Shown here: one piece after another, positions 1-64,000 of the stretch
Position numbering within the stretch: position 1 is the stretch's first letter
How the letters are laid out: each line of letters opens with the position of its first letter
Assembly: GCA_030770425.1 (NCBI GenBank)
Contig: JASJFT010000171.1
Location: forward strand, 35,234 to 99,233
DNA length: 64,000 nucleotides
Origin: Darksidea phi
Lineage: Eukaryota > Ascomycota > Dothideomycetes > Pleosporales > Lentitheciaceae
Reading direction: 5' to 3'
The notes under the pieces: generated by a model
Seen by the model: only the letters and a program-made list of their open reading frames with translations
What the model was told of the DNA's origin: nothing
Database searches by the model: none
Translations under genes and position numbers: made by a program

Positions 1-719
1 TCCTGTCTTCAGATAGGATGTCTATTAGAATTTACATTTTGCCTCTCTGTGAAAATATTAGTACCGTACTATAATCTTGGTTTGCACCTCTACTTGTACA
101 AACTCCTACTGTGTTTCGTGTGGACATTACAAAAGAGACTCCCACTGTGCAAATCCAAGCCAAAGAATCTTGGTTTAGGTCTTACTGTTCCTCTTTGGCC
201 AAGATATTATCTATCTCCAAGTAGCCGAAAAGAGTCCCAACGTAAGTATCCGTATCCAGGTAGGTTTCTTCTCCCCCAACCCAGCAGCCGCCGGTTCGCC
301 TCGGCACCGACATTGATGTCAAATGCATTTAAGAAAATTATCAGTGACTGCCATACCGAATGCGGTGGAAACTATAAGTTCGGAGTCCGTATTTCGACGG
401 AACGGGGATTACCTCCTAACACAAAGAGGCATAGGGCAGAGAGGACATGGGAAGTCACTCGCCCACCATGACTTTGGATATCAAGCTGTGCGATTATGCA
501 AGCACTATGAACCAATGCTTAGATCCTCCAAGTCGATGTTCAATGCCCTGTGAACAGCCCATCTCGAAACCTTTCCTAAGGGCAGTTCCAACGACGGCGA
601 GATTCAGTCGCTAGATAAACGTCCCGGGCCTCAATAAGAATGCCAGCCGGCCATCCCACCCATCATTTGATCCCCACATCGACCAAGATTTCGCTTCCTA
701 CTCATGTCTTCCCCCTCAA
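1..719. other. No gene recognised (left edge)
   Basis: Open frames run across parts of this stretch, but none starts at a convincing ATG, shows a domain or has splice-consistent partners. It probably holds the 3' flank of the surface-protein gene that ends at 720 and the edge of a neighbour outside the window. I see no RNA gene or repeat here. Confidence 0.5.
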
Positions 720-2003
720 CTACCGCGGATACTGTATCTGCCCCTGCTGCGGCATCGCCGCCCTTCCAGTAGTCTGATACGTCGCACCATCCATTTCCGC
801 CGAGAACGGCCTCGCAGCCACACCGGGTTGCTGGTACAGCTGCGCATTCTGGGCATGCAAGTTCTGGGCCGGCGGTGGGCTCTGTGACGGACTATACATT
901 TGCTGGTTCTGCGGCGTAGGCTGCCACTGCTGCTGGCCCTGCGGCGGCCCGTAAGGATTCTGCTGGGGATTTGGACTTGTTGATCCTTGCGAGGTAGGTG
1001 ACTGGGGTGGAGGTGAAGCGGCCCAGCTGTTATGCGATGACACACCATAGGGGACCGTCTGCGGTTGCTTTTGAGGGTCATAGTACTGGGTGGTCGGGGC
1101 GGTGGGGCTTCCTGCGTAGCTTGCTGTTGGGTAAGGTGCCGGGATGCCGGGTTGCGAGTGTTCCATAGGTGGTTGTGGCTGTGGCTGTGACTTGTTCTTT
1201 TTCTTGCGACCAATGCAGAACCAGAGGACAGCGCCGAGGAGTGCGAGACCGACGATTGGTCCTACTACGGCACCGGCGATCCAGGCTTTGCTTGAGGATT
1301 TCTGTGGCTCAGCGGAGGGAGTTGGCGTGGGGTCTGCCGGTGTGGATTGTGGGGAGGGCGAGGAGGTGGTAGACGATCGTACTGTAGTATATGAGTATAT
1401 GTACGAGTTTAGAAAAGATCTTCTATACCTGAAGAAGTCTCAGTCGGTCGAACCCGGAAGTAACTCCAGTTCAGCGAGCTTACTCCGCAGAAGACGTTGG
1501 TCCGAGCATCCGGGTCCGCTGAGTTTTCGTACATGAAACCACTGTTGCATATCGTGAACGATGGGTCTGCAGTGTAGACTGAGGTGCTACGCGCCGTCAT
1601 CCATTAGTCGCAAGCTCTAACTTGGTTCAGTTCAAGTGTCGATTGAAACATACCAATCAACTGTCGTATAACTCGCGGTTCCCGACGTTGTAATCGAATA
1701 TATTAGACTCCCCCTTGCACATCCCACTGGCACATTACATCCTGCCAGCGATGTCGCGCAGCACCTCCAGTACTCTCCGCTCTGGAAGAATGTTCCTCCA
1801 AAGTCACAGGTTCTCGACGTCCATGTCCCGCTCAAGCTCAACCATCCTATAAAGCGATCATTGTTCTGCTTCCTAAACAGCTCGGCGGGAATGTCTGGCG
1901 CGGGTGTAATCGTCGGGTCCGAAGTCCCGACAGTCGCTGTGAGTATTTCCGCCAGGCCAAGGCTCGAAAACAATGTGGAGCCTATGATAAGGGACGTATG
2001 CAT
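720..2003 (-). CDS. Single-pass cell-surface protein with Cys-rich ectodomain and Pro/Gln-rich tail (WSC/Mid2-like architecture)
   Basis: Three exons read from 2003-1654, 1586-1429 and 1381-720 give 389 aa. Introns are 67 and 47 nt, and both junctions keep phase (joined codons TGC and GTA). Visible parts in order: a short hydrophobic signal sequence after Met1; a cysteine-rich ectodomain with motifs such as CDFGG, WRCCAT and CNVPVGC; a Ser/Thr/Pro-rich stalk; one transmembrane helix at about residues 203-226 ending in a basic RKKKNK stop-transfer; and a Pro/Gln/Ser-rich cytoplasmic tail of about 150 residues. This layout is typical of fungal wall-stress sensor-like surface proteins, but I cannot name the ectodomain family, so a sensor role is inference. 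The chosen ATG is the one directly before the signal peptide. The 5' end overlaps in another frame the last exon of the gene upstream on the same strand. Confidence 0.75.
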
Positions 2004-2871
2004 GATGAACGCGAGGGCCGTTTTCTTCGCAATACACTTTCCGCACAAGCACGCACGACAGGAAGAGGAAAGCGAGCAAGCAGAGCTGAAAGGCAACACA
2101 GGTACCAGGGTACTGCTATTATTAAACAGACACTGGTATCTACACGAACCTGCACGATAGCGGCACTTCTTACCCAGCCACCACCGCCCATGTTGTGACT
2201 GTAGAGACCCTCTTCACGATGCGCCCATCTACGAATCACGGCGCAGAAGGAAAGTAGCCAAGCCAATACCTTACTGAGTGCGGTGAAAGCCTGTTCGTAT
2301 GCTACTGGAGGGGACAGCGAATACGAGGCTGTCGTGGAGCCAAGCTCGCATTTTTTCGTGTTATGGTGGGGTGAAATGGGGCGAAGTGGATGCGGCTTGC
2401 GGCCACTGTCACGAGGTCTGCCGCAATACCGTGGGTTGAGAGAGACCTCGCACTGGAAAGTACGTGTATTATAGAATGATTCAGTTATGCATAAAGAGCT
2501 CGGGATCGGGTTGTGTGGTTCCAGGTTCTTGTGCGAACCTCGGCAACTTACAACAAATCGGTCGTCGCTGGGCTACATCGCAACACAAGAGGCGTCCAAG
2601 TGCGACCTGCCGGGCAAAAGCCTCCAACACCATTGTCAAATGTTAGAAGGGCTGTATCCCGTGGTCGTTTGAAACCATTCGGTTGCCGAGGCGTATGAAG
2701 AAGATAGAGTACTCCTTCCCGTGCCGCGTCACGAATGAAGAATGTCCGCAGTGTCCAACAATAGCTTCGAGATCGACATGCATCTTGCGATACGCCGGGT
2801 AAGCACTGTCGGAAGCTGTCGGTGATCAGGCAGTCTGCCTCCCGTGTCGTGTCTAATATCTTGAGCAACTC
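1873..2871 (-). CDS. Uncharacterised membrane protein, 5' end not found
   Basis: Coding-looking exons at 2871-2552, 2498-2174 and 2085-1873 can be joined in phase (introns 53 and 88 nt). The first exon is Cys-rich (motifs YCWTLRTFF, GFKRPRDTALL, FCPAG). The second carries a hydrophobic segment (VLAWLLSFCAVI) and ends in MGGGGW at a clean GTAAG donor. The third opens with another hydrophobic stretch (LCLLAFLFLSCVLV). No ATG fits the 5' side: exon 1 begins at a TAG acceptor only 70 nt after the stop of Ppt2. The gene may be 5'-truncated, start at an unseen exon, or be decaying. The last 131 nt share DNA with the start of the surface-protein gene in a different frame, so the real 3' end may lie earlier. 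Function unknown. Confidence 0.4.
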
Positions 2872-2941
2872 CTAGTGGTTTCTGAACGTACATCCAGTTC
2901 CACTGCAGGCGTTATCCCTACTCTTTCTACTGTCCACTCCG

Positions 2942-3541
2942 TCATTCGCGAAGCACTGGAACGATCGCAACGGCGGTGGCCCAGTGGAGGTCATGACTTA
3001 TGCTCACTTCACACAATTGTCCGTCCACAGCATTCACGTCAAAACGTGCTTGGCGCGGACGCGTTTGTGTGCTCGGCTGCTCAGATGCACCACCCAAATG
3101 CTCCGGCAATCGTTCGTGCAATATCAGGCCTTGAGGACGCGACGTGACTTCGTCTGGACGACATTCCGTGGAGGTAATCGGTAGGATCATGATCGAATGG
3201 AAACCATTGGAGGAGCCCAGGTGCTCACAAGCTTTGCGACACGCTTCTTTTGCTGCCCATCTATCGGAACGTCAGCTCCGAACGTGCTTTTGGAATGTAC
3301 CAGTTTCTTACCTTCCCGCTAGAAACTGCGAAACTGCGTCTAGATTGTTGTGTGCAATTTCAGCGTTCGTAAAGCGCTCCCAAAAGTACTGTCGTTCCGG
3401 CCATGTCAAAAGCTTTGGGAGAAAGCGGTTGAGTGGCAGAGACGTAGCTTTAGATTTAGGGGTGAGAAGTTTCTGGATCCGTGCGATGCTGCAGATATCG
3501 GTGCCCACGCGCAGGGGCAAAGGAAACGGCCGTGGAGGCAT
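2942..3541 (-). CDS. PPT2: Mitochondrial-type 4'-phosphopantetheinyl transferase (AcpS family)
   Basis: Exons 3541-3312 and 3260-2942 are joined across a 51-nt intron (GTAAGA...GATAG) to give 182 aa, a normal AcpS-type length. The family hallmarks are all present: VGTDICSIARI near the N-terminus with the metal-binding Asp15, the FLAGRWAAKEA motif with Glu82 rebuilt exactly across the splice, and VSISHD near the C-terminus. The enzyme moves phosphopantetheine from CoA to a conserved Ser of acyl carrier protein. In fungi this small class serves the mitochondrial ACP, while the larger Sfp-type class serves PKS/NRPS. No clear presequence is visible from the chosen ATG. An open frame continues upstream, but it runs through the tRNA-Ser gene and is not coding. 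The stop lies 70 nt before the exon of the next minus-strand gene. Confidence 0.88.
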
Positions 3542-3706
3542 GAGAGTGGACAAAGCTGCGAGCAATCGGAGTTGGAGCACAGTGGAGCTTCGACGTATCA
3601 TGTCAGCCAGGCCTTGGCATAAAGCCATCCGCGCCCCACTCGACACAGCAGCAAAAATAATCTGCCCTTTCTCGGACGACAAGTGAGACATAAAGAGGCA
3701 AAAAGT

Positions 3707-3787
3707 CGACGTGGGCCAGATTCGAACTGACGCTCCCGAAGGAACAAGATTTCTAGTCTTGCGCGATAACCACTCCGCCACCACGCC
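3707..3787 (-). tRNA. tRNA-Ser (anticodon AGA)
   Basis: The minus strand folds as a class II tRNA. The 7-bp acceptor stem pairs GGCGTGG with CCACGTC. The anticodon loop CTAGAAA sits on a CAAGA/TCTTG stem, there is a long variable arm (TTCCTTCGGGAG), and the T-loop is TTCGAAT. A-box and B-box promoter sequences look intact. A run of five T follows the 3' end on the transcribed strand as a Pol III terminator. No intron is seen. Ser(AGA) decodes UCU and, after A34-to-inosine editing, UCC and UCA. Confidence 0.93.
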
Positions 3788-4740
3788 ATTGAAATTCGGA
3801 ACACTTTCAATGTTCGATGGAGTGTGCCGCATTTGTAAATTATATATGGCATTTGACGACAAGTATGCAAATGTCGACTGGCCCGACCAATGCACGTGTT
3901 TAGACTGCGCCTCGCGATCTGTCGCCGGTCGCTGCAAGTAACCCCGCAAAAAAAGAAAAAACTGGTCTCGCCCCATGCTTCCACGTTTGTCTTGATTTAC
4001 CTAACACTCATGCCGCAAACTGTCATAATCTGGCCACTCGCAACATGAAGGCAGGTGTGCCGACCCGCATGTTTGCAAAGGCAATCCGAGCGGACTGCTG
4101 CCCTGCATAGCGATCGCGGCCACGCTCAACACCCACTGCTCACCCATTACCCACCCACTACCCACCCACGATGTCGCTGGCTTCCGTATGATGCAGCTGC
4201 ATCTCTTTCGGACTTCGAGCTGACCACCACCCCCGTATCCCGACGAGCACAATCAATGGTCCCACCCCTGTCGTCCCGTCTAAGTCCCCTATTGGCCCAG
4301 ATTCTTACCTCGAGATTGAAACCCGGCCTCATGTTTACAACAATAGCGTGCTGACCGCAGCACCCTCCTGCGCCACTACGCCTGTCTGACCCAAAATGCG
4401 CTGATCCATCCGCGAATGGCGTTGGAGCAGGCACGTCCCCGGTCTGGTACTGGTAGTCTTGCCCTTGTTGGTGCGGAAGGCAGCTATCGCGGGTTTAGGG
4501 CTGGGGTGCAGGGCTGGCAAAGCCCGACACCGCGGTGCCACACTGCGTGCTAGTCCGGACTACGTTGTCGCGGACACTTATACACGCAAGGTGCCCTACG
4601 GCACGGCGGCTTACCTGTGAGCAAATGTCCGCTCGGCAGCGGCTTCTGCGTGGTTTTAATTGTCGGCGTTCATCAAGAGCCTGCTCCCACCTTTCGTTGC
4701 TTCGTCACCTCCATTCTGGTACCTATTCGAGCAACACACC
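3788..4740. other. Intergenic, upstream of the gag-like gene
   Basis: About 950 bases without a supported gene. It has pyrimidine-rich stretches and a short CCCACTA tandem (about 4148-4166, in ACCCACCCACTACCC-type sequence). It presumably holds the promoter of the plus-strand gene at 4741. No RNA gene is recognised. Confidence 0.5.
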
Positions 4741-6621
4741 ATGCCGCAACTACTTTCGCCGCGCCTCCCAGGCGTCGTCGTCTTACGTCCCGAGGCTACC
4801 GGTCCTGAGTACGCTCGATGGAAGCGCGGGGTCAAGAGCGCATTCGTTGCAAAGGGAACTTGGGGTCACTGCGATGGTACTCGTCCAATGCCTATGCCGG
4901 AAGCTGGACCGAACTTCTTCTCGCCTGTCTCGCCGACGAACCCGCAACCACAGCTACTGGAAGACCGAAGAGCCTGGGTGAAGAAAGATCGCGAGGTCAA
5001 GCTCGACATTTTCCTCTCGGTCGCCGACGACATCAAGCTAGAGATTTTCGAAGTCGGCCCGCCTCTCCCGCCATCCGCCCTCAGCGCACAGGAGATGCTC
5101 GCAGCGCTCGACAAGCGTTTTGGATCTTTCAAGTTTGAGGAATACCACCACGTCTTCTGTCATTTTCTCAATTTGCACATTGATCAGTACTCCAACATCG
5201 AGGAGTTCAACGCAGAGTTCCAGGCCACGCTTGAGGATCTGTTGGATCACGGCCACCCAATGTCTAACATCCAGGCTTGTAGCGCATACTTTTCCAAGCT
5301 GCGCTGCACACAGAATCCTTGGGTAGCCGCTAAGCTAAAGGAATGGGATGGGGAGAACCCAGAACTGCAACTCGCGGACCTGATGCAGCAGTCGCCGCCA
5401 TGGTCCATCATCAAGCCATTAACCATGCCCTCCAAGCCCACCTCAGACTCAATCCCGGAATCCATTCCAGAGGAATCCCTCGAAGGTACCCCTGAGCACT
5501 CAGATGGCGAGGATACACCCTCCGAGCGCTCCGAAGTCGCAACTCTATCGTCCCGCTCGTCACACTCCCGCAACTCTTCGGGTTCAACACAAAAGTCGCA
5601 AGAGATCACCGTCCACGCCTCCTACGAAGACCTCACAGAACTGCAGGCTTTCCCAAACGTCCCAACTACCGTCCTCACCGCAGCCGCGATTCACAAACGC
5701 GCGTCTAGCATCTCCAAGTTCGCCCTGGAGCCGCTCCCACCCATCAACCGCCCTCTGCCGCCCATCCCTTCCAAAGCAGCAAACCAGCCAGCTCCGCGAG
5801 CACGCTCTACCTCGCCCATCCAAGCGAAGAGACCCGCCTCGCCGAAAGCAAGCCTGGATTTGCCTACTGGCATTAGCGCACGATCGAATACTTCGCTCTC
5901 GTTGGAGATGACACACCCAGTGCTACGCCCAACAACGCCAACTCCAGCAACTCCACCGCCCACTATGCTGGCAGCAGCATCACCCGCACCGAAACAAGCA
6001 GAGATGCACCCTGCCCTACGCAACCAATCTCCACCTACCCCTCCACTAACACAAACTCCGGCGACATCAGCCTCGCCAACAACCCACATCTTCACCGCTA
6101 TGCGCGCGCGAACACCTTCTCCTCAAATGCTCCAAGGACGCTTTCTCACGCCCAAGAAGATCTCCATCCACCAAGCATCCTCAACCCCCGACCTGCACCA
6201 ACGCCTGGTCGAAACAACAAACGCAACTCCCTGCAGCCTAGCACCCCAACCCTCTTCCGAAAACCTGATCTCCCCTTCCTTCTCGCAAACCAAGCCTCTT
6301 CTCCGCGTCGAATCGAACAACAGCAGCGTAATGTCGCTCCCTCTACAAGGAGCTACCGTGCCAGAGTACAAAGATACCACCATCACTATCACAAGGACGG
6401 ATTCGGAGGCGGATAATACGAAAGAGTCTGATAAGAAAGAGCAAAAGAAGCCTATGATTTCTAAGATCGAGGCGGCAAGAGCGAGATTCGAAGGTCTCGG
6501 TGGGAGTCCGCCTAGAAACCTTGCTGTTGCGCTCAGTGAAGAGGACAGGAAGGGGCGGAAGAGGAGTTGGAGTATCAAAGCGAGGTTGAGCGCGCGCCAT
6601 GGGGTTAAAGAGATCATTTGA
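4741..6621 (+). CDS. Gag-like domain protein, apparently domesticated
   Basis: Single-exon gene of 626 aa from the ATG at 4741 (context CACACCATGC). An open frame continues 5' but has no better ATG. The first 200 residues resemble the capsid/gag region of Ty1/copia-type retrotransposons: YARWKRGVKSAF, a WVKKDREVKLDIF segment, a LDKRFGSFKFEEYHHVF segment and a helical stretch to about residue 215. The remaining 400 residues are low-complexity Ser/Pro/Thr-rich, with a short basic C-terminus. There is no zinc knuckle, protease, integrase or reverse transcriptase and no LTR nearby. The frame is intact and base composition resembles neighbouring genes, unlike the mutated elements elsewhere in the window. 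I infer a host gene derived from gag. Function is unknown, and the gag assignment rests on pattern recognition. Confidence 0.7.
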   Translation: MPQLLSPRLPGVVVLRPEATGPEYARWKRGVKSAFVAKGTWGHCDGTRPMPMPEAGPNFFSPVSPTNPQPQLLEDRRAWVKKDREVKLDIFLSVADDIKLEIFEVGPPLPPSALSAQEMLAALDKRFGSFKFEEYHHVFCHFLNLHIDQYSNIEEFNAEFQATLEDLLDHGHPMSNIQACSAYFSKLRCTQNPWVAAKLKEWDGENPELQLADLMQQSPPWSIIKPLTMPSKPTSDSIPESIPEESLEGTPEHSDGEDTPSERSEVATLSSRSSHSRNSSGSTQKSQEITVHASYEDLTELQAFPNVPTTVLTAAAIHKRASSISKFALEPLPPINRPLPPIPSKAANQPAPRARSTSPIQAKRPASPKASLDLPTGISARSNTSLSLEMTHPVLRPTTPTPATPPPTMLAAASPAPKQAEMHPALRNQSPPTPPLTQTPATSASPTTHIFTAMRARTPSPQMLQGRFLTPKKISIHQASSTPDLHQRLVETTNATPCSLAPQPSSENLISPSFSQTKPLLRVESNNSSVMSLPLQGATVPEYKDTTITITRTDSEADNTKESDKKEQKKPMISKIEAARARFEGLGGSPPRNLAVALSEEDRKGRKRSWSIKARLSARHGVKEII

Positions 6622-7713
6622 TCCCCTCTTGCTTTTTTCAGATCATCGGTTTCTACGGCGCAACAGATGGATCGGTGTTTTGGTTGGTATGTGTCTGCGA
6701 CTATACTCCTTTCCTTTCCTTTCCTCTTGCACACAATCGCTCACCCATATTTCCCTTTTGTATATACCCTCTGTACGGGGCCTTTCTTTCCCAGCGCCAA
6801 CGCGCACGCGATATACCCACCATCGGTCGCTTCTTGTACATTCTTACTTACCGCTACTACTACTACTGCTACTTAATACTCTGCACATACCTCTCAGCCG
6901 CCAGGCATTGTATATAGCTATTCACGATAAGGAGATTGCCGTCATGCATCTACGTCTTCGACAAGATCTGAATACACTTTAAACATCACTTTTCTGTGTC
7001 ATTGAGATGGCGTGACTTTGCAAGCTCACTGTTTTCATCGACCCATAGGCTAGCTACGTCCCTGTTGCATTCGGACAACTGCAACGTGCGAAGTACACTC
7101 TCGCCTACGATACACCGAACCCCCCCCCCCACACCATCTCCACCACTCCGTTTCACATCTCTACACCCCCGACCCGACCCGATCCAACCCAACCCAACCC
7201 TAACCCCGACTCCCCCATCCCCGCAAACCCGTCCCCGAAAGCACATAACTTAGCACAATGGCGATCCGCCGAACCCACGCACTCCCCGAACGTAAAGTAC
7301 TTACATATGCAGAAGCACGAACACATGCAGGCAAGGGTAAACAACACGTGCACTGCCACGACGAACCCCACACGTGCATTTTGCACAGGACAAGCATGCG
7401 GTACGGCGGAGAGTTGGGCTCCCATTTGCCCATTCTAGTACTCCAAAGTCACCATGTGCCTTTTCCAGTCGCGCCCGACTAAAGTCCGAACTTGCCATTT
7501 CCGTTCCCCTTCCAACATTTTCGTGATTCATTGGTGTCAAAGTACAAATGTAGCAGCCAGCACCCATCGGCGAACATGCCGCTCGTTCGATGCCCAAATA
7601 AGGAAAAACCAACACGATCTCCTGCCCCGCTAAGCGTTCCCCGACGCGGTACCATGTACCTGCATCACACCACCGCTGCCGAAAAACTGCCCAAAGCGCA
7701 ACAAAAGGACCGG
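6622..7713. other. 3' flanks of two convergent genes, low-complexity
   Basis: Nearly 1.1 kb between the stop of the gag-like gene and the stop of the aminotransferase. It has TTCCT-type repeats near 6711-6725, CTACTACTAC near 6853, and a C-rich stretch at 7124-7225 with irregular AACCC units including one CCCTAACCCC. No gene is supported. Confidence 0.5.
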
Positions 7714-9683
<1,970 letters not shown>

Positions 9684-10859
9684 TCATATGAACAAGTCCC
9701 ACAGTATGAGCGTCCCGCAAAAGGCACAGGTTGACCAGAACAGCAATTGCGCAGTACTCGTCCTCTCCGTCGCTTTTTTCAATTCCTTATTCCCACTGCC
9801 GACATTCTCTGTGGTCAGATAAGAGTCCGCGACGAGCTGATCGATGTGCTCAGCCTGGGCGGTCAGATTGGTGGCGAGCGTCGATTGCAACTCCGAGATC
9901 TCTAGCAACGACTTCTCGGCGGTTCTAGGCGCATTGTTAGACATGGTGACTGCGGTGGGAGCGGCTTACGTACCGAACTTGGTCGAGGTGGTCTTCATAA
10001 TGCTTAAGCATATCCTGGTTCTCCTGTGCAAACAACTGCAACTGCTCTGGATCAAGCTGCTGCTCCGTCGCGGCTGCGTCGGCTTCCTGAGACTGAGTCG
10101 TCTTCTCTCGATAGTCGGGCACTGCGCTGCGTGTCCCATTCATGCCACTGAAATCGTTCGTAGCAGGCATGATGCTCGTCGCCTTATATAGTACGCTCTT
10201 TCTCTTCTCGACCTCACGTGTGAGCCGTATCTCCATCATGGAGCTCTGGAAGCGGCCGCATTCCTCCAGCGCCCGCTGTAGATACCATATTATGCCTTCC
10301 CTATGCGCCTTGATGGCGTTGGTCTTAGCTTCTTCGGCCTCCTCCGCAGGGCTCTTCGCCGTTATAGCACCACCTGCTGCCCATCGTCCCAAAGCCCCCA
10401 AGCCCCGCCTCGCGCGCTTCTTGTACGCTATCGAGCTTTGTGCTTGTTGGCGAACCTGCTCCGTGTCCTGCAGTCTCGTTATTGAGAAGTTGAGGTCGCG
10501 GAGGAGCTGTTTTGCTGAGGTATCTATTTCGTTTCTCTGGGCATCAGTGAGGTACTTCGTGTCCTTGTCTGCAGGCGGGCCATTCAGACTGTTCGCGTGC
10601 GTACTCTGCTTTCGCCGCGGAGGATGCGCTGTGGAGAGGTAGCTTTGTCGGATTGATCTTAGGTAGGTGTGGAGTTCTGTAATGTGCGATCGCTACAATG
10701 GTTAGCTGTCTGCTTGGATTTCCAGTTCGCAACGTGGCCTACAATGCGGTATGCCTCTTTTACGAACTCGTCCAGATCTTGGAGGCGGAATTCATAGGGC
10801 TTGACCGGCTTTCCCTCGTGCGCGGCCAGCGCCTGATTGAAAAGGGGTGTTATATCCAT
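9684..10859 (-). CDS. UFE1: Syntaxin-18-type ER t-SNARE
   Basis: Exons 10859-10743, 10692-9974 and 9924-9684 (introns 50 nt each) give 358 aa. The N-terminus MDITPLFN and the following EAYRIRSHITELHTYL segment, rebuilt across intron 1, match the syntaxin-18/Ufe1 N-terminal domain. A long helical middle follows. The last 80 residues form the Qa-SNARE heptad motif, starting around EKSLLEISELQ, then a C-terminal membrane anchor (QLLFWSTCAFCGTLILWDLFI). In yeast Ufe1 sits on the ER and receives Golgi-derived COPI vesicles with Sec20, Use1 and Sec22. Exon 3 joins with CG|A giving Arg. The ORF-internal ATG just upstream of exon 3 lies in the intron and is not used. Confidence 0.9.
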
Positions 10860-12528
10860 GGTGTTGTGCTACAACTGCAAGTGCTGGCTTCAGTTGAAGA
10901 TGACGATGGCCGCGGAGGTTTGATTGGCTCGCTTACTTGGCCACTTGTCGCCGACGCCCCTTCACCCTCCATCCTTCATTCAGTGAGAGCATTCTTCAGT
11001 CGACTTCGTTACAAAACTCCATTTCATCTAGATTACTCCAGAAGTAGACCTGTTGCTGAGGTCTTGCCAACCCTTCATTAGTACACGAGCAGGAACGGAT
11101 CTGGCGGAGCCTCTTGTACCACTACTAATACATGTCTTGGAGAAAAAGAACGAGCATTTGCCTTATGCGTCATGGTCGGACTGACATATTGCCGGATCCT
11201 CTGGCAGTCAATCATTCTCCACAAGAGATTCGGAAACTCTGTCATCTTGCAGATGCTAACTGTGTCCGGACTCCAAATCTTTTGACGTCACGAATAGAAA
11301 GTAAGATACAAGACTATCACAGCCCTAGAAGAATCCGGAGGCAGGCGGATCTACCAGACCTGCCCAGCAATTGTCTCGGAACGATCCTTTGCATCATGGG
11401 ATCATTCAAGATGGACATCACCTGACGCCTAACGGAAGGATGGAACCCCATCGACAGGCAATGGTCACCGTACCACGGGCGTACAGATGCCTCTTATGCT
11501 TATGCGCCCCCGCCACGAGGCATGGTATGTATCCGCTGGTCCTTTGATCGATAGTATGGTTGCTGGAGAGGAATATTGACTTCGTCGCCTCAACACCTCA
11601 TAGCTCGTCTGCAAAGGAGTCGTCTAGCGAATGATATAACTCAGATAAAGTGTGCCAGAGCGAACTGAAGACGTGGGGAAGTTACAATATCTCCTGCAAC
11701 CACAATATGTCACTTGCCTATCTTTCAACTTCAACAGAGTACTTGCATGAAGTATTGGCTACTAGAATCAATCGGGGTATGTGACACGAAAAGCACTTTT
11801 GGACTGAGGAGCCACTTCCATCGAACGTGGAGCAGTGGTATTGGTTTCTAGCTCTTTCGTTTCTTATTTTGGTTCTCGCAAGTATAGAAGGATCACCAGC
11901 CGCGCAAACAAAAACCACTTCGTACGGCAAAACGCACGATGCATGTTGAGGCCATGTGACTGTTGTAACCGTGACATGCTTCGCAGCCATGTACAGGCGC
12001 GCATTGTCTCCATCGAAAGAATGCAACTGTCCGTGCAAAACTGTCGAAAAGGAATGCAGAGGCGAGTCGGCAAAAGCTTGCCGATCATGCCGCTTCGACG
12101 AGGGACCCGAAGCCGTCCGAGCCCATTTTCTATATTTAGGTATACATTTGTACACGAACAGTCGACACTTCGCGTGGCATTGCCAGTGTTCCAAGCACGT
12201 TCTAAGCACGTTCTTGTGCTGCACGCCTTTTCTCAGGCAATTTGTGGTGGAAATTGGATGACGGAGATTTATTGGTTCCGAGCTGGTGGCGAGCTAAGTC
12301 AGCTTACGAGGCAATATGCCAATGACAGACATCCAGCACCGCATGGGTCTCCTGATGAACAAACATCGTGACATCGCCTAGTTCCGCCCATCCCGTCAGA
12401 GGCTGTGTTCCAGGTGCTTGGGATGATGCGCGATACGGCGGGAGCGGTCTGCAGTCGCGGCTGCGGCTGAAGGACGAGCGTTTGCAACCGGTTTGGACAC
12501 GCCCCTTCAGAGGCGTCGTATTGGTGTG
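10860..12528. other. Intergenic, no gene supported
   Basis: About 1.7 kb between the divergent UFE1 and the secreted-protein gene. Several open frames overlap on both strands around 11.7-12.4 kb, but none has a start, domain or splice partner I trust. Composition is balanced, unlike the AT-rich blocks further right, so it is ordinary intergenic DNA and promoter. Confidence 0.5.
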
Positions 12529-12534
12529 TATAAA
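12529..12534 (+). promoter_or_regulatory. TATA box
   Basis: TATAAA stands 135 bases before the ATG at 12669, in the context GTGTGTATAAAGG. A purine-poor CAACAACAGTC leader follows. The position is plausible for a strongly regulated secreted-protein gene. No experiment is implied. Confidence 0.55.
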
Positions 12535-12668
12535 GGAGGTGCGGTCATAGAGAGATGTCCACACAGCAACAACAGTCACATCGATTCCAACCATCCTCGA
12601 TACTCAAATCCACCTTTCCACAAACGAGTCCACCAGTAAAGTCCATCTCCAACATCGCCATACTCAAG

Positions 12669-13268
12669 ATGCACTTCTCAGCCCTTACCACCCTTCTCCT
12701 CCCGGCCATGGCCCTCTCGGCCCCGGCCCCTCTTTCCACCCGTCAAGACGCCTGCGCACCCACCTCCTACACCATTTCCGATTTCAAATACACGACCGAC
12801 GCCTCCTCCAGCAACCCCACTGTCCACTTCGGCTTCAAGCCCACCTTCAGCGACCCCTCAATCATCACAGATGCATCCTCTACCGGCGCAACCTGTGACT
12901 CCACCGGCGCAACTCTGGACTCATTCCCCAATGAGACCGAGTGCTCGACTGGACGCGCCAACTTGCTTTATGGACTAAGGGCGCGCGTGGATCAGGCGAG
13001 CTTCCAGATTATTCACCAGTGGAGCTGCAATGGGTGAGTTGCTTTCCCTCCTCTTGTTCCGCTCCGGCATCGAAAGCTATGTCTGAGTATAGTGTGAATG
13101 TATACTAATGAGCCTGGTAGACAAACGTGGATGTCCTCCACCCCCCACAAGATCACCCCGTTGAACTGCACCCCCGGTGCGGACGGCAGCACCACGTGCA
13201 CGAGCCCAGCGCAGAGCTTTGCACCAGAGAACGTCCGCCGTATCTGCTCCACTCCCACTTGCCCATAA
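12669..13268 (+). CDS. Small secreted cysteine protein, AA1-like (Alt a 1-type) candidate
   Basis: Exons 12669-13033 and 13121-13268 (87-nt intron with a TACTAATG branch site) give 170 aa. The signal peptide is clear (MHFSALTTLLLPAMALSAP) and is followed by a possible dibasic-like TR processing site. The mature part is about 145 residues, Thr/Ser-rich, with regularly spaced cysteines. Recognisable segments are PTSYTISDF near the start, CSTGR in the middle, WSCNGQTW across the splice, and a C-terminus PENVRRICSTPTCP. This pattern fits the AA1-like family of fungal beta-barrel secreted proteins that includes the Alternaria allergen Alt a 1. Family placement is from memory of the pattern. It is probably an apoplastic protein or effector. 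An in-frame upstream GTG/ATG region in the leader is not needed. Confidence 0.75.
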
Positions 13269-13946
13269 GCGTCTCGCTCCTGAGGATCTCGCTGCTTAGT
13301 TATCTGCGTGGACCTGCATGTTCATGGGCGTCTCTTGGACACGGGCTGTCAAAACCTTCTTAGTTGTTTGGAGTCTGTGTTTGGTCTCTAGGGTAGAAAC
13401 GGTAATAAATTCTATGATAGTTCATCTTCTGTGTTGGTCTTTCTGCTACTTGACATTTGAGATTGCAATTAGATTACTTCAGGACTGTTGCACCTCCTCT
13501 CTGTCACTCACCGACCATTTCGCCATTATCTTACAATCGCGTCCACGTTCTTCTTTCAGGTTACTTGCACATTTGTGACAGCATTGGTCGCCATCGTTCC
13601 TCATCGATTGCTTCTATTGCAGCGTTAATTGGATCCGTATTGGTGGAGTTATGTTATCGCACAGTTTGGTGTTATATTGAGCTCGCGCGCGTTGACTGAC
13701 GGCGCGCATTGACTGCCAAGGCACGGTAAGGGGATCTTCTGTAAACGGAGAGCAGGGCGTGGAAGCTAGAGCTAAGGCATTCTGAGAATATGTCTCAGGC
13801 TCAGAGCTCACAGGTGTGTTTAATTTTTTATCTCACCTCTACAACATTGTCAGACCTCTACAAGCGCGCCTGGGCGATTCCTCTCCGCCGTTTCAGATAA
13901 ACTCTATTTGCCAAATGCATAACCATTGGAGGTTTAGTTTATGCCT
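13269..13946. other. Intergenic between convergent genes
   Basis: The 680 bases between the secreted-protein stop and the stop of the gasdermin-like gene are moderately T-rich. No start codon with coding character, RNA gene or repeat is seen. Confidence 0.5.
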
Positions 13947-14873
13947 TCAGCCTGAGGTTGGGATCAGATATGTTTGCCCTTCGAACCTCACTCCTTTTTC
14001 TAGCAAAGCAGACAACTCATCCTCATCCTCGTCATCTTCGTCGTTTTCGTCTTCATCCTGTTCCTGATTGCCTTCAGTAGATGGTTTCTCGGCCGTGGCT
14101 TTAAGACCATCTGCCAAATCAACGGTTACAACCTCATCCTCATTTTCGCGACTTCTCTTCTGCCCCATCAGTGACCAGGTGATCTCTTTATCCAGCTGCG
14201 CGGTATCTACATTCTTGCGCTTGAAACCCCAGCTCTTCCACACGACTTTCTTATACCCAACCGCGAAGATTGTCTCTCCCTCAGCTTCGAATGCCTTGCT
14301 GGATTCGTTCGACGTAATACGACCCACCTCAACGCTCGTATCGAGGGCAGCTCCGATGCCAACAGCATCAACTCCTCCACTGGCAATGGTGCTTACGGGC
14401 ACTGTGACTCCAATGTCACCGGACCGTTCCCTTGTGTCGCTCCTCGTAATTTTCGGGTTTGTGGCCGTTTGCAATTCCACCACCAGATAACTTTTGTTTC
14501 CACTTAGAATTCCATCGTTCAGCCACTCGCGGGCCTTCTGGTCTGTGACGCAAAGAGTCTTGAAGAGTTGGCGCGGCTGCCGAAGGATGTAGCGATTGAC
14601 CTTGACCGAAGATAGCGAAGCGCTCGAGCTATGTTTTGCTGAGCCGCCAATATCGAACAAGCGCGTCAAAGCGACTTTCAGCGAGTTCTCTGCTTCGGAG
14701 GACATAAGTCCTTGGAAGCTTTTGGCTGGAATGCACAGGAATTCATCAGGCTGTAGCGCCTGTTTCGGCACGTACGCGTCCATGACAGGGTTGCGAACAG
14801 ACTCGACAAGACTCCCCAGCGCTAATGCGCTCAAAGGGATGCACTCCTCGAGTAACATCATCTCCGAAGCCAT
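13947..14873 (-). CDS. Gasdermin-like candidate pore-forming protein
   Basis: Intronless gene of 308 aa on the minus strand. Residues 43-110 mix strands and helices (FLCIPAKSF, LKVALTRLFDI, NRYILRQPRQLF). Residues 126-145 (KSYLVVELQTATNPKI) resemble the central LYVVTEVLQT-type strand of animal gasdermins. A Gly/Val-rich segment (about 154-184) follows, as expected for membrane-inserting hairpins. Residues 199-212 (GETIFAVGYKKVVW) match the position of the gasdermin strand after a proline/glycine turn. Then come a basic linker, an acidic D/E tract (269-287) and a short tail, so the C-terminal part could be a cleavable inhibitory tail. The gene is divergent from a TPR-CHAT gene across 366 bp, and fungal gasdermins are known to sit beside CHAT or subtilisin protease genes. 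The family call is a hypothesis from pattern plus context. It could instead be an unrelated fungal family. Confidence 0.45.
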   Translation of the reverse strand: MASEMMLLEECIPLSALALGSLVESVRNPVMDAYVPKQALQPDEFLCIPAKSFQGLMSSEAENSLKVALTRLFDIGGSAKHSSSASLSSVKVNRYILRQPRQLFKTLCVTDQKAREWLNDGILSGNKSYLVVELQTATNPKITRSDTRERSGDIGVTVPVSTIASGGVDAVGIGAALDTSVEVGRITSNESSKAFEAEGETIFAVGYKKVVWKSWGFKRKNVDTAQLDKEITWSLMGQKRSRENEDEVVTVDLADGLKATAEKPSTEGNQEQDEDENDEDDEDEDELSALLEKGVRFEGQTYLIPTSG

Positions 14874-15239
14874 ATTAGAAGTGTATTTTTCAAGTACGAA
14901 TTTAATATGAAATGGTGCGGCAGAATGGCATGTCGTTGTTTAGGAGAGCTAGGCTGCAATGGATGCTGCCACTTGCGTCCTGCCTGGTCTTGGCTCTCGG
15001 CGTAAGACGGCCCGCCAGTCAGTAGGCAGGTAGGTAGACATTAACCTTGGAGTCTACTTTGGCGACGCGCTTGCGTATTTTCAATGTCTTTCTCCCCTCG
15101 GATACTACATAGGCTGCATACTTTAGCCTCCAACTACCGCGTTAACCCTAACGCCAATCTAGTCTTGCTTTTAGCAGCGAGGCAATTGTGTGTGCAGACG
15201 AAGCCGTGGCGCGTACACTCGTTGACACCATAACCGACC
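14874..15239. promoter_or_regulatory. Shared divergent promoter region
   Basis: These 366 bases separate the ATGs of the gasdermin-like gene (minus) and the TPR-CHAT gene (plus). A single region must serve both, which suits co-regulation. No clear TATA box is seen on either side. A GTAGGCAGGTAGGTAG run lies near 15022-15036. Confidence 0.6.
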
Positions 15240-18200
15240 ATGAGTATACCCACAGACGACACGCACGATCCAGAACAAATCGCGGAAGAACTGAATAGAG
15301 AATATATTACATACGTACAGCAGTTCAGGCGAACTTCAGACCTTTCAAAACTTCGGACCGCACTCGATTGCATAACTCGGGCAGTCGAGCTGACGGCCGG
15401 GGATGATTCTGCGAAGAGCAGCACACGGGCTGCACACTTGACAAATTTGGGACGATGTCACGGTCTTCTGCTGGATGCTACCGGCGATACTGAACATTTA
15501 GACAAATCCTTGGATGCGATCGAGCTGTCAGTGGAAGCAGCGCCTGAATCGTCTGAAGTCCGGCCGCTCTGTTACATCAACTACAGCGACGCCTTTGCGA
15601 AGCGGTACTTCCTTAGGTCCAACAGAGTTGATCTCGAGAATGGCCTGGAACAAGCACGACTAGCCGTCGCCGCCGCTCCACCGAGAAGCATACACTCGGG
15701 CTCGGCAAAGTCAACATTGGCCTCTCGTCTAGCGCAATACTTTCAGTACATTGAGCGCGATGATCGCTATATGAATGTAAGTTTTTTGGACCCACAAAGC
15801 GCATTCTTGCTCAACACAGTAACACACATGCCACCACTCGCTCGGGATTTTAACTACTGTATTGGAGATGAATGTGTGATGTTGCATTCCCCTCTATTCT
15901 TTAACAGCATGCTGACCATGTTTCTCTTGACGAAGGAAGCGATTCAAATCAGCCAGGAGCTCGTCCTAGAAACGCCAGAAGATGACGACTTGTATGCTGT
16001 CCATGTATTCAACCTCGCAGGAGATCTTCAAAACCGTTATCAACGCTATGGGGATCTCAATGACCTCCTCTCCGCGAAAGATCTCCTTGCACGGTCCAGG
16101 GAACTTTTTCCGCCAGGGAATCCCAACCATATACTCGCTGTAAGACAGTATGCTAGCGCTGTTTATGACATTGCAGACAGGACCAGCAAGTCAACAGAAA
16201 TCCAGAGCGTCATTGAGGACCTTACCAAGATCGAATCAGAAATTCACAATCCGCAAGAACTCGCGAAGGTATTCCATGAAAAGAGCCGTCTGTATGCCAT
16301 GAAGTACGAAATCTTCTCTGACAGCAGCGATCTTGACCAATCTATCATTGCGGCCGAGAATGCTCTACATAACACTTCTCACGATAGCGGCATTCGGGGG
16401 ATCATCCTACAGCGTCTGAGCAGTTCGTTGGGAAGCCGAGCCGAACTGCGCATGTCACTCGATGACATCGATGATGCCATCGCTTACGCAAGAGAGACTG
16501 CTACTCTTGCCGCGGAGGTTCCTGTGCGAGAGTCTGCCGCCCTCGATAACGTTGCTCGCCGTCTGGCACAAAAGTATCAGCTCTTTGGGAATATTGACAA
16601 TCTCAAGGAAGCACTCAAATGTAACCTTCGCGCCATTGACTTGATCCCGAAGGATCATGCAGGCCGATCTAGGAAGTTGCATGCGACAGCTATCTGCTTG
16701 AGAGATCATTTTGAACATTACGGTCAACTGTACGTAAGAATGTAGTCCAGAATTTATCCTCTCAGACTCTTCTGGAAACATTCGCTGACTTTTTAACTTT
16801 GCTCTCAGTCATTTCCTTGATGAAAGCATCGTTATGGAAAGAGAAGCCATCGAAGCACTTCCACAGGGACACGCTGACAGAGGAATGCCGCTAGATGGTT
16901 TAAGTCACAGTCTGAGAAAACGGTCCAAATTTACGGGTAACTCTCGTGATTTGGATGAGGCCATCATAGCATCTGAAGCAGCAGTGGAGAGTCTTCCAAG
17001 CGGGCACCAAATGAGACCGGCTTACTTGAACGGCCTCGCAAATTGCCTGGACAGCCGTGCCGCTCGGGAGAACTCTCTAAAAGACTCAGACAGAGCCATT
17101 GAAGCGGTCACCGAAGCCATCAACGCCTGTGCAGAAGGCTCTTCATCAGAACCCATCTACTTGGCGACGCTCTCCAACTGTCTTTCGGCTCGCTTCTCCA
17201 AGTTTGGGGACACTGAAGCTTTAACAAAGTCTATACAAACATTGCGGAATTGTTTGACTAAAGTTGCGGTACCAAATCCCCTGAGAATTGATATCATGCA
17301 CAATCTTGGCCTTCGACTCCAGGAAAAGTATCAGATCACTGCGAATCAAGATGACAAGCGCGAATGTCTTGAGGAATCGCTGGCCTTGGCCCAACAGTGC
17401 GTAGACAAAACACCAGAAGGGCATCCAAGTCTTCCTATATACCTCCAACAGTTGGGTACTAGGCAGTTATTTCTCGCAACGCTTATGGAGGGTGCTTCCG
17501 ACAATGAGCTCATGGCGCAGATGGCGGTTGCTGCATCTACTTATGACCGCTCATTCAGCATCGAAACCGAAACCCCATTGCGGAGAATTCAAACTGCTCA
17601 ACTCGGTGGCTATCTTCACATGCAAGGCAATAATTGGGAGAAGGCGAGTGCAATGCTTGCTGATAGTGTTGGGTTGTTTCGACGTGTGAGTCCGTTGTCT
17701 TTGGATGACAACGACCGACAAAGACAGCTCCGCGGGCTCTCAGGTATATCATCCCTGGCTTGTGCTAGCTTCATCGCGTTGGAGAAGCCGGACAAAGCAT
17801 TGGAAGTGCTAGAGGCCGGCCGTGGTATCATGGCAAATATTGCCATGGGATATCACGCTGACCTTTCCGACCTCAGGACCGCTGCTCCCCAATTGCACGA
17901 GAGGTATACGAGCCTTCGTGAGACCCTCTCACAGCCGTTGCCTGAGACCAGAAATCCTTCACATGGAGATGATTTGGTCGCAAAACGAAACGCGGATTTG
18001 GCTGAGTTTCAAGCCCTTGAGTCGGAAATTCGCGGACTTCCGGGGCTTGAAAGCTTCAATCAGAGCTTGACAGCTACCGAGTTAATGAGTATGGCCGTCT
18101 TGGGACCGGTGGTGGCTTTCTGTACTGTTCATCAGCGGTGCGACGCACTCATCGTGACCCCGAAGAGGATTCATGCACTTCCATTGCCTGAACTGAAGGA

Positions 18201-19248
18201 AGAAGAAATAAAGGAGCGTGTGGGGTTTGTTGTAGGGACAAGTCGGCTCAGCAAAATGCCGCCTTCCAAGAGAGGCATAGCGAACAGAAAGATGAGGTTG
18301 ATGCTAGAGTGGCTGTGGATCAAGGCAGTCGAGCCTGTTCTCCAGCATCTCGACTTGCTCGGGGACAAGGTTCTGACTTCAGAAGAAAAGAAAAGACTTT
18401 GGTGGGTGACAAGCGGCCCGCTAGGTCTTTTACCACTACACGCAGCCGGAATGGGTGACAAGAAGCCTTCACGAAACACCTATGCTCGAGTCATCTCATC
18501 CTATGTCCCCAGTTTCTCAAGCCTCGCCTTTTCCCGCCGATGCCAAGCAAAGGTTGACACAGCCTCTTCAGCAATAGCGGTGATCACCATGCCTGAGACA
18601 CCCGGAGGTCTCAGCCCCTTAAATACAGCAGCTGAGTCCCGTGCAATTCACGAGGTATTCAAGAGTTCCACAAGCGTCCATACCAACCTATATGAGCTAG
18701 TACAGCCCTCTGCGCCCCAGGTCCTGAATCTAGTCCGCCAATCCAGCATCGATATGCTCCACTTAGCCTGCCATGCTGAGCCTGACCTGGAAGATCCGTC
18801 CAACACAGCACTTCTTTTCGGTTCTGACCCAAGTGCCTCCAAACTAGATTCCCTTCCAGTCAGCAAGCTACGCAGTCTGCATACGCTTCCGCCGACTAAG
18901 CATCGCCCACCCCGATTAGCTTACCTATCGGCATGTTGCACAGCCCAGCAGTACGACCTGCGATTGATAGATGAAAATATTCATTTGGCTTCTGCATTCC
19001 AGCTTTGTGGCTTTCCGGCGGTTGTTGGGACCCTATGGGAGGCGGACGATTCTGCGGCTGTGGTAGTTGCTGAAAGGTTCTATCAGGAGTTGTTCCGCTT
19101 AAATGCGAAGGGCAATGGAGCGTCTGGTGAATGTATTGCACGGGCGCTAGATCTCGCTGTTGGAGTTTATAGGGGAATGAAGATAGGAAGGGTTAGTGCA
19201 GTAACAGATCCGCTAGCTTGGGCAAGCTTTGTACATATTGGAGCATAA
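15240..19248 (+). CDS. TPR-CHAT protein (caspase-like protease domain)
   Basis: I read exons 15240-15776, 15936-16729 and 16809-19248, giving 1256 aa. The first intron (159 nt, GTAAGT...GACGAAG) contains no stop and is a multiple of three, so it is invisible as a frame break. Removing it restores a TPR unit (YMNEAIQISQELV). The second intron is 79 nt (CT|GTACGT...CTCAG|T). About 15 degenerate tetratricopeptide units of the type DLDEAI..SEAAV..LP fill residues 1 to about 700. The C-terminal CHAT domain holds LHLACHAE with catalytic His1099 and YLSACCTAQ with catalytic Cys1153. The following GFPAVVGTLWEADD is also typical. CHAT proteins are caspase-clan proteases, and several cleave gasdermins. 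The divergent neighbour is gasdermin-like, so I infer a sensor-protease feeding a pore-former. TPRs would bind the trigger or scaffold. Confidence 0.85.
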
Positions 19249-19491
19249 GACAAGAGGTTAACCGTATAAGTACGAGTACAGTAACATTAACTCTATAAGA
19301 ATAAATCTACTATTAATATGTATTAAAGTATATCGTACTTTAGTAAGGTAATAGACTATTTACTAGGAATAATCTTTAGAAGACGACTCTAGTAGCGGCT
19401 CTTATAAAGACTCTTATAAAAAGTACCTTACGTATCCAGTAGAGGCTTAGTATTTAAGAAGTTTGTTCTATAATATATATATATATATATA
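19249..19491. repeat. AT-rich block with (TA)n tract
   Basis: Directly after the TPR-CHAT stop the composition falls to strongly AT-rich with many TA dinucleotides and CTTATAAAGA-like repeats. It ends in a TATATATA run at about 19470-19495. This looks like a RIP-eroded repeat remnant of unknown identity, and it truncates the pseudogene on its right. Confidence 0.6.
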
Positions 19492-20129
19492 TTATAATGT
19501 TTCTGGAGTTCCTTCTCGAGTAAATACGTGAACGATGTCCGGGCCGGGAAAGGTGTTGTGTTCTTGTCCGCACATGCGGCGAGTATCTCGAACTTTCCGT
19601 TCTTTCTGGCCTTTCTTCACGAGCGAGGCATTGCAGCAATCAAGCAGTAAAAGCACGTCGCCCTTGGCTGCGAACAACAATTGTTGTGCAACATGCCATG
19701 GTACTGTCGGACCTCCTTTCTCGAATCTGGAATCGTCAATGCAGCTTCCAGAGGTGTGCGTAAAGATACTTAGGCTGCCCACTCGGCCGACCCGTCCGCG
19801 TTCTTGCCACAGTGCCCCGCATAATACACTACTACAAGGGAGTCTTCGGTATCTAAGTGATCTCGAACGAAACTAACGATCTCCAGGTAGAGCCGAATGT
19901 GTCCTGTGTCGTCTGCGGGAAGTGCCAAAGATGCAACTGTGTATTTGAAATCTCGTTCGAAACATTCACGAAGTTTCTCAATTTTTGCTTCCGGGTGGAT
20001 GTCGTTCTCTTCCCAGTAGATGCAGAGCACATGCACCTGAGTGTACGGCTGCTTGTTGCTAAGAAAACACTGACTTGCGCGTTCAACGATGAGGCAAAAG
20101 TATCTTCGTCGCCATTTGGCCTGAAGCTC
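19492..20129 (-). pseudogene. Caspase-like (peptidase C14) domain pseudogene
   Basis: On the minus strand a caspase-type domain can be followed through three frames. The first block starts near 20129 (ELQAKWRRRYF), runs through VHVLCIYWEEND and contains YYAGHCG with the would-be catalytic His, ending at a stop after AEWAA. The second block lies one frame over and contains GGPTVPW and LLLLDCCNAS with the would-be catalytic Cys. A third frame shows KFEILAACA and a LLEKELQKHY end that runs into the TATATA block at 19491. At least two frameshifts and a truncated 3' end mark it as dead. In fungi such domains occur as stand-alone metacaspase-like proteins and as effector domains of NLR-type proteins, and the rest of this gene is missing. 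It lies tail-to-tail with the TPR-CHAT gene. Confidence 0.75.
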
Positions 20130-20653
20130 TGAGACGAAGTGAGTTCAGGCGTTGGAATCTCCGCGGGCTGATGTTGATGCGTTTCGAGACACGCGAAGCT
20201 GGCAAATCAGATTCTAGCGTGCGTTACTGCTTACCAAAAGAGCGCAGATTATAATGCTACCTTTATCTGTACTACCTGCATGGCATTTTTTAACGAGGTG
20301 TGGCTACACCAGGTGATCATCCTTCTCCCAGTTGCCTTAAGTTGACTGGTGCCGCTGCGTCTGAGGTTGACCGACTTCTGCCTCCACCTTCATAGCCTTG
20401 AAAGCCTATCTTCACTGGAGAAGTGAGGGGAAAAAATGTCCACACAGGAACGAGGCCGGACGAGACCCGAGACCATTCCTCAGATGAAGAAACCCCGCCG
20501 TGGATGTCCGTGCCTTAGTTTTCATACACCAGAGTTATTTCTGATCCTTCATTAGCCTTCTGCACCGTTCTCCAAAAGTGTCGAAGGGAAATTTCGCGAT
20601 GTTGGCAAGGAGGAGGAATTTTCCTTCGGTCTCAACCTCTTCATCTATTAGTC
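20130..20653. other. Intergenic, no gene seen
   Basis: Five hundred bases upstream of the caspase-like pseudogene. No supported coding, RNA or repeat feature. It may hold the dead gene's promoter. Confidence 0.45.
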
Positions 20654-21154
20654 TTAGGTCTCATACAGAATAATGCAGACTCTGGTGCTTTGCTCTGTAA
20701 TTTGGATCACGATGATCTGCAAGCCTCTCGAGCAATTGGACACGCTGGCCAACATAGAGATAAAAGCAGCTTGACCGGTTCTTATGCCAAAGAATATGAA
20801 GGTAGATCCCTCTCTCTCTCCCGGCTCGCCGTCGATGTTTAGTAGACTATTCAGTGCGTCCATACCGATGTGGCACACATTGCTAAAAATTTACTTTTCG
20901 CGGGTGTAATCCCTAGAGCACGACGCCTCCCATGCTTTGGGTCGTAAAAGAGCCACCATCGAAGACCTAATCTCGTCCCAAGAGTGCGAGTTTAAGTAGT
21001 CACCATATCTGTCGCTATGAAGTTCTTGTACTTTCTGCAGCATATATTGTAAGATATCCAGTGGATGTGGCGGGATATAAGTCTCGCTATCATGCGCGGG
21101 CATACTTCTGTCATTCAGCCATGTCTTAATCTTTGATTTTTCAAGGTCTGTCAC
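20654..21154 (-). pseudogene. Unidentified coding remnant in two pieces
   Basis: Two consecutive minus-strand open stretches (21154-20891 and 20878-20654) look protein-like. The first contains PHPLDILQYMLQKVQELH and ends at a stop after YTREK. The second has CHIGMDALNSLLNI, a STFIFFGIRTGQAAF segment and a hydrophobic end. They are separated by 12 nt and a stop, too close for an intron, so this is probably a broken gene. I do not recognise the family. Further short open stretches at 21268-21543 may belong to it. Confidence 0.3.
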
Positions 21155-21651
21155 CTTATAGGGCTTCTATCCAGACCGGTATAACGTCTGGTCTTCCACA
21201 GAGATGATTGGCCGTTGAGGCTTAGAAGTTTCAGCGAGCGGTCGTTCATCCTCTGAGGTATCCTCATTTATCTCATAGCTACCGTACTCTCTTCCAGGGC
21301 AGATAAGAGGAGCGCCGGGTTCTCTACACGAAGTGATCCACATCGATATTCAATAAAGATTATGTAAGGGGTTTGCGTAAAGATGTTGATGCTGGGCGAC
21401 AAAGTTATATTCGGTAGAGAGCTAACTACGGGAGAGGCAGGGCTTAAGTTATATGCTACTAGAGGGCCTGCCAAGCCGATATCGTTCCTATTGTTCCTAT
21501 TGTGCGGATCGCGAACAATAATAGCTTTTCCCTCCACTGTCACATGATGATGGAACCACCGAAAATTTAACCGAGGGAGAATTAGGTTTAACCCATAATA
21601 TTCACAGTTTATATGTTATTCATTATCAGAATTTTCATATCAATTCAAGCA

Positions 21652-21725
21652 GGTCGCTTAACTCAGTTGGTTAGAGTGTGGTGCTAATAACGCCAAAGTC
21701 GCGAGTGCGACCCTCGTAGTGACCA
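21652..21725 (+). pseudogene. Mutated tRNA-Ile (AAT) gene
   Basis: The 74 bases follow the eukaryotic tRNA-Ile(AAT) sequence almost fully: acceptor GGTCGCT, D-arm with CAGTTGGTTAGAG, anticodon loop CTAATAA, and a 3' acceptor closing AGTGACC plus A. Several positions differ from the usual fungal sequence by G-to-A or C-to-T changes (TTAACTCAG for TTAGCTCAG, GTGTGG for GCGTGG, CAAAGT for CAAGGT, AGTGACC for AGCGACC). The invariant TTC of the T-loop/B-box is TGC. The stem keeps one G-T pair. B-box loss makes transcription doubtful, so I call it a pseudo-tRNA. The surroundings are AT-rich and decayed. Confidence 0.75.
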
Positions 21726-23420
21726 TATTGGAAGCATTCGATTTTTTTGAGATCGATAGTTAGTAACATCTTTTTTTCTTTCTTTCCCCCAGCTTTTGTA
21801 ATTTTGAGTTTAACATGGTATTTTAGTGCTGACAGATCAGATAGCCTATCCTTAGTCCATAGTACTGTCATGAGGGGTTGTACAACTACTACCGTATACT
21901 ACTGCCGTCGTAGAACGCCTATATACGACGAGCTCTCCACTGATAGAATGGACCCCGTCGAGTCCTGCCTCCGACTTATACTTTGTTTTTGTACGACGGC
22001 AAGCCGATAATAGTATGTCAATTACTATGGCTGTGAGTGCGACCTTGGACGATGATTTTAACTCCGATGGGCCGCGCTGGCCCTGGATGCCCTCTAACCG
22101 TTTTACTATTACCAAAGCTTTCGGGGATGCCTGGATAGATGAGGCCGGCTGCGGCATCAACGATGAGATGTTCCAGTTTTTACGCGTTTTACAAAGGATG
22201 AGGTACGTTACCTGGCCAAGGCGCTCGATATACCGACCGAATTTGGAGTTGATAAGCGTAGTAGCTATCCGCTGGCGCTTAGGCATACCATCCTCGTGTT
22301 TGGCAAAAGTAAGACTTAGATTAGTAAGATCTAGAACGGCGTTCTTAATCTTATATGGAGGACCTGGGGTAGCCGAATTGAATTTTGACGACAAGTTCCA
22401 TTGATTATTATATAATACAATCATTTGCGAGCGGCTTGGTGAGCCGTTCGCTCGTTGACATACTGGCGCAGACCCAGCGGGGTCAATCAACGTCGGTTTG
22501 AGCCTACCGCCATGGACTTCGAGATTCTGATAAACCTCCGACGGACTTGCGTCCAAATGGGCTATAATTAAGTCCTTTCACCAGTCTAGCAGCATGGAGA
22601 AGCGTATATCAAGTCTTGTACGGACGTAGGGGCCGCGGCCTTCGGTTGTGAGCTCTCTTGGGTAGCATACCTAGGAAGGTGACTCGCCAGCCCAGGCGCG
22701 AAGCATAAGGCTGCCACATCAAATCACACGATAGTATAGCTCTATACGCGGCCTCAAGCCCTATTAATAATTATGCGCAATGGCCGCGGCGTTATGACGT
22801 ATCGTACGTTCTGGAGGCGGGTCGCGACGAGTATTGGAGAAATTATGTGTCGCCATTTTTCTCGATTATTGGGGCCCTTGGCCAAGGCCCGATAAGCGAG
22901 CTGCTTCACGCATCAACTGCTCCGCAGCCATTATTACGATTCGCTGCTTAGAACTTGGTATACCGCCTTCTGGAAGCTGACGGTGTGTCGTGTTTAAATT
23001 CTGTATTAAAATACGCTGTGGACAATATCCGGTTGACGGCTGATTTTTTGGACAGAGTAGACCAAAAAGTATTGTGGAACGCCAAGTTAAATTTTCGGTG
23101 GTTTCATCATCATGTGGAAGTGGAGAACGAGCGGGATAAGGACGCCACGAACCTGGGTGCGCGCAACGCCAACGTATGCAACGCACCCTGACATTATGAA
23201 CGGACGAGTGTCGTGATTAGCTAACCCGGATTCAGACAGAGCTGCAAGCCAAAATCTTCGGAGGCGACTCCGACCACGAACACAGGCCTTTGATTACACT
23301 ACATTCGCTCATGGTACGTACCTAGCTGTTCATGGAGCGGATTACCTTGATAATTACAAGCGAGATCGCTGAAAAGCTCTAGAAGCGAATTCCCATATTC
23401 GCAGAGCTTCAATTCATCTC
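21726..23420. other. Decayed intergenic block
   Basis: About 1.7 kb with opposing open frames at 21852-22556 (minus) and 22015-22404 (plus), neither with a recognisable domain. The sequence has a mixed look of GC-normal and TA-rich patches. I regard it as eroded former coding or repeat DNA of unknown origin. Nothing specific can be supported. Confidence 0.4.
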
Positions 23421-25136
23421 TTGCCAACCGGCGTGTCGATCGGAGTATTGCACCATGGAGAACGCGTGTTCACCCGCAACTTAGGCCAAAAAGATGTCTA
23501 CCAAGTTTCGCTGCCTGACGAAGATACTGTCTACCGCATCGCATCCTTGACTAAACAATTCTTCTTAACTTTTGTATCCGCCTTCGTTGCTGACAGGAAG
23601 CTCGAATGGAACTCAAGGATCTTTTGAATCCTCCGTAGGTCTGCAAACCGCGCAGATTCCATTGTCGGCCAGCGCGTGACTGTGAAAGACGCATCGCAGC
23701 GGTCTCTCCAGCTTATATGCTATTGCGCAAGGCTCCGACAGTGAACTTACGGTCGAATCGAGCGACGTCATTGGACTTGGGAATGCCTTGCCTGCAGCAG
23801 CGGACCTTCGCACCAAAAGGGCATATTCTAACTTCGATTATACCATCGTCGCAAGGGTCGTTCGATCACATAGTGGGGAGGCCGTGGTCAGAGCATTTGG
23901 AGGAGCGTATCTTCAAGCCTCTGGGCTTGAATAGGACAACGTGCAATAGGGACATTCATTTCTCGAACGAGAACGTCACGCGTACGTACGTGGTACTTTC
24001 TGATGGCTGCGCTGTTGAAGTACCACCCACCGGCTTGGATGGAAAATCTGTAAATGGAGCCGCAGGAGGAGCACGAAGCACTGTCAATGACTTGTTGACC
24101 TGGGCGCAAATGCTCATGACGCTATATATGTTCTTCACTTTCGTGGACAAAGTCTGAAATCACCAACATACTGAAGGGTGTGGATACATAGCCTGTCTTG
24201 GACACCAAGCATGAGCAAAGCTCGCCAGCACATGGTTCCGTGAGCGTCTCGGTCCCCGAACACTCATTCTTATCGAACATACTTGAGCCTGCCGTGATCA
24301 TAGATCCGAAATCCATGGATGAAATGAATTATTGCCTGAGCATTGTACGACAACCTACCCCAGCTACCCTAGGAGTGATATCGGCAAATCGAGACTTTGT
24401 TCCTTCTCCGCTGATGGGGAAAGGTTCGCACTCACACACCGTGGATTCCAACAACGGCAACTTCAACGGTACAACAACAACCTTGTACATGATGTCGCAA
24501 TCCACTTGCGCTGTGGTTGTGCTTTCAAATGCAAGAGGCTTGAGCGACGCGACAGACTGGATAGCTCAAGGTATTCTACAAACCCTGCTCGACTTCCAAG
24601 CCCGCTATAGACATCATTTCAGAAGCCCGAAAATGCCGGAGCAAGTTCGACAAATGGTTCGAGAAAAACATTCAGGGCCTCAGAATGATCATCGACTCGC
24701 GTCTCCAGCTGACGGGCGCCGCTTGGACTACTGTGGGATATATCAACTTTCTGGATTCGGCGCCTTTTCCTTGAAGATCAGTGAATATACCCCCGAGAGA
24801 GGAAATCTGGTTATGGAAGGTAACGGAAAAACTTCGCAAAGGCATATTCTCCCTCACTACCATTACGATGTGTGGGAGTTCGCACCTGCCTCATATAATG
24901 ATTATGCAAGGAAAGGATACGGCCTTTATATTTCTTATCGGAACTTTATCCTCTCATTTCAAATGGAGGGAGACGGAAAAGTCACCACATTAGTGGCACG
25001 TGGATGGTTCAGATGTTTTGTTCACGAAACAGACCTAACCATTAAGGCGCTGAGTGTCTCGACGCGCTATGTTACCAATGTATCCCATAGTCTAGGCGCG
25101 TACCTGCCCAACGGTCGCATTTTCAAGGTTGAGTAA
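23421..25136 (+). pseudogene. Beta-lactamase-fold serine hydrolase pseudogene
   Basis: The N-terminal block (GVSIGVLHHGERVFTRNLG) carries the class C beta-lactamase/DD-peptidase SxxK motif in IASLTKQF. After a frame change near 23625, a second block shows DVIGLGNALP and YSNFDYTIVARVV, the YxN motif. After another change near 23865 come RPWSEHLEERIFKPLGL and a GAAGGARSTVNDLLTW segment. A further stop lies near 24155 before the long C-terminal block (24198-25136), which contains HSHTVDSNN in the place of the third motif and a lipocalin-like tail. No clean set of introns removes all three breaks, so I call it a pseudogene. In fungi this family includes intra- or extracellular esterase/peptidase-like enzymes and secondary-metabolite hydrolases. 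Start upstream of 23421 is unclear. Confidence 0.75.
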
Positions 25137-27677
25137 ATTGCACATCACGCACAGCCCATTCACTGCCAACTACCTTCACTGGAACTATAAGGCCGCTCGC
25201 TGGGCTCTGTGTACCGCAGCCGTAGTTTACTTCCTATCTGTTTGATTGCGAATTTATCAGTACTTTCCGCCTACCCGCTACACACCATCTTCAGTCCCCC
25301 GCTGCTGCTGACATGTCTGATAATAATGCGCCCTTATGCACCCTTCCCGGTGAAAATGAGCTGTACGGTCTTGGGATCCGGTTGGGCGTCTATATCCAGT
25401 GGATCACATTAATCTTTGCCTATAACTCCTCTCCTGCGGAGGCGCCTTCCATGTGGGGCGTCAAAACATGTTTTCAGATCCGCAGCTGTAGCCGCCCACT
25501 GCCGCTATCGAAGTTTTTTTTTTTTGGTTTTAGTACTCGCCCTCAGAGCTTCTAGCGAGTACTACACCACCCTAGACGTAAATCTACTGCTAATGGAAGT
25601 TATTATACAGTTGTCAGTAGGCTACTGGCAACACTCAGGAAAATCGACTAGAAGGGCCTGGTCCGAATGGCGATTACTGCAGGTACGTGTACCTACGGAA
25701 TGTGGTATGCGTTTGTGGGCGTCAATAGTTTCCGGCGGCGAGATGCGGCGGTTACGGTTAAGCACACCTGGAGGGTGGCTATCCAATATTTCTCAAAATT
25801 ATTTTTGTCACCACACTTCTGATATTCTTTGTTATTACTACTCTATCAGGCCACATTCTCTTTTATAGATATATACTCATTTGACATTCTTGAGGAGGGA
25901 ATGCACAAAGTCAAGTCGAACAAGAGAGCACAGCTCAACCCATGCCGAGCATTGTGAGAATTGGAGTGGGTTTGATCATTTGTAGCTTGTTCATATTGAC
26001 CGAAGAGCTCACGCTGAGATAGATGGGATTGTTGCCATGTACTTCTGTTATGTTTTCAGTCAGCCTCTTCCTCTGACAGTTGCCATTGCCAATGGCGGGA
26101 GACGGGTGTATGTATTCGCGAAGGATGTATGGCGGGGAAAACTTATTGTGCATTCCCGTAGTCCATGAACGACTCCTCCACTGTCACCGTCGCTCATAAA
26201 CGCTTCTAGAATATTTGGCGCAATAACGTGGGCTGCATGGGCTGCGGCTACATTTTGTGACATATGTGTCACGTTTACTGAGCCGCCTACGATACAGATG
26301 TAAAGTCTATGACCGACTACTTCAGCAACAATCAGCTGAACAAGTGTAATTTCGAAGCCAGTAGACGCGTTCTTCACGGTTTTGAAGACTAATTTCTTTC
26401 TCAGAAGATATGAGTTTTCCTACGAGAAAATACCATATAGCTCAATCACAATATTACTCTCCTTGCATAACTTCTTGAGCGCTACATCGCCTCGAAACAC
26501 CTTGTAATATATAGCTTTTGGAAACCGAGGTTCCAATCTAGAACAAGTATAGATGTCTCTAGGAAAGCCGAGTTCAGCATGACAGACGCCAAGGCATCGT
26601 ATCCCGCCATGATCGACTACCTCTTCCAGGGCTTTCTAAGCATCAAGCGAGCCAGTCCAATTATCCAGAGGTCAGCTTAGGAAGTGCACGTTAAGGCGAT
26701 CTAGATTAAGATCTGCGCAGCCGCGGTATGTGCTTTGAACATTTGTCTGCGTATGTCGTCTGCGGGACTGAACATACATAGGTTTCTCTGGGCTTGATGG
26801 CGATATACTTCGACTGTATCAACAGATCCTCAGCGTCTTATATGCTGCCCTGAATATATCGGGGCATCGCGATGCCGTCAGCAGACTCACCGTGTAATTT
26901 TCGTGCGCAGGCAGTATCCAGTCTGTGATGCCCAGTAGCGAAGGCCGATGGAATGTTGATAGGTGACGTTCCTTCTCGTAAGGCCGTGTCATAAATTATT
27001 CTTGATAGTGGCTATCCGTTAAGTAGGGCAAAGTAAACAATGGCGAGCAATTATCTTCCTCCACGGGTTCGCACTAAGGGATTTGATCCGAGCTGCACTT
27101 TGCGGCTGCATGAAGCAATGCAGCGCAACGTGGCCATGCGTTTTGCGCAGCCACTCTTCTGATTTGTTAATCAGATCCACAACGTGCGTAGCATCAACTT
27201 ATTAGCAATGAACTTATGAAGAAACAACGTGTTGGACCCCAATTCCAATGGCAGTTGCCCAGTGAAACGTCCAATCGATATATCTCTCATATCTATACCA
27301 AATTCAGCTTCTAGCTCCATCAAACTGGCTGAAAGAAACCAACTGAGCGCTATTCGGCATCACGCGACAGCTGTAAGACATACCAGTTTCGCATGGTGAT
27401 GCGCATTGAAAAAGCAGAGGTCTGCATGAACGCCTCGCGGAATAATTGCCCATCATGTTGCCTTGTCCGATTAACCGGTTTCACTTACGGCTGAAGGAAG
27501 ACAACATAAAAGACGTCGAGGAATGTGAACCGGTGCAACGAAAGCAGTATAGAATTTCCATAGTCGATGAATTTCTCCCTTCCGTTTGGCGAGCGCAAAT
27601 TACGAGATATTGGGATTGCGACGAAAAGTGAAACCGAAAGATATCGAAACGAAACATCGACCCAACCAAAACGCGAC
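25137..27677. other. Long gene-poor stretch
   Basis: About 2.5 kb. A T-tract lies at 25514-25526. A minus-strand open frame at 26060-26377 reads like protein (VGHRLYICIVGGSVNVTH) and contains GDSGG, but has no second supporting block. Small frames at 25209-25868 lack support. The right end contains the SDR promoter. Otherwise I see nothing. Confidence 0.4.
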
Positions 27678-28388
27678 ATGCCTACCTACTTCCTAACCGG
27701 CGCGAACCGAGGCATCGGTCTCGAATTCGTGCGTCAACTTTCTGTCAACGAAAACAACAAGATCATCGCCGCCGTTCGATCGAAACATAATGACTACACC
27801 GAGCTCAAGGCTCTCACATCAAAGGGCAATGTCCACATCATCGAATGCGACGTCACCTCCACAGACTCAATATCCAGCCTCTCATTCCGTGTCGCAGAGA
27901 TCCTCTCGAAAACCGGTGACAGCCTAAACTATCTCTTCAACATTGCCGGCATCAATGGCACATCATCAGACACCTCGATGTCGATGGATTCGGTATCACT
28001 CCAAAGACATATGGATATTAACGTCCTCGGGCCAGCAAAAATCGTAGAATCGCTGAGGCAGTACTTAGCAAGAGGCGCGGTTGTAATGAACATGACAAGC
28101 GGATTGGCGAGCATGACGATCGCGAAGGATGTACCCAAATGTTGTACGTATTCTATCAGCAAGGCGGCGCAGAATATGCTGTCGCTGCACCAAGCGAGGG
28201 ATCTGAAGAGGAATCATGCCATCGTGATATGCATGGATCCGGGATGGGTGAAGACGCGGATGGGTGGGAAAGGGGCCATGGTTGAGCCGGAGGTTAGCAT
28301 TGCGGGGATGTTGGATGTGCTTAAAAGCCTGAGGAAGGAAGATAGTGGGAAGTTCTATCGTTTTGACGGAAGCCAATGTCCGTGGTAG
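27678..28388 (+). CDS. Short-chain dehydrogenase/reductase
   Basis: Intronless gene of 236 aa from the ATG at 27678. An open frame extends upstream but has no homologous-looking residues. The classical SDR set is present: TGANRGIG nucleotide-binding loop (residues 7-14), NIAG (88-91), catalytic Ser141 and YSISK with Tyr158/Lys162. The C-terminus has PGWVKTRMGG, a motif common in the carbonyl-reductase/sniffer-like subgroup. It should be an NAD(P)H-dependent oxidoreductase. The substrate cannot be told. The frame is open and composition normal, so it seems functional although it borders decayed DNA. Confidence 0.88.
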   Translation: MPTYFLTGANRGIGLEFVRQLSVNENNKIIAAVRSKHNDYTELKALTSKGNVHIIECDVTSTDSISSLSFRVAEILSKTGDSLNYLFNIAGINGTSSDTSMSMDSVSLQRHMDINVLGPAKIVESLRQYLARGAVVMNMTSGLASMTIAKDVPKCCTYSISKAAQNMLSLHQARDLKRNHAIVICMDPGWVKTRMGGKGAMVEPEVSIAGMLDVLKSLRKEDSGKFYRFDGSQCPW

Positions 28389-28723
28389 TGAATAGATTAG
28401 AAGTGTGGGCCGTCTGCTACACCATATTTCATAGCTGTATGCGGATCGCGAGAGTACAGTCCAAAGAACATACCCTCAAACCAGCCACGATGATTCGAAT
28501 GGGTTGAAAGAGAACCAATGCTTCATGTTCTGGCCAAATGAGGTGTAGCTCTTGAGCAGTTTATAAGCTTTCGAATGACGTGACGCGTACCTCGGCTCGC
28601 GACACGAATGTTCCCCACTTCTCAATGAGCCCTGCTTTCCTCTTAGCAGTGACACCTCCAACCACATAAACTCCTCTTCCTCCATCAAACACCACAAAAG
28701 CACGCTCCAAAACAGGGCTTCTT
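28389..28723. other. Short intergenic gap
   Basis: A 335-bp gap between two plus-strand genes. It must contain the SDR 3' flank and the CoA-binding gene promoter. No specific elements are recognised. Confidence 0.4.
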
Positions 28724-29299
28724 ATGGCACAAACCAGAGGTCAAAAGCGCAACGCCGAAATGGAAGCCGCCCTGAGGACCTTCTTTTCCTCCTCACGCTT
28801 CGCTGTTGCAGGTGCGAGTTCAGATCCCTCCAAGTATGGTCATAAAGGTCAGTCCAGCCCCTCTAGTTATTTACATACAAATCAAAGCTACTGTTTTGCT
28901 AACGAACTTACTGCAGTATTTGCGTGGTATCTAGCACACTCCCTCCCCGTAACGCCCTTAAACCCGCGCACCCCCTCTATAACTATTCCGTCAATCTCCT
29001 CCTCAACATACACCACAACTGCCTCGCCCAGCCAACTCTCCAACCCTTCGTCTTACTCCCTCTCCGTAATCACACCACCAGCTGTAACGAAAGGTCTATT
29101 GAAGGAAGCGAAAGAAGCTGGCGTACCAGCTGTATGGTTACAGCCTGGTAGTTTCGATGATGAAGTACTTGAATATGCAAAGGGAAACTTCAAAGCCGCG
29201 ATCGCGGGGGATGGCGGTAGAGGCGGAGAGGGCTGGTGCGTGCTTGTTGATGGAGAGGCGGGATTGAAGGCTGCGGGGAGGGAATGGTCGAGGCTGTGA
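28724..29299 (+). CDS. CoA-binding domain protein (YccU-like)
   Basis: Exons 28724-28847 and 28917-29299 give 168 aa. The 69-nt intron (AAAG|GTCAGT...CTGCAG|TA) is a multiple of three without a stop, so the unspliced frame is also open (191 aa). Splicing restores YGHKVFAWYLAHSLPVTPLNP, the conserved Rossmann segment of the CoA_binding_2 family, after the FAVAGASSDPSKYGHK nucleotide loop. The second half contains VITPPAV and AVWLQPGSFDDE, also family hallmarks. Proteins of this family bind CoA or acyl-CoA, and the cellular role in fungi is unknown. Confidence 0.85.
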   Translation: MAQTRGQKRNAEMEAALRTFFSSSRFAVAGASSDPSKYGHKGQSSPSSYLHTNQSYCFANELTAVFAWYLAHSLPVTPLNPRTPSITIPSISSSTYTTTASPSQLSNPSSYSLSVITPPAVTKGLLKEAKEAGVPAVWLQPGSFDDEVLEYAKGNFKAAIAGDGGRGGEGWCVLVDGEAGLKAAGREWSRL

Positions 29300-30252
29300 A
29301 TGCGATAGAAAGGGGGAAAGAAGTATAAGTTTTGCGAACGGATGAGAAAGGGTCGTGGAATTGGTAGAGGCCAAGCCGTTTGGCTTGGCTCGGTCCCTCA
29401 CCACGTGCCTTGAGCGAAAGACAGAAGGCAAAAGGCAAAAAGTCAAGTCCGCATGGCATCGTGTAACGTCGGGATGTCTTGCAGATTGTCGGGACGGCTC
29501 GGAGTTCTCAAGGCACAACGCTCCGAGGAACAGGAGACACTCAGCGGCGGGCTGACAGCACGAAATACGAGGATCACCCGATTACGGATATGCAAAGTTT
29601 CTTTCAACAGTCGCGAGACATCTCCTGATCATAACGAGATAGAATGAAGTAATGCGATTCAATTACTGGCCACTCAACTATCGCACTGGAGTTCAGCCTT
29701 CACCGCCCTCAAAGTGCGTACAATCCTAGCTTTACGCCTCTCCACCCACTGAACCCCAGAAATATCGAAAACTGCCCAACAAAATGAATCTCGCAGCGCA
29801 CAACGCACAAGTTACATGATTGTGCCACCACTAACTATGTGTTCGCTACTGATTGGCGCAAACAGCTCCTCCTACCCCTCTTCCAAGCACCTTAGATAAC
29901 ATAAGGAAGTGTAAAGAGTGTCGTGTTAATCGACTAGGATCGGTGATAGCGAGGGTGGGGCGTGCATTGCAGTGAGCTTGCATTGATCGGTATGGCGCCT
30001 TCGTTCGCGTTACATCGGCTAGCGAAATTGTGCGGCAGGAGGGGCGGTATGTGGGGATTGATAGGCTATGGCTGAACAGACCGTCTATTGTGTCGAAGCG
30101 ACAATGGCCAACCGGTTGAACTGTCGATTGGTTGTGAACATCCGCTGTTGATGTGGAAGTACCAGAAGCCGCCGCAGGAGAATAGGAGAGGAGTCGATCT
30201 GGGGTACGGACAGAGATTTTTGCCTTCCCAACTGCCTTCGGATTACGTCTCC
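29300..30252. other. Intergenic between convergent genes
   Basis: About 950 bases with no supported gene, RNA or repeat. Mixed composition. Confidence 0.5.
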
Positions 30253-31763
30253 TTAGTAGAACACCCTTACAGTATCATCCTCATCTTCATCCTCACCAAG
30301 CATCCAAAGTTCATCTACCTTCTTGACCTTGACCTCCTCACCCTCCTCGAACAACTCGTCTCCCCTCATAACGCATGAGAAAGAGACGCTCCATCCATTC
30401 ACGCCAGCAGCATAGAACGCCTCGGCGACTGCTGCTTCTCGGCTGCCACATTTGATGAGCTTGTAGATCTGCTTGCCATTGAAGTGCGCTCCATGGATGA
30501 ATGGGTCGTTAGCTTGACAAGTCGAGAGCACAATATAATACACAAGGGGCGTTGCATCCAAAGCCTCACTCTTCTCATCGGTGCACTGAGGACAAGCGCC
30601 AGACAAGTCATCGTCAATGCCGTGTCCAGCGGTGCAATCAAATATATCATCGTCAGTAGGCGCAGTGAGCGCAGAGCTAGCCCACACCCTCGGTGTCTCA
30701 AGGCTGACTGGTCGTGGGTTCTCTAGAGCAAGAAGTTCCTCGGGTTCACATCCAGATGTCTCGAGCGCCGCCAGTCGTCGAAGTTCCGACCGACGCGGTT
30801 TCTGATACCACGCTTCAGTGCTGCCGTACTGAATAATCCATTTGTGCTCTTCAAAATCGGCGCGGTGAGCACGGTGGAAGGAAGCGAACACGTTGCGTTT
30901 AAAGGGCGTGAGACGAACGACACGAGCATTGTCAAGGAGAGATTCTCCGCAATAATGTAATGGCATAAGGTCGGCGGGGTTAGTAATGCTTTCTAAAGAG
31001 CTTTCGTTCCGTGATGCTCCGAGAAACTCAGGAGGAGGAGGCGGCGGTGGCGGTGGTGGCGGCGGCGGCGGTGGTGGTGGAGGCTTTGATGGGCAATCAG
31101 CTGACAAGCCTACAGTGTATCTGGACAGAATATACATACTGGGGGAGGCGGCGGCGGTGGTGGTGGCGGTGGCGGTGGAGGAGGAGGAGGAGGCGGCGGA
31201 GGCATCATCATGGGAGGTGGTGGCTATAAACCCAGATTAGAAGGTATTCTTTTCAGGGACTCGGTACTCTTACTGGCGGGAGAGGTGGAGGCTGTTTGCA
31301 CAGTTAGATATCTTTCGGTTCAACAGCACTGAACACTTACAGGTGGTGGAATAGACATCTGGGTAGTAGGTGTCCGCTGTCGATTGGACTTTGAGTTTCC
31401 AAAAGAAAAGTCTCGCTCCAGAAGAGGTGGTGGCCCAGGGATGTTCCACATCCGCTCTGGTATATGAGAGCATTCGTTCGGTATTCCAGTCTTTCGCCCA
31501 TGAGAAGCTCCATGGTAACAGCCTAGGTTTTCAGGCAAGCTGACTGGTATGTCTAGCCTTGACCTGAAGGGTATAGTGCACCCCATGAAGCCATGAGACG
31601 GCGCGGGGATCGGAGGAGAGGACGGGGTGTTGTCGCGGGGAATCCTTTCCACACTCAAAGCTTTGCTTGACTTCGGCGATTCCGCAGGTGGAGAAGTAAT
31701 AAGTCTCATAGAAGGCTCGCCTTCTACAAGAACGATATCCTCAGCATCCGTTTCGAAAGTCAT
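30253..31763 (-). CDS. Proline-tract protein of unknown function
   Basis: Exons read on the minus strand: 31763-31341 (141 aa, Ser/Pro-rich, starts MTFETDAEDI), 31291-31274 (a six-residue mini-exon), 31223-31140 (Pro-rich, begins with PPPMMM-type codons) and a last exon from about 31100 to 30253. The last exon carries a long polyproline run, then a folded-looking 240-residue region (RRLAALETSGCEPEELLAL, YYIVLSTCQANDPFIHG, AFYAAGVNGWSVSF) and an acidic end. Donors and acceptors are good for the first three junctions. The join into the last exon is off by one base, which may reflect a microsatellite length change in the proline codons or an acceptor I missed. No known domain is recognised. Polyproline runs suggest profilin/SH3/WW-type contacts, which is inference. 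Confidence 0.6.
31031..31083. repeat. (GGN)n microsatellite coding polyproline
   Basis: GGA/GGC/GGT triplets repeat for about 53 bases on the plus strand and encode a run of prolines in the minus-strand gene's last exon. A second tract follows at 31141-31203 in the preceding exon. Such tracts change length by slippage. Confidence 0.85.
31141..31203. repeat. (GGN)n microsatellite, second tract
   Basis: GGC/GGT/GGA triplets encode most of the Pro-rich third exon of the minus-strand gene. A GTATGT donor directly follows on that strand. Confidence 0.85.
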
Positions 31764-34090
31764 GACAACAGTGTTGATATTGGACGAATGAATAAGGACT
31801 GCCTTTGAGATCAAAGGACTCTGGAAGCTTGAAGCTTACCGTGCCCTGAAGTTAGACTTATATGTTCAGCAACAGAAGTTTTCCAAGATCTGACGTACAT
31901 GGTTTGACGGAGAATGCAGGCGTGTCTTTAAACGGGGCTTGCAGAACAAGGCATGCGTCAATATTGCCTTAAATCGCCCACTAAAGATAGTGCGTAGGCA
32001 CAAGTTCGGCCGCCAATCGGGAGGCAGGACTAGTGAAGTACGGGTGGCTAATGAGTCAAGCTGGGATCAACGTGGTTCCACTCTCTTGGATAAGGCGTTA
32101 GAAAAGCCATCTTGGGGCGGCATACTGCAGAGGAGGGTGTCCCTGCAGGACACGAAGACGTTGTCAAAGCGAGCCACATCTTCTTCAGTGTCTCCTCAGT
32201 AATGCAGCGATGTCAGCCCTTGCTCCTGCCCTATGGGTACTGGTCACAAATAGATTGAAGGACCGCCCTGTGTGACGTTGGTAGACAATGCCTGCAGACG
32301 CTGTGCTATCTCGGGAGGGAGAATGAGCTGTGCAGCGACGGTCCTTCGAATTATCGGCCTTTGAATCGTGAGGCGGGGTCTAATAGCGGAAGAAGTGGCG
32401 CCAGAAGCATACCATCGCTGACGAATACCGCATATTCAATCAATTGTAGGTAGCCTCACTTTTTAACCCCACAACGAGAGGCAAGTATCCGCAAGCGCCC
32501 GGGAATATCGGCTCCTCAATCCCGATAATGCGAGGCTGTTCTGAAAACCATACGTTTGACAATAGTTTAGGACCGTTAACGACATGGAACGGGCGTTCAA
32601 ACACGGATGGAATTCAATAGATCCATCTCTAGTTGGTGCCTCCACATGAAGACATTGGAATGACGATGACGAAATGACAAGAACCCAGTTGCTGACGATC
32701 GGGATTGAAGTAGGCCGAACACCGAAGAGCGGTGAGCTTGCGAGTCCGGTCTTTACTGGTCCAGTGCAATGTATGATTAATCCTGAAGCATGTCGGGGTC
32801 AAGGCTACGCGTAGCTGAGTTCAGTCCCAGCACTCCAGTATATACTCCGACCCCGGCTCCTAAGGCGGATCCAGTCACTTCCACGAAGAGAGAATTTCCA
32901 TAGCCGTCGATGGTATTCTTCGTCATTTGAAAATAGTAAGCGCATTGTGCGTTCCACAAGTGATACCCGAAGGTGTGCAGGAAGACGGTGATAGTACGGG
33001 TAAGCCTGCAACTCTCACCCGCATGGACGCCAAGCGTGACCACGCCGACACAAAATCGTCCTTAGATGGCCAGCAGCATCAAGTCTTCTGAAGAGTAAAC
33101 GAATTAGCTCAAAAGACAGCTTCCACTTGTTCAGAAGTAGATGGACCGAAGGAATGGGGCTCAACTTACTTCATGCAGGTACCAGCGAAGCGGAAGGACG
33201 TAAAAAACAAGGCTGAAATCCATAAACGAAGAGGTGGTGACTGTTGTGAAACCCATGGGCTCCTCATTGGTTACAATAGCCTCGATGCGCTCCATGGAAC
33301 AGGCATGATTGTGATGAAGGCCGGAAATGGAAGAGCCTCACAGCCTGGAGGTGTTTGGGGGTCGCTGGCGCGAAGCGAGAAATTGAATGATGGCCTAACA
33401 AGATGTGAAGATCAAGAGAGTTTTAAACCAGACTGGATGCCTTGTGCGGAAGTTCTTCGGTTGGAACATGGGAAAGCGATGTGAAACACGCCTCAGGTAT
33501 CAACCTGGCGAAGGGCCCGTAGTAATGGAATTCGATCAGCGAAATCAGTTCTTTATACACCAAAGCTAGCTCTTGTCACCTGGATCCCCCACCCAACGAT
33601 CGGCATGGATGGGACTTTATATAGATAAAGATCCGACATTGAAATCTAGAGTGAGGCTTCTGAGCGTCGCCCGATGGCAAAGGGCAAGTGCAAAGGGCGA
33701 GGGCAACAAGGATACACCTTGAAGAGCAAGATGATAAAAAGACGAAGTTGCTTTTGGGGCCAAGCGGGAGAATGAAGCGACTTGACGTCAACTTAAACTA
33801 TGAAGGACTTTGGGTCCTGGAGCAACTCACGGGAAAGAGTGTTAGACTTATTAGGCTTAGCGTGACTTTGGCGATTGGGCATCTGCACGCACGTGCGTCA
33901 TCTTCATAGCTTCAGCAACGCAGAGCTCATCAACGACGCCCCATCTATCGCCGAACCTACCTTTTGCAGCTACGCCAACGTATACCAGTGAAACACTAGG
34001 CTCTTGCACACCGCCCCGGCCCGCCGCCCTCCCCGGTTTGCACTCCGCCGCTCTCGTATCCCTCAACTTCCACCTTCCGTAGCGGATACA
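31764..34090. other. Gene-poor stretch
   Basis: About 2.3 kb without a confident gene. The best coding hint is a minus-strand frame at 33043-32777 (about 88 codons; segments HLWNAQCAYYFQM and GSALGAGVGVYTGVLGL). It may be the last exon of a small membrane protein whose upstream exon I cannot place. Frames at 31939-32202 and 33173-33484 (plus) lack support. The right end is the VMA9 promoter. Confidence 0.4.
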
Positions 34091-34500
34091 ATGGCGAACG
34101 GGTACGTCTCCCAACCGCACGCGCAGGTGACAGGACAAGTGAGACACTGAATTGAACTAGGAAGAGTTTGACAGTCGGTGTCCAGCTTGATCTGTCGCTT
34201 GCGTGTATACCGATAACAGATAGCTAACATTCTGCAGATGGGCTCCCTTTATCGGCGCAATCGTAGTCGCGATATTCTGCGGTGCTGCCTGGTTCCTGTC
34301 TCCAAAGGGGGAAACCCAAACGCATGTCTCCCTTAACCACCGCTATTGAATCGTGGAACTAATGCAGCGGAAACAGTATCTGGCGATCTACACTCCTGCT
34401 CTCGGCGGTAGCCATGTACATCATGTGGGCGATAACCTTTCTCGCGCAACTACACCCCCTGATCTCGCCGATTAAGCAAGACATTCGGTCTGAGATATAA
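34091..34500 (+). CDS. VMA9: V-type ATPase subunit e
   Basis: Three exons, 34091-34101, 34238-34321 and 34377-34500, give 72 aa. Exon 1 encodes only MAN plus two bases. Intron 1 (136 nt, GTACGT, TAGCTAAC branch) is clear. Intron 2 (55 nt) fits best with a rare GC donor (AAC|GCATGT) and acceptor AACAG|T, which rebuilds PKGETQTIWRSTLLL, the conserved core of subunit e. Two transmembrane helices are visible: APFIGAIVVAIFCGAAWFL and LLLSAVAMYIMWAITFLA. The C-terminus LHPLISP is typical. The protein is a Vo-sector subunit of the vacuolar proton pump. The exons are too short to stand out as long open frames. Confidence 0.9.
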
Positions 34501-34843
34501 ATTCGCCGCTAGGGACAGACCACGTATTATACACAGGGCAAGCGAAGGGCACGTTAGGGCAATCGGACGGGCGTCCAGACCATGCGCGGAAGCAATACGG
34601 ACCTAGGGATTATAGAGCGGTGTATGTACGTGGCCTGAAAATGCCGCAAGGTATGGGTAGCTGCGGGACTTGGCGCGAAGCGGGACAGAGGGCGCGGCTG
34701 GAGCTGCTTTTGTATTATTGATGCCTGGGCTGTGGCGTTTAGCAAGGATTTTGATAGGAGTGTACAAACATATTGAAAGCACATGGAACTACATCTTGAT
34801 CATTCATCATAATCGGAGCAAACCTGGGTATCTAAAGTAAAAC
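34501..34843. other. Gap between convergent genes
   Basis: A 343-bp gap between the VMA9 and ARV1 stops. No feature seen. Confidence 0.5.
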
Positions 34844-35869
34844 CTACGCTTTGCCCAGCAGACCACTCACCCCATTCCGTATCTCCTCCCATACAGGCAC
34901 AAGCCCATGCGAATCCCACCCATCCCCCAGCCCCACACTCCTCAAAACAAACCTTGCAACTACCATCCTCAACGCCGCCCCAACCCCCACCAGCACCCCC
35001 GCCCTCACATACCCACAGTCCATAAGTATCTCCAGCGCCGCAATATTATTCACAATGACCGCCCAACTAACCGCCGTCGCCGAACTCGGCAGGTCGTAGT
35101 CCCATATGATGAGGAGAATGGGAAACAGCTTTGTGCACGAGGAAACGAGGAGGGCGGTCGAGAGGGGTGTGGGGTGTGGGTAGTATGGTACTAGACCTTT
35201 CCACACTCGCTGACATCGCTCTGGTATGCGGGTAGGGTTTAGAGAACAGAGGAGCCGGATGGGTAGGTGAAAGGCTAGCGTTGAGCTGGCGACGAGGAAG
35301 AGGAAGAAGAGGTATTGCAGGATGAGCGGTTGCGCTTGGAGGAGGACGGCGTTCGTGGTCGCCTCGTTCGACACTGAACTTGAGGTGTTGGTTGTGCCTG
35401 AGGTGTTGGGGCTGTGCGGTGTGAGGGGATGTGGGAGGCTGAGTTTCTCGATGCGCGCCCAGGTGAGGTAAACGTCGAAGAGGAGGAGCAGGATGCCGAG
35501 ACGGACTATGGATCTCTGTGTGCAAGTTAGCTTTGGAGTATACTTCTGAGGGGTAGATGCGTGGCTTACGTCAAACTTGTCGTCGTCCCTCCCCAGCCGA
35601 TTGAATAGTAAATGCCTGTACACCTATGCTTTTATTAGCTTCCCCTCTCCGCCCTTCCTGCGCACCTTGGAACAACGTACCTGCGGCTTAATCAACACCA
35701 TATCAATAAACAATACCACAAAATCATGCTCCACATATTTATCTGCAAATCTCTTGCAGCGCGGACACTGCGTAAGGCGCACGCCCTTGCCGAGCGCGCG
35801 GTCGTCGGCTTTGCTGTAGGACGTATAGAGCGTTTTGACGGGGTAGCGACAGGATATGCAGATTGGCAT
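34844..35869 (-). CDS. ARV1: ARV1 lipid-homeostasis protein
   Basis: Exons 35869-35681, 35623-35570 and 35515-34844 (introns 57 and 54 nt, all phase 0) give 304 aa. The N-terminus carries the Arv1 homology zinc-ribbon: CISC and CPRC pairs within the first 40 residues, then FADKYVEHDFVVLFIDMVLIKPQVYRHLLFN-type sequence split between exons 1 and 2. Several hydrophobic segments follow (LGILLLLFDVYLTW, LQYLFFLFLVASSTLAFHL, LVSSCTKLFPILLIIW, and a final VLVGVGAALRMVVARFVL). Arv1 is an ER membrane protein needed for sterol/sphingolipid distribution and GPI-anchor synthesis in yeast. Confidence 0.92.
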
Positions 35870-36369
35870 TGGATATTCCAGATGAAGGAAGGGTAACTAA
35901 AGTGTAGAAGCGCGTCGTGGTAAGAAGTTTAGGAATTGTTGTGGAGGGCTGGAATTGAGAGGTGTTGCGGGGATTAGATCGTTAACGCCGAGAGGACAGT
36001 GGATCATCATTCATTATCTTGGTCACTATTATAATACAGACATGTCATAAAAGGGAAAAAAAGCTCCCCAGCTCCATTTATCCTGTGTATATCTGCGCCG
36101 AAGCCGCCTAGACTAACAGCACTCCAGAGCCGCTGTGATCAGAGAGTTAGGAACCCAATTGCCCTCAATAGAATTCGTAGAAAGAGCGAGAAATGAAATC
36201 CTTTCGGCAAGCCAATGATGACTGAAGTGTGGAGAGATCTAACCCATGACCAAGAAAAGAAACGGTCCTTAGTCCACGTCGAAAAAGTCTCAAGTAAGCG
36301 TTGCCATCATGGCAGCGACAAGCTTCGGGTTCGGCTCGCGGCGGACTATCCAGAAAATCAACTCCATTC
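35870..36369. other. Intergenic
   Basis: A 500-bp gap with the ARV1 promoter and the 3' side of the minus-strand gene starting at 37852. No other feature seen. Confidence 0.5.
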
Positions 36370-37852
36370 TTAACGGGCCGAGCGAACAAGGGCTAGCCTA
36401 CCCTTTCGGTCCTTGTCGACGCGAACAACCTCCCGGCGAGGCTCTCGTCGCTCGATGATCTCGTAATCGCCCTCACGCTCGTACTTGAGCATCCGTCGCT
36501 CGTTCTCCAGCTGTCGAATTTCATCCCGAATATCGCGTTCGGAACGAGTTTCTCGCTCAGTACGCACAACACGGCGCTCCTCCGGGACTAGGACAGTCAA
36601 GGGCCCGCCAATATGGTTGGATTCTTCGATACGCTCCTCGAAGAATTCATGACGAGATGGCGACTGGCTGCGAACTGATTGGGCGTAGTGCACACTGGCC
36701 GGTGGTGGTGGGGGTGCATGATGGTGTGAATGCACCGATGGCGGAGGCGGGGGGACGTGAAGCACTTCCGGTGGGGGCGGAGGAGGCGGCTCTACAACTT
36801 CCTGTTGCGCCTCATAGACGTACGTCGTTTTTGCTACAGGGTGATCAGCAGAAGCAGGTCGATGTGTGAAAGGCGACATACACTCTTTGTAATTCTCGCT
36901 AGTCTTGATGATCTCGTCAATGTGCTCTTTCTCGAGTGCTCGAGTGATGATGATAAAGTCATCCTAGGCGAATTAGTAGGATTCCGAATGAGGAGTCAGG
37001 CATCTTTACCTCTTCCTCGAATGGGTAACCGAGTTCGATAACGGCCTGTCTTTTGCACAAACGCTTAGGCAGCCGAGTTTTGCCCCTCTTGCCCCAAGTC
37101 GCTCGGACGGGCGCGACTTCTTCGAAGCTCGACGTGGAAGAGCTGCGAGTAGATTGTGCGACACTCTTCGTAGCGCGGCTGTGGCTCCGTCGTCGTCTGC
37201 TCTTCGCCCTTTCGACCTCCACTTCGCGATACTCCTCTCTTTCCACCCTCCTTGGCTCGCGCTCGCGCTCGCGTTCGGCATATCTAATTTCTTCGTAATC
37301 GTCCTCGTGGAAGCGGGGAGGAGAACGGCGGCGTTCTCTGATTGGCAGAGGAATAGGGACATTGGCTGGTGGTCTCCACTCTTCAACATCACTATAGCGT
37401 GGGAGAGGACGGCGGTCGAACGTGTCAAGAGAAGACTGGCGGCGGATGTACTGCGGGCGAGCAGGGCGTTTCGGAGCGAGGTCCATATCTCGTTCTACAA
37501 TGGACTTTCGACGATAGGGAGCGAGCGCACGGTTGGCTATCTCGGATGGGGTGGGCTCGTTGAAGAAGTCGGTGCGACTGCGGGATGGTCTGTTTTCAAA
37601 ACGATCTTCCTCGCGGAATCGCTCGCGCTCCATCACACGCGGACCGCGACGGTCGTAATCCTCGTGGATGTCAATGTCGCGACGACCTCCAGGAAACCGG
37701 TCGTGCTCTTGAAAGCGGTAATGGTCATGCTCGTCACGACTACCTCCGCCCCGGCCCCCCCTTATGCGCTCAAATCTGTCGCGATCCCATCGCTCACCGC
37801 CACGAAGTGGCTCGTCGAAACGGCCCAGGTCTCCTGCGGAAGAGCGATGCAT
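36370..37852 (-). CDS. Arg/Glu-rich protein, DUF8035-like
   Basis: Exons 37852-37010 and 36963-36370 (46-nt intron, phase 0) give 478 aa. The first 220 residues are highly charged (RERE and RRSRS-type runs). The conserved-looking block spans the splice: TRLPKRLCKRQAVIELGYPFEEE in exon 1 continues as DDFIIITRALEKEHIDEIIKTSENYK in exon 2. I associate this pattern with the fungal DUF8035 family, by memory. Polyproline clusters follow (about residues 315-355), then a charged helical C-terminus ending DRKGRLALVRSAR. Function unknown. The ATG at 37852 is the first in frame; a longer N-terminus via an upstream exon is possible. Confidence 0.7.
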
Positions 37853-38728
37853 CGAGTTCGTCGTTGATGTCAGTAAAGTGCGGGGCAAGGCTATCGCTGG
37901 AGGTGGTGCAACTGGAGGAGCGCGCTATAGCGACAGACAAGGCGCTTTTAAGATGAGATGGAAAGGCGACTAGAGTGCACGATGGGCTCCAAGTGCTTTG
38001 GGATGAGGTTGGGCTCTTAGAAGTAAACTTGGGCGTGTATGGCAGGTCATCGTGTTGGCGTGAAACTGGGCGGCAGTCGGGCTTTCGTCATCGGCGCGCT
38101 AATATAACCCTTTCGCCTGTGACTGGTGGACATCCCCTGTTGGCCATCTTATGCTGCTTGGGACATCCTTCTCTTCACAATGGAATGACGTCAATGGCGG
38201 GGCTTCTGGTCTGTGATTGGATGATGAACAGCCAATTTGCGAACATGCTCTCGTTTGACGAGAAGCCGGCGACAAAGGCTCCATCTATTAATCCAGACAA
38301 TTTCTTGCTTGGAGTCAACATCGAGACCGGAACGACTAGCAGGAATAAGTTTTAAACGCCCCCTGCCACTAGTCTCACATTTGCCGGTAATCGTGACGCT
38401 AAGGGAAACCTCTTGCGAGAATCCCAGAGCAAGAAGCGGCAAGAACCTGAGCCTGAATCTGAGATATAGCTACCCCTGGCTACTCCTGGCTACCATGCCT
38501 CATTCTCTTCTATATAAGCTGCTCTCCTACAGAGCTATTATAATCAACGCGGTCTTCACTTCTATTTCCTCACTGTGATAATGGTTGTTGAGAAGAGTCA
38601 TTATCAAGATTGGTAGTTGAAGTCATCCGCGGTTCATAATGCTCTTAAGCCGCACACACAGAGACCCCCTCTCACTGCAGAAGCAGTTGACGCGATCGCT
38701 TGCCGCAGCTCTTCCCGATGACCAGCTA
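37853..38728. other. Intergenic
   Basis: About 880 bases between the DUF8035-like gene's start and the amidase's stop, both minus-strand. No gene is supported. It contains the DUF8035-like promoter. Confidence 0.5.
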
Positions 38729-41063
38729 TCAGACCATGGTCTTACCAGTTCGCAGCCTTGTTGGCAGACCGGCTGCTTTCAGAATGCTGAGCATCGTATC
38801 CATCAGTGCCAGATCTGTGCCTGTAAAAAATTCAGTATCGTTCTTAGATGAAGATGATGGCATGAATATGCTCACTCACCAGCATTGCTCATGACTGTCA
38901 CAGCAAATGGTAGCGTCTCCTCCAGCCCAGTGACGCGTGAATCGTAAAGTATCTCCGCAACTGCATAAGCCATTAGCGATCTATAAAGACTGCACGAGTT
39001 CGGATGTACTTGGTATGGTGAGAGCCGGAGCCTCGAGGACTGCAGCTAGAGCAAGACAGTTGACGCCTGGTGGTGGACATTTAAAGCTGTGCACTGAATC
39101 AGTGTGTGTGAACGACCTTGAGATTGACGTACTTTGGAACTTCATCTCGGTACCTGGGCTGCATGGATTCTTGCGGCATGATCACAAGAGTGCTGTTATT
39201 GTTGACTAAGAGAAATGTATCTTCGAACCATTTCTTGTAGACATGTAGTCGAGCAAAGCCCTTGTCTCTATCTTCTTTGGAGATCTTCTTTGCAAACTGC
39301 CTAAGCAAATCATTGTTAGCAGGTCCACTGTCAAGTAAATGAAATGCCGTACCATGACTTTTGATTCGGTGGTGATACGTAAGGATAGTGCTTGTATCGC
39401 TGCTGGTAGCTTTCACGGAAGTCGTCGAAGTTATGATATGCATCGTACTCCTGCATATCAGCGGCCTGATATGTCAATATAGCGTGTAACGCTTCGGATT
39501 ATTCTTACATGCCTCATTAATGAAGTCAGGTAATGACTGAGTCTCCGCTTCAGAAGGTGGTAACTTAAGCCATACATCTTCAAAAGAGATTTCATCGTAT
39601 TCTGCCTTCAGAGAGGACGTCATCTGCTTCGCGAAATCTTGAGCAACGGCAATTTGCTTGACATCAATGGCCTTCCAAAAGTCAATGGGCCAGATGACCG
39701 AGGTGAAGGGCTGAAGACGAAATCAGCAGCGCACTTGGTAAACCATACTTTCTTACCATCGGATTCTCTTTTAATGCAGCAGACGATAGCCATTCAGTGG
39801 CAAAGTCTCTGCATTTTTGCAAGTCCTTGCCAAGAATGCCAGCCGTATCATATTCTCTTCATTGATCAGCGCAACCGCATGAAGCACTTCTCCATCGACT
39901 TACCGGCAGCAAGGCTCAATTCCGTGTGCAGAAACAGTGCCAAAGCTTGGTCGGAAGCCGTAACAGCCACACCAAAGTGCAGGTCTGGTCACACTGCCCC
40001 ATGCTGCACATAGAGTATATGAGTCAGCCACAGAATTCTCCAGAGTTGAATAGTGTTCTCAGCTCACTGTCGGTCCCTATTGCAATATCAAGCCAGTCGT
40101 AGGTCGACACCGCTGCTGCACTTCCCGAACTGCTTCCGCCTGGAGATTGATAGCCATCTGCTCGAGGGTTCCATGGTGATGGATAATCGATATACTCGAT
40201 AGGTTCTTCCCAATTGGCAAAAGAGTTCATCTTGGTCTTGCCAACTACTACCACGCCTTTATCAATCAGAGTTTGTATACATGAAGCCGATTCGTGGCGT
40301 GGTGGATACATGTCGTAGAAGGCCTTGTTACCGATCGAGGTCTTGATGCCTTTGAGGTGGATGTTGTCCTTGACAACAATACGTATTCCAGAAAGAAGCG
40401 TATCTGATCTTGCCTGGGTCTTGACTCGTGATTCAAGAGCAAAGCTAGAGAATTGGTCATTCGAGCTCTTGAGCGAAAATGATTCGAACGCATTAACTGC
40501 CCTGTCATCCGTTAGTCAGAATATTATAGGAAGATTTTTGAAGCTACTTTGATTGTGGTTTCAGTGTGACCATGCATGTCCCATTGATGTCGTCCACGAG
40601 CCTCCAAGCATCTCTGAGCTGGTCCCCTACAACCGCATAAGGTCCGGGTAGGAGGTTATCGGACTCCCTGCAGATGATACTTTGCGTACCAAGGCCATGG
40701 AGATAGTCTCGTGCCTCTGGAGTGATCGTAACAGAATTTTCCTCTGGACCTTGGAGGACGACAATAGCTAGGAAGGCATTGTGGAAGACGTCGTCTAGCT
40801 CATTGTATTTGTTCACTTGTTGTCGAATATAGTCAGCTGTCACTTCGAAGCCATCGCCTTTTGGCAGAGTGAAAACAGTTGCAAGATCGAATTCCCGGCT
40901 CAATGATCGGACGGTACGCTGTTATTGGCTTGAGTCCACGCATTAAAAACTCCATTGGTGGATGACTCACGCTTCCTCTGGCTGGCGCAATGTATCGAAA
41001 TGTGGCGATGGTGAAGACATGATCAACATCAGCACTAACTTTGATGCTGGGTAGATTCTTCAT
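38729..41063 (-). CDS. Amidase (amidase-signature family), 11 exons
   Basis: The gene reads through exons 41063-40971, 40918-40548, 40501-40068, 40003-39904, 39856-39757, 39710-39513, 39465-39353, 39300-39133, 39086-39010, 38960-38880 and 38820-38729, giving about 608 aa. The amidase signature has Lys199 in GIRIVVKDN, GGSSSGS at 276-282 and the nucleophile-region AIGTDTWGS rebuilt across intron 3, followed by GFRPSFGTVS. The C-terminal half (FAVTVMSNAGTDLALM across exons 10-11) closes normally. These enzymes hydrolyse amides with a Ser-cisSer-Lys triad. The N-terminal 190 residues (VTADYIRQQVNKYNELDDVF) are an extension seen in some fungal members. Just upstream of the ATG, a TACTAAC branch and TTAG acceptor continue the frame, so a 5' exon, probably a signal peptide, may have been lost or lies in the TE-rich flank. 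Intron 6 needs a GC donor (GAG|GCATGT) or has a one-base defect. Confidence 0.85.
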
Positions 41064-41342
41064 CGTGAAAAGCAGTGCCTAACGTTTGTTAGTATATCTA
41101 TCCAATACCCAAGAATCGGCACTAGTGATTACTTTTGTCGATCCTCGTCGACTTCGTTATAGCGCCCCAACGCCTGTGGTGAGTGTGGTGAGTGTGGTGA
41201 GTGTGGAGAGCGCTCCTGCTGAAATAAGCCTCATTGGGGGGCGGGGGGTTCAGCCAATCAAAAAAAATCAATATTTCGGCTAATATTATTGGTGCGTCGG
41301 CTATTTCAGCGTGAGCGTCTGAGAAAAAATGGTTCCAGGTTA
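41064..41342. other. Flank between amidase and transposon
   Basis: Contains a GTGGTGAGT tandem (four copies of a GTGAGTGTG-like unit near 41178-41209) and a G-run. If the amidase has an upstream exon it should be here, but I cannot find one. Confidence 0.5.
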
Positions 41343-42923
41343 CAGTACTAGGACAAAAGTCTGTTTGCCTAACGCCTATTCCGAATTCGGCAGCCGATCA
41401 GCCCCCATCAACAACGCCCCCAGAATAGTAATATACAAGGGGGTATCATGAACGGGCGATACCGAGGGTTCTCCCGAGCCCCACCGAGTGCTCACGCTAT
41501 GCCGCTTTCTATATATATTACACGCAAAATTACATTCTACTCTCATCTACCTGTAGAGGATTACGGAGGAACAGCGCGCAATTTAGTTGTAAAACGCTTT
41601 AAATCAAGGTATTTGATTCTCGCAGCTTCCATGCACGGGCCTTCCCCCACCGAACCTCGGTATCGCCCGTTCATGGGAGGGCCTTGTATATAGTAAATAC
41701 ATAGCTTTTTCGTGTTTTCCAGGGTAACTGAAGCTCAATATTTCGTCTGATAGCCACGCGCAACCCGTACAGCTCGAATTCGATTCGGCATACTCAAAAT
41801 AAGGGTGCGAATTAGTTTTGTAGGGATCCTACGCCAACAGTCCTTTAACACCTCATAGAACTGATCCTACTCATCCTGCCCGCGCCCACGATTCGATAGA
41901 TCAGGGTAGTGCTTCTGGAGTAGCTATTTGAACGCCTACTAGAGGTATTCGATAGAGTTAAGGTCTAGTAAATAGGGTAGGAAATCGATAGTCTAAATCC
42001 CGTAATTCTCTAGGAACTCTACCGTACTCCGCGTAGTATAGATACACGCGTTATCCTGTATAAATCGATCTCCTACCTAATAATTAGGTAGAAGGCCTTC
42101 CTCGAGGGCCTTAATATAGCTATTAGCCGAATAGCTATTATAAGCTAAGCTAGGGTCCCTATTTATAATAATAAGTAGAGATCTCTAAGTACGCCCTCTA
42201 GAATTAATCTATATAGAAGCCTATACTATCTACTAAGGAAGTTAACTAGTAGTCTACTCTATAATTATAGAGTAATCCTATTTCTCCTATAGGTATCGAA
42301 AACCTACTCGTTATTTAGCTATAAGCCCTTCTAAACTAAGTACTTATTAGAGAACCGAATAGTTACCTAGCTTTAATCGATATTCCTGTACGTGTGGTAG
42401 AACTCTAGACGTTTCTAAGTAGTAGCCCTATCGATTTTAGGCCTTCTAGCTACCCTAAAGTTGGTAAGGCCCTTATTTTTTAAGGCTCTATAGGCTATAC
42501 GGCGGGAGTAGTCCTTCCCTAGGTAGGCTTCCTCGATAAGCTATTTATACTAAATCTTTAGGGTTTTTCGGGTATAATAGAATAGTGTTCGTTTCTCCCT
42601 CTTCGTAAGTATAGGACGCCTACTAGAGCGAGGGTATAAGGTATTACTACCTATTTTACTATATCTACGAAGGGTATTACGAATAGTTTAAAACGTAATA
42701 CCGAACTTAGCCGCGAGCTCTCTCGTAGGTACGCCAGCCTTAGATTTCGAAATAATACTATTACGCGCGTCGATAGATAGCTCTCTATTAGGGCGACGAT
42801 TTACACTAATTTCTATACCGAACGAGCGTTGTAGGGGCATGTTGTAGATGGCTTTAGTATAGGTATTGAGACGCGTTGCGTTTTGGTGGGGCGTTCGGCA
42901 AATAGACTTTTGTCATGTGACTG
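41343..42923 (-). mobile_element. Tc1/mariner-type transposon, RIP-mutated
   Basis: Two 34-bp terminal inverted repeats, beginning CAGT and sharing the core GACAAAAGTCT, close a 1581-bp element. TA dinucleotides flank both ends (41341-41342 and 42924-42925), the Tc1/mariner target duplication. On the minus strand the transposase starts at 42840 (MPLQRSFGI), with an HTH-like segment (ARNSIISKSKAGVPTRELAAKFG). It later shows the RFIQDNACIY and IDFLPYLLDLNSIEYL segments of the DDE catalytic domain. Many TAA/TAG stops and a TA-rich composition mark it as inactivated, most simply by RIP. A non-mutated-looking MITE sits inside. Confidence 0.85.
41432..41690. mobile_element. MITE nested in the mariner copy
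   Basis: A 259-bp segment bounded by about 40-bp imperfect inverted repeats: TATACAAGG at the left, CATGAACGGGCGATACCGAGG just inside, and their complements at the right. It has TA-containing ends and no coding capacity. Its GC content is normal while the surrounding transposon is TA-rich. Confidence 0.75.
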
Positions 42924-44925
42924 TATGTGAGATTGATTTTCGTTAGAGTAGGCGCTAATAGCTATACTATACCACCTATATTACCACTATAACGACGTTA
43001 TACAGATATTATTTTACGTCTAATCGATTCTTTATCTTTATAGCTATTTTTATAATCCGATATAGTATTTCCTTCTAGCCGCGCAGCGCCTACGCAGTCT
43101 ACTGCTGCTCAGCAGCTGGCTCAGTATCCAGCACCAACGCACACTGACGCGGCGACGATACGCCACCCCCCCTGATAGAAGCAACGATTTGGTAGCCTAA
43201 GGGGAATAAGAAGGCTTTATATAATTACAGCGTATATACGCTAGAGCGAGAAGCCCGTTAGTAGGTGGGTAGTAGGGGGGGAGGGGTTGGGCGGTTATTC
43301 GTAACGTAAACTCGACGGAAAACGTAGCGGCTTATACGTTGTACTTCGTACCTATAGTGATAGGTTAGAGCGCTTAAATATATATTATTAGATAGAGAAA
43401 TACCTACGCTACTAAAGTAATCCGGTACTATAATAATAGCTAGTCGTAGTATTATATAATAGATAAATAAGTACTAAAGCTAATCCTACCCGTAACGTAA
43501 ACTTATATAAACTAGAACTATTTTTTCTTAGACGCTCTACGAATATTTTTAGCCTACTTATATAACCCCGCTCCTATTAGCTAGATAAAAGTCCTATATT
43601 CTAATTGGCTAAAACTCGTAATTCACGGAGCGTCTGATTTATAAGATAAACTCTTATTATATCAGCCGCTCGCGCCAGTAGTATAATAAAAAAAGAGCTA
43701 TCTAAAAAATAAAGATTTTTAATATCTAATAACTTTCTTATTAATAAAGCTATAATTATAAAATTTAATTTATTATAAAATGAAAAACTAGGAGATTTTA
43801 TTTATAATATTAATCTTAGCTTATTAAGTTTATAGCTTAGTCTATAATATTATAAACTAGTTATTAATCTTAATATAAACTAGCTATTAAGCTTAAATAA
43901 ATAAAAAAGAAAAGGTAAAAGTAATATGTATAATATAGCTTAAATTAAATAAATTTTATTTTAATATTTTAATATTCTTATACTTTTTAGGTTTTTAAAT
44001 TAATAAATATAAAAAAGCGCTATTAGATATTAAATTTATATTTAATTGATTTTTTTATTCCACCCTTATCAAGGATAAGGTCGAAAAAGGGCTATCTAGT
44101 AGAATAAGGGTAAAAAGAGACCATTTGCCCCTATCAAGGATAAGGCAATTATTCCATAGTGCCAGTTTTGCAGATCTAGCAAGAACTCCAGCTATACAAA
44201 CCTGTTATTTGCGGCAGTTTATCCCTTGGCCTCTGCCGATAGTCTGCCTTTATTTACCGCGTCTCGATGGGAGCTTCAGTGCCTCCATGCGTCGTCATAG
44301 TGCCAGCTTTGGTGAATATTTCCACCAATACCCATCGACGCCCATGCACGATAAAACTCGAGGAGATAACCTACCAGAGACTCAGTGGTTGGGAGTTAAC
44401 AGAACAGGCATAGCAAGCTTGGCTGGAGCGATCACGACATCTACTGCAATATGCTCTTATTAAGGGCGCAAACTTATCCCACGCTAGTAACTACGACCAG
44501 TATCTAATGAGCTCATACCCTCGCTTAGGCGTTCCATGCTGCAGGACGTGAGGCAGGCTCCGCATAGGTAGCATGCTCTCCACAGGGGCCACTTGCTTAT
44601 TGCAAGGTTTGGAGATATGCATATGCACCGGATCGAGGTAAGAGCAGCGTCACCTCTTGAGAGCGTCTTGAACAGGAATGCCTCCCAACATAATTTGAGT
44701 CATCGCTGTTTTCTCCGCACGATCGGCTATAAGTTACGGTTAAGGTAGCAACCGCGTCAGTTTGGACTTGAACATATCTCACAGCCCAGCCTCGTTATCA
44801 AACAAACCAAAACTCAGACCATACATCAAAGGCCAGATATACCATAGGAACACCCACAGCTGTATGTACCTGCATTCAGAGCTTTGCGAGAAAGGACCCT
44901 AATATATCCTGTGCAGTCAGACAAA
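42924..44925. repeat. Very AT-rich, RIP-like block
   Basis: Two kilobases, extremely TA-rich between about 43,300 and 44,060 with almost no coding signal. Two direct copies of a TATCAAGGATAAGG sequence lie at about 44066 and 44132. The stretch 44125-44460 has an open frame with a repeated HSASF motif but no family. Composition returns to normal after 44,130. I read the AT-rich part as a heavily RIP-mutated repeat that can no longer be classified. Confidence 0.65.
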
Positions 44926-45108
44926 ATGGGCCCACATTGCGAGAAATCCCAACCATGGAAGGCCGGCTGGCTCGCTCGTCAAGCCGCAGGTACCGAGAAG
45001 AAGGCAGTAGGCGGCACCAGCCACGGAGCCCCAGCTGGCGAGAAGGTCATTCTCGGTGGTCACACCAGTGGTGTTTCGATCAAAGTCAACCCCGCCAAGA
45101 AGGAGTGA
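44926..45108 (+). CDS. Small basic protein, 60 aa, unknown
   Basis: A short frame begins at an ATG in excellent context (GACAAAATGGG). Its composition is protein-like: WKAGWLARQAAGTEKK, then a Gly-rich middle and a VILGGHTSGVSIKVNPAKKE end. It has no signal peptide, transmembrane segment or cysteine pattern. It lies alone between AT-rich DNA and the CmcJ-like gene. I do not recognise it. It could be a genuine conserved small gene or chance. Confidence 0.35.
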   Translation: MGPHCEKSQPWKAGWLARQAAGTEKKAVGGTSHGAPAGEKVILGGHTSGVSIKVNPAKKE

Positions 45109-45295
45109 CCGGTGGTTTTGTGATCCGGACGACGAGCTTCTTGCAACATGGCTTCGACAAATTCTCTCTACGCAGAACTAGTAACGAACAATGAAGCTTC
45201 TTTGAAACCGATTGTATGGACTTTGAATTTCACACGTGTCTTCTATGTGCCTTCTCAGCTCAACACTGCGACATATGCTTGTGATCCCCGTTTCT

Positions 45296-46521
45296 TCAAT
45301 CGTCTCTCCTTCCATATATCGTGCCTGACTCATCTGGAAGCTCCTCCATCGGTGTCCAAAGCAGAAATACTCTGGACTCAATACTTTCCCTCAGCATGCC
45401 ATTAGCATATGTCTTCGGCAGCTCAAAAGCGGCGTGTGGACTTGCTAAAAACACGTAGTCAGCACTATAACGCCATACTCCACATATCTTCATTGCAGCG
45501 CTATGTCTACGCTCCAAGATGGGATCAAACTCACGACCACAGGACCCTTTATCACTATCAGTGCACTTAAACACCATCGTCTCGGTTTCATTCAACTCAG
45601 AAAAGTAATACCATTTCTGCTCGTGATGATGGTGGATTAAGACGTCCTCATATGCCCATTCTGAGTGCACCGCATCTGCATTCTGTGCGTCACGTTGGAG
45701 GTCAAATGTTCGGGCGTCGCAAACTGCGTTCGGCCAGTCGAAGAGGGGCCCACGAAGGGGGCGCCAGACACTGGACCGAGTGTGTAAGTGTACTTGTCTG
45801 GTCAGAGAAACAAGGGAATGGTGAGGTGCCGTGTTTCAAGATGCAGAAAGAGGATCGCACTCGGGCTTACTTGATGATTACCCATCTATGCTTCATAATC
45901 TGTTCTGCATGGGCGTCTCCATATAGGGTATTGAGCATGTTTACTGCTTCGGCATGGGAGAAGTCTGATATGAATATCACAAAGTGTCAGCTTGGAGTAC
46001 TCCGAAAACCGTGGTATATCGAAGTTATCGTGGTTTTCTTACCTAGATGCACAAATGATGCTGGCTGCTCGTATGTCTTTCCCTCAGATATTGGGAACAT
46101 TGGGTGTCGTCTTCGAACCTAGCTGACGGGTCAAGCCTTCTCATGTACTTACCCTGAGGGCATATGTTTGGTATCAGATGAATCCGCGTACATTATAGTC
46201 AATGATCCTAGCATGTCGTGCTCCAAACATATCCCTCAGATGATTCTGCACTTCGAGAGCATATATACTTTCGATCTTTTTGGCATCGGTGAAATCAGCA
46301 TATGTGAGTGTGGTAGGTATAGTCGTCAAGGTAAAACCATTCTTTTCCACTTCTGCGTCCAACGACCTGGCATCTGTTATACGCAGCGGCCTGGAGTCGA
46401 TCTTGAGATTATGCCGTGGTATGTCATCCAATGGGTCGAAGCGAAGGGAGTAAGGTTTCACTGTCTGGTAGAGGTTATCACGTCCAAGGAAGCAGAGCTC
46501 GCTCTCAATATGTGTCGTCAT
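45296..46521 (-). CDS. CmcJ/AsaB-like oxygenase-methyltransferase family protein, copy 1
   Basis: Five exons, 46521-46192, 46118-46043, 45964-45871, 45770-45535 and 45444-45296 (introns 73, 78, 100 and 90 nt), splice in phase to 294 aa, a normal family length. Key segments: SLRFDP near the N-terminus, YADFTDAKKIESIYALEV, then VRRRHPMFP rebuilt across intron 1. KVWRPLRGPLFDWP-type sequence and CDARTFD lie in exon 4, WYYFSEL follows, and PHAAFELPKT with RESIESR closes the domain. This family includes cephamycin CmcJ and fungal AsaB-like hydroxylase/desaturases with a 2-oxoglutarate/iron-enzyme-like fold. It is commonly found in secondary-metabolite clusters. The C-terminus has about 20 extra residues after the usual end. 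The frame is intact despite surrounding decayed DNA. Confidence 0.8.
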
Positions 46522-46947
46522 GATGATTGAGGAGAGACCTCAGGAACGTAGAGATAATGCCCAGGAGAAGAGACGAGTCAACAACTCTATCAACGAAGCG
46601 TTAGTGGCTTCGTAGGACTTAATATAGAAATCCAATAAAAGGCGGTGACGTGGTCTAAAATCAATACCCTGGCTAATTAGCTAATTAGCTAGCATGCGCC
46701 CATCTGAGGTAAATTTCTTGCGTCTAATCCCTTTTGGGCTACCACCTGACTAATGAATAAAGGAAACACCTCACACTGAAACGTTCAGGATTGGATGTTG
46801 TCAACAGGAGCTACTTGGCAGCCTTCAATCTCGGAACAACCCAATTTCGCCGTCCTCAACCTCACAAGCCTATATGCTCATACGGGAATGTGTAGCATTC
46901 CTATATGAACTAATACACGGAGCTCTATTGGAGGCATGTTACTCAGT
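46522..46947. other. Intergenic between copy 1 and the TIR element
   Basis: About 430 bases containing the promoter side of CmcJ-like copy 1. A GCTAATTAGCTAATTAGCTAGC palindromic run lies at 46672-46693. No gene seen. Confidence 0.5.
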
Positions 46948-47097
46948 CACTACGGTTCCGAGCATCCCTAAATTAGGGGGGGCACCCCTAAATTAGGGCG
47001 GGGCGGGGCCCTAATTAGGGGTGCTAGCCCCCCTAATTATAGAATTTTTATAATAATATTATATATACTATAGTATTAGGATTAGGATTAGGTATAG

Positions 47098-47193
47098 TAT
47101 TAGGTACAGTATTAGGTACAGTATTAGGTACAGTATTAGGTACAGTATTAGGTACAGTATTAGGTACAGTATTAGGTACAGTATTAGACGCAG
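47098..47193. repeat. 12-bp minisatellite (TATTAGGTACAG)
   Basis: Seven exact tandem copies starting at 47098 are followed by one degenerate copy (TATTAGACGCAG). Degenerate TTAGGAT units precede it from about 47075. The unit contains TTAGG, but the array is interstitial, not a telomere. Confidence 0.9.
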
Positions 47194-47217
47194 TAGCTAG
47201 CTAATATCGAGCTTATA

Positions 47218-47878
47218 GAGCCCTTACGATTAGTCGACTAATCGTGAGGGCTTATCAGTACAGCGAACTAACAGCCCTCGCGATTGAACGACTAATCGCG
47301 TGAGCCTAGTAGTATAGCAAACCTAATAGCCCTTGCGGTTGGACGACTAATCGCGTGAGCTCAGCAGCTGGCTGATATCGAGCTCAGTAGCTAGCTAATA
47401 TCGAGCTCAGTAGCTAGGTCGTTGGGTAGTATTAAGGGTACGTAGGGTGCGCGGGTGTTCGCGGGTGTTCGCGGGTATTCACATGCTAGCATGTGAAATT
47501 TTCTACGTCATATACTCAACCTTAATATTATAAGAACTGTATAGTTTATACGACTAAGCAAGGTACCCTTCTAAGCTCGATATAGGCTAGCTACTAAGTT
47601 CGATATAGGTCAGCCGCTGAGCTCTACATCAGCCAGCTACTGAGCTCGATATAGGCCAGCTACTGAGCTCGATATCAGCCAGCTGCTGAGCTCGATATAG
47701 GCCAGCTACTGAGCTCGATATCAGCCAGCCGCTGAGCTCACGCGATTAGTCGTCCAACCGCAAGGGCTATTGGGTTTGCTATACCACTGGGCTCACGCGA
47801 TTAGTCGTTCAATCGCGAGGGCTGTTAGTTCGCTGTACTAGTAAGCCCTCACGATTAGTCGACTAATCGTAAGGGCTC
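47218..47878. repeat. Large inner inverted repeat
   Basis: A left arm of about 200 bases (47218-47415) is repeated in reverse complement, nearly perfectly, in the right arm (about 47640-47878). Each arm contains smaller palindromes such as GATTAGTCGACTAATC and tandem GAGCTCGATATCAGCC-type units, which extend on the right from about 47575. The single strand could fold into a very stable cruciform or hairpin. Confidence 0.85.
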
Positions 47879-48283
47879 TAGATAGTATATAAAATAATAA
47901 GAGAATTAATTTTTTTTAAATATTTCTATAAAAAATCGTAAAAAAAATTATAAAAATTATTTAGAAAAAAGTTATAAAAATTTTTAGTAATTTTTCTTAA
48001 AATTAGGGCCCCGCGCCCCCCTAATCGCGTGGCATTCTGGGCCCTAATTAGGGCCCCGCCGGGCCCCCCTAATTTAGGGGGGACTGGAACCGTAGTGGTG
48101 CATCGCGCCCTATAACCGAGTGCAAAGAGTCCATTTAGCAACTCCGATACATCGGATGAGTGCAAGACTCGCTATATGTTCCGATCGGAGTGCACAGTAC
48201 AGAAAATAGTACGTAAATCAATACAGATAAATATTGCGATAGTCATGTCGAAACATCAATTAACCACACACTCAGATGAACCT

Positions 48284-49277
48284 CTATACGTGTAGCTCAG
48301 CAACACTACCCGCAACCTCATGATTAACCACCAGGGGATAAGGATCCAAGTCTTCAAAAAAAGCAAAACATCGGCAATCGAGGCTTTCTCTCAGCTCTGA
48401 AGCACTCGCAAGTGGGTTATAGAAACCCGAATGCGGTACACCTAGTGAAATAATATCAGCAATCCTAAGTTATCAATATGGAACGGAGATGACCTTTACT
48501 AGGTGTAGCACCGTTCTCCTCTTCACTGTCAGCACTCTTGAAAATGAGTGCTTCCCAAGTGTTGTGGTCAGGTAGGTAATACCACTTATATTCGGGGCTG
48601 TGCATGATCTGCGGGTTCTCCGTCACGAAGCCATCGAAGACAACGTCGCTGGCTATTGTGTCTCGAGGGAAGTCAACGGATCGCGCATCGCAGAGACCGA
48701 GTGGCCAGTCATTCAGAGGCCCTTTGATTGGCTTCCACAGGCTATAAGTGTAAGTATCAGGGACTTCCATCTGGTGATATTGATGAATGTGACTTACTTG
48801 ACAGCTTGCCATCGGCCCCTAAGCACCTTTTCTGCTTCGTCGCCGAAAAGAACACGGATGATTCGCTCGCCTTCTTCAGCTGTAAAGTCTGTACTGAAGT
48901 GTCAATTCATGCCTGTTCACGATTGCGCAACTCTTGATTACCTATATGTGCCAAAGCTGTAGGTTGGTCGTACTTGTAGTTGTTGCCGGTTGAGAAAGGG
49001 AACATTGAGTGTCGTCTCCTGACCTGATTATCATAAATAAATTCCTTCAGCGCTCATCTCATAGTATACAAACCGCATAGTCCAGCACCCACACAAATTT
49101 CGCACCTATCGCCTCCTTTATAGCCTCCCTAACCTCTTGTATGTACACGCTCTGTATCTTTTCATTGTCCCAGAAGTCATCATATGACATATTCGAGTGC
49201 AATTCGATGAGCTCAAAGCCACATTCGTCAAATTTGAAAGGTCCGACATCTGCTCGCCGCATGTTGATGGCAGTCAT
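48284..49277 (-). CDS. CmcJ/AsaB-like family protein, copy 2
   Basis: Exons 49277-49074, 49023-48942, 48888-48798, 48741-48512 and 48441-48284 (introns 50, 53, 56 and 70 nt) give 254 aa from the ATG at 49277. The coding frame continues 5' of this ATG, so up to 40 more residues or an upstream exon are likely. Segments parallel copy 1: MSYDDFWDNEKIQSVYIQEV, VRRRHSMFP across intron 1, DFTAEEGERIIRVLFG, WKPIKGPLNDWPLGLCDARSVD, KWYYLPD and GVPHSGFYNP. The exon boundaries match copy 1 in place and phase, so the two are old paralogues. They lie 1.8 kb apart on the same strand with the 1.15-kb TIR element between them. Confidence 0.75.
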
Positions 49278-49489
49278 CACAGATGCAGTACTACGAGAAG
49301 GATCCGTTCTTTTCGAGTCTCTAGATGCGCACTTCACAAGTCCCCAGGAAAGTTCATAGAAACTGCTAAGATCGTATTGCTAACAGTTGTAGAATAACCT
49401 GGTACCGTTAGCCTTTGTCGCTCATGGAATTGGAGTGGTTCTGAAGAAGGTTTGTGCAAGGCCTTGATCTCACGAATGTTTTCGACTTA

Positions 49490-52293
49490 CAGGTTATAGG
49501 CTCTCAACACTTTTCAAGTCCAGCATTTCCACTATCGACATGTCATAGACGCCATCTCGGGCGCATTTTTCTTGGGATCGCCACATTTACGGCTAGAGAA
49601 AGTCGCAAAGGAGGCCTTGGATCTCTTGTTGCGATGCCAATACAAAGGACTAGGAACGAGTCAGTCAAGTTCCAATGATGTTGCGAATATCATCGCAATA
49701 TGCGAGGCTTTCGAGCTAGTTCACCTGGAAGTTCCCATCATATCAGTGTACGAGAGTAAGGAGACAACCACCCCCAAGTCTCGTTATCGAAAAGGGAGCA
49801 AAACGGTAAGTTAATCCCCCAACAGTAGGGCAGTTCTTCTAAGAGCATCAGATTGTTCCAAAGCAGATTTGTACCTGGAGCGATGCTCCTGCATCTAATC
49901 CAGGGTCGAATTCTGAAATCATACTAGATGGTCAGGCTAACTATCTGGACGTTTGCAATGTTCGGCTTGATGGGGAGGTTTACAAAGAGATACTAGACCT
50001 CTTCAGAAACATTGTCGAGACTGCACAGAGCCGTAGCTCAAAGACTGCAGAGAAACGTATGTGTCCTCCTACAAAGGCTCCAATTTCGCTAATTATTGGC
50101 AAGAAAACCTTGCCCAGGCGTTTGAAGTCATGTCATTGGTAAGCAAAAGCGACATCGTAGGAAATACAGGCCTTGCTACAGGTGGCACCTCTTTGGGATC
50201 CATGGAGATCATCCCTGAGAATGAGCCAGATGCAACTGCATTTCGAAATCCAAGATTACCATGCTTCTCATTGGGGACCCACCGGCGATTAGACTCGTTT
50301 CAAGGCCAACATACTGTTCTAGAGTCAATAGACGAGTATCTTCTCCCTTCTGTAGGAAGTCAAGATCCCGATGGGTTTGGGAAGCTGCGATCATTCGCCA
50401 TATGTGGCCTCGGCGGCATGGGAAAGAGTGAGATTGCAGTGGAATATGCCTTCAGCCGTAGAGCCGCTTCGAAGCTATTTTCTGGCTAAGCGCCGATGAC
50501 TCAAATATCCTAGCGGCAGAATTCGCTAGTATAGCTCAACAACTAGGTCTCCAAGCAGATGATGAGGCGCAAGATCTTGCTGCAAGCCGAGATATAGTTC
50601 TTGGATGGCTGGCCAATCCAAGACGAGCGACGGAAGATTCTGAGAGCGACCAGAATAAAGTTGATTGGCTCCTTGTATTCGATAACGTTGATAATCAGGA
50701 TGTTCTCGCTGAATATTGGCCGAAAACCGGACGAGGATCCGTCCTTGTTACGAGTCGAGATGCATTCGCGAAGCATAACTTGCATACCAATCGCGGTATT
50801 GATCTGGAACCGTTAACACAGAGCGATTCCGAGGCGCTGATGCAACATCTCACAGGGGTGAAAGCCGATGGAGACCAGCGGGACGCCTTGGCAGAGATAA
50901 TACAGGAGTTAGGCGGCTTTCCCTTGACCATACACACCATATCTGGTGACTTTCGACAGATGAGCACCTCATACACATCCTTCTTGAGATACTATATGCA
51001 AGAGGGAGTTGAGCGCTTGCATCAACAGGCGGAGCCTACTCAAGCGGAGAGGTTTCGCTCCTTCGCAACACTTTGGACTCTTGATCGACTGTCCCCAAAG
51101 ACGAGAGTCTTGCTCGAAGTTCTATGGTGTAGAACCGTTAATTCTTGGGAAAGACTTCCTCCTGGACATAAGGATTGCGGACCTTTTCAAAGATACTGGA
51201 TGGTAAGTTGCCCACAAAGAAATATAAAAATGATCTTAACCAGATTATAGGTATCTCTTCGAACGCGGGCTTATTTTTGAGCTTAGACCATTCTGTACCT
51301 TGTCCCTCACAATCAGCGAACGTTTGCAGCATGAAGAACCCAACAAAGAGAACCATCGTGTCCTGCGCGAGAGTCATTCTAATCTCGGCATAGCTGCCGC
51401 GGAAACAACGAGCACGAATACAGTCTCCTTCACAAGCAGAAGTGGCTTGATATGTTGCTTGAGAGAAAGAACGAGGACGGGTCCTTACTTGAGGACTACG
51501 AGCTTGGGCATGCCTACAACGAAATTGGTGTGGCATATGGCAACGAAGGACTACTCGAGAAAGCAGCAAACGCATTCAATCGATGCATCGAGACCTCTCA
51601 AGCACAACCGGACTTTATAGACACGGATCTAGGGTGGCCTCAGCCTAATCTTGGGTTCATATACTGGATGCAAGGTGATCTTGAGCTGGCTGAGGAAACA
51701 CTGGTAGAGATACTGGGTATTAATGCGGAAGAATGGGGCGTTGACGATACTACGTGTTTCAAGTAAGCCGCCCCGTCCGTCGAAGTGAATTCGCACTGAC
51801 TGGTTGAAGACCAGGTAAGATTCTATATGCGATGGGTAACGTTTTGGAAGACTAGAAAAGATTCCAGGAGAGTATTAATTTCCACGAACGCTGCTTCAAG
51901 CAGTACAAAGTAACTCTTGGGCTTGCACACCACAGGGTTGGCGACATCTACTGTCGACTTGCACGGCATTGTATGCGACAAAACCAACACACAGAAGCAG
52001 AGTATGTGATGGCGCCTATGTTCTCGCTCAGACATGTGACTAACGAGCCTAGCGACTTTTTGACCAAGGCCTTGAAGATCTTTGAAAATCGATCATACTT
52101 GGCGAATGAGCGGGCTCGGGCAACTTACCTAAGAGGAAAGCTATGTCGCATCAAGGGCGACGAACCCCAGGCGAAAAAAGTCATGATGAATGCCGCGAGA
52201 ATGAGGAAGAGATTGATGCCTCAGGATACTCGGAATTGGAACGAGTTGGAAGGCACAGATTATGATGCGCTCGTTGCGTTTTGGTCCCGGTGA
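49490..52293 (+). pseudogene. NLR-type (hydrolase-NB-ARC-TPR) pseudogene
   Basis: Blocks in order: an N-terminal alpha/beta-hydrolase-like segment (HVIDAISGAFFLGSPH, 49.5-49.8 kb) lacking its 5' part; a linker exon; an NB-ARC domain with P-loop AICGLGGMGKSEIAVEYA near 50,400, Walker B WLLVFDNVD and the GSVLVTSRD sensor; and TPR-like units (AYNEIGVAYGNEGLLEKA, NLGFIYWMQGDLELA) to 52,293. A normal GTAAGT intron is visible at 51,203. But the frame breaks by one base just after the P-loop (about 50,460), again near 51,130 and in the TPR part, and a stop cuts the last TPR region near 51,855. I see no splice solution for these, so it is a pseudogene. Such proteins act in fungal non-self recognition and cell death. 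Confidence 0.75.
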
Positions 52294-52734
52294 ATCGAAT
52301 CACTGTGCGCCCCGTTCAAGTAACGTTCCTCGAATCAGAACAGTCGGCCACGGCGTGCAACACACCTTGCTAGAATGTAGTTTGAAAATGGTGTAGCCTT
52401 TACATTATTAAGTCCAGAACTGAATTTCGACTACGTAATCATGTTGTTGATGGAGCTAAATTGTTACACAACGAGGGCGTGGGTGGTTGTGCGAAAAGCC
52501 TTGGCTGTAGCCTTGCGATCAGTGCCTCTGTCACCTCCTCAGCCAGAAAGAAATCAGGGTGCGCAGTCGCCACCCATAGCATCTCAGCCGGTTTAAATGT
52601 GGAGACTTCTGCTCTCCTCCATGGCCGACTCCCATACGCACCCCAGCAGCCGACGAGAGAGTTCCCACTAGGCCAAGGATGGCCGCTAAGCTTACCCCGA
52701 ACTCACGAGCGCTGAGTGCCTCAGTTGCCGTGCC
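52294..52734. other. Intergenic
   Basis: Between the NLR remnant and the CorA remnant. No supported feature. Confidence 0.45.
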
Positions 52735-54299
52735 GGGCCTCCTCATATCGCCAGCGGCACAACGTACTCGCTCGAGGGATTCGTCACTCTGTATCAACTA
52801 GGTGGCAAGGCGCGTGGTGGAGCTGCTCAAGATCAGGGTTCCGGAGACGAGAGAAGCAATGACATAGCCCCTCTCCAGAAGAGAGCCACGTCCTTTATTG
52901 ACCCACAATACTTCTATGACTTGGTAATTGGTCCGGAGGTGGAATCACAAAGCCGGCTCGTCTTTCTCCGTGGCTTCATGTCCGCAAGATGGCTGAAATG
53001 CATTGGGGCGAGCTACCTCGTTGATCCCGAGTTTTTCTGTAAACACCTCGACTTCCGAAACCCATGCGACGTTTCCAATACCTTTTCGCTCCCTGTCCTT
53101 CCATCGGCGTCATGGCATCTTATCCAACTTCCGATCATGACTGTTGGGGTCAAGGACACAGGCATGGGCTCAATGAGCCTTGATGATCTTGAGGAGGCGA
53201 GGAGACAAGGCACAGCAAAGTTGTCGGCACATCACAGGAAGATATGCAAGCTCTCCAAATCGGGGTTGCCCACAGGGGACTCGATGGTTCGCGACTTTCA
53301 TGTCTTTGATGAGACGCATTTTGCCATCGAACAAAGGGCCTCAATCTGTTTGACAGAGGCAGTAGGCGGAATCTTCAGCGATACGCGACTTGACAAATCT
53401 CATGACAGCTGCTAAAGGCCGGTAGTGTTCGTATGGCTGGACAGCGGTAAGGAATTCGACAAGAACAATGAGGACCGCGATCATTCGTCAGTGAAGGGCT
53501 CCGAGGGCCTTTACTTGCCCGTTATCAAACACAAGAACATGATCGTTCTTAAAAGTCAGAAGCTGATGTCCCGAGACAACGGGGCGAGTCCCAAGCACGT
53601 CCTCAGTGCATCGCTGATGCATCGCGACTACGGACGATCGTTGCGTCCCTCGGTCATGGCCACTGATGCCTTATATGCGCTCACCGAGGTCTTCTCCTTT
53701 GCCGCTTCTTCCGAGATGGCCTTTCTGAATCTTATTGAACACAAGCTGGACAAATATATGGAATCGGGCCAACAGGAATTCGACATACTACTAAATTTAA
53801 AGTATGCATAAAGGATTATGTATCGCCATATCCAAAAGATTGAACAGATTCTTGACAGCATTCGCAGCACGGACGATAAGAAGTGGCCGAAAGCAGACAA
53901 AAGGAAGGTGTCAAAAAGGCCGTTGAGACATATAAAGACTTGACGCAGGACTTTAGACACCTTCGAAGTCGAGCGCAGCAGATCCATAATCGCTGGAACG
54001 AAGCCATTACGACCCTCATGAGCAGTATATCAATCGCCGAGTCAAAGAAGGCCATTGATCAGGCAGGGCGTGTTACGAAACTCACCTTTCTAGCCTTCAT
54101 ATTCGTGCCGTTGTCCTTTACAACATCCTTTTTTGGGATGAATGTAAAGGAGTTTGGCTCAACGACGACAAGTCTATGGTGGTGGGCAGTCTTTTCCACC
54201 CTTGTGCTTGGGTCTGCGCTCATAGGCTTCTTTTTTGATCTCAGACGTCCTTTCATAGCTCTCTGGTCTCTGGTAAAACGGGACTTTTATCGGCTGTAA
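52735..54299 (+). pseudogene. CorA-like transporter domain pseudogene
   Basis: A long reading frame from about 52,735 (TYSLEGFVTLYQLGG, then FYDLVIGPEVESQSRLVFLRGF) is interrupted by TAA at 53413 and 53809, both in the same frame, and by a frameshift near 53,885. After it the C-terminal part is open to 54,299. That part has a coiled-coil region (HLRSRAQQIHNRWNEAITTL) and two membrane helices joined by the FFGMN motif: LTFLAFIFVPLSFTTSFFGMN and WWWAVFSTLVLGSALIGFFF. These define the CorA superfamily, which in fungi often carries long N-terminal regions of unknown role. Both stops could arise from CAA to TAA changes. I call it a pseudogene, and the start is unclear. Confidence 0.7.
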
Positions 54300-54389
54300 G
54301 CGCTTCTTTTTACCTTGATGTCTGATCGTATCTATAGAGATGAAATAACATATAGAAATCATTACATGAAGTGTCGTCGTACCTCGCAA

Positions 54390-54784
54390 TCTTACCCCAT
54401 CATGCTCCTTTGGAGTATTTTTCTCCCACATATCTGCGAATGATACATCTTCCGCCTTCACATCAAGATGCGTCTGAATGTCGTTAACGAAGTCTCGGGC
54501 TATATCCACTTGCCTCTGGTCAATCGTGCTCCAAAAGTCGCTGGCCCAAATGACAGCTGTAAAACGTTTGGGATCCTTGACCTGGGAGTCTTCCTTTAGC
54601 CACTCTGTAGCGAATGTTCGGAGCTTAGTGAGATCTCGGGCTAACACGCCGGGCATATCCCAGGTGGGAGTATACGGCTCAATGCCATGGGTACTAGGCG
54701 CACCGATACTGGGTCGTAGACCAAAACAACTACCAGGGCAGAATTTCACAGCACTATATGCACTCCTAAGTTCCGATGTGACAA
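54390..54784 (-). pseudogene. Amidase gene fragment
   Basis: A minus-strand piece matches the middle of the amidase at 38.7 kb: CFGLRPSIGAPSTHGIEP (compare its exon 4), ARDLTKLRTFATEWL (exon 5), and FTAVIWASDFWSTIDQRQVDIA plus AEDVSFADMW (exon 6). Introns are absent, the catalytic region and both ends are missing, and the downstream side continues into non-amidase sequence. It is a truncated copy, possibly from an ancient retroposed or intron-poor paralogue. Confidence 0.75.
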
Positions 54785-56502
54785 CTTAGACCGAGGGTCC
54801 CCCTCCCAGCTGCTTAAGCCAATCATGTGGCATATGGCGCAACATATATTCGCTGAACAAAACAATCTTATTCAGGAAAAGGGGTTGTGGAGTTGTAGAT
54901 GTGATGTACCTGAGTGTACATGGACGACTTCAGACGCAAAAAACACGTGGCGAAACAACGTATAGTTGGATATTATTGCCATATTCATACAGTACAGTGG
55001 CTTAATAATAATAAGGAAGCTATAGTCCGCATGACTAGTACTATATGTATGGACTGCCCGGGTGAATAGAGTTGGTATCAGCGGGAGGACTTGACCATCT
55101 AAACGGCATAAGAAGAGGACGTCGCGAATATGAATGCCTATATTACCTAAAAATATACAAGACGATTCGAGGATTCGATCATTATGTTTAGACTAAATAC
55201 AACGAGGACCGTGTACTACGAGGCCGGCATCGTTGCGACCATTCAATTATGGGCGACTACGAGACCTGGGGACGATTAGGCAGCTATACCAAGTAGATTA
55301 GTTTATACCTTAAGATCTCGGGTGGGCTATTCTGCGCGTAGGCGCTAGACCATTACGAAATTTCGATACTATTCCGATCAAGAAAGTTGCGCGAGAGTTA
55401 CTACAACGCGGTGTATAGGGACGACATATGGCCTTTCTCAATACTACTATACGGGTACACATTTTCTTCGATAGATGCTTTACTAGAATACCAAATATAT
55501 CGACATATTAAGAACGAGGAGACCTATAAGATGAGATATCACATACGGTGCATCCGGTTTACTAAAGCCATCGCGGAAGATCTAAATCAAGCTGTAGTAT
55601 CTGATCCTATTATCCTCTCTGTGGGTATCGATGGATTTACTTGGAACGGCCCGTTGTTACTCGCGTGGCTTCGGCATATAGATGCGAGGTTCTAGTTCGT
55701 TTTCGGTACTACCAAATTAGCGACCCTCGATATACAACTTCTCTATAGAGTCGATAAAACCTTCTAGGGATTCTACGATTCGGTAGTACTCGTAGTAGGT
55801 TTTTCTAATCCGACTTAAGCTTTACCCGCTCTGAAGGACCTTATTCAGATCTAGGCTCAACAGCAGGCGAATAAGGATAAGTAGGCGAGAGTTAGTGTGG
55901 CGCGGAATGTGATGGTAGCTAGATATAGACTACGTAGTAAACTATGTAGCGGAGAGGATGAGATCGATGTATCTGGATAAATATTGGTTCATTAGGTATT
56001 AAACGTAGCAAGGCTGAGCTATACGAAATAGACTGTTGGTAGCTATGTAAACCCATACATAGCTATATTGGGAGAGAGGTACCGCTGATAATTACGCGTA
56101 TCTATTACTCAAATAAATTCGAATCAAATAAACTACTAGTATTTATACGACTCCTTCAGTACTAAGTCTTATTTCTATAGTAAAGTAACCATTATAGAGC
56201 TAATATATTTTTCTAGAAAGTATCAATAAGAAATATCTTATTTTTTTTCTCCGGGGAAAAGCTACATTGCGCAACTATACTATTGTAAGGGGGTTTTGTA
56301 CTCTAGTGATAAATTGTATATATCTGAAGACCAGTACTAAAATTTTAACCTATACTTGAAAGAGTGGAATGTGGGGGTTTAAGTACCATACAAAAGGGAC
56401 TGGGCGTACTTGACTGAGTTTACGGTAGCTTCTACTTCGAAATAATAGCTAATGATGCCCTCCGGATACGCCTTACCTCGTGCGTACGCGTATTTCAGGG
56501 GC
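54785..56502. repeat. RIP-like repeat relic
   Basis: TA-rich DNA with a protein-like plus-strand frame at 55387-55695 (WPFSILLYGYTFSSIDALLEYQIYR is split here: WPFSILLYGYTF, then DALLEYQIYRHIKNEET). A later piece near 55,900 has ARNVMVARYRLR. Stops interrupt both. It resembles a repeated element's coding region I cannot name. No terminal repeats were found. Confidence 0.45.
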
Positions 56503-57108
56503 CTACTCTTGCTGCTCCATGATTTCTGCAACCTTCCTTTTCACTGTATCCGCATCAGCCGGTTTCTCAAAGCTCCCCATAGCCTTCCCCATCACAGCCC
56601 CACCAGTGATATCCACCTTTGCCTTCCCCGACCTCTCATTCGCTTCCTGCAACTGCTTCAACACTCCTTTCACCGTCCTCTCAATCTCCTCCTCCCCCAC
56701 AACATCTATCCTTTCCTTTAACTCCTCCAGCACCGTCAACTGCGCCCGCTCCTTTTCCATTAGATCCGCCCGCTTCGCCTTTTCGAACTCTTCGAGGGCG
56801 GTGTTAGAGGCTTTTATTTGCCTTGAGAGAAGCCCGTAGAGATGCGCGTCTGTTACTATAGGTTTGCCGGTTTTGGAGGCGTTTGTTATTTCGGCGAGGA
56901 GGGAGCGGATGGTTGTGAGGCGGGGCTTGTCCTTTGCGCGCATCGCCTTTTTCAGCTCAGGTTGCAATGAACTAAGGGTTGTAGTTGTAGCTGTAGCTGT
57001 AGGTTTAGAGTCGGAGGAAAGGCGCGGTGTTGTGAAGAAGGTGCGGAGGAGGATTGGACGAGGAGTTGCGAATATTGAGCGGGTGAAATGGAGTCGGAGG
57101 AGAGACAT
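56503..57108 (-). CDS. AIM41: AIM41-like mitochondrial YqeY-domain protein
   Basis: Intronless, 201 aa from the ATG at 57108. An open frame extends upstream, but the Met chosen begins a typical mitochondrial presequence (MSLLRLHFTRSIFATPRP, rich in Arg/Ser and without acids). The mature part is a YqeY/GatB-like domain: LKKAMRAKDKPRLTTIRSLL, QIKASNTALEEFEKAKR and GGAVMGKAMG near the C-terminus. Yeast Aim41 is a mitochondrial protein of this family. The domain is related to the C-terminal part of amidotransferase GatB, and the exact role is unclear. Confidence 0.9.
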   Translation of the reverse strand: MSLLRLHFTRSIFATPRPILLRTFFTTPRLSSDSKPTATATTTTLSSLQPELKKAMRAKDKPRLTTIRSLLAEITNASKTGKPIVTDAHLYGLLSRQIKASNTALEEFEKAKRADLMEKERAQLTVLEELKERIDVVGEEEIERTVKGVLKQLQEANERSGKAKVDITGGAVMGKAMGSFEKPADADTVKRKVAEIMEQQE

Positions 57109-57622
57109 GACGAGTGAATTGAAGTTAGTAGCAATTTGGTGGAGCGGATGTGTTGGAGGCTGTACAAGTACGCAACGACTGTCGAAGAGCTCTATATCCT
57201 GCGGGGTGTGGATTTTTGCGTAAAAGAAGTGATAATTAGACTTCAAACGAGCGGAAGGAAGAAACTTTTTATGGTTAGGTTACTAGACGATTCAAATTCG
57301 TTAAGAGGCGTAAAACATGCGCGCAATGGAGATCGCCGTTTGGTCAGAAAAGCTTGGCTGACTAAGACACACGAGCCTCATGTCCTTATCCCTGTAGCTT
57401 GGTTTTGTTTAGCAGAGGTAGTTTGTGTAGAGCTTCATTCACCGCTGCCATTGCGCTTGTTGTCATTTTCTTTTCACCCTCCGCGCGCGCTTTTCTTCCT
57501 TGTATCCCCTAGCATCGGCGCGGAGCCAATGTCTATGCCTTCCCCCGGCGCGTGATCCCAACCTCTGCCTACACCTCTCACCAGGCCGCCGCGACCTCTG
57601 CGAAGCTTACCCATAACCGACA
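57109..57622. promoter_or_regulatory. Divergent promoter region of AIM41 and NUP170
   Basis: A 514-bp region between two divergent ATGs. No TATA box is clear. It contains CT-rich pyrimidine tracts on the plus strand near 57460-57500, as is common before fungal start sites. Confidence 0.5.
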
Positions 57623-60600
57623 ATGGCGCTCAACATGCCCCCGGCGACACCTCAGCGGCCGACTCCCGGCGCATTTATCAATACTCCGGCGAGACCTGGG
57701 GTCTTTCGGTCAGCTACCGTGCAGCAACAGGCGCCCGCAGCCGTCGATACGCCGATACAACGCGCCGCGCGCACAATCAACGCCGCGCTGGATCGGGACA
57801 ACAGATTTCCCGCATTGGAGACATATATTGGGCGTAGGTTTCTTCGAATGACAATGCACCATAGGTCAGGATAGTAACATCAAACAGAGGGCTTCTCCGG
57901 AGAATACGACCTACCACAGAACCCAGCATGGGCGCCATTCCAGAAACTCAGGACGTACAAACACCCCGAGAGCGTCTTCGACCAGGTCAACGAAATGCAA
58001 ATGAACACCAAAATGGGTCTGTTCGCCGAGATCAACCACGCGTACGTCTTCGTCGACAACCAGCTGTACCTGTGGGACTACACACATCCCAACCCCGAAC
58101 TTATAGGCTTTGAAGAGCAGGCGCATAATATCACGTGCGTGAAGCTGGTCAAGCCGCGGGCGAAAGTCTTTGTCGATACGATTTCATGGCTACTCGTGGT
58201 CGCGACGGTAGCCGACATCTCGCTTATTGCGCTGGAATGCCAGACTGGGCCCGAAGGAGTGCACAGCGTATCGCTATACCGGACTGGACTCGCGACCTCA
58301 GTGCGCGGCCTTAATATTACCGCTATCGAGGGCTCGGCCAAGACGGGGCGCATATTCTTCGGAGAGGGCAATTCGGAGGACGTCTGGGAGATAACGTATT
58401 CACAGGAGGAGAAATGGTTTTCCAGCCGTTGTGGCAAGAGAAATCACGTTTCCAAGTCTATCACTCTGCCTGCTTTACCATTCTACGGGTCTCCGAGCCG
58501 GACAGGTATCAAGCAGATGGTCATGGACGACTCACGGAACCTCCTCTACACGCTATCAACGAACAGCACCATCAAGGTCTTCCATATGCGGACGCCGACG
58601 ACGCTGGAAAATGTCATTGTCCGGACACTCGCCCAGTTCAAAACCATGTGCAGCCATGTCATTCGCCAGTCAGCTGTCTTGGATAATCTGAAGCTTGTTA
58701 GCATAGATCCAATCTCCGGTTCCGAAGCAGAGAACTTATCATTGTTGACTACGACGTCGACTGGCGTTCGTCTCTTGCTGAGCACTACATCCGGAGGCTG
58801 GCTGTCCGATAGCACCAATGCACCGAACAGCATGGCTGTGCGCCACCTTCGTATCCCTCCACCATCTCCCGATGCCTCATCAACGCCCCAGTCCGGTTCT
58901 AGCAGTACCCAGCTACCACCATATCAAGGTGGTCCTCCTATCGGCTTTGATTCGCGATTTTTAACCGAGACCGTTGGCGGATTTCGATACGCGCCAGGAT
59001 CCTTCTTCTGCTTTGTGGAGAAAAGCCCAAATGACCCCAATCACACTCTGTTCGCGTCAGCACCGCACGCGGGCCAGCTCACTAATCAGCAAGAAACCCC
59101 CAGGTATGTCGAGACAGGGCAGATAATTCAAATTCAAGGCAAGATGCAGGATATCGGACAGGTCACGCCGCCCTTCTCTGCTCGAAATCAACCCACTGGA
59201 TTCGCAAACGAGCTAGCAGTACAGTACGACCAGCCAGCTAGCGAGTACGCTATTCTCACTCATTTCGGTGTGGAGACGGTGCGGAGACGAAGACTCGTGG
59301 ACATCTTCGCAGCTCTCATCAAGCGCGGAAGTGGTTCAGAGGGCGTGGATAACGATGTGCGCAAATTCGCGAAACAGTATGGCCTTACGGAAACGGCCTC
59401 TACAGCTCTGGCTGTGGCGTGCGGTCAAGGCTCTGATGTTGGAGCTGATGCTCAGTCTGCCAAGATTACAGAGCCGGATGTGCTAGAGTTCGCACGGAAG
59501 GTCTTCATCGAGTACGGCGGCAAAGCCCAGCTAACGGAGAGCGCGACGGTGGAGGGCCTCAGCGTGGATAACGTTCGGGCCTCGCCGCGTCATGACGGTA
59601 TTGCACTGTATGTTGCGCGTCTTGTTCGCTCGATCTGGGATACGCCCATAATTAAGGAAACCAAAAAGCCTGCTGGTGTTGTTTTGGAATCTACTCACAA
59701 AATTGCAAAACTGCAAGAGATTCAGCGTGCTCTTATGCAACTTCAAGAATTCCTCGACACGAACAAGTCTTTTATTGATGGCTTGGCTGGTCCAGAGGCT
59801 CTAGGCAGGGTTGCGTCACGGCAAGAAGAGGTGGAGCTACAGGGGGAGAATCGCGCCTTGACAAGTTTGCTGCAGATGATCAACAACATCGTTGAGGGCA
59901 TCGCATTCACTCTGGTTCTTTTCGAAGAGCGGTTGGAAGAGATTCTCCTTTTGCTTCCTGAGGACTCACGGATGTCTGTTCGGAAGCTTACATACCACGG
60001 GCTGTTTGCGGTCCGCGGAGGCAAGGATCTTGCACGAGAGCTGGTCAAGGCGATTGTTAACCACAACATTGCAAGAGGTTCGAACGTGGAGACAGTCGCT
60101 GAAGCTCTCCGGAGAAAATGCGGCAGCTTCTGCAGCTCGGACGATGTAGTCATCTTCAAGGCACAAGAGAATTTGAAAAAGGCAGCTGATGTCGGAGCGA
60201 ATGCCGAGCGGGGTCGAATAATGCTGAACGACAGTCTGAGGCTGTTCGAGCAAGTGGCTAAAAGCCTCAGCTCGGAACACTTGACTACAGCGATTGACAA
60301 GTATATCGAGCTGCAGTTTTACGCAGGTATGTTAGCATGCAGACAATTGATCTATCATCGCTAATTATATTGCAGGCGCAATTCGTCTTACACTCAAAGT
60401 CGCCCAGGAACTAGACCGCGGAAATAAAGCTCTTTCCTGGATAAAGGATGGACGGCCAGCTCAGGACGCCCGTCAACCATTCTATGAGAAGCGCACAGAG
60501 TGCTACCGCCTCGTCTTCAAGGTCATCGAGGCAGTTGACGTTGCATACAATGCTCAAGGTGTCGTCCCACAAGATGGTGTCATCTCACAGATAACCCGCC

Positions 60601-61835
60601 GGAAGCACGAAGCTTACGAGCAGATCAACAACTCGGATGACGAGGTGTTCCAAAACTATCTCTATGACTGGTATCTTTCAAAAGGGTGGGCGGATCGCCT
60701 GCTAGAGATCAATTCACCTTACGTCATCGACTACCTGAGGAGAAGCTCGGAGGAAGATCCCGCCGCTGCAGACCTGTTGTGGCGATATTACGCACACTAT
60801 GGTGACTACCTAGGCGCCGCGGAAGTGCAGTTCCAGCTTGCGAAAAGTCCTTTCGACCTATCACTGGAGAAGCGGATAGAATACCTCTCACGTGCAAAGG
60901 CGAACGCATCAACACGTTCGACTGGGTTCTCTGAGTCGGGCGTGCGGAATCGACAGTCGAGGCAAGAGCTGCTACGAAACATTAGCGATCACCTTGATAT
61001 CGCAAACATCCAAGATGATGTTTTGCAACAGATCAAAAATGATTCGCGGTTGACTGGTCAGCGCCGTGAGGAGGTCATACAGATCCTGGACGGGGCTATC
61101 CAGCCTCTTGACAACGTGAGTACAATCATTCTTCATTCAAGCTGAACAGGTTCTAACGTACATTCTCAGCTCTATCATAGCTACGCCGACCAGGCAGGCT
61201 ACTATGACATCTGCCTCCTCATCTACCACGCTGCCGATTATCGCAACCTCGCCGACATCCGCCACACCTGGTCCAACGTCATCGAGCAAGCGCACAGGAA
61301 AGCCATCAGAGAAGAACAAACCGCGCCTTGGGAACGTGTTGCGCTCCAAGTCGAAGACATCGGCCGTCGCGTCAATCTAAGTGAAAATATCTTCCCCGTC
61401 AACATCGTTCTACAACTCCTCCTCCAGTACGACGTCCTCCAATATTCTCACGACCCCGCATCATTAGGTCGCAACGTCGATCTCCTGCTCTGCTCTAACC
61501 TTACGTGGCCCATTGACATCTTTGTTAAGCTGGGTGCCCCGTTCGAAGCCTTGATTGCTACATTGGAGGCTATGTGGTATGCGCAGGAGCAACCGTTTCA
61601 ACATCGAAGTCATAGAAAGTTGTTGATTAAGTGGATGATCTACACAGTCGAGCAGTGGTACGAGATAAGCCGGCGGCAAGGCGCCCCGTTCGGGGGAAGC
61701 GAGAATGCGATCGGGCTTGCAGATTGCTTGCGGGTTGTGTTAGGGAGTGGGGACTTGGTTGGCGCGAGTGACGATGCTGAGTGGGCGGAGAGAGGGAGGG
61801 TTGTCAGGGGTTATGTGGAGGAAGCCGCGCGATGA
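57623..61835 (+). CDS. NUP170: Nucleoporin Nup170/Nup155
   Basis: Exons 57623-57833, 57888-60326, 60376-61115 and 61170-61835 (introns 54, 49 and 54 nt) give 1351 aa, the usual length of the Nup155/Nup157/Nup170 family. The N-terminal beta-propeller is visible from about residue 70 (QGFSGEYDLPQNPAWAPF, then VFVDNQLYLWDY and LLYTLSTNSTIKVF). From about residue 600 the sequence is an alpha-solenoid, ending with the LWRYYAHYGDYLGAAEVQ and WPIDIFVKLGAPFEALI segments. It is an inner-ring scaffold nucleoporin that anchors the pore to the membrane and binds Nup53/Nup59 and Nup188/192 partners. All junctions keep phase, for example G|GC giving Gly at intron 2. Confidence 0.95.
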
Positions 61836-62407
61836 GACGAGAGACGGTCTTGGAGCGGGAGTGAGCAAGACGTAGTTGGTGTGCTAAGATATACGATGTG
61901 GATCTTGTTCGATAAATTTTTTAAGCTCGATTCTTTCCAGCGCTCGGGCGTTGTTTAAGGCATTACTCTTTTTTCTTTTAGGGTTTTCTCGTCGGGGCGT
62001 TAAAAGCATGAGGGTTGGCAGGATGGCAATTGTTAGCTTTGAAGCGCACCCCGCACAGAAATAAGAAGAGGGTCGAATTAAATCGTGCAAGGGACATTTC
62101 GGCTCCTGAGAATGGCTGAGCGTGTTTCTTTCCCATCATACGGGGTTTAGAGGGTACAGTGTCTGTTCTTTGAAATGGGCTGAATTTCTTGCTAGTTTGT
62201 CGTTGGAGCAGGTTTAAAGCTTAGCCCAACCCGTGCACACATTTTACAAGCGCGTACATGCCAAGGGTCAATCTGCACGCCACTTTCCCAATGCTATCTT
62301 GTCTATGTTTTCGATTCCCACGCGGCAGGGGAAATTCTCCAGATCCCGGTACGACGACTGGTAACGCCGTCCTAGAGCCATCGTTCCGGAACAACCTCTT
62401 ACGTCCA
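61836..62407. other. Gap between convergent genes
   Basis: A 570-bp gap between the NUP170 stop and the EXPERA protein stop. T-rich around 61915-61990. No other feature seen. Confidence 0.5.
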
Positions 62408-63302
62408 TCAAAGTTTCTTCTTCGTAATAGGCGCAAGACCTTTCTGCTTACTCACAATCTGATCGAGTCGACCGTAGCAATCCACCGCCATGAAAACGCC
62501 TATAAGACACATGGCGCATATTAGCAAGCTTTCACCCACACACACACCAGTCACCCGCTGCCATCCTCCCGCCTTCCCATGTCGTCATCTCGCATCCAAT
62601 CTTAACTCTAATTTGAAATTTGAAAATGAAAAAAAGGGGATACATACCCACGGCCAAATAAGCACCATATATGCCGACCAACCCCTGCACCCCCCTCTGC
62701 GCCGAAGTAAGATGCTCCCAACTCAGCATCTCAGCCAGACACACCAACGTCGTTAAGCTCGTTTCGAGCGCGAAGACGAGCAGCGCGAGGGGGATGCGCG
62801 GGTCGCAGCGGAGGAGGGCGGGGATCGCCCATAAGGTGAGGGGGAGGTGGTAGAGTGCTTCGAGGAGGGTGAAGAGGGGGAACCAGGAGCTGGGGATAAG
62901 GTTAGTGGGGAGAATGAGGGGTGAGAGGGAGGGGATGATTGGGAAGGGGAGGGGGGGGGGCGGTTTGGAAGGAGAAATAGCAAGACCTACGGAGGATCAT
63001 AGAAGAATTTATCGCCGTAGGTGGCGATGTACCATGCTCGGATTTCTACCATCCATGCTGGTTTGACCGTGGCGGGGTAGTAGCCTGTGAGGTCGAATGC
63101 TGGGGCCGTGTTAGCGCTATACCTCTTCTGCGATGCATCCTTATCAACTCGTATGTGCTCCATGTCTATAACTACAACAAACCCCCCCCAAAACAACATC
63201 CAACTCCAACGCCAAGAACTCACCAAGCATAACAGGCAAATGCACCCCAAAAAAGACGAGATAAACAAGATCCCTCTTCCTCCCCCAAATCGACTCCGCC
63301 AT
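62408..63302 (-). CDS. EXPERA/TMEM97-like four-helix membrane protein
   Basis: Exons 63302-63224, 63099-62991, 62889-62648 and 62499-62408 (introns 124, 101 and 148 nt) give 173 aa. EXPERA hallmarks are FDLTGYYPATVKPAWM, then FYDPPSWFPLFTLLEALYHLPL rebuilt across intron 2, with four hydrophobic segments: RDLVYLVFFGVHLPVML, the LFTLLEALYHLPLTLWAI segment, IPLALLVFALETSLTTLVCL and GLVGIYGAYLAVGVFMAV. The C-terminus is basic and ends PITKKKL, a dilysine-type ER retrieval signal. This group includes sigma-2 receptor/TMEM97 and TM6SF2-like sterol-binding proteins of the ER, so a sterol/lipid role is likely but inferred. Confidence 0.85.
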
Positions 63303-64000
63303 CCTCTTTTCTCACTGTCTTTCGCCTCCCTTCACTTTCCAGTACTGCTAGTAGATGAGTAGTTGAGTTGTTGTATTAAGAGTGGTGGTGCGAGTCGTAT
63401 GGATACCAGAATGGTGTTCGAGAAAAAGGAGAGAGAGGACTGCTGAACCGATGTGTTGTTGAACAAGTTCGGTAACGCTAGGCTGGATGGGGTTGGAAGG
63501 GTGGCGGGGATGAGTGCACGTGCGCATGGGGGTGATCTATTTGAACACCGTAGATCATCACTATACAATCTCAACCAAGAGAAACAAAAGGATACGTGCA
63601 TAAAACAATAATATTACCAACCCTGTTTTAGGATATGTTTCCGCAACACTTTTCTTTTTTCATCCCATTTTTCTCCATCCCTACCCCCAACATCTCCACG
63701 CTTCTCATGTCGCTTCCCACACATGATGAAAGATCAAAAAAGTATAAACGCTACCATACCATACCAAAACCATCATTCCAACTCTCATATCAACATCAAT
63801 AGGAGCACTACAACAGCCACCCTGGGGTATAAAAGCTCGTGCGAAGCGTCATCATCGCGCCATCCCGCCGTCGCAACAACGACGGTATGAGCCAAAACCA
63901 TATACATACATAGATATCATAACAAAAGGAGGGAAATAAGTCGGAGGCGCACCAACCGCCCGCTAAAGCGCAAGACGAAGCTAGAAACCAAACTCCCCCC
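63303..64000. other. No gene recognised (right edge)
   Basis: Promoter side of the EXPERA protein gene and unassigned DNA to the window end. Pyrimidine-rich patches occur on both strands. No RNA gene or complete coding frame is supported. Confidence 0.5.

Follow-up and report, generated by a model that had tools for sequence, protein, structure and literature searches.

Gasdermins and proteases are frequent neighbours in fungi: of some 1900 gasdermins counted across 400 fungal genomes, roughly 80% lie near protease genes, and 19% lie near CHAT genes, or, by another review's count, about 17% are of the CHAT/cysteine type (PMC10197012; PMC12881547; PMC10989679). Among the closest described systems is a tested two-gene cluster of Podospora anserina in which the gasdermin is reported to be activated by a CHAT protease that bears TPRs (PMC12881547). 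HET-Q1, a gasdermin of 278 residues, is cut at F238 and so loses its last 40 residues (from an excerpt of PMC10989679). RCD-1 proteins are 244–257 residues long and are activated by two co-expressed variants, not by proteolysis, and bacterial gasdermins cluster with proteases (both from a section of PMC12881547). A CHAT protein also figures in heterokaryon incompatibility in Aspergillus fumigatus, where it is one hetB allele (from an extract of PMC11138114).

Here we describe a locus in a 64,000-nucleotide stretch of Darksidea phi DNA (the window; Table 1), in which a fungal gasdermin and its own CHAT protease very probably form a divergent two-gene unit, one that would work by cleavage of a gasdermin autoinhibited through its tail, with pore formation and cell death following some trigger. 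Like the P. anserina cluster (Clave et al. 2022, via reviews), the locus sets a gasdermin beside a CHAT protease, there TPR-bearing; protease activation is reported for that cluster whereas we infer cleavage here, and the likeness is drawn by description, not by sequence. It also recalls HET-Q1/HET-Q2, where again the gasdermin is fungal, ends in a short tail and is under the control of a protease (presumptively so here), but HET-Q2 is a serine (S8) protease as against the CHAT cysteine protease here, and the tail here is longer and acidic. Bacterial gasdermins are alike in the fold predicted here and in their protease neighbours; the present gene is fungal and matches them only weakly in sequence. 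The original prediction had called the pair uncharacterised. That may hold for this particular pair, but the kind of system has already been described, the P. anserina pair included (PMC12881547): the system type is established in other fungi, and this pair is a well-supported, unannotated addition to it. The original prediction was right in what it observed and, most likely, in how it read it.

Table 1. Features of the gasdermin–CHAT locus, in window coordinates
Feature	Position	Strand	Details
Gasdermin gene	13947..14873	(-)	308 aa, no intron seen; from ORF, 13 aligned homologues and fold
Predicted pore-forming core, residues 9-236	14166..14849	(-)	Extent from alignment with solved gasdermins; majority-residue fraction averages 0.73 over 14 orthologues
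Predicted first long β-hairpin, residues 45-97	14583..14741	(-)	Model secondary structure; blocks 51-80 at pLDDT 53-66
Predicted second long β-hairpin, residues 141-196	14286..14453	(-)	Model secondary structure; residues 164-178 at pLDDT <50
Conserved junction after core, residues 237-257 (GQKR...VTVDLADGL)	14103..14165	(-)	Majority fraction 0.75 (14 orthologues), 0.52 (50-sequence set)
Acidic, poorly conserved linker, residues 258-281	14031..14102	(-)	11/24 D/E; majority fraction 0.41; candidate cleavage region
Conserved terminal motif, residues 298-306 (EGQTYLIPT here)	13956..13982	(-)	Majority fraction 0.78 (14 orthologues), 0.49 (50-sequence set)
Divergent intergenic region common to both genes	14874..15239		366 bp, by coordinates; promoter role putative
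CHAT gene exon 1	15240..15776	(+)	Splicing by alignment to relatives
CHAT gene exon 2	15936..16729	(+)	Splicing by alignment to relatives
CHAT gene exon 3, with stop	16809..19248	(+)	Splicing by alignment to relatives
CHAT protease domain	18304..19245	(+)	PF12770, E 4.8e-32, 112 bits (cut-off 24)
Putative catalytic His, H1099 (HLACHA)	18772..18774	(+)	Invariant in 15/15 aligned sequences
Putative catalytic Cys, C1153 (LSACCT)	18934..18936	(+)	Invariant in 15/15 aligned sequences

The small protein has a predicted gasdermin fold

The 308-residue ORF lies exactly where the original prediction had placed it. Thirteen database homologues align along its length; nine share its start methionine, and in the alignment the other four begin 4–13 residues later. 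The closest named homologues are those of Polyplosphaeria fusca (81% over residues 1–240), Lojkania enalia, Viridothelium virens and Trypethelium subeluteriae; P. fusca belongs to the Pleosporales and V. virens to the Trypetheliales, both within the Dothideomycetes.

A predicted model (mean pLDDT 69.5, with low values at the hairpin tips and in the tail) and its comparison with solved structures revealed a gasdermin N-terminal fold with its two long β-hairpins. The top structural match has modest TM-scores (0.44/0.55) with an rmsd of 9 Å. The closest solved structure, by fold and by sequence, is RCD-1 of Neurospora crassa, a protein that differs in being shorter and in its two-variant activation; bacterial gasdermins from Vitiosangium, Runella and Bradyrhizobium also match by fold. 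The strand motifs that had been picked out from the sequence find their places in this model: LVVELQ is inside predicted strand 129–138, GETIFAV (residues 199–205) falls at predicted strand 200–212, and the Gly-rich hairpin region, residues 164–178, is the low-confidence loop of the second predicted hairpin.

Pfam and NCBIfam searches of the gasdermin returned no gasdermin family match, and no gasdermin was found in the PDB either by phmmer with the single protein or with profile A1 (14 sequences). Wider profiles were required, and these matched RCD-1-1 weakly (E 0.013 with the wider profile A4, 0.32 with A3). The window protein also matched bGSDM at E 0.021, a kind of match that is weak when taken alone; its two paralogues (see below) had no PADLOC match at E ≤ 1, bGSDM included.

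We also considered that the small protein is MACPF/perforin-like, or another pore protein, and founds a new CHAT partner family. We regard this as highly unlikely, bearing in mind that in each of the two structure models the top gasdermins outscore such proteins by a wide margin, and that the protein's size, the layout of its hairpins and its weak sequence matches all favour gasdermin. The original prediction had named a confident, unrelated fold as counter-evidence: none emerged, and gasdermins are the best match to the predicted fold. The protein is thus supported as a fungal gasdermin of the HET-Q1/RCD-1 kind, which would form pores.

A variable acidic linker between two conserved tail ends

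Some 70 residues extend beyond the gasdermin core, and both ends of this tail are conserved (Table 1); residues 282–297, between the linker and the terminal motif, have a majority fraction of 0.61. The acidity that had been claimed for the tail is borne out by 23 acidic residues (D/E) among the final 65 (19–30 across 14 aligned sequences). The conserved end beyond a variable linker suggests that the tail is a working part which may serve inhibition, docking or both. The likely zone for a cut is residues 237–297.

The divergent neighbour encodes a CHAT protease

The CHAT protein covers two listed ORFs, 15240–16745 and 16834–19248. Alignment of the first ORF to seven relatives uncovered an in-frame intron of 159 bp (intron 1, 15777–15935) that the ORF list had missed; with intron 2 (16730–16808) also removed, the product is exactly 1256 residues long, as had been predicted. 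Retention of intron 1 would give 1309 residues plus stop, and splicing tried at 15907 disrupted the reading frame; both were rejected in favour of the 159-bp intron that the relatives support.

The His and Cys motifs described as intact are present, and both residues are invariant (Table 1); from our knowledge of the CHAT family, we take H1099 and C1153 to be the catalytic pair. The label TPR-CHAT is borne out in its second half and only weakly in its first. TPR in the window protein is sub-threshold (TPR_1, 17.8 bits against a cut-off of 27.8), although TPR domains are annotated (precomputed) in some CHAT relatives and score above cut-off in the C101 partner described below; the scanned C474 CHAT ORF yielded no TPR. 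A search of the PDB by phmmer with the CHAT part gave nothing useful. The CHAT part does match NF041237, for Csx29, the TPR-CHAT protein of type III-E CRISPR (Craspase), at E 3.7e-8, but it scores 32.7 bits where the cut-off is 300 and is not a member.

Three gasdermin–CHAT pairs in one genome

Coordinates confirm the divergent layout and the 366-bp gap between the two genes. The window gasdermin therefore has a protease gene well inside the 10 kb that marks fungal gasdermin–protease clusters. Single-protein searches of the genome (51.35 Mb, 477 contigs) identified three intact gasdermins, namely the window copy, C474:30002-30838 and C101:60178-61029, which are 24–28% identical over their first 240 residues. 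The same genome has nine CHAT matches, of which eight cover most of the domain and the ninth (C88) is a fragment; a pattern scan found both catalytic motifs at no fewer than four of the eight full loci (L001, L004, L005, L006). All three intact gasdermins adjoin a CHAT gene in divergent orientation: in the window 366 bp separate the two genes, on C101 the ORFs are 238 bp apart, and on C474 the CHAT domain is about 5.5 kb away.

Could the two genes be adjacent by chance, or share a promoter and nothing more? In keeping with this, five of the eight full-domain CHAT loci, and the C88 fragment, had no gasdermin above threshold in the fetched flanks. Yet the chance that one gene lies within 10 kb of any of the nine CHAT matches is about 0.0035, and all three intact gasdermins do so; this chance is not to be multiplied over the three copies, since the three pairs may descend from one duplicated pair and would then not count as independent cases. 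The recurrence of pairs in both Pleosporales and Trypetheliales (see below) also argues against this explanation, to which we give almost no weight.

Another alternative is that the gasdermin works without cleavage, in the manner of RCD-1, when two variants meet after cell fusion, and that the neighbouring CHAT protein has some other target. The activation of RCD-1, the closest solved structure, by co-expression of two variants lends this some appeal, as do three divergent intact gasdermins in one genome. We nevertheless consider it unlikely: every intact gasdermin found retains a CHAT neighbour, and the core of this one is followed by a tail of about 70 residues whose two ends are conserved, while RCD-1 proteins total 244–257 residues.

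A 192-residue ORF (L013:4253-4831 (-)) may lie between the gasdermin and CHAT genes of the C474 cluster; it has no Pfam match and is possibly a third gene. A fourth gasdermin copy, on C412 (L016, G000:C412:117500-126500, at about 4728-5293), is decayed and carries several stop codons; no CHAT remnant was found near it in the 28 kb of C412:108000-135900.

The pairing recurs in other species

Adjacency in other species was read from contigs of the same size and from one pair of locus tags. At least 5 of the 13 gasdermin orthologues have a CHAT relative on a contig of identical size among the matches listed (120 of 739 CHAT rows), and in T. subeluteriae the gasdermin and CHAT locus tags are consecutive. 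The other eight had no same-size CHAT contig among the matches listed; four of these contigs are shorter than 5 kb and four span 11.8–378 kb. The proposed check on orthologue neighbours thus came out in favour of the pair: CHAT pairing recurs in other species, in Pleosporales and Trypetheliales, and within this genome it is seen again for the two divergent paralogues.

We also compared identity matrices for the first 240 gasdermin residues and the last 430 CHAT residues across eight pairs (the window, the two paralogues and the five matched orthologues; the eight orthologues lacking a matched CHAT protein were left out, and the C474 and C101 CHAT sequences were single ORFs, the C474 one probably incomplete). 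The matrices correlate at 0.99, a value that reflects paralogue depth and shared species history, for which joint inheritance alone suffices.

A protease-activated pore as the proposed mechanism

The gene structure, the predicted fold, the conserved His and Cys and the conserved pairing, which this analysis shows, are best explained by a protease-activated gasdermin. The gasdermin would be made inactive, its pore-forming core (about residues 9–236) being followed by the conserved junction, the acidic linker and the terminal motif. The CHAT protein would sense a signal through its long N-terminal part, upon which its CHAT domain would cut the tail of the gasdermin. Once released, the core would bind the membrane and assemble into a pore, and the cell would die, plausibly in defence or in the recognition of non-self.

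We can more tentatively picture the tail as a two-part lock, a possibility that we consider less likely than not: the junction strand VSVDL next to the core would hold the gasdermin off, and the terminal GQTYLxP, beyond the variable acidic linker, would be a handle at which the cognate CHAT sensor, and no other, docks. The three pairs would then be separate death pathways, insulated from one another. With three divergent pairs in one genome, such pair-specificity is testable, and the genome offers a ready system for examining, pair by pair, how CHAT proteases and gasdermins are matched. The same pairs could probe what CHAT sensors detect, a question raised in a review (PMC12881547). To the fungal gasdermins as a whole, the locus adds a conserved, unannotated Dothideomycete branch that is unrecognised by Pfam and has a clear CHAT partner.

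Other features of the window

Just downstream of the CHAT gene, at 19492–20144 (-), a broken gene in two frames carries the motifs VVYYAGHC and LLLLDCC, which we take to be caspase-like; one piece has a sub-threshold match to Pfam Peptidase_C14 (E 0.084), and the second piece has no Pfam match. Adjoining these pieces, positions 19250–19500 are AT-rich with a TA repeat (GC is 0.445 over 19000–19999). An ORF at 12555–13037 shows a faint, sub-threshold resemblance to Alt a 1 (AltA1, E 0.09), and ORFs at 23717–25136 resemble beta-lactamase-family serine hydrolases (PF00144 above cut-off, DUF3471 below). The window also contains tRNA-Ser(aga) at 3705–3788 (-), tRNA-Ile(aat) at 21652–21725 (+), and a nucleoporin with PF08801 and PF03177 at 57995–60364 (+).
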